Virus record (IMG/VR): IMGVR_UViG_3300006853_000060
Coordinates: 1-25,183 of that record
DNA length: 25,183 bases
DNA from: a virus
Direction: 5' to 3' (one strand)
The first letter of the stretch is position 1. Each line of letters begins with the position of its first letter. Under the pieces are notes generated by a model. That model saw nothing but the letters and a program-made list of their open reading frames with translations. It was not told the origin of the DNA and did not search any database. A program made the position numbers and the translations under genes. This document shows, piece after piece, positions 1-25,183 of this stretch.

Positions 1-201
1 TGGTGGAAGCGTCGTTATGGGATCTGGCGGTTCGATAATGGGGTGTTTACTGAACCGACAATGCTTCTGAGCGCTGACACCGATACCTGGCCGCTCGGAA
101 TGAATGATTCTATAACGGTAATCGAAGGCGATAAGGACATTTATGGCCGGTGCTACATAGGCTTTAGAGGTCACGGTTCTATGTACTGTGATATCGTGTA
201 A
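1..201 (+). CDS. C-terminal end of an unknown protein (partial)
   Basis: An open frame runs from the left edge to a TAA at 199-201 and gives the last 66 residues of a protein whose start lies outside the window. The tail is rich in aromatic residues and glycine (WWKRRYG near the edge, GFRGHGSMYC near the end) and has the alternating look of beta strands; I recognise no family. Its GC content, counted by hand, is about 48%, clearly below the scaffold gene that follows. Portal or terminase is expected upstream of a scaffold gene, but this tail does not look like either, so it may be an extra gene inserted between portal and scaffold. It ends 11 nt before the promoter at 213. Confidence 0.7.
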   Translation, partial: WWKRRYGIWRFDNGVFTEPTMLLSADTDTWPLGMNDSITVIEGDKDIYGRCYIGFRGHGSMYCDIV

Positions 202-212
202 AGGCCGCCTAG

Positions 213-240
213 TTGACACTTTGCGCACCTTCGCTACACT
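213..240 (+). promoter_or_regulatory. sigma70-like promoter for the scaffold/capsid operon
   Basis: A perfect -35 hexamer TTGACA (213-218) is followed after 16 bp by TACACT (235-240), which matches TATAAT at 4 of 6 positions. Transcription would start near 247, giving a leader of about 85 nt before the scaffold ATG at 332. The site lies in the only sizeable intergenic gap of the virion module, which supports it. It implies recognition by host RNA polymerase. No transcription data are available. Confidence 0.6.
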
Positions 241-253
241 GGAACATCGACTT

Positions 254-316
254 GTCGCCGTAAGCGACTGATCCGATTGACGACCGTAAGTCGTCCCCGC
301 CTGGTGGCCGTAAGCC
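254..316 (+). promoter_or_regulatory. array of three CGTAA-loop hairpins in the scaffold leader
   Basis: Three short inverted repeats follow one another and share the same five-base loop CGTAA. The first is GTCGC/GCGAC (254-268), the second GACGAC/GTCGTC (279-295), the third GGC/GCC (306-316, weak, only 3 bp). Loops start at 259, 285 and 309, a spacing of 26 and 24 nt. The stems differ in sequence but stay complementary while the loop does not change, as expected for an RNA element read through its loop. The third hairpin ends 4 nt before the AAGGAG ribosome binding site (320-325 region) of the scaffold gene, so a bound factor could affect translation. Function is inferred only. Confidence 0.55.
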
Positions 317-331
317 CCGAAGGAGAAGTTC

Positions 332-1126
332 ATGAGCGACGTGCACGGAACTGAAGAGGCGCCCGATGTCGAGCAACCCGATTCCACAACCCAAAACGAT
401 ACCGGGACGGACGGAAACGAAGTCAGCACAGAGCTCGACGAGTCCAGCGATGCCGCCGGACAGCCTGACGGACAAGGCGCCGAAGACGTCGACGGACCCG
501 GCGCGGACGGCGTAGACGCCGCCGACGAAGAGCCGGAGCCGAAGCCTACCCGCGGCGCGCAGCGGATCGCGGCGCTTGCGGAGCGGACCAAGGCCGCCGA
601 AGAGCGGGCGGAGCGGGTCGAGCGGCAGCTGGCGGAGCTGACGCGGACCCGGAATGAGCAGCTGACGGAGCAGCAGGAGGCGGAGCGCCTCGCGCTGATG
701 ACGCCGGAAGAGCGGTCGGATTACAAGCTGGAGAAGGCCCGGCGCGAGTTCGACCAGAAACTGGGAATGGCGCATTTTCAGGCGCAGGATCAAGCGGATA
801 AGGTTGCTTTCTCGGCCAAAGTGTCAAGCAACCCCGTGTTCGCGAAGTACGAGTTGGAAGTTGAGCGGAGACTGGCGGAGCTGCGACAGGGCAATCCTTC
901 AAAGGGCATTCCTCCGCAGAACATTCCGCGGATCGAGATGCTCAAGTGGGTTATTGGCGATCGGGCGCTGGCGCAAGCCGGCGCGGGCGCCAAGGCGAAG
1001 GCTAAGGGGGCGGCACGGGTCGCTCAGCAGACGGTGGCTCCCGCGGGGGCCAAGAGTAACGCGGCTTCGCAGCGCGGCCGGCAGCAGGACTCGCCGGAGA
1101 AGCGTCTGGAAGGGGTTCCACTCTAG
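332..1126 (+). CDS. capsid scaffolding protein
   Basis: This 264-residue protein sits directly before the major capsid gene, the usual scaffold position. It shows the typical architecture: a very acidic, low-complexity N-terminus (about residues 1-70, rich in D, E and G), a charged coiled-coil section (about 75-145, heavy in E, R, A and Q), and a basic Ala/Lys-rich tail (about 220-264) that could bind the capsid shell. Scaffolds guide procapsid assembly and leave before or during DNA packaging. The ATG at 332 follows AAGGAG by 6-7 nt. Expression is probably driven by the promoter at 213-240 and may be modulated by the hairpin leader. The assignment rests on position and architecture, as scaffolds diverge too far for sequence recognition. 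Confidence 0.75.
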   Translation: MSDVHGTEEAPDVEQPDSTTQNDTGTDGNEVSTELDESSDAAGQPDGQGAEDVDGPGADGVDAADEEPEPKPTRGAQRIAALAERTKAAEERAERVERQLAELTRTRNEQLTEQQEAERLALMTPEERSDYKLEKARREFDQKLGMAHFQAQDQADKVAFSAKVSSNPVFAKYELEVERRLAELRQGNPSKGIPPQNIPRIEMLKWVIGDRALAQAGAGAKAKAKGAARVAQQTVAPAGAKSNAASQRGRQQDSPEKRLEGVPL

Positions 1127-1131
1127 GGTGT

Positions 1132-1146
1132 CGGCCGTAAAAGCCG
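1132..1146 (+). promoter_or_regulatory. fourth CGTAA-type hairpin, before the major capsid gene
   Basis: CGGC (1132-1135) and GCCG (1143-1146) can pair around a loop CGTAAAA. It belongs to the same family as the three hairpins at 254-316 but has a loop two bases longer. It lies in the 44-nt gap between the scaffold stop (1126) and the capsid start (1171), about 10 nt upstream of the AAGGAG ribosome binding site at 1156-1161. Its presence before both scaffold and capsid genes is the main reason to suspect regulation rather than chance. Confidence 0.45.
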
Positions 1147-1170
1147 TGCCCGTACAAGGAGATGACGAGC

Positions 1171-2514
1171 ATGGCCGTCAATCAGGCGTCCCAGTTTTCT
1201 GCCGATATTGAAGCATATATTGCGGACCAGACCCTCCCCCTGGCCCGTCGGCAGCTGGTGGTATACCAGTTTGGCGATCCTCTCGAGCTTCCCAAAGGCC
1301 GCGGCACCACTTATACCGCATCGCGGTATCAGCGTATCCCGCTACCCTTCGCACCCCTGAGCGAAGGCGTCCCGCCAGTCGGCGAGACGATGACGCTGGA
1401 GCAGGTGTCGGCCACTGCGCTGCAGTGGGGTGACAAGGTGACAATCACCGACGTCGCCGAGCTCACGATCAAGCATCCGCTCTTCAAGAAGGCCACGGAG
1501 CTTGTCGGCCTGCAGGTGGCGGAAACCTTGGAACGCAATACTTTCAACAACTTGCTTGGCGGAACGCAAGTCAATTACGTGAACTCGCGCGGTTCGCGCG
1601 GCGCGCTGATTGCTGGCGACGTCATGAACCCACACGAGGTTACACGGGCCTTCTCCCAGCTCGTGACGCTCGGCGCGCCTCGCTACATGGGCGACGAGAT
1701 GACGGACACCAAGCTGGCGGCGTCCGCCGGCGGCGCCAAGGCGTCGTCCAACCCGCGCACCCAGCCGCACTACGTTGCGGTGCTCCACCCCTTCGTCTCC
1801 AGCGACTTGCAGGAGAACAACACGATCGCGACGGCTTGGAGCCGCTCCGATATCAACCGGCTCTACAACTCGGAAGTCGGGGAGTGGAACAGCATCCGGT
1901 TCTGCGCTTCGAACATGGTGCCGGCGTTCGTCGGCGTTACCGCGATCGAGGGCTCTGCGACCACCGCGGGCTCACTCGCAACCGGCACTTACTACATTCA
2001 GGTCACCGCTTCCGACACGCAGAATCAGTACGAGACGCGCATCTACGGCGTATCGTCCGGCATCTCGGTTACCGGCCCGAACGGTTCCGTTGACGTGATC
2101 CTGCCCAGCGTGTCCGGCTACACTTTCAACGTTTACCTCTCGACCGATACCACGCCGGCCAACCTCGGTCTTTCCACGGCAGGGCCGACGTCGGGGCCGA
2201 TGCAGGGGCAGGCTACGCAGCTCACGGGTGGCCAGACCGTGACGATCACGGCGCTGGGTACGGCGCAGGTGCCGCCGGCGGCGCCGGCCAACGGCGTTAC
2301 CGTCTACCCCACGTTCGTCTTCGGTCGTGGCGCTTACGGGCAGGTCATGCTGGACAACGTGAAGTTCACGTACCTGAAGGAAGCCGACAAGTCCGATCCG
2401 CTCAATCAGCTCCGCGTGGTCGGGTGGAAGTGCTACTACGGCACGCTGATCGAGAACCAGACGTTCTTCATGCGGATCGAATCGACGTCGGCCTTCAACT
2501 CGACCTTCGGGTGA
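1171..2514 (+). CDS. major capsid protein, N4-gp56 family, with an inserted Ig-like domain
   Basis: The 447-residue product forms the icosahedral shell. Family features I recognise are the ETMTLEQVSATALQWG region (72-87), the block ending in ERNTFNNLLGGTQV (121-134), a PHYVAVLHP segment (199-207), and a C-terminal block around YPTFVFGRGAYG (379-390) and DPLNQLRVVGWKCYYG (409-424). Between about 256 and 376 lies an extra Thr/Gly/Ser-rich beta segment that interrupts the family pattern; it resembles Ig/fibronectin-like surface domains found on phage capsids. I prefer the ATG at 1171 over that at 1162, because AAGGAG (1156-1161) abuts 1162 but lies 9 nt before 1171. It follows the fourth hairpin and precedes small head-associated genes. 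Confidence 0.9.
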   Translation: MAVNQASQFSADIEAYIADQTLPLARRQLVVYQFGDPLELPKGRGTTYTASRYQRIPLPFAPLSEGVPPVGETMTLEQVSATALQWGDKVTITDVAELTIKHPLFKKATELVGLQVAETLERNTFNNLLGGTQVNYVNSRGSRGALIAGDVMNPHEVTRAFSQLVTLGAPRYMGDEMTDTKLAASAGGAKASSNPRTQPHYVAVLHPFVSSDLQENNTIATAWSRSDINRLYNSEVGEWNSIRFCASNMVPAFVGVTAIEGSATTAGSLATGTYYIQVTASDTQNQYETRIYGVSSGISVTGPNGSVDVILPSVSGYTFNVYLSTDTTPANLGLSTAGPTSGPMQGQATQLTGGQTVTITALGTAQVPPAAPANGVTVYPTFVFGRGAYGQVMLDNVKFTYLKEADKSDPLNQLRVVGWKCYYGTLIENQTFFMRIESTSAFNSTFG

Positions 2515-2517
2515 TCC

Positions 2518-2808
2518 ATGGCTCTGAAAGCGTTCGGCACCAATGCCACGACCACGCTGACATGCTTGCCGGCTTGGAACCCTGAAACGGCGATCGCGGA
2601 CATTGCCGCGATCGCGGCGCACATCCTCGACGACATCAACCCGGCACACCCCATTGTGCCGGGCGCCTTCGCACAGGGGCGCCTCGTCATTCCGAACCGG
2701 TTGTTCTTGCTTCTGAAGCCCGGCGACACCGTGGCTTATGACTCAACGGGATGGCCCATTCTCGTGAACGCTGCTTCACGCGCTGCCAACTGGACGACGG
2801 CGGCCTAA
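2518..2808 (+). CDS. small head-associated protein, unknown
   Basis: A 96-residue protein begins 3 nt after the capsid stop and is presumably translated from the same mRNA. It starts MALKAFGTNATTTL and carries a hydrophobic stretch with a VIPNRLFLLLKPGDTVAYD segment (about 66-84) that looks like a compact beta fold. Position immediately after the capsid gene fits a decoration, stabilising or head-completion protein, but I recognise no family. The ribosome binding site is weak (GGGTGA near 2510), consistent with coupling to the capsid gene. Confidence 0.65.
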   Translation: MALKAFGTNATTTLTCLPAWNPETAIADIAAIAAHILDDINPAHPIVPGAFAQGRLVIPNRLFLLLKPGDTVAYDSTGWPILVNAASRAANWTTAA

Positions 2809-2821
2809 CCAGGAGATCGCT

Positions 2822-3223
2822 ATGGCACCGCGCGGACGCCCCCCGGGTCGCCCCCGAACCAAGATTGACACATCGATGCTCTCGCCTGAGCGCGTTGAGG
2901 CATTGAAGAAGAAAGCCGCGGAGGCCGTCGCGAAGGAGACGGTTGAGCAGGCGGAAGCGCAACTGCTCGAGCAGTTCGTTCGCGAAGCTCGGCAGATGAC
3001 GGGGATCGACGAGCAGATCCGCACGATCACGCTCGACCTTGCACCGCATTCGGATCGCCTCGTGATCGACAACGTGGTGTATATGCACGGCTCCACCTAC
3101 GAAGTCGGCGAGAGCACGTACCGCTCCATGATGGAGATGATGCAACGAGGCTGGGAGCATCAGTCCGAGATCGACGGAAAGCCTAGGAACTACCACCGCA
3201 AAGCGCGTAATTTGCGCATCTAA
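2822..3223 (+). CDS. unknown protein with AT-hook-like N-terminus
   Basis: This 133-residue protein starts at ATG 2822 behind a clear AGGAG (about 2811-2815). The N-terminus (residues 2-14) is PRGRPPGRPR-like, containing two GRP cores as in AT-hook minor-groove binders. A charged helical section follows (about 20-60), then a segment with LVIDNVVYMHGSTYEVGES (about 80-98) and a basic C-terminus. Similar small proteins are often found just after phage capsid genes, without known role. DNA contact inside the head is one possible reading of the AT-hook-like motif; this is inference. Confidence 0.7.
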   Translation: MAPRGRPPGRPRTKIDTSMLSPERVEALKKKAAEAVAKETVEQAEAQLLEQFVREARQMTGIDEQIRTITLDLAPHSDRLVIDNVVYMHGSTYEVGESTYRSMMEMMQRGWEHQSEIDGKPRNYHRKARNLRI

Positions 3224-3235
3224 ACAGGAGACTTC

Positions 3236-3664
3236 ATGTCTGAAAGTGCGCCGGGAACAGTGCCTGCACTCGGAATTTCGTTGAACTACGCTCTGGGGGA
3301 TGGACGGTCACTCGTGCTTCAAACCCATATCCCGTCCGATCAGATCGGCAAGCCGCTCGACGATACGCTCGACGGTTTGCTCAAAGCAGTGGAGCGCCAG
3401 GCGGCGAAGTTTGAGATCGAGGCCTTGAAGAAGAATCTGGAAGCGAGCGAGCGCCAGCTTCTTCAGACGACTGAGGATTTGAATACGCACGAGTCCAGTG
3501 TGCAAGCGGGATGGGAAGCTTCAAACCGCAAAGGGACGTACAAGGCTACACCGCAGCAAGACGCTGCGACCAGGAACTTCAAGACGACCCAGAAGCGGCT
3601 GATTGACGAGATCGCAAAGATCAACGAGCTGATCAAGGAACGCGAAGCGAAGATCGCAGCATGA
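3236..3664 (+). CDS. coiled-coil protein in the head module
   Basis: The 142-residue product is preceded by AGGAG (about 3225-3229). The first third (about 10-45) looks like a small beta region, and the remainder is strongly helical with heptad-like charged stretches (about 50-80 and 110-142, rich in K, E, L and I). The stop TGA (3662-3664) comes just before the ATG of the adaptor gene at 3666. I recognise no family. Between capsid and head-tail joining genes, a structural or assembly chaperone role is plausible but unproven. Confidence 0.7.
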   Translation: MSESAPGTVPALGISLNYALGDGRSLVLQTHIPSDQIGKPLDDTLDGLLKAVERQAAKFEIEALKKNLEASERQLLQTTEDLNTHESSVQAGWEASNRKGTYKATPQQDAATRNFKTTQKRLIDEIAKINELIKEREAKIAA

Positions 3665-3665
3665 C

Positions 3666-4397
3666 ATGGCTCTTACCGCGGCGCAGATCGTTACACTTGC
3701 TTGCCAGATCGCGAAGTGCCCTGCCTACACTTCGCAAGCTGGGCAGTGGCTGAACGCGATCCTGTCCGATCTCTGCCAGGATTACGACTTCGATATCATT
3801 CGCCTCACGCATAACTTCAACTTCGACACCGCTGCCAGCGGCAACGGCTATGCCGTCGGCAGCGGGCCGAACCTGATGCCGTCGGGCTTCCTGCGTGCAC
3901 ACAGGAACGGCAGCTTCTACATGATCTCGAAGGTGCCTTACACGCTCGTCGGCGTGAAGCAAGAAGAGTTCGACCGCTTCGTGCAGCAGGCCGGGCTCAA
4001 CGCGTTTCCTTCCATGTTTTACGTCGACGTCTCGACGAACCCGGCGGGGCTGTACGTGTGGCCGCCGCCTTCGGGCGCGTTTGCTGCGACGGTGCGCTAC
4101 CAGCCGCAGCAGGCCGACATCACGACGCCGGAGAGCAGCAGCACCGTCCCCTGGTTCCCGAACCAGAACTATCTCATTACGCGCCTCGCTGGCGAGATGA
4201 TGAAGATCACCAACGACGATCGTTGGCAGTCGTTTCTGTCTGCGCAGGATGGCAGCGGCGGCGCCGGTGAGATCCTGAACAAGTACCTCAAGATGAAGGA
4301 CGACCCTGAAACGGCGGTGAAGACGGTTGATCTCGATCGACGCCGCTTCGGCTCTGGCACGGATCGCCTCAAGAACACGAAGCAGATCGGCTGGTGA
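3666..4397 (+). CDS. head-tail adaptor / tail accessory protein
   Basis: A 243-residue protein directly before the tail nozzle gene. The N-terminal half is helical and ends in a segment typical of tail tubular / P22 gp4-like adaptors (WLNAILSDLCQDYDFD, about 28-43). The middle has a beta section with YVWPPPSGAF near 130, and the C-terminal part ends in a helical, basic tail with DLDRRRFGSG. Such proteins join the portal ring to the tail nozzle. The assignment depends on size, the helical N-terminus and position between head genes and the gp10-like protein; individual catalytic residues are not expected. The ATG is only 2 nt after the previous stop, with a weak ribosome binding site, suggesting coupling. 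Confidence 0.6.
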   Translation: MALTAAQIVTLACQIAKCPAYTSQAGQWLNAILSDLCQDYDFDIIRLTHNFNFDTAASGNGYAVGSGPNLMPSGFLRAHRNGSFYMISKVPYTLVGVKQEEFDRFVQQAGLNAFPSMFYVDVSTNPAGLYVWPPPSGAFAATVRYQPQQADITTPESSSTVPWFPNQNYLITRLAGEMMKITNDDRWQSFLSAQDGSGGAGEILNKYLKMKDDPETAVKTVDLDRRRFGSGTDRLKNTKQIGW

Positions 4398-4400
4398 GCG

Positions 4401-6038
4401 ATGGGCCTCCGCCGATCCTTCCCTGTCAAGTTTTCCCCCGTAGGCGTGTGTGACACACTCGACAGCACGGACACGCGTGCCGGCGCAATGGCGCAGCTCG
4501 CGAACCTCATTCCCGATCCCACGTCGCCGAACCTGTTTCAGTGCCGTCCTGCGGCGATCCAGGAAACGGACTTCACGGGGTTCACCACCCCCGGCTTCGT
4601 GTCCTGCCTCCTGATCGTGGGCGACATCGCTTATGGCATGGTCGCGAGCGGCCGCAACGTGGGGCGCGACGAGCCCTTCAGCTACAACCTGCTGACCGGC
4701 GCCTTCGTCACGGTGGGCGGTACGATCAACGCAACTACCACGCCGACGAGTCCTTCCTCGAGCGGCGCCTGGACGCCGCCGACGATGGCGCTCGTGGGTG
4801 TCGAGATCCTGGTCACGCACCCCGGCTATAACGGCGGCGGTGGCGTGTTCTTCGGCTATTTCAACATCAGCGATCCGGCAGCTCCGACGTGGAACGGAGG
4901 CAACATCGGCGCGGGCATCGTATTCACGACGCCGCCGACGGCCGTCGCCAACTTCAACGGTCGCGCCTATTGGGCGGTGAACCCGCCGACGGGTCAGCCG
5001 AGCCTGATCTATTCCGACATTCTCACGGGCCGTGTCGTCACCAACGCGACGCAGGTGCTGACCTTCGACGACAATCTTCCCCTGACCGCACTCGGCAATC
5101 TCGGCGTCGGCGCGGTGCTGACCGGCGGCATCACGCAGTCCCTGATCGTGTTCAAGGGCACGTCGGGCATGGTGCAGGTGACGGGCGACGCCGCGAGCAG
5201 TACTCTCGCGAAGAACAATCTCAGCGTTCCGACCGGCACGCTAGCGCCGAACTCCGTGACTCCGACGCCGAAGGGCTTGGCGTTTGCCTCGCCCGAAGGC
5301 ATGCGGATCATCGATTTTCAGACCAACGTCTCGGACCCGATCGGCCTCGCTGGGTCCGGCATCACGGTGCCCTTCACCTATTCCTCCGTGCCTTCGCGCA
5401 TGGTGGCGACGTGCGGCGGCAGTGTCCTGCGGGTGTCGACGACTAACACCCATGCCGTGGGTTCACCGAATGAGGAGTATTGGTTCGATCTCGCGCGCAA
5501 CCTCTGGACCGGTCCACACTCGTTCGCGGCGTCGCTGATCGAGCCCTACAACAACAGCTTCATCATGACGCCTTTGGGCGTGAACGCGAAGCTGTTCGTG
5601 AGCGACACGGTGCAGTCGTCGACCAGCACTTACACAGAAAACGGCACGCCGCTCACGTTCAGCTACAAGACATCCATGCTGCCGGACACGGACCAGATGG
5701 CGGAGAACGCCATGCTGGAGACGACGCTTTACATGGCACTTGTGGCCGGAGCTGGCGCCGTAGCGTGCTCGGCGCTGGACGAGAACGACACCGTGTTCAA
5801 TTCTGTGAACGTCGCGTTGACGGGCACGGCGTCGATCTGGGGGGCGTTTCTCTGGGGAGCTCCGTCGGTGTGGGGCGGCGTCGCTGGCGCACTCGCGCCG
5901 CGGCAGCTGCAATGGGAAATACCAATCGTGTTCAAGCGCATGTGCATCCTCGCGGTTGGTAACTCCGTTTCCAACTTCAAAATAGGCCGTCTGCACATGC
6001 GCTACGAGCAGCTCGGCTATCTCTTGCAGGTGCCATAA
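4401..6038 (+). CDS. tail nozzle / hub protein, P22 gp10-like
   Basis: The 545-residue protein resembles the large beta-propeller-like structural proteins of short-tailed phages (P22 gp10 type, packaged-DNA stabilisation). The N-terminus (MGLRRSFPVKFSPVGVCDTL) leads into a region with many short, regularly spaced aromatic/glycine strands: IAYGMVASGRNVG, GRAYWAVNPPTG, LIVFKGTSGMVQVTG, EEYWFDLARNLWTGPH. The C-terminus has FSYKTSMLPD (about 418-427) and an end similar to other nozzle proteins (MRYEQLGYLL). It closes the tail channel and anchors fibres. Its TAA overlaps the ATG of the tail fibre gene (TAATG at 6036-6040). Confidence 0.65.
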   Translation: MGLRRSFPVKFSPVGVCDTLDSTDTRAGAMAQLANLIPDPTSPNLFQCRPAAIQETDFTGFTTPGFVSCLLIVGDIAYGMVASGRNVGRDEPFSYNLLTGAFVTVGGTINATTTPTSPSSSGAWTPPTMALVGVEILVTHPGYNGGGGVFFGYFNISDPAAPTWNGGNIGAGIVFTTPPTAVANFNGRAYWAVNPPTGQPSLIYSDILTGRVVTNATQVLTFDDNLPLTALGNLGVGAVLTGGITQSLIVFKGTSGMVQVTGDAASSTLAKNNLSVPTGTLAPNSVTPTPKGLAFASPEGMRIIDFQTNVSDPIGLAGSGITVPFTYSSVPSRMVATCGGSVLRVSTTNTHAVGSPNEEYWFDLARNLWTGPHSFAASLIEPYNNSFIMTPLGVNAKLFVSDTVQSSTSTYTENGTPLTFSYKTSMLPDTDQMAENAMLETTLYMALVAGAGAVACSALDENDTVFNSVNVALTGTASIWGAFLWGAPSVWGGVAGALAPRQLQWEIPIVFKRMCILAVGNSVSNFKIGRLHMRYEQLGYLLQVP

Positions 6039-7456
6039 TGGGTCTTGTTGTCACGCTTCCCTTCACGCTGACGAACGGCACCACGGCTGACGCTTCGCAG
6101 GTGATGGCGAACTACAACGCTCTGGTCACGGCATTCACGCTTGCTGCCGCCGCCGGAGTTAACGCAGACATCACGGCGCTCACCGCGCTGACAACGCCGA
6201 TACCGCCGGCGAGCGGCGGGTCGACCGTCTACGTCGGCGGCACGTCGACGGGCTCCGCCAATGCGCAGGTCGTGGCTTCGCCGGTTCCGATCAGCTTCTC
6301 TCTCAGTGCGGGAAAACGCATCGTCTTCATCGCTGGGTTCACCAATACGGGAGCGACGACGCTCAACGTTAACGCGCAGGGCGCTACTGCCGTATTTCGC
6401 ATGTCGCCTTCCGGGCCGCAGGCGCTCACCGGTGGCGAGATCATCGCGGGCAATATCGTCGAAGCGATCTACGACGGCACGCAGTTCGAACTTATTTCGG
6501 TCCACAATCAGTTCGGAGGCTTCGGACCGCTGACGTCGTTGGCGTCGGCAACGTCAGCCGATCTCGGCACGATTCCCAGCCACAATGTCAACATCACGGG
6601 CACGACGACGATCACGGGGTTCGGCTCAACCGCGAGCACGACGTTCCCGGTTTATAAGGTCAGGTTTGCGGGAGTCCTAACACTCACGAACGGCGCAGCG
6701 TTGCTGCTGCCGGGTAATGCCAACATAACGACAGCTGCGAACGACACGCTGACTGCGCTTTATCTCGGTAGCGGCAACTGGATCGTTACGGAGTACCAGC
6801 GTATCAGCGGCTTGCCGATCGTCGCGTTCACCAACTCCACGCGCCAAGTCTTGCTCTCGGGCACGGCCGCGACGTACACGACGCCGGCGGGTTGCCGGCA
6901 ACTGAGGGTGCGTTTGGTCGGCGGCGGCGGAGGGGGCGGCGCACTTGCAACAAACGCAGGCACGATAGGCGGGGATACGACATTCAACCAGGCGGTCGCG
7001 CCCGTGACCGGAACGGGGGGCTCCGGCGGCGCCACTGCTGCGACGCAAACGGGTGGCGCCGGCGGGACTGGCGGTGCTGCGGGTGCGGGCAGTTCGTTCC
7101 GTATTCCCGGCAGCGACGGCGGTTCCGGAGGGCAGAGCGGTGCAGCGTCCGTCAGCGGTATCGGTGGCCACGGCGGCGTGAGTGCTTTTGGCGGTGCTGG
7201 GCGCGCCGGGACTTCCGGCGCAGCGGGGCAGAACGCCAAGACCAATTCCGGGAGCGGCGGGGGCGGCGCTTCGGGCGGCTCGGCAACTTCGGGCGCTGGC
7301 GGCGGCGGTGCAGGCGAGTACGTGGAGGCAATCTACACTTCGCCGGCTGCGACGTATCAATACACGGTGGGGGCCGGCGGCGCGGGCGGCGCGGCTGGCA
7401 CTCTGGCCGGCGGCAACGGTGCGGCCGGAATCATCATCGTGGACGAGTACTATTGA
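6038..7456 (+). CDS. tail fibre with glycine-rich C-terminal domain
   Basis: The 472-residue protein likely binds the host receptor. The N-terminal part (1-60) probably attaches to the tail. Residues about 95-155 carry a beta module common in phage fibres (TNTGATTLNVNAQG, then EAIYDGTQFELIS), and about 185-255 a second one (NITGTTTITGFGS to GSGNWIVTEYQR). From about 289 (LRVRLVGGGGGGGA) to 465 it is packed with glycine, alanine and serine, as in receptor-binding fibres and adhesins built on polyglycine-II helices. The DNA there is strongly GC-rich and repetitive (about 6900-7420), so slippage or recombination could vary it. The gene overlaps its upstream neighbour by one base. Confidence 0.8.
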   Translation: MGLVVTLPFTLTNGTTADASQVMANYNALVTAFTLAAAAGVNADITALTALTTPIPPASGGSTVYVGGTSTGSANAQVVASPVPISFSLSAGKRIVFIAGFTNTGATTLNVNAQGATAVFRMSPSGPQALTGGEIIAGNIVEAIYDGTQFELISVHNQFGGFGPLTSLASATSADLGTIPSHNVNITGTTTITGFGSTASTTFPVYKVRFAGVLTLTNGAALLLPGNANITTAANDTLTALYLGSGNWIVTEYQRISGLPIVAFTNSTRQVLLSGTAATYTTPAGCRQLRVRLVGGGGGGGALATNAGTIGGDTTFNQAVAPVTGTGGSGGATAATQTGGAGGTGGAAGAGSSFRIPGSDGGSGGQSGAASVSGIGGHGGVSAFGGAGRAGTSGAAGQNAKTNSGSGGGGASGGSATSGAGGGGAGEYVEAIYTSPAATYQYTVGAGGAGGAAGTLAGGNGAAGIIIVDEYY

Positions 7457-7508
7457 TGCTCAGGAACTTAGGTGGTAGCTTTCAACTGAACACACAGGAG
7501 ACATGGCC

Positions 7509-8102
7509 ATGTTGAAGCGGGGCTTGGCGGCTTTGGCCGCGATTATTTGCGCCGGCGCCATCACTTATGCCGCCAACATCCCTCTTCTGACCGGTCCGGT
7601 CGACCCCGGTAATCTCAGGGGCACGCTCAACGCCTTGATCCAAAGCATCAACGCCAACGTCGGCGGCTTGCTCAACGCGCAGACCGGTTCGACCGGCACG
7701 CCGGCAAACACCACCGAGACGACTCTGCAGCAGTACACGATGCCGGCCAACACGCTGACGACAGCGGGCCAGAGCATCCGGGTCACGTGCTGGGGCACCA
7801 CGGCGTCGAACGGTAACAACAAAACCATGAAGCTCTATTTCGGAGCTTCGGTGATCTCGACCGGCGTCCTGACCCTGAACAACAAGTCCTGGCGCCTCGT
7901 GGTGACGGTCATGCGGACCGGCGCGGCGACCCAGGCGGTCCTGGGCTCGGGTGTCGGCGATGCCACCAACGTCGCGACTTACACCAATGCGGGGACCGAT
8001 AACCTCGCCGCCGGCGTTTTGATCAAGTGCACGGGGGAAAACGGCACCGCCAGCGCCAACGACATCGTGGCGACCGGCATGATCACGGAGCTAATCAAAT
8101 GA
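7509..8102 (+). CDS. signal-peptide protein with phage beta-sandwich domain
   Basis: From ATG 7509 the product has 197 residues. CAGGAG (7495-7500) is 8 nt upstream of 7509 but only 2 nt from the ATG at 7503, so I take 7509. The N-terminus looks like a Sec signal peptide: MLKRG, a hydrophobic core LAALAAIICAGAI, and a probable cut after TYA (about residue 21). The mature part contains LQQYTMPANTLTTAGQSIRV and KTMKLYFGASVIS, a beta pattern I know from phage tail and capsid-surface proteins. An exported protein inside the tail operon is unusual. It could be a virion protein with a cleaved leader or a periplasmic/surface protein that blocks reinfection; the sequence does not decide. Confidence 0.7.
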   Translation: MLKRGLAALAAIICAGAITYAANIPLLTGPVDPGNLRGTLNALIQSINANVGGLLNAQTGSTGTPANTTETTLQQYTMPANTLTTAGQSIRVTCWGTTASNGNNKTMKLYFGASVISTGVLTLNNKSWRLVVTVMRTGAATQAVLGSGVGDATNVATYTNAGTDNLAAGVLIKCTGENGTASANDIVATGMITELIK

Positions 8103-8377
8103 GTGGAAAGACCTTCTCGATCGCAGAGCAGGATTTGGTAATTCCTGACACCAAGCTGCGTCTTCGCTTCCGAGCCGATCCCGTGGATTATTCCAACTCG
8201 ATCCTGCGGATCTACGGTGAAGATGGGCGTTACCTCGAAGCCATCTTCAACCGTAATGGCCTGCTCGTCGGCGAGCCACATATGGTTGATCCCGCGGCGA
8301 TCGCTGCGGAAAAGGCCAAGGCTGAAGCCGACGCGGCTGATGCGGCGAAGGTCAAAGAGGAGGCCAAAAATGGCTGA
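8099..8377 (+). CDS. small virion-module protein, unknown
   Basis: A 92-residue protein whose ATG (8099-8101) overlaps the previous stop as ATGA, which suggests translational coupling and fixes the start. Residues 1-60 look like a small beta fold (FSIAEQDLVIPDTKLRLRF, ILRIYGEDGRYLEAIF), and residues 65-92 are an Ala/Lys/Glu-rich helix. No family recognised. It lies between the signal-peptide protein and a 53-residue protein, in a run of small genes that leads to the ejection proteins. Confidence 0.65.
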   Translation: MSGKTFSIAEQDLVIPDTKLRLRFRADPVDYSNSILRIYGEDGRYLEAIFNRNGLLVGEPHMVDPAAIAAEKAKAEADAADAAKVKEEAKNG

Positions 8378-8531
8378 AAAAGGCGGAAAGTCCATGCTGG
8401 AGGGGCTCGTCAACCGCAGCCCCAAGGACGGGGACGCTTCGATGACCCCGAAGGGCGGGAGCGTGAACAGTGAACCGACACGTTCCTCGACCGCGCCAAG
8501 CCCCAAGACCCTCGGGCCGCGCTGCGCCTGA
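8370..8531 (+). CDS. 53-residue basic, probably unstructured protein
   Basis: The ATG at 8370 lies inside the end of the previous gene and follows a strong AGAGGAGG (8355-8362), 7 nt away. The product is Ser/Pro/Lys-rich and begins MAEKGGKSMLEGLVNRSPK, ending SPKTLGPRCA. Small proteins of this kind, with a PxTxGP-like tail, recur in the same place in related phages as far as I recall; function unknown. Its last 62 nt are also read in another frame by the GNAT gene starting at 8470, an unusually long overlap. Confidence 0.6.
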   Translation: MAEKGGKSMLEGLVNRSPKDGDASMTPKGGSVNSEPTRSSTAPSPKTLGPRCA

Positions 8532-8988
8532 GTTTCAATGGGAGCGATTCCCCAACATAGCGGCGGAGCTCCCGCCGCTATTCAAGCGCCACTGGCAGGA
8601 AGTTGCGACCAACCAGGACGCGGTGCCGCTGGAAATTGACTGGCAGCGCTATTACGAGATGGATCTCGCGCGCGTGCTTCATGTCTTGACGGTGCGCGTG
8701 AGCGGCTTGCTCGTTGGCTATCTCTTCGTTTTCATCCATCCGCACCAGTACTACGCTTCTACCCTCCACGCGCAGACCGATCTTTACTGGCTCGACCCCG
8801 TGTTCCGGCGCGGGTCGATCGGCATTCGGATGTTTCGCGAGCTCGAAACCTATTTGCGAGCTCATGGCGTCAAGGTCATCATGACCAACGTGAAATTGCA
8901 TTTCCAGAAGGAACGCGGTACGCTTGGCAAGCTGTTTGAACGGCTCGGCTATGTGCCTGAAGACGTTCTCTATTCGAAGGTGCTGTAA
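8470..8988 (+). CDS. GNAT-type N-acetyltransferase
   Basis: A 172-residue protein starting at GTG 8470, with GGGAG (8457-8461) 8 nt upstream; no ATG is available in frame nearby. The GNAT pattern includes strands around VLHVLTVRVSGLLVGYLFVFI (split about 69-89) and the acetyl-CoA motif with DPVFRRGSIGIRMFRELE (109-126), where RRGSIG corresponds to the R/Q-x-x-G-x-G/A pyrophosphate loop. The end (LFERLGYVPED) is typical of the family. GNAT enzymes move acetyl from acetyl-CoA to amines; the substrate here is unknown. Its place in the virion operon suggests it modifies a virion or host protein. The first 20 residues are Arg/Pro-rich and overlap the preceding gene. Confidence 0.75.
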   Translation: MNRHVPRPRQAPRPSGRAAPEFQWERFPNIAAELPPLFKRHWQEVATNQDAVPLEIDWQRYYEMDLARVLHVLTVRVSGLLVGYLFVFIHPHQYYASTLHAQTDLYWLDPVFRRGSIGIRMFRELETYLRAHGVKVIMTNVKLHFQKERGTLGKLFERLGYVPEDVLYSKVL

Positions 8989-9935
8989 TGGGCGCTTTTC
9001 TCGCCGCGGTCCCCGCAGCCATCTCAGCCGGCAGCGCGCTCTACAACATGTTCCAGGGCAGCCCCGGGCAGAACGTGAAGGCGCCCGCGATGTGGCAGGC
9101 GCCTCGAATGAACGAGGCCGCTACCAGTGCCCTGGATGCGATTCCGCAGCAGAGTCAGTACAACACCTACGGTCAGACGCTGCCGCTGGCGGGGGCGACC
9201 ACCGCCGGGCTCTACAACAACCCCTACGCCCAGTTCATGCAGGGCGGTGCGGCCGGCGCGGCCGGGCTCGGCATGACGGGGGCGCTGAATGCGTTCGAGC
9301 AGGGCTCTTCGCTGTACCCCTACGCCCAGGCGGTCATGCAGACGGGCTTCGACCCACAGCAGGCGCTGTATGAGCGTACGGCCCAGCAAGTAGCGCAGCA
9401 GGCGCGCGCCGGGCAGGCGGCGCGGGGCGTCCTGACGACGCCCTACGGTGCCGGGCTCGAGAATAAGGCCATGTCTGATTTCAATATCGACTGGCAGAAC
9501 AGCCAGCTGCAGCGCCAGATCGCTGCCGGCGGCGCCGGTCAGAACCTGATCAACGCCGGTGCCAATATCACGGCCGCAGCCCCGGGCAATTTCATGCAGG
9601 GTGCCACTTACCCCTACGCGACCTTCAACACGATCGGCCAGGGGCAGCTGGGCGCGCTCAACCAGTATGGCCAATTCGGTCAGAGCGCGGCGCAGATCCC
9701 GCAACAGCAGATCGCGAACTATCTCCAGTACATCGGTGCGGGGAACCAGGCCAACCAGGTGGCGAACCAGAATTACCAGACGCAGCTGAATCAGGCCAAC
9801 CTCGGGTTCAACCAGCAGCAGACCATGGGCAGCCAGTTCGGTCAGGGTATTTTTGGATTGCAGCAAGCCTTTAACAAGTACCCCGGCGTGAGCGGCGGCA
9901 TGGCTCCTTACACGCCTTACGGTCCGGGGTTCTAA
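8988..9935 (+). CDS. putative ejection (internal virion) protein, Gln/Ala/Gly-rich
   Basis: The 315-residue product starts with a hydrophobic, Ala-rich segment (GAFLAAVPAAISAGSALYNMF, residues 2-22 region) and continues with a composition heavy in Q, A, G, N and Y and little charge (e.g. the QQQIANYLQYIGAGNQ part). Low-complexity proteins of this size, placed after the tail genes and before very large ones, are typical of the P22/T7-type proteins that leave the head first to build a channel through the envelope. No specific family is recognised. The ATG overlaps the stop of the GNAT gene (TAATG, 8986-8990). Confidence 0.6.
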   Translation: MGAFLAAVPAAISAGSALYNMFQGSPGQNVKAPAMWQAPRMNEAATSALDAIPQQSQYNTYGQTLPLAGATTAGLYNNPYAQFMQGGAAGAAGLGMTGALNAFEQGSSLYPYAQAVMQTGFDPQQALYERTAQQVAQQARAGQAARGVLTTPYGAGLENKAMSDFNIDWQNSQLQRQIAAGGAGQNLINAGANITAAAPGNFMQGATYPYATFNTIGQGQLGALNQYGQFGQSAAQIPQQQIANYLQYIGAGNQANQVANQNYQTQLNQANLGFNQQQTMGSQFGQGIFGLQQAFNKYPGVSGGMAPYTPYGPGF

Positions 9936-11264
9936 ATGATCGGGCTCGGCGCGACTTACCCCGGCTATCTCGACGCGATGAAGGCGGAGGGCGCTGGGCG
10001 TCAGGCGCAGACCGCAGCCGATGCCGGCGAGATCGATTTCCAGGGGCGCGAGGCGCTCGGCCGTGCGCTGTTCATGGCCGGGGTGCCCGGCGCGCAACCC
10101 ATGCCAGGGACGCCGGCAGGAGGGCCTATGCCGCCCCCGCCGGGAGCGCCCTCCATGCCCTCGGCTCCTGCATCTCCAACGCTGCCCGGCGCCGATGTAG
10201 GGGGCGGGATGCCGGGGCAGGCGAGCGTACCACAGCCTCCCAGCTCAGGTGCGCCACCTGTCCCGGTAGCGGGGCCGCAGCTCGACCTCCAGACCGTGAT
10301 CGCCCGCATCCAGCAGGCCAACCCCGGGATCAAGCCGGCGGTGCTCATGAGCGCGTTGGAGCGGGCGCAGCCGATCCTGAGTCAGCAGGCGAAGCAGGAG
10401 CTCGCGATGCTGCGCATGGAGTTCCAGCAGCAGAGCCTAGAGCAGCGGCGGGTTATTGCCGAGCAAGGGCTTGAAATCAGGCGTGCCGCCGAAGATAGAC
10501 GCACTCAGCAGGGCGATCGTAGGTTGGAATTGGCGGAAAAAGTCGCTGATATTAATGCGGAACTTCGCCGACTGGCTGAAGAACGACGAACTGCACAAGG
10601 TGATCGTCGTTTGGCATTGGATGAAGAAATTCGTCGAAAGAATGTAGAATTGCGTGAAGCAGAAAATGCGAGGCGTACTCAGCAGGGCAATCGTCGGCTC
10701 GACCAGGCTGACGATCGGCTGGTTATCATGCGAGCCAACCAGCAGCGCTTGCGTGAAAACGCAGCCATCCGCAACGATGCTGCGCTGCAACGTCTCAAGT
10801 TGCAGCGCGAAGACATGGAGCGCAAAGCGCGGCAGGGCGATACTCGCATCTCCATCGCTCAATGGCGCGCAGTGCTGGATGCCGAGCACAAACGGACGGT
10901 GGAGATCATCCAGACCCACACGGCCGGGGGCATCGGCGTGCCTCAATCGGAGAAGCCAGATCTGATCGCTGCCGCCAACCAGATGCGCGACGACGCGATC
11001 GCGCGCATGCAGGCGATGATGCGCAGCGGCGGTAGCGCGCCGCCCGTGGCGCCTCCGGCTGAAGCTCCGTCGGCAGCGCCTGCGGTTGTTCCCCCCGCGG
11101 CAGCTCCCGCCGCACCGCCTGCCGCGCCCACCGCGGCGCCGACGCGTGCCACTTCGGCCGCAACCGCCCAGCCGGGGCAGGAGTGGGGCGGCTACGTTTA
11201 TATCGGCCCTGCCGACGGTGACCGGACCAAGCAGGAGAATTGGCGTCCGGCGCAGGTGCAATAA
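9936..11264 (+). CDS. putative ejection protein with coiled-coil repeats
   Basis: A 442-residue protein, starting right after the previous TAA. Residues about 45-115 are Pro/Gly/Ala-rich. Residues about 120-335 form long charged helices, containing two good 29-residue repeats (from RRTQQGDRRL at about 188 and RRTAQGDRRL at about 217) and a third, decaying copy. Residues about 365-425 are again Pro/Ala-rich, and the end carries a small segment with WGGYVYIGPADGD. The repeat DNA (10501-10680) has about 48% GC by hand count, below the rest of the gene, which hints at a transferred or recently expanded segment. Placement between two ejection-type genes suggests an internal virion role. Confidence 0.55.
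   Translation: MIGLGATYPGYLDAMKAEGAGRQAQTAADAGEIDFQGREALGRALFMAGVPGAQPMPGTPAGGPMPPPPGAPSMPSAPASPTLPGADVGGGMPGQASVPQPPSSGAPPVPVAGPQLDLQTVIARIQQANPGIKPAVLMSALERAQPILSQQAKQELAMLRMEFQQQSLEQRRVIAEQGLEIRRAAEDRRTQQGDRRLELAEKVADINAELRRLAEERRTAQGDRRLALDEEIRRKNVELREAENARRTQQGNRRLDQADDRLVIMRANQQRLRENAAIRNDAALQRLKLQREDMERKARQGDTRISIAQWRAVLDAEHKRTVEIIQTHTAGGIGVPQSEKPDLIAAANQMRDDAIARMQAMMRSGGSAPPVAPPAEAPSAAPAVVPPAAAPAAPPAAPTAAPTRATSAATAQPGQEWGGYVYIGPADGDRTKQENWRPAQVQ
10497..10757 (+). repeat. in-frame 87-bp tandem repeat (29 residues) in the ejection protein gene
   Basis: The codons for RRT at 10497, 10584 and 10671 are exactly 87 nt apart. Units 1 and 2 share RRTxQGDRRL and an ExL-rich second half; unit 3 keeps RRTQQGNRRL and then diverges. 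The DNA copies are already quite different (for example CAG versus CAA and CGT versus CGC codons), so this is an old duplication, not a recent one. Confidence 0.7.
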
Positions 11265-14200
11265 TGGCTGCCCCCTGGGAAGAAGCAGCACAGGCGGCCT
11301 CGGCGCCGGATGTGCCACCGTGGGAAGCTGCCCGCCCCACGATGCTCGAGCGCGCCGCTGAGCCCATCACATCGTTGCCGTCGACTTACAAGCGCCGCGT
11401 CGGCGAGGCGACCACGCAAATGTCGACCGGTGCCGGTCAGTTCATGTCGGGTGTGCGCTCGGCGGTAACCCCTTCGACGGGCACGGAGACGCCTGCGGAG
11501 CGCGGCGCTGGTCCCGTGAACGTGATCAAGGGTTTGCTCAACATGGTTATGGGCGGCATCGGCTACACCACGGCGCCGATCTCAGCGCCGGTGGAGACGG
11601 TCGTAGCGAAGCCCGTAGAGAACGTGACCGGCATTCCGAAGGAGTACACGCAGTTCGCGACGGAGCTCGCGATCCCCGGCGTTGGTTTCACACGGCTGAA
11701 AGGCCCGAAGGTTCCGGAAAAAGTGACGCCGCCGCGAGAAGCGGAAATGCCGCCGGCTGCCGAGCCCGTGCCTAGTTCAGAAGTTGTTCGCTTTTACCAT
11801 GGGGGATTTGAGCCAGGCGCTGGGGGTGCGCGATGGGTGACCACTGATCCGGAGTACGCGAGGAATTTCCGCGCATCTGGTCGTCCTAATCAGGTGCATT
11901 ACGTTGATATCCCTAAGGGTGATCCTGCGGAAATTGCGATGCGTTCATGGGATGATATTGATGTGCGTGGTGGCACCAATATGGTTGGACGCTACCACCA
12001 TGCAGAAATTCCGGAAGAATGGGCTAAGCGGATGCGCCCGCTTGAAGAAACGCCCATCGCCGCTACTCCCGAAGCTCCGCCTCCTTGGCAGGAAGCGCGG
12101 GCGGTTGCGCCTGAGCGTGTTGATCTGGCTGCGGTTTCTTACAACGGCAAAGTTTACACAGGGAATATCCACTCGGATGCGATTGAAAAGCTTATTCAAG
12201 ACACCGGTATGAATGAGGCGCGGTTTACAAAAATCTATAACGACATCATCCAAGGGTACGTGACTGATAAAGGGCGTTTTATTGACCGCGCAGAAGCGAT
12301 GAACCGCACGGGCGCTAAAAACAGTCGGATGGGAGGTTCAACTTATTTGGTAGTAGAGAAACCCACGTTAGATGCGCCCACTACCCGAACCGAACCACCG
12401 CCTCAATCTCTCAGCGGAGCCGCTCCCGGCGCTCCACCGCCTGGCAACGCCCCGCTTCCGCCCGCGCCCGCAGCTGCGGAGCAGGCCGTGCTCGCGCGCA
12501 TCGGCACGCAGCCGAAGGCACCCTGGTACAACGCGACTGACGCCTACACCGATCTCGTGGACAACCTGCATCCGATCCGGAAGCTCGTCGACGAGGCCGC
12601 GGCTGGCAAGCCGATCGATACCATCTTGAACCCCTACGAGCAGTTCCGCTTGGCGCGCGGCGTCGGCGGCAAGGCCGATCACTTCCTCCATCACGGCACT
12701 TTCGACCCCGTGACGTTCAAGAATGTGGGTCCGTCCTTCGCTGAGATCATCAAGCCGGTTGAGAAGGAGCTCGATAGCTTCAAGGCTTACCTCATGTCCA
12801 AGCGTGCTCTGGAGCTGGAGCCACGCGGGATCGAATCCGGTATTCCGCTCGACGCGGCGCGCGTGACCGTCGCCAATGGCGCCCGCTTCGAACCGCAGGC
12901 ACAGGCGCTGCAGCGATACCAGTCCGAAATGCTGGACTATGTGAAGAAGCTCGGACTTCTGTCCGACGATGCGGTGGCGGCGATGCGAGCGGCGTCCGAT
13001 GACTACCTCCCGTTCTACCGGGTGATGGACGATCCCCGCATGGGTGGCACCGGCGGCCGCGGCTTCACGACGCGCACCCCCACCAGCCGACTAGAAGGTT
13101 CGGAGCGGCTGATCGTCGATCCCCTCGAGAGCGTGATCCGGAACACGCATACCTTCATTACTTTGGCGGAACGCAACCGAGCACTCAATACGTTCGTCGA
13201 CTTCGCCACCGCCAACCCCAACGTGGTGAAGCTGCAGAAGGTAGGCCAGGTGCGGCCGGTGACGGTGCATGCGGATGAAGTCGGGCGCGTGCTCGAGGAT
13301 ATGGGCGTTCCGACCCAGATGTATGGACCTGCGGAAAGCTTCGATATTTTCCGTCGCATGGACAAGCAGCTCGCACCTGACGAGATCGCAGTCTGGCACG
13401 AGGGCAAGCGCACGGTTTATCGCACCGACCCCGAAATCGCTTCGATCATCAAGGGTATGGATCAGGAGTCCTTGCGCACCTGGGAGAAGGTTCTGGGGGC
13501 GCCGGCGCGGCTGCTGCGTGCTGGCGTGGTTCTCTCACCGGAGTACATGCTGCGCAATATCACGCGCGACCAGATGAACGCTTTCATCCAGTCGAAGCAC
13601 GGCTACAAACCGGTTTACGATCTGCTGAAGGGCCTCTGGCAAGTCGGCACTGGCGGCAAGGCTTATCAGAACTGGCTCAAGGGCGGCGGCTCGCAATCGG
13701 CGCTGGTCGCGATCGATCGCGATTACGTCGGCAGCGACGTCTGGCGCTACGGGCCAAACCCGACGGCGATGCAGAACGTCAAGAATTTCGTCAGGACACC
13801 CCTGGACTGGCTGCGTGCGGTTAGTGAGTCCCTGGACAACGCGACGCGCGTCGGTGAGTTCATGCGCGCGACCAAGGGAGCTGACGACCCCGCAGCGATC
13901 ATGCAGGGCAGCATGGCCGCGCGCAACGTCACGCAGGACTTCCAGCGTATCGGAGCGAAGACCCGCGGGATGAACAGCATCACGGCGTTCATGAACGCGC
14001 AGATCCAGGGCATGGACCGGGAGCTGTCGACGCTACGGCGCAACCCTGCATCGGCGTTGCCGAAGATCGCAGCCATGATTACGCTGCCGTCGGTCTATCT
14101 CTGGGCTGCCAATCATGGTGATCCACGTTATGAGAACGCGCCGAACTGGGAGAAGGACCAGTTCTGGTTCATCCTGCCCAGTGATCCGAACAAGGAGGCG

Positions 14201-15037
14201 TTCAAGGTTCCGAAGCCGTTCACGTTCGGCATGGCGTTCGGCTCCTTGCCCGAGCGCATCCTGTCCGACTATTTCAACGGCAAGCCGGAAGCCTACAACG
14301 AGTTCCTGAAGAACATCACGGGCACTATGACGCCCAACGTGGTGCCGACGTTTGCGGTGCCCATGATCGAGCAGTTTGCCAATCGCAGCATCTTCCTCGA
14401 TCGTCCGCTGGTGCCGGATCGGTTGAAGCGCGGCGTCGTGACGGAGCAGTACACGGCGCAGACGCCGGAAGTTGCGAAGCTGGTGGGACTGGGCGTGTCC
14501 AAGATCCCGGGTATGTCGGAAAGCGCGCTGGCCTCTCCGATCAACATAGAGAACTACGTCCGGCAATGGACGGGTACGCTCGGCCGTTACGGCATGGCTG
14601 CGGCAGACAAGTTCATCCCATCGGATAAGCCGCCGGCGCCGGCCGCTACGATCGCAGACATGCCGGTGATCCGCGCCTTCGTCTCGCGCTACCCCTCGGC
14701 ATCGGCGCAGCCGATACAGGACTTCTACAAGGCGCATGGGGAGCTCGAGCGGCTCGCCACGAGTGCGCGCAACTTGCAGCGGGAGGGGCAGTCCGAGCGC
14801 GGCGAGCTGATGCGGGCGCAGATCTACGAGCGCACGAAGGGACCAGCGCGGCAGCTGTCGGCGCTGAATCGGGAAATTCGTACGATCCAGGCCAGTCGCA
14901 CCATGAGCCCGGAAGACAAGCGGGAAAAAATCCGCAGCGCTTACCTCGAAATGATCAAGATTGCGGAGCAGGGCAACCGCATTATCAGGGATGCGAAGCT
15001 CCGCATCCGGCAACGTGGCTACCAGGGACCGGACTGA
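11264..15037 (+). CDS. large polyvalent ejection protein with ART-like insert
   Basis: I place the start at ATG 11264, overlapping the previous TAA (TAATG), giving 1257 residues. Residues 1-165 are Pro/Ala-rich linker sequence with a Gly-rich helix. Residues about 170-262 resemble an ADP-ribosyltransferase fold (FYHGG at 177-181, WVTTDPEYARNF at 191-202). Residues about 285-350 form a second compact domain (GKVYTGNIH at 295-303, GRFIDRAEAMNR at 337-348). From about 415 to the end is a long region of the kind seen in phage polyvalent proteins; the LRAGVVLSPEYMLRNITRDQ part (near 752-771) recalls the LPD38 domain. The C-terminus is a charged helix. Such proteins are packaged and injected with the DNA. 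The two inserted domains have lower GC than their surroundings. Confidence 0.65.
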   Translation: MAAPWEEAAQAASAPDVPPWEAARPTMLERAAEPITSLPSTYKRRVGEATTQMSTGAGQFMSGVRSAVTPSTGTETPAERGAGPVNVIKGLLNMVMGGIGYTTAPISAPVETVVAKPVENVTGIPKEYTQFATELAIPGVGFTRLKGPKVPEKVTPPREAEMPPAAEPVPSSEVVRFYHGGFEPGAGGARWVTTDPEYARNFRASGRPNQVHYVDIPKGDPAEIAMRSWDDIDVRGGTNMVGRYHHAEIPEEWAKRMRPLEETPIAATPEAPPPWQEARAVAPERVDLAAVSYNGKVYTGNIHSDAIEKLIQDTGMNEARFTKIYNDIIQGYVTDKGRFIDRAEAMNRTGAKNSRMGGSTYLVVEKPTLDAPTTRTEPPPQSLSGAAPGAPPPGNAPLPPAPAAAEQAVLARIGTQPKAPWYNATDAYTDLVDNLHPIRKLVDEAAAGKPIDTILNPYEQFRLARGVGGKADHFLHHGTFDPVTFKNVGPSFAEIIKPVEKELDSFKAYLMSKRALELEPRGIESGIPLDAARVTVANGARFEPQAQALQRYQSEMLDYVKKLGLLSDDAVAAMRAASDDYLPFYRVMDDPRMGGTGGRGFTTRTPTSRLEGSERLIVDPLESVIRNTHTFITLAERNRALNTFVDFATANPNVVKLQKVGQVRPVTVHADEVGRVLEDMGVPTQMYGPAESFDIFRRMDKQLAPDEIAVWHEGKRTVYRTDPEIASIIKGMDQESLRTWEKVLGAPARLLRAGVVLSPEYMLRNITRDQMNAFIQSKHGYKPVYDLLKGLWQVGTGGKAYQNWLKGGGSQSALVAIDRDYVGSDVWRYGPNPTAMQNVKNFVRTPLDWLRAVSESLDNATRVGEFMRATKGADDPAAIMQGSMAARNVTQDFQRIGAKTRGMNSITAFMNAQIQGMDRELSTLRRNPASALPKIAAMITLPSVYLWAANHGDPRYENAPNWEKDQFWFILPSDPNKEAFKVPKPFTFGMAFGSLPERILSDYFNGKPEAYNEFLKNITGTMTPNVVPTFAVPMIEQFANRSIFLDRPLVPDRLKRGVVTEQYTAQTPEVAKLVGLGVSKIPGMSESALASPINIENYVRQWTGTLGRYGMAAADKFIPSDKPPAPAATIADMPVIRAFVSRYPSASAQPIQDFYKAHGELERLATSARNLQREGQSERGELMRAQIYERTKGPARQLSALNREIRTIQASRTMSPEDKREKIRSAYLEMIKIAEQGNRIIRDAKLRIRQRGYQGPD
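11767..12376 (+). other. low-GC domain cassette inside the large ejection gene
   Basis: By hand count GC is about 55% over 11761-12060 and about 46% over 12121-12360, against 65-70% in 12481-12600. Third codon positions turn to A/T. The segment covers the ART-like domain and the GKVYTG domain and is flanked by Pro-rich linkers on both sides, as expected for modules exchanged between phages without disturbing the rest of the protein. Confidence 0.55.
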
Positions 15038-15438
15038 TGCGTGATGACTTGCTCAACCTCGGGCGCTTCGCTCCCGTGCACACCCCCGCATTGAAGGACG
15101 TGGACAATGTTGTGCTGCCGCCGATCCGGCAGCCGGAAGCATCGGCGCCGAAGACGGTGGAGAGTGTGCTGGACGCAACGGGGAAGCTCGAGCGCATCAC
15201 GGACAAGGCGCTGGATCTGCTCGAGCAGGTCATCGGCGAAGCGCCACAGTGGGACGATCCGAAGCTGCTCAATGCGCAGATCACGGCATCTCAGTCCATC
15301 ATCAACACACAGACCAAGGTTGACGAGACGCGGCTTCGCCGACGGCAGACCGATATCCTGCCGAAGCTGCTCGAGATCATGAGCCGGGAAGAGAAGCGGT
15401 TACCGGGACGTGTGATCGAAGGCGAGCTAGCTTCGTGA
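15037..15438 (+). CDS. small helical protein, last gene of the virion module
   Basis: A 133-residue protein whose ATG overlaps the previous stop (TGATG, 15035-15039). Residues 1-45 are probably flexible; about 48-125 are mainly helical with a conserved-looking pattern (ALDLLEQVIGEAPQ, then DETRLRRRQTDILPKLLEIM). The size and helical core with an arginine-rich turn recall some small terminase subunits, but there is no recognisable N-terminal HTH and no large terminase next to it, so I leave the function open. Its TGA (15436-15438) is followed with no spacer by the stop of the leftward module. Confidence 0.6.
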   Translation: MRDDLLNLGRFAPVHTPALKDVDNVVLPPIRQPEASAPKTVESVLDATGKLERITDKALDLLEQVIGEAPQWDDPKLLNAQITASQSIINTQTKVDETRLRRRQTDILPKLLEIMSREEKRLPGRVIEGELAS

Positions 15439-15705
15439 CTACTCATTAAGGTGTGCGCGGAACTCAATCGTTAGGTCGGCGTCGTTGCGCCGTATCGTCA
15501 GCTTGGGCTGACGCCGAGTGTGGCTCAGATAGCTATCCGGCACCTTGACGCTCCCGCCAGCTGCAATAACGACCTCAGCGAGCGCCCGCTCGGCCTGTTC
15601 AGCGCGCTTGCATAGCTGGGTGATGATCCCGGCGGCAATTGCAGAACTCTCGGCCATGTCGGCCCGATAGTTCTCCACCGACACAAAATCCCAATTCTCG
15701 CGCAT
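15439..15705 (-). CDS. small phage protein, Ea22-like in style, unknown
   Basis: An 88-residue protein from ATG 15705, behind GAGGG with 4 nt spacing. A helical N-terminal half (AIAAGIITQLCKRAEQAERALAEV split around 22-45) is followed by a beta-like end with LTIRRNDADLTIEFRAH. Proteins of this sort are common in leftward accessory runs of phages and have no assigned role. It is the last gene of the leftward transcript and its TAG abuts the stop of the rightward module. Confidence 0.6.
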   Translation of the reverse strand: MRENWDFVSVENYRADMAESSAIAAGIITQLCKRAEQAERALAEVVIAAGGSVKVPDSYLSHTRRQPKLTIRRNDADLTIEFRAHLNE

Positions 15706-15720
15706 GGTGCCCTCGGTTAA

Positions 15721-15921
15721 TCAGGTAGGAACCGCCGCGTCTACAGCAACCAGAAAATCTGGGTGAAGCTCAACCGGCGTTATGCGACCATCAAAAACGA
15801 CAACGGCAGTTCCGTCTCGCTTGTATCGTTCAAGCACTCCGGCACGGCCCTTCCAGCGCGGAAAAGTTTGCTCGCCCTCGGTACTCAGTTTCACTCTCGT
15901 CTCGACCATTAATGCCGTCAT
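15721..15921 (-). CDS. 66-residue protein with a possible SH3/KOW-like fold
   Basis: Start ATG 15921 follows a strong GGAGGAAAAG. The core (VKLSTEGEQTFPRWKGRAGV, then TAVVVFDGRITPVELHPDFL) alternates like a small five-strand barrel with a G-x-V turn, a pattern seen in many short phage proteins of unknown role. The ATG overlaps the stop of the gene upstream of it (ATGA, 15918-15921), indicating coupling. Confidence 0.6.
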   Translation of the reverse strand: MTALMVETRVKLSTEGEQTFPRWKGRAGVLERYKRDGTAVVVFDGRITPVELHPDFLVAVDAAVPT

Positions 15922-16067
15922 TCTTTTCCTCCCTCTGCCCTTATCTCACCGACAGCGCGGTGTGCTTCCTCAAACATGCGTTCCAGTTCTCGCCTCTGTT
16001 CCTCGGTTGCCTTCTTTGCTGATGGGCCGAGATAGTACGACAAATCCTCGTGGGGTGGTTTTGTCAT
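15918..16067 (-). CDS. 49-residue protein, unknown
   Basis: I start this at ATG 16067 (MTKPPHEDLSYYLGPSAKK), which has a GGGCGG-like ribosome binding site about 6 nt away. A longer version from an upstream start would run deeply into the membrane-protein gene and is less likely. The second half is a charged helix (EEQRRELERMFEEAHRAVGE). No family recognised; it may be a small regulator or adaptor. Confidence 0.5.
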   Translation of the reverse strand: MTKPPHEDLSYYLGPSAKKATEEQRRELERMFEEAHRAVGEIRAEGGKE

Positions 16068-16078
16068 CGTCAACCGCC

Positions 16079-16249
16079 CTATATTTTGCCGTACCAAAGG
16101 ATCATTGCCCAGAGCAGTGCGATGACGCCTAGGGCGGCCCACAGCCAAGTCCCATAGACCGCGTAGCCGATGACAGACCCGATGCCGAGCGCAATGCTTG
16201 GGTAATATGACGGGCTCACGGGATTGAACGGATCGTTTGGCCAGATCAT
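16079..16249 (-). CDS. 56-residue membrane protein
   Basis: ATG 16249 has AGGA 9 nt upstream; a GTG further up (16288) has no ribosome binding site. After a short polar start (MIWPNDPFNPVSPSYYP) come two hydrophobic stretches, roughly 18-36 (SIALGIGSVIGYAVYGTWL) and 37-53 (WAALGVIALLWAMILWY), ending in GKI. This could be a two-pass inner-membrane peptide. A holin is possible on size alone, but no lysis genes are adjacent, so I do not assign one. Confidence 0.5.
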   Translation of the reverse strand: MIWPNDPFNPVSPSYYPSIALGIGSVIGYAVYGTWLWAALGVIALLWAMILWYGKI

Positions 16250-16271
16250 TGATGCGTGTCCTGATTTGATA

Positions 16272-16481
16272 TTAACGTAGGATGTCACGGGGATCGAACC
16301 CCATCACAAGCACCGGATCGGTTTGAGGCAACAGCGCCTCGACTGTTTTTCGCGCACGGTAGGCGGCCAAGTGCCAGACGAGGGCAGACCGTTCCTCGGG
16401 TGTAAGATTCAATTCGGCGAACGCCTCATCGAACGTGCGCAGCGGCGGCTCAGGTACGGCTAGATCAGCGCGGCTTGGCAT
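16272..16481 (-). CDS. 69-residue helical protein, unknown
   Basis: ATG 16481 with a weak AGGT upstream. The central part (FDEAFAELNLTPEERSALVW, residues 17-36) and the following helix (AAYRARKTVEALLP) suggest a small helical bundle. It resembles short accessory proteins seen in phages of Alphaproteobacteria, without a known role. Part of its DNA looks like a tRNA T-arm by chance (16289-16302). Confidence 0.55.
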   Translation of the reverse strand: MPSRADLAVPEPPLRTFDEAFAELNLTPEERSALVWHLAAYRARKTVEALLPQTDPVLVMGFDPRDILR

Positions 16482-16505
16482 TTCGCGTACCTAGTTGTGA
16501 TGACA

Positions 16506-16814
16506 CTACCTGCGTTTTTCGTCGATCCGGGCAATAGCCCTGCGGAGTGCGACGATGAACTCCGGCCCGCTGTCCCCCGACTCTCCCGTGAATATGTCTG
16601 GTGGGTAGACCTCGGCCAGCATCTTGCGACCGATGAAAAGCAGAGTATCGAATGACCACGCCGCCGGGTCCTCTCGCACGATCTCAGACAGCCGCTCAAT
16701 CTCGTTAGCGGCTTCCTTGGCGAGGCCAACCGAACACCACCGCTCGCTATCCATGCGAGGGCAGTTGTCATTGTCCAGGGCAGTGGCGCGCAGCCTTTCG
16801 ATGATGCCGGTCAT
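16506..16814 (-). CDS. 102-residue protein, Ead/Ea22-like
   Basis: ATG 16814 with AGGGA 8 nt upstream; an upstream extension lacks a ribosome binding site and would overlap the membrane-protein gene. The sequence starts MTGIIERLRATALDNDNCPR and has a helix with AKEAANEIERLSEIV, a hallmark of the Ead/Ea22-like proteins of lambdoid phages, which are non-essential and of unknown function. The C-terminal half differs (EVYPPDIFTGESGDSGPEF, then a basic helix). Confidence 0.55.
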   Translation of the reverse strand: MTGIIERLRATALDNDNCPRMDSERWCSVGLAKEAANEIERLSEIVREDPAAWSFDTLLFIGRKMLAEVYPPDIFTGESGDSGPEFIVALRRAIARIDEKRR

Positions 16815-16825
16815 GCGATGGTTCC

Positions 16826-17050
16826 CTACTGAACAACCATGGCGGTTATCGGCGCCGTGAGTGCGGCCACAAACCCGATCTGAACGAGCGGCGTCCAAGG
16901 CCAGTACCAACCACGGTTTGAGCCGTAGTCGTCTATAAGCGCCATGGCCTCACGGCGGCCCGTTGCAACATCGAGCTTCGTACATTGATCTGCTGCCCAT
17001 AGTGCCACGACTGCGCCGCCGATGAATTGAGCCAGTGCGATCCAAAGCAT
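16826..17050 (-). CDS. 74-residue two-pass membrane protein
   Basis: ATG 17050 overlaps the stop of the primase-helicase gene (TAATG) and has GAGGG 6 nt upstream, so I prefer it to the start at 17071. Hydrophobic segments lie at about 2-22 (LWIALAQFIGGAVVALWAAD) and 53-74 (PLVQIGFVAALTAPITAMVV) with a charged loop (TGRREAMALIDDYGSNRG). A small membrane protein behind replication genes could be a holin-like, superinfection-exclusion or membrane-anchoring protein; no evidence favours one. Confidence 0.55.
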   Translation of the reverse strand: MLWIALAQFIGGAVVALWAADQCTKLDVATGRREAMALIDDYGSNRGWYWPWTPLVQIGFVAALTAPITAMVVQ

Positions 17051-19947
17051 TAGGCGCCCTCGTTTCCCCACATCCGTAAGCGCTCAGCGCGTGTGTTGAT
17101 CGGACCCTTAGGGATCAGTTTCTCAACGTTCACGGCAACGCCGCTCATAGCGGGATGCTGGCCGTTCACCGCAACCACGGTCGCCTGCCCGCTGGCGTAG
17201 TCCGTACCGGCGCCCAGCGTCGCGCGTCGGATCGTGCCGCCGATGCCCATCATCTGCAGCGTGTCGTAGAACGCCTGACGGTTGACACCCATTTTCACCA
17301 GCCACTTCCGCAGCTCGGACTCCAGTATGAGGATAGATCCGCTATCGAGCTCGTAGCGCACGACTAGCGTTCGCCTGGGCGCTAGCAGTGGGTGCATCGT
17401 GACTTTGGGCTTCCACTCCGTCGGCACCACCAGCATGTCGGAAACGTGGGCAGCGAGGAACTCGGCAAGGGTGTCCTGCGCGTTGCGCGTCCCCGTGACG
17501 GTGGCACGCGGCGCTCGCGCCTGGAATTGCTCGATGCACCAGTCCGTGAGGCGTTGCACGGAGAAGTCCATTATCCCCGCGTGGCGAACAACTGTTCCCG
17601 CGGCGATCACGGATGCCAGCGTGCGGATCCAGAAGCGATGTTCGGACTTGAGCTTGGTGCGGGTCCAGAGCTCGTCCGTCCACTTCGGCAGGGACTGCTT
17701 GATGAAGCCGAGAATATCGGGCTGGATCAGTGCTCGGAGGAAGGCGTCGCCCGCGAACCCGGAGTTGGCGGCGAGCTCTCGCTTGAGCTCGTCTCCCTTC
17801 TTCTCGACGGTCTTGGGGATCTCGCAGACGAACTCAAGTAGACGGAAGGCAGGTGCATCAGTTCCGTCCATTGACGATAGGACGTCCACGATAGAGTTGT
17901 TGGAGGCCAACACAAGGATGGTTTGCCACTCGGCTTTGCTGTGCCGGAGCGTGCCATCAACAGTTCCTCTCATTTTGTCGCGGCCGTTCGTGAACATGAG
18001 CACGAACTGGCGGATCAGCTCGGGGTCGCGGTTGTAGAGCTCGTCGTAGGTGCAGGGAAGGTTTCCAAGCACTCCGAGCGTAAGTCCTTTAGATACTTTT
18101 GTATCGTCATCGGTGAGCTGGATGCCTTTGAGTCGGCCCCAGACGGAAGCCACGGCCTCGAGTGCAGTAGTTTTGCCGCTTCCTGATTGATCTGAAACAA
18201 GAGAGACAATAGCGCCGCCCTCTCCTGCCGTGTGAAAGCGCATGAGTGGTGCTGCAAAAGATGCGAGCAGCGCAAAAGATTGTGGTTCGCAGCCTTTAGT
18301 AAATAGAGTGTTCGCGGCTCGTGACCATCGTCCAAGGCTGCCTCCTTTGTTCGGGCCGAGATACTGCGACCGCAGCTTGATTTCTTCGGAGCCGATGATT
18401 TGGCGCACGGCACCAGCGGTATAGAGATCGCGACCGAAGAGGAAGGACTGCTCGTCTTCCTTCCAGCCGAATTGATCGTACCGCGTGTTCAAGTCGTTCG
18501 CTTCGTGCCACATGTCGATCGCTTCGCGCACATATTTCCGAAACATATCCTGATCGTGGATGACCGCACCGCGGCCCGCAAGCTCGCTCAGCCCCGTGTT
18601 GGAGAAGAAGTTCTTCGCCGGTATCGTGATCTGCCGCTCCGGCGACCGGGGCAAGCGCAGCTTGAAGCAGATCGAGAAATTGTCACTGGTGATCTCACCG
18701 GTTTGAATGCTGTCGACGAAGAGCGGAACCGCGCTCAGCGTGGAGTAGTCGTCCGCGCCTTCGTTGTTTTCTTTCTTCCAGACGAGACCGCCGCCTTCCC
18801 AGTGGAACTCTTTGGGGAGCGGGGGGAGGCCGTCTGCGCGTTGGTCTTTTTTAGGCTGCTCAATCCAGCTCGGTACGTTTTCCACGAATCGTTTTGCATC
18901 TTCGCTGCGTACATCTTTTCCTCGACCGAGTTGAAGTGGGGTCGTGATTTTTCCCGCGTGCGGGCACCCTTCGCACCCTTTTGGGTTGATGCTTTGGAAG
19001 TGCGCGCAGGTCGTGGGGCCGAAGGCTTTTTGCCGCTCGAGCCGCGCCTGCGTTTCGACGTGGGTGTATCCGGGGTAGCCTGAAGACCATTCGTGAACAA
19101 CGCGCTCGCCTCCTTCAGCGTAGCCGAGAACTCCGATAGCAGCGTACCAAGTCGGCTCCGGTATGTTTCCAGCACGTCCACGCATGTCGCCAATCTGGCG
19201 ACAGCTGTCGGCGATAGCGTGGGGGTTGGCTGGGACGTCGGGGAATATGGTTGAGAGAAGTACTGCCCCGATAGAATCAGCGGGCAGTTTGGCCGGTGTT
19301 TTTCGTTCGTTGGCGACCCGCAGTACGGGCAGATTTTGAACATCCGCATCGTTTAGCCCTCCGAGCTCTTCGAGCGTGTACGGTCCGACGAGCGGGCCGC
19401 ATCGAACAACTCGCGGCACGTCTTTGCGGTGGTGTGTTCCCGGAGTGCGTAGTATCGACGCGAGATCAGCAGTACGTTCGGGACCGGCTTCCAAACCGTG
19501 TCGTAGACACAAGTGTTTGAGGCCAGCGGCAAATGCTTTCCACCGAACGGGGTCCAGAATCTCGACCAGGGGCCAATAGCAATGAACACCGACACCCGAT
19601 CCAACATAAACCGGCGGTGGAAGTCGTGTCGCGCGGCAGAACGCGGAAACAGCTTCTGCAGCTTCGCTAGCATCGGCATAGGGCTTCCCTTCTCCGGCGT
19701 CGACGTCGAGCCATAGCGCCCGGGCGCCGAGCGCGTTGATGGCCTTGCGATTCTCGCCTGTCTTAAAACTGGCACAGGCGTGGTATACGGTGTGCCCTAG
19801 CCCATCTTGAGTCAGGACGTAGGCGGCGAGTTCATCGGTCGACGTGAAGAACTTCTGGATCGGCCGCCGGTCCGTGATAACGACTGCGCACTTCAGTCCC
19901 TCTTCAGGCAGAACCCATCTTAGGAACTGGTGTGCGGATGTTGGCAC
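17050..19947 (-). CDS. primase-polymerase / DUF927-type helicase fusion
   Basis: The 965-residue replication protein starts at GTG 19947. The N-terminal part looks like an archaeo-eukaryotic primase domain: WLDVDA (79-84) with the metal-binding acidic pair, SGVGVHCYW (117-125), and LRTPGTHHRK (166-175). A cysteine/histidine cluster follows (C314, C325, C328, H330). The C-terminal part is an SF3/DUF927-like helicase with Walker A SDQSGSGKTT (585-594) and Walker B-like CTYDEL (632-637). Such fusions prime and unwind phage DNA. The start overlaps the HTH gene by 44 nt with only a weak ribosome binding site, and its stop overlaps the membrane-protein start. No separate DNA polymerase is seen in the window. 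Confidence 0.85.
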   Translation of the reverse strand: MPTSAHQFLRWVLPEEGLKCAVVITDRRPIQKFFTSTDELAAYVLTQDGLGHTVYHACASFKTGENRKAINALGARALWLDVDAGEGKPYADASEAAEAVSAFCRATRLPPPVYVGSGVGVHCYWPLVEILDPVRWKAFAAGLKHLCLRHGLEAGPERTADLASILRTPGTHHRKDVPRVVRCGPLVGPYTLEELGGLNDADVQNLPVLRVANERKTPAKLPADSIGAVLLSTIFPDVPANPHAIADSCRQIGDMRGRAGNIPEPTWYAAIGVLGYAEGGERVVHEWSSGYPGYTHVETQARLERQKAFGPTTCAHFQSINPKGCEGCPHAGKITTPLQLGRGKDVRSEDAKRFVENVPSWIEQPKKDQRADGLPPLPKEFHWEGGGLVWKKENNEGADDYSTLSAVPLFVDSIQTGEITSDNFSICFKLRLPRSPERQITIPAKNFFSNTGLSELAGRGAVIHDQDMFRKYVREAIDMWHEANDLNTRYDQFGWKEDEQSFLFGRDLYTAGAVRQIIGSEEIKLRSQYLGPNKGGSLGRWSRAANTLFTKGCEPQSFALLASFAAPLMRFHTAGEGGAIVSLVSDQSGSGKTTALEAVASVWGRLKGIQLTDDDTKVSKGLTLGVLGNLPCTYDELYNRDPELIRQFVLMFTNGRDKMRGTVDGTLRHSKAEWQTILVLASNNSIVDVLSSMDGTDAPAFRLLEFVCEIPKTVEKKGDELKRELAANSGFAGDAFLRALIQPDILGFIKQSLPKWTDELWTRTKLKSEHRFWIRTLASVIAAGTVVRHAGIMDFSVQRLTDWCIEQFQARAPRATVTGTRNAQDTLAEFLAAHVSDMLVVPTEWKPKVTMHPLLAPRRTLVVRYELDSGSILILESELRKWLVKMGVNRQAFYDTLQMMGIGGTIRRATLGAGTDYASGQATVVAVNGQHPAMSGVAVNVEKLIPKGPINTRAERLRMWGNEGA

Positions 19948-20203
19948 GAAGCGCTCTGATGTATTTGACGCGGGCGGTTTGTGAAAGCGGAGGAGCGGGA
20001 AGCTTCTTGCCTTCTCTGATCACGCGCTCCAGCAGCGACAGTGCAGCATCTGCATCTTCTCCGTATTGGCCGTGCGGGGTGCGTCCATCGATGCGCCAGG
20101 TGCGAACGGTAGCGTAGGGCCGGTCGAACCAATGATGCAAGTCCGCAGTGGTCAACCGGCCCTTTTCAGCGCACCACTGTATGCGCTTTGTGAAATTGTT
20201 CAT
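19904..20203 (-). CDS. helix-turn-helix DNA-binding protein
   Basis: A 99-residue protein from ATG 20203, 6 nt after the stop of the upstream gene. Residues about 16-42 form a good HTH: LTTADLHHWFDRPYATVRTW, where the second helix (YATVRTWRIDG) matches the recognition-helix pattern xxTVRxW. The remainder is a helix and a basic tail (VKYIRALRANIR). It could be a regulator or a replication-initiation helper for the primase-helicase it overlaps (44 nt shared). Operators cannot be identified without binding data. Confidence 0.65.
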   Translation of the reverse strand: MNNFTKRIQWCAEKGRLTTADLHHWFDRPYATVRTWRIDGRTPHGQYGEDADAALSLLERVIREGKKLPAPPLSQTARVKYIRALRANIRTPVPKMGSA

Positions 20204-20209
20204 TCACGC

Positions 20210-21310
20210 TCACCCCGTCGGCAACTTGAACGCATCCGCAAGCGCTTTCTGCAGCGCAGCGTCGGGCTCCGTGCCTTGCGCGAGGCCGAACCCTTGCGGC
20301 TGTGCCGCCGGCGCCGGTGCGGGCTCCGGGTTCCGTTGTAGGAACGCGGGGATCGTGGGCTCCTGCTGCGCAGCTGGGGCAGCAGCGGGCTCCGTGGGTT
20401 GCGCCGCCGGCCGCCCGCGCCTGCGCTTCGGAGGTTCTCCACCGGCTGAGCCTCCGAACGTGGCTGTCGTTCCACTGCCGGCGCCACCGGAACCGTCTGT
20501 GGTCGTAACAAACGCAGGCTGCATTCCGGGCGGCGACGGCGGCGGCAAAGTAGTTACAGGTGCAACCGGTTGCGCAAGTCCTTGAACCTGCTGCTGAACC
20601 CGGCCCGGTGCGATCGGCACGTCGTTGCCGCCGACGACGGGAATCACCTGCTTCTCGTGGTCGAGACCGTCGACCAGCGCGCAAGTCTGCTGGTCGATCA
20701 AGGAGATAGGCGCGAAGTTGAGAACGCCCTGGGTCTGCGGATCGAAGGTCAACCGCGTCACGACGTCACTGGGATCCGCGCGGCGCTCGCCGATCATGTT
20801 GGCGGCGATGGTCTGGACGTACTTGCCCAGGTGCTTGAGCGTGGCCGGCGGGATGCGCAGGAGATAGACGAGGTTGTTCGGATCGGAAGGGACGACCACG
20901 GCCAGCTTCATGACGTCGTTGCACGCCTTCGTCGGTTTGCCCGTCATCTTGGAGACGTCGGAGCCCCAGGCGTTCTTCGGGCACACGGCGCAGGTCTGCG
21001 ATTGCGGAGAAGCTGCACGAGAAGACGGCGCTAACCCGTTGTCGGACCAGCAGTCCGGCGGCGCCGAGTTCTCGGGATCGTAGCCGGTCGAGTAATAGAT
21101 CTTCGACATGTGCCGGTTGGTGCCGACGATCACGACGTCGAGATGCAATTCGTTGACCGGCTTCTCGTTGCCGGCGCTGTCCACGAGGCGGAAGCGGTTC
21201 TGCCGGATCGAGATGTGAGCTGGCTGCCCCGTCGTGAGGAGCGGAGCGAGCGTCTCCGCTAGTGCGAGGCCGCGGCGGTTCGTGAGGTAGGCGGGAAGCT
21301 GAGCGTTCAA
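20210..21310 (-). CDS. candidate single-stranded DNA-binding protein with four cysteines
   Basis: A 366-residue protein starting at TTG 21310, which overlaps the previous TGA (TTGA) and has AGGAG 6 nt upstream. The N-terminal domain (about 30-235) belongs to a conserved phage family I recognise by pattern: LDVVIVG (57-63), SKIYYSTGYDPE (69-80), PPDCWSDNG (84-92), CAVCPKNAWGS (107-117), and FDPQTQGVLNF. The four cysteines C87, C107, C110 and C130 (C-x19-C-x2-C-x19-C) suggest zinc binding. After 240 the chain is Pro/Ala/Gln-rich with an AT-hook-like PKRRRGRP. A flexible tail after a core domain and its place next to primase-helicase suit an SSB, but this is inference. Confidence 0.6.
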   Translation of the reverse strand: MNAQLPAYLTNRRGLALAETLAPLLTTGQPAHISIRQNRFRLVDSAGNEKPVNELHLDVVIVGTNRHMSKIYYSTGYDPENSAPPDCWSDNGLAPSSRAASPQSQTCAVCPKNAWGSDVSKMTGKPTKACNDVMKLAVVVPSDPNNLVYLLRIPPATLKHLGKYVQTIAANMIGERRADPSDVVTRLTFDPQTQGVLNFAPISLIDQQTCALVDGLDHEKQVIPVVGGNDVPIAPGRVQQQVQGLAQPVAPVTTLPPPSPPGMQPAFVTTTDGSGGAGSGTTATFGGSAGGEPPKRRRGRPAAQPTEPAAAPAAQQEPTIPAFLQRNPEPAPAPAAQPQGFGLAQGTEPDAALQKALADAFKLPTG

Positions 21311-21699
21311 GAGGCTCTCCTGAAGTTGACTTTGTTGAGATAGGTAACATCCACACCTGGGGGCAATTGTCCAGCGTGCATTTCGAGGTATTCTTTCACA
21401 GCCTCCTTCGAGACCGCGTTCGTGAGGAAACCTTCGTGCCGGCCGTCGAAGACGAAATCGAGGAAGTCTTCGCGGCTCACGACCCGGGTCTGCATGATGG
21501 TGGAGCGATAGGCGGTGCCGATATCGTGGGCTGTGAGCTTGTCAACTTTAAGCGTGTTCATTTCCTGCGTGACAACGCCCTCGATCGCCTGCATCGCGGC
21601 GCGGTAAGGCTCAAGCGAGGCGTCGAACGCCTTCTGCTTCGCTTCGATGAAGTCACGGAGTTCGATGTAGCGTTGAATGCACTCAGCCGTTGTTGGCAT
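21307..21699 (-). CDS. 130-residue protein, partner of the four-cysteine protein
   Basis: ATG 21699 follows AGAGAAG by 4 nt. The N-terminal half is helical (RYIELRDFIEAKQKAFDASL), followed by TAYRSTIMQTRVVSREDFLDF and a C-terminal part with TYLNKVNFRRA. The pattern is familiar from phage genes immediately upstream of the four-cysteine candidate SSB, as is the case here, so the two may act together in replication or recombination. No enzymatic motif is visible. The stop overlaps the TTG start of its neighbour. Confidence 0.65.
   Translation of the reverse strand: MPTTAECIQRYIELRDFIEAKQKAFDASLEPYRAAMQAIEGVVTQEMNTLKVDKLTAHDIGTAYRSTIMQTRVVSREDFLDFVFDGRHEGFLTNAVSKEAVKEYLEMHAGQLPPGVDVTYLNKVNFRRAS
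21317..21321 (-). promoter_or_regulatory. AGGAG ribosome binding site that supports a TTG start
   Basis: Read leftward, AGGAG lies 6 nt before TTG 21310, and no ATG occurs in frame until about residue 68. Together with the TTGA stop/start overlap this makes TTG the most likely start of the candidate ssDNA-binding protein. Confidence 0.7.
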
Positions 21700-21910
21700 C
21701 TGACTTCTCTATATTTTGGTAGATGTGAAATTCTCGGTCAGCTTTCTCCAGAACACGTTCGATCAGCAGATCAATATCCCACTCCGCATTATCTTCTTGT
21801 GGCTTGAGCCGTGATTTTATGATTTTCCATTCGCGGACGGACATAGTTAGCACTAACGTCACTTCAATCGCATCGGGGTTGGAGAATTTAAAATCACCTT
21901 TTACAGCCAT
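21683..21910 (-). CDS. 75-residue protein, unknown
   Basis: I use ATG 21910, which overlaps the helicase stop (TGATG) and has GAGGGA 8 nt away; a GTG one codon earlier is possible. Its end overlaps the next gene's start by 17 nt. It has a beta-like beginning (AVKGDFKFSNPDAIEVTLVL) and a long helix (WDIDLLIERVLEKADREFHIY). Lower GC than its neighbours. Function unknown. Confidence 0.6.
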   Translation of the reverse strand: MAVKGDFKFSNPDAIEVTLVLTMSVREWKIIKSRLKPQEDNAEWDIDLLIERVLEKADREFHIYQNIEKSDANNG

Positions 21911-23451
21911 CACAATTTCCCTCTCGCGAGTTGAAGAATCAGCCCCTGCATGGATTCGTTTGCTGCCAGCCTTCGAAAGATCTCCCTCTCAACTGGCGTT
22001 GCTGCAAGATGCACCACTGATGTTGACTTAGTTTGACCCGGACGATCGATCCGTTTGTTCGCTTGTAGATATAGCTCCGTCTTGTCCGTGGGCGCGTACC
22101 AGACAATGGATGATGCCGCGGTAAGCGTGAGCCCGTGAGCCATAGTCCCTGGGTCAGCGAGAAGCACACGTGGGGTGGCATCTTGCTGAAAGGCACGAAA
22201 TATCTCGGAACGTTCCTTGTGCGGCACTTCGCCATTGACAACTCTCCGGGAGTATTCCTTCAGCTCCTTGAATAACAAGTGTATCACGCTTGTCAAGGGG
22301 GCGAAGACAATTATTTTCTCGTTGCACTGCTCCAGCACTTCGCGCAGCGCGGCGATGCGGGGTGCGCAATCGATATGGTTGACCACGCGCTCCGGACCGT
22401 ACACGGCGCCGCAAGCAATCTGGATCAGCTTCATCCGCAGCACGGCTTCATTGACCGCAGTGATGGGTTTGCCATCCCGGACCGTTATCTGGAGATCGCG
22501 CTTGAGATCCTTGTAAGCTTTCGCCTGCTCCGGTGAGAGCTCGACGTCACGGGTCTGTGTCGTGCAGGGGGGGAGATCGACGCAATCGCTAATCGCGAAA
22601 CGTATACTGGGCTGCATCAAGGCGTGTGCAGCTGCGTGCGCGCCAGTCCTCGGAACCCACTTGAATTGAGAAATACGTTGCATAACCCGTGCCTGGAAGC
22701 CAGTAAAAGACTCGCCTCCCGCATTGTTTACAAGTTTCGCTAATCCATAAGCGTCCGTAGGTCCGTTCGGTGTTGGCGTGCCCGTCATCATCCATAGGTA
22801 GTCTCGCTTGGCCAGGAGAGTTCGCGCAAGCTTGTGGCGACGAGTGCGGAAATCACGGTATGCAGAAGCTTCGTCAACGATGCACATCCTAATGTCTGTT
22901 CGCGCAGCCAACTCATTTCGAATGACGTTAACTCCATCGTAATTGATGATGTAGAAATCCGCAGGTTGAGCGAGAATCTCTCGCCGCTTAGCGGCTGAAC
23001 CGTAAACAACACTGCAGTTCCGTCGCCCAAGAAAATTCTGGAAGATTGCATCGGACCAGACTCGTTGAAGCGTTGAGAGGGGGGCTACAATAAGTGCACG
23101 GACTCCAGGATTGAGAGACATGATAAAATCAGCAGCCCATAGGGCAGCCAATGTTTTCCCGGTTCCCATATCAGAAAGAACAAAAGCACGTGGATGAACA
23201 GCCAAGAAATTTGCAGTAGTGCGCTGAGCGTCAAACGGCTTATAGCGGCCAGGCCAATCATAGTTATCCTCCATCGGCGCCGGCACCTGGAAGCCCAGGA
23301 AGCGGAGCAGCTGTAGATTATACAAGCTCGTGGGGCAGGCGACGAAGCCGTTGTGCAGCTGCTTTGCGCCGGGGACGTGGTTGATCACGCGCTCCGGTGC
23401 GGGAGTGTTGTAGACGACGACGCCGCGTTGCTTGTCGTGCCAGAAGTTCAT
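21910..23451 (-). CDS. SNF2-family (SF2) DNA helicase/translocase
   Basis: From ATG 23451 the protein has 513 residues; this start overlaps the stop of the winged-helix gene (ATGA). Helicase motifs are complete: Q-like region near Q76, motif I SDMGTGKT (93-100), Ia VAPLSTLQRVW, II VDEAS (192-196), III MTGTPTPN (222-229), V GLTLTAASSIVW (440-451) and VI QANKRIDRPGQ (463-473). Phage enzymes of this type use ATP to remodel DNA during replication or recombination. The gene upstream encodes a winged-helix protein and a VRR-NUC nuclease follows further upstream, a common partnership. The body of the gene (about 21950-23250) looks less GC-rich than its 5' end. Confidence 0.9.
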   Translation of the reverse strand: MNFWHDKQRGVVVYNTPAPERVINHVPGAKQLHNGFVACPTSLYNLQLLRFLGFQVPAPMEDNYDWPGRYKPFDAQRTTANFLAVHPRAFVLSDMGTGKTLAALWAADFIMSLNPGVRALIVAPLSTLQRVWSDAIFQNFLGRRNCSVVYGSAAKRREILAQPADFYIINYDGVNVIRNELAARTDIRMCIVDEASAYRDFRTRRHKLARTLLAKRDYLWMMTGTPTPNGPTDAYGLAKLVNNAGGESFTGFQARVMQRISQFKWVPRTGAHAAAHALMQPSIRFAISDCVDLPPCTTQTRDVELSPEQAKAYKDLKRDLQITVRDGKPITAVNEAVLRMKLIQIACGAVYGPERVVNHIDCAPRIAALREVLEQCNEKIIVFAPLTSVIHLLFKELKEYSRRVVNGEVPHKERSEIFRAFQQDATPRVLLADPGTMAHGLTLTAASSIVWYAPTDKTELYLQANKRIDRPGQTKSTSVVHLAATPVEREIFRRLAANESMQGLILQLARGKL

Positions 23452-23717
23452 TTGACGACATAAATCTGATACCGGCTGCCGGGTCCGCCGTGTCCGCGGA
23501 TGCGCAGGCTGATGCCGAGCCGTTCGAACCGCTTGTTGATGTAGCACACACGTACGCTGATGGACTCGGCCGCGGTGAGAGGACCGCCGTCTTCGCGGTC
23601 GAAATACATCTTCTCCACGAGCTCTTTGCTCGTAAGCCCGTAGGGGTGCGTGCAAAGCGCGTCGAAGAGACGCTCCGAGATCGGCGATGAACGATAGAAC
23701 AGATCTCCGCGACTCAC
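23448..23717 (-). CDS. winged-helix DNA-binding protein, OmpR/PhoB-like fold
   Basis: I start this at GTG 23717, which overlaps the zinc-ribbon stop (GTGA); the product has 89 residues. The pattern matches the response-regulator C-terminal winged helix: ERLFDALCTHPYGLTSKELV (15-34), a helix with SISVRVCYINKRFERLGI (about 52-69), and the wing GHGGPGSRYQI (75-85), comparable to the GxGYxL wing. There is no receiver domain. It may regulate or load the SNF2 helicase it is coupled to (ATGA overlap), or act as an early regulator. Confidence 0.7.
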   Translation of the reverse strand: MSRGDLFYRSSPISERLFDALCTHPYGLTSKELVEKMYFDREDGGPLTAAESISVRVCYINKRFERLGISLRIRGHGGPGSRYQIYVVK

Positions 23718-23902
23718 TTCGTCACCCACCGCTTAGGTTCCGACATGCTTCGCCACCGCGTCTCGCAGGCGGGGCAGAGGTAGTAAACCGTAGGCGTCTG
23801 GTCGACGGGCTTGCCGGTCTCGTCGTCGAAGAAGGGACCGACGTACATCTCGAATCGGCGATCGTCGTCGATCGGGATGTTGCAGCCGCTACACGTTGCC
23901 AT
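23714..23902 (-). CDS. zinc-ribbon protein
   Basis: From ATG 23902 the product has 62 residues; ATG 23905 is one codon earlier, but GGAG lies 7 nt from 23902 and only 4 nt from 23905. Two CxxC knuckles, C4/C7 (CSGC) and C43/C46 (CPAC), are separated by a short strand region, forming a typical zinc ribbon that could bind nucleic acid or protein. The first bases overlap the nuclease gene's end. Confidence 0.7.
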   Translation of the reverse strand: MATCSGCNIPIDDDRRFEMYVGPFFDDETGKPVDQTPTVYYLCPACETRWRSMSEPKRWVTK

Positions 23903-24194
23903 CATACTTCTCCAAGACGTGATCCTCGATATATTTCTTCACTCGTTCCACGCTGTCGGCGTAGAACGCGATGCCGCCGGCGGCGTTGATTTCTTTGATC
24001 GTTGCGGTCTGCCGCTTCGTAGGCATTTTGCCCGGCGCCTTGTACTCGATCGCCACGAAACGCCCGTGGATGCAGCATAGATCATCAACGGTCTGCGCGC
24101 CAAACGGACCCGCGTTGGCGGGATAGACGTAGAAGCCCTGCGCGCGCAGCCAAGCGCGGCCCGCAGCTTTGATCCTGGCTTCTGGACCCTTCAC
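23889..24194 (-). CDS. VRR-NUC family nuclease
   Basis: GTG 24194 overlaps the upstream TGA (GTGA), giving 101 residues; a longer version would start in another gene's coding region. The PD-(D/E)xK-type core is clear: TVDDLCCIHGRFVAIEYKAP (35-54), with D37/D38 and the E50-x-K52 pair, followed by TKRQ (59-62) and INAAGG (69-74). These small nucleases act on branched or structured DNA and are frequently found with SNF2 helicases in phages, as is the case here (35-45% of a typical multi-domain VRR-NUC length, i.e. the minimal stand-alone form). Confidence 0.8.
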   Translation of the reverse strand: MKGPEARIKAAGRAWLRAQGFYVYPANAGPFGAQTVDDLCCIHGRFVAIEYKAPGKMPTKRQTATIKEINAAGGIAFYADSVERVKKYIEDHVLEKYDGNV

Positions 24195-24406
24195 TGTCTC
24201 GTCTCCGAACCTGGCACGACGATCACCTGCTGCCGTTGCGGCCCGTCCACCATGAGCGATGCGATGAAGTCGTAGGGGATGTGCAGCATGTCGGACATGA
24301 AGTAACCGGACGCCTTCACGTGCAGGCACAGCACATTGAAATTGGTGTTGTCCGGCACTTCGAGGTCGAAGCTGTGCCCGTTGCGGAGATTTATTTTCAG
24401 TTTCAC
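24191..24406 (-). CDS. 71-residue protein, unknown
   Basis: GTG 24406 with AGGAG 9 nt upstream. The chain alternates like a small beta protein (KLKINLRNGHSFDLEVPDN, then PYDFIASLMVDGPQ) and ends in a short basic tail. No family recognised. It is coupled to the nuclease gene through the GTGA overlap. Confidence 0.6.
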   Translation of the reverse strand: MKLKINLRNGHSFDLEVPDNTNFNVLCLHVKASGYFMSDMLHIPYDFIASLMVDGPQRQQVIVVPGSETRQ

Positions 24407-24445
24407 GTTTGGTTGCTCCTCTGCAACGCGATTACTGTTTTGGCG

Positions 24446-24688
24446 TTAAGAACTGCGCGTGGGCTCTTTCGGAACTGCCGTGAATATCTTCTGCCCGTTG
24501 CCAGTCGGCATCACGGTCATGCCATCAAAGCCCATGCGATCGCCCAGCGCACACCACGCACGGTTAGCGTTCTCTTGTGGGCTCGATACTGGCCCGCATT
24601 GCATGGCAATGAGGGGAACGGGGCGACATGCCTCAAGTAGCGCCTTGAGATCGTCGTCAGTCATTTCAAAAACTCGACGTTCGGTCAT
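24446..24688 (-). CDS. 80-residue conserved phage protein
   Basis: ATG 24688 follows GGAG by 6 nt, better placed than TTG 24700. The protein starts MTERRVFEMTDDDLKALLEA and includes ACRPVPLIAM and ANRAWCALGDRMGFDGMTV (about 43-61). I have seen this pattern repeatedly in phages of GC-rich hosts without an assigned role; it may be an inhibitor or regulator of host functions. Confidence 0.6.
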   Translation of the reverse strand: MTERRVFEMTDDDLKALLEACRPVPLIAMQCGPVSSPQENANRAWCALGDRMGFDGMTVMPTGNGQKIFTAVPKEPTRSS

Positions 24689-24721
24689 ATGTTGCTCCAA
24701 AGCGACATGGTTAAGCAGAAG

Positions 24722-25024
24722 TCATAGACCGTGAGCCTTCTTATAGGTTTGGATGTTTGGCCAGGGTGCCGGCTCAAGTCCGGCCCGCGCTCTACGCAGG
24801 CACACGCTACAAATTCCCTTCGGCCCTACGTTGCCGCGCCAGATGCTTATGTCGCCCTCAGCCTCGTATCCCTTGGCGCACATTGGCTGGCCAACATCGG
24901 CATGTGTACCCTTATAGAGATGGGCCACCGTGTACTGGACATTTCCGTCGCGACCGCGCTTTACGCGCCGACGGCTAAGGCCGGTGATGTATCCCTCGGG
25001 AATGTTGCTGGTCAGGATGCCCAT
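24722..25024 (-). CDS. 100-residue protein with a possible metal-binding CxxC
   Basis: ATG 25024, 2 nt after the upstream stop, without a clear ribosome binding site, so probably coupled. The N-terminus is basic (GLSRRRVKRGRDG), the middle holds VAHLYKGTHADVGQPMCAKG, and C49, C72 and C75 (ICSVC) could form part of a zinc site. Function unknown. Confidence 0.55.
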   Translation of the reverse strand: MGILTSNIPEGYITGLSRRRVKRGRDGNVQYTVAHLYKGTHADVGQPMCAKGYEAEGDISIWRGNVGPKGICSVCLRRARAGLEPAPWPNIQTYKKAHGL

Positions 25025-25026
25025 GG

Positions 25027-25183
25027 TTAACCGCTTGTCAGGGAGGTGCGATCAAGCCGCTCAATCTCGGCAACCAGTAGCGCGGCAGCGCGCACAAGAT
25101 CGCGGCGGCGGTTCTTCGGCTTCCACCACTTCATGTCCCACGGCCAGTGGCGAGTGTCCTCCAAGACGTAGCAGGCAGCGGCA
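25027..25183 (-). CDS. C-terminal end of a conserved phage protein (partial)
   Basis: A frame without stops runs leftward from the right edge (first full codon at 25182) to TAA at 25027-25029, giving 51 residues. The end is typical of a phage family I recognise by pattern: HWPWDMKWWKPKNRRRDLV followed by an alanine-rich helix and AEIERLDR. Its start lies beyond the window and its function is unknown. Confidence 0.6.
   Translation of the reverse strand, partial: AAACYVLEDTRHWPWDMKWWKPKNRRRDLVRAAALLVAEIERLDRTSLTSG

What the first reader, a model, noticed from the sequence alone, without database searches (positions are those of the whole stretch)
254..1146. Family of CGTAA-loop hairpins in front of scaffold and capsid genes
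Four inverted repeats (254-268, 279-295, 306-316, 1132-1146) sit only in the two gaps before scaffold and major capsid genes. Loops are CGTAA (three times) and CGTAAAA; stems differ in sequence (GTCGC/GCGAC, GACGAC/GTCGTC, GGC/GCC, CGGC/GCCG) but keep pairing. Changing stems with a fixed loop is the mark of an RNA recognised by its loop, and the 24-26 nt spacing suggests repeated binding sites. A protein or scaffold feedback on head-gene translation is one hypothesis; binding of DNA iterons by a regulator is another.
Basis: partly seen in the sequence, partly recalled or inferred. Interest (0 to 1): 0.75.

Follow-up and report, generated by a model that had tools for sequence, protein, structure and literature searches.

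The report
Tandem RNA hairpins before phage scaffold gene
An uncultured group of bacterial viruses puts one to three copies of the same small RNA hairpin (fixed loop and fixed 5' tag, ever-changing stem) between the promoter and the start of its head-scaffold gene, most likely as docking sites for a protein that regulates that messenger RNA; the RNA structure is firmly shown, the protein and the exact action are not.

Summary
The four hairpins exist exactly where stated, and they are the only ones of their kind in 25 kb (0 of 300 shuffles give as many). The three before the scaffold gene belong to a real, new RNA element. Its unit is CGACU, one spacer base, a 5-bp stem and a CGNNA loop (mostly CGUAA). 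Units repeat 1-3 times at a pitch of 23-27 nt. They fill the 5' leader from about +2 of a sigma-70-type promoter to just before the Shine-Dalgarno. A stem-blind tandem search of IMG/VR found 68 places, nearly all before the same phage group's scaffold and capsid genes. There 83 distinct units are 93% paired, against 37% in chance matches from bacterial genomes; all five stem positions show compensatory changes. The element is in 55 of 57 compared phages of the clade, at one place per genome, and absent from Rfam. The fourth hairpin (before the capsid gene) is not a member: relatives have unrelated loops there. Best explanation: a multi-site RNA operator at which a protein (a head protein is the favoured but untested candidate) regulates translation of scaffold mRNA. 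Rivals: nut/put-like antitermination, or 5'-end stabilisation. DNA iterons are disfavoured.

The parts
213..240 (+). Sigma-70-type promoter: TTGACA (213-218), 16 nt, TACACT (235-240)
   Evidence: 10 of 12 matches; the only promoter-like site in window 1-3000; a TTGAC -35 is found in 34 of 49 distinct relative leaders; the commonest distance from -10 to the first unit is 7 nt.
248..268 (+). Unit 1: CGACT (248-252), spacer T, stem GTCGC/GCGAC (254-258/264-268), loop CGTAA (259-263)
   Evidence: covariance model match 33.2 bits, E 9e-7; folds alone at -6.9 kcal/mol.
274..295 (+). Unit 2: CGATT (274-278), stem GACGAC/GTCGTC (279-284/290-295), loop CGTAA (285-289)
   Evidence: -7.7 kcal/mol; 31.2 bits in the near-identical record G001 (L001); only its hairpin part (280-294, 12.5 bits) was reported on the window in that run.
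298..318 (+). Unit 3 (next to the Shine-Dalgarno): CGCCT (298-302), stem GTGGC/GCCCC (304-308/314-318) with one mismatch or a bulged U, loop CGTAA (309-313)
   Evidence: 25.9 bits, E 7e-5. Irregular stems are commoner in the Shine-Dalgarno-proximal unit of relatives too.
320..325 (+). Shine-Dalgarno AAGGAG of the scaffold gene, directly after unit 3
   Evidence: Loop end to start codon is 18 nt here.
332..1126 (+). Scaffold protein gene (264 aa)
   Evidence: phrog_172 head scaffolding protein, E 9e-4; PF14265 capsid assembly scaffolding, below the cut-off.
1126..1151 (+). Hairpin in the scaffold-capsid gap with CGTAAAA loop (core 1132-1146); NOT a member of the unit family
   Evidence: -13 kcal/mol; no model match; the position keeps a hairpin in many relatives, but loops differ.
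1171..2514 (+). Major capsid protein gene; 1171 is the likelier start because relatives align from residue 4 of the 1162 ORF
   Evidence: phrog_1357 major head protein, E 2e-33.

Best explanation
The 5' leader of the scaffold mRNA is a multi-site RNA operator. Transcription starts about 7 nt after the -10 box, so the RNA begins almost at the first CGACU. Each unit folds into a short hairpin that shows a protein two constant surfaces: single-stranded CGACU on the 5' side and the CGNNA pentaloop; the stem only holds them at a fixed distance. The last unit ends within a few nucleotides of the Shine-Dalgarno, inside or at the edge of the ribosome's landing area, so a protein bound there, helped by copies on the upstream units, would regulate (most simply repress) translation of scaffold and indirectly of the genes behind it. 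SHOWN: the RNA element, its consensus, covariation, position, once-per-genome restriction and clade distribution. INFERRED: that a protein binds, that translation is the regulated step, and its sign. GUESSED: that the protein is a head protein (scaffold or capsid) giving autogenous feedback.
For: RNA element: stem-blind tandem pattern, 83 distinct viral units 93.3% paired versus 36.5% for chance hits of the same pattern in bacterial genomes; all five pairs change on both sides, covariation score 1.007 versus 0.301 shuffled (units with obvious mispairing were left out of that set, the set was not filtered by pairing). G.T 32 versus A.C 12 mismatches on the + strand. Placement: 89 hairpins in 9.4 kb of scaffold leaders versus 37 in about 1 Mb elsewhere, both strands; strong model hits only at this locus in the viral records searched, none in two of them. 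Geometry: first unit ~7 nt after -10, pitch 23-27, last loop end mostly 16-23 nt before the start codon. The initiating ribosome covers about -20 to +19 (PMC4347634). The unit next to the Shine-Dalgarno is the one kept when only one is present (L006, L008, L015, L018, L064). No phage gene other than the (diverged) scaffold shows the presence pattern expected of a dedicated accessory binder.
Against: No protein was shown to bind. Two clade members (L048, L067) lack the element, so it is dispensable there. The predicted whole-leader fold of the window mixes the hairpins with other pairings and is no more stable than shuffles. Only one operon per genome carries it, which does not separate translation from transcription control. 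The scaffold is diverged in both hairpin-less phages (rank 1 and 3 of 51), but their capsid is also diverged (rank 7 and 5), so the link is weak.
Confidence: 0.5

Rival explanations
1. Antitermination element (nut- or put-like): the nascent hairpins load a phage or host factor onto RNA polymerase so that it reads through the long late operon.
For: The first unit lies at the very start of the transcript and the order 'linear tag then hairpin with 5-nt loop' resembles boxA-boxB. HK022 put RNA sits just downstream of a promoter and has two stem-loops (PMC9378689).
Against: No boxA-like CGCTCTT in the window leader. Copy number varies from one to three, and single copies are the Shine-Dalgarno-proximal ones. 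Only one site per genome, on the head operon. put RNA is ~70 nt with two long irregular stems (PMC9378689).
Confidence: 0.22
2. 5'-end stabiliser or generic high-expression leader: hairpins near the 5' end protect an abundant mRNA from decay; loops are favoured for stability, no dedicated protein.
For: First hairpin within a few nt of the predicted 5' end; scaffold and capsid are abundantly made (general knowledge).
Against: Stability alone does not explain an invariant C, G and A in the loop with any closing pair, nor the CGACU kept 11 nt upstream; UUCG or GNRA tetraloops would serve better.
Confidence: 0.15
3. Target of a base-pairing RNA (phage or host small RNA) that reads CGACU and the loops.
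For: Two short constant sequences exposed as single strands.
Against: Tag and loop both tolerate variants (CGAGT, CGCCT; CGTTA, CGGAA), and no complementary partner was seen; it was not searched for systematically. Both-strand scans of whole records found no second clustered site.
Confidence: 0.07
4. DNA iterons for a transcription or replication protein.
For: Repeated at a regular pitch next to a promoter.
Against: Stems are rewritten while staying self-complementary, which a DNA site would not need; mismatches favour G.T over A.C on the transcribed strand (32 vs 12, p = 0.004; sequences are related, so the p value is approximate). Units keep the gene's orientation wherever the capsid gene was found downstream.
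Confidence: 0.04

Closest known systems
Translational operator hairpins of RNA phages (MS2/R17 group, coat protein at the replicase start; PMC3561173)
   Same: A ~20-nt hairpin near a start codon of a phage gene, conserved in loop bases and structure; some units here have an irregularity (bulge or wobble) two pairs below the loop.
   Different: dsDNA phage; one to three tandem copies with a conserved single-stranded CGACU; lies upstream of the Shine-Dalgarno rather than around the start codon; binder unknown; different loop (CGNNA).
Lambda-type nut sites (boxA plus boxB, N peptide)
   Same: Linear element followed by a hairpin with a five-base loop in a phage leader transcript.
   Different: No boxA sequence; the loop has an extra 5' C before G-N-N-A, an insertion site for which a survey of GNRA-like pentaloops found no example (PMC12550061); tandem copies; single head operon; no N-like protein identified.
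HK022 put RNA (PMC9378689)
   Same: RNA structure just downstream of a promoter in a phage; two stem-loops.
   Different: put is ~70 nt with a defined two-stem fold that binds RNA polymerase directly; here 15-nt hairpins are repeated one to three times and adjoin a Shine-Dalgarno.
CsrA/RsmA target leaders (PMC4347634)
   Same: Regulator competes with the ribosome at the ribosome-binding site; some target RNAs carry many sites.
   Different: CsrA needs GGA (ACA and GGA invariant in its selected consensus); the loop here is CGNNA.

Membership tests
Any family of Rfam 15 | Match to a curated covariance model | tested here: not met
   window 1-3000, E up to 10; one chance match (sR32, 15.4 bits, cut-off 40) at 1158-1180, not at the hairpins.
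Lambda-type nut site | boxA sequence (CGCTCTT-like) upstream of boxB | tested here: not met
   no CGCTCTT in the leader 241-331; the constant tag is CGACT.
Lambda-type nut site | boxB hairpin with GNRA-like five-base loop bound by an N peptide | tested here: inconclusive
   Five-base loop present, but CGNNA would need an extra base before the G, not seen in known GNRA-like pentaloops (PMC12550061). No N-like protein was searched for specifically.
HK022 put RNA | ~70-nt RNA with two long stem-loops just downstream of the promoter | tested here: not met
   units of ~22 nt, one to three copies; only the nearness to the promoter is shared.
CsrA/RsmA target | GGA in hairpin loops | tested here: not met
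   loop C-G-N-N-A, mostly CGUAA; GGA occurs only in the Shine-Dalgarno and in the minority CGGAA loops.
RNA-phage coat-protein operator | Hairpin bound by coat protein, repressing translation | not testable with these tools
   Needs binding and reporter assays.
RNA-phage coat-protein operator | Hairpin around the replicase start codon of a levivirus | tested here: not met
   dsDNA tailed phage with scaffold and phage capsid annotation; hairpins lie before the Shine-Dalgarno of the scaffold gene.
Conserved structured RNA element (general kind) | Compensatory substitutions preserving a helix across homologous sites | tested here: met

The most novel reading that the evidence does not exclude
A dsDNA phage head protein (scaffold or capsid) reads a tandem RNA operator in its own mRNA, so that free, unassembled protein shuts off further scaffold synthesis: an assembly-coupled translational feedback with a new RNA-protein recognition code (CGACU plus CGNNA loop).
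Probability: 0.25. Interest if true: 0.88.

Novelty: new variant of a known kind. Interest (0 to 1): 0.7.

Why it matters
Feedback on scaffold synthesis after transcription was proposed decades ago for phage P22 (from memory; no held paper found), and its RNA target is, as far as I know, not defined. Here is a clear, testable cis-element in front of a scaffold gene, conserved across a whole clade of uncultured tailed phages. If a protein binds it, it yields a compact RNA-protein recognition pair and a model for how tailed phages set the scaffold to capsid balance.

Tried and rejected
Fourth hairpin as family member: rejected. DNA iterons: disfavoured. First impression that the two hairpin-less phages carry a non-homologous scaffold (tblastn): wrong; a profile shows homology at E 1e-33 to 1e-49, and the extra divergence is only weakly specific to scaffold. 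Idea that stems within one leader are kept mutually non-complementary: not supported, cross-pairing within leaders is slightly higher than shuffled. Complementarity of CGACU/CGUAA to 16S rRNA: considered from memory and dropped as a 5-base coincidence. First loose pattern in IMG/VR gave many chance hits, among them single hairpins in L095 and L174 that show no tandem array and no capsid match. Bacterial genomes: 56 of 57 tandem hits look like chance; the 57th (L269) carries the same phage capsid. Whole-leader folding is uninformative. Phage GenBank records: no leader match, and the nearest capsid relatives there lack it. Literature searches found no description of the element.

Full report
OBSERVATION. 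The four inverted repeats are real and are the only hairpins with a CGTAA or CGTAAAA loop and at least three Watson-Crick pairs on the + strand of the window; 300 dinucleotide shuffles average 0.25, none reaches four and none puts three within 70 nt. The word CGTAA itself occurs as often as expected. The window is a whole 25,183-base virus record of a tailed phage: scaffold gene (phrog_172, weak) at 332-1126 and major capsid gene (phrog_1357, E 2e-33) behind it. A TTGACA-16-TACACT promoter lies at 213-240, so the three scaffold-leader hairpins are in the 5' untranslated region.

RELATIVES. A capsid search of IMG/VR gave 80 loci (69-100% identity). Reading their scaffold leaders shows one to three tandem units in nearly all. 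Hairpins with loop CG[TG][AT]A and a stem of five or more number 89 in 9.4 kb of leaders but 13 elsewhere on the same strand and 24 on the other strand of 516 kb. The unit is CGACT-N-5 bp-CGNNA-5 bp; loop bases 3 and 4 are mostly T and A, with CGTTA and CGGAA as common variants.

IS IT RNA? On 69 units the five pairs are 97% standard, all five change on both sides, and the covariation score is 1.007 against 0.301 for shuffles and at most 0.18 for slid versions. That set was trimmed of badly paired units, so an unfiltered test was made: a pattern with only CGACT and CGKWA fixed, twice in tandem, blind to the stem. It finds 68 places in IMG/VR and 57 in the far larger set of bacterial and archaeal genomes. 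The 83 distinct units of the viral set (two chance places, L205 and L213, left out; the one real place in the genome set, L269, added) are 93.3% paired; the 96 units from the remaining chance matches are 36.5% paired. Of the viral places, all but six are followed, roughly 780-990 nt downstream and on the same strand, by a homologue of this capsid; two of the six are clearly chance (L205, L213), and four (L190, L215, L247, L254) look like real arrays but gave no capsid match in the stretch held. Non-Watson-Crick pairs are G.T 32 against A.C 12 on the + strand, as for RNA on that strand; eight of the twelve A.C cases lie at the second pair below the loop, where G.U is also common and where A.C can mimic G.U (inference). 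Sequences are related, so the p value (0.004) is approximate.

ANATOMY. In 49 distinct leaders the commonest distance from the -10 box to the first unit is 7 nt, that is, the RNA should begin within about two bases of CGACU; unit pitch is 23-27 nt with few exceptions; the last loop ends mostly 16-23 nt before the start codon (this automatic scan also picks up a few spurious units inside genes). Promoter, units and Shine-Dalgarno therefore abut. The Shine-Dalgarno-proximal unit is more often irregular (28 of 42 with a non-Watson-Crick position against 29 of 64 upstream units, p 0.046), a suggestive difference only. Where just one unit is present it is this one.

DISTRIBUTION. With the covariance model, strong hits in 30 viral records fall only at this locus; two records (those of L048 and L067) have none. 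77 of 79 hits with E up to 1 in 57 loci lie in scaffold leaders. On a capsid tree the element is in 55 of 57 clade members, absent in L048 and L067 and in the outgroups L338 and MW202637; two losses are the simplest reading, but that part of the tree is poorly resolved. It reaches a member (L337) whose capsid is only 46% identical to that of L181. No GenBank phage matched, Rfam has no such family, and literature searches found none. The host is unknown; the only bacterial-genome occurrence is a 4-kb contig in an Eremiobacterota MAG that carries the phage capsid.

MECHANISM. Constant tag and loop on a rewritten stem, in tandem, is what a protein-recognised RNA looks like; ending at the Shine-Dalgarno, within or at the edge of the -20 to +19 zone used by the initiating ribosome (PMC4347634), points to translation. 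I therefore favour a multi-site translational operator (0.5). A head protein as binder is attractive because only scaffold, among twelve compared genomes, came close to the presence pattern of a dedicated partner, but scaffold is in fact homologous throughout and merely among the most diverged in the hairpin-less phages; its C-terminus is basic, which coat binding could equally explain. Antitermination (0.22) and 5' stabilisation (0.15) remain open.

FOURTH HAIRPIN. The scaffold-capsid gap of many relatives holds a 7-9 bp hairpin starting at the scaffold stop codon, with unrelated loops; others have none. The window's version is this gap hairpin with a loop that happens to contain CGTAA.

VERDICT. 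A genuine, apparently undescribed cis-acting RNA element of a phage clade; a new variant of the known kind 'hairpin operator or leader element', with its partner and sign of action still to be found.

Noticed in passing
Scaffold-capsid gap of L027, L032, L053, L054, L068, L077, L080 and others (window counterpart 1126-1170): In a subset of relatives three segments can form two exclusive hairpins: one at the scaffold stop codon (capsid Shine-Dalgarno free) or one that sequesters the capsid Shine-Dalgarno; a possible switch linking scaffold termination to capsid start. A rough energy scan flags 11 of 36 gaps.
   Followed up: partly
window 1162-1171: The capsid ORF is listed from ATG 1162, but relatives align from residue 4, so ATG 1171, nine bases after AAGGAG, is the likelier start.
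   Followed up: partly
L034, L072, L337 scaffold leaders: Some units carry a single bulged A in the 5' arm two pairs below the loop (e.g. GTG-A-CC CGTAA GG-CAC), reminiscent of RNA-phage operators; many Shine-Dalgarno-proximal units have a wobble, mismatch or 3' bulge at the same level.
   Followed up: partly
L095, L111, L117, L174: Single CGACTAGCCCCCGTAAGGGGCTA hairpins without tandem copies in four other viral contigs, upstream of a different gene in L095 and L174; probably chance or another RNA element.
   Followed up: no
L269 (PKZD01000054.1): A phage contig of this clade binned into an Eremiobacterota MAG (isolate palsa_1504); the only host hint, and a weak one.
   Followed up: no
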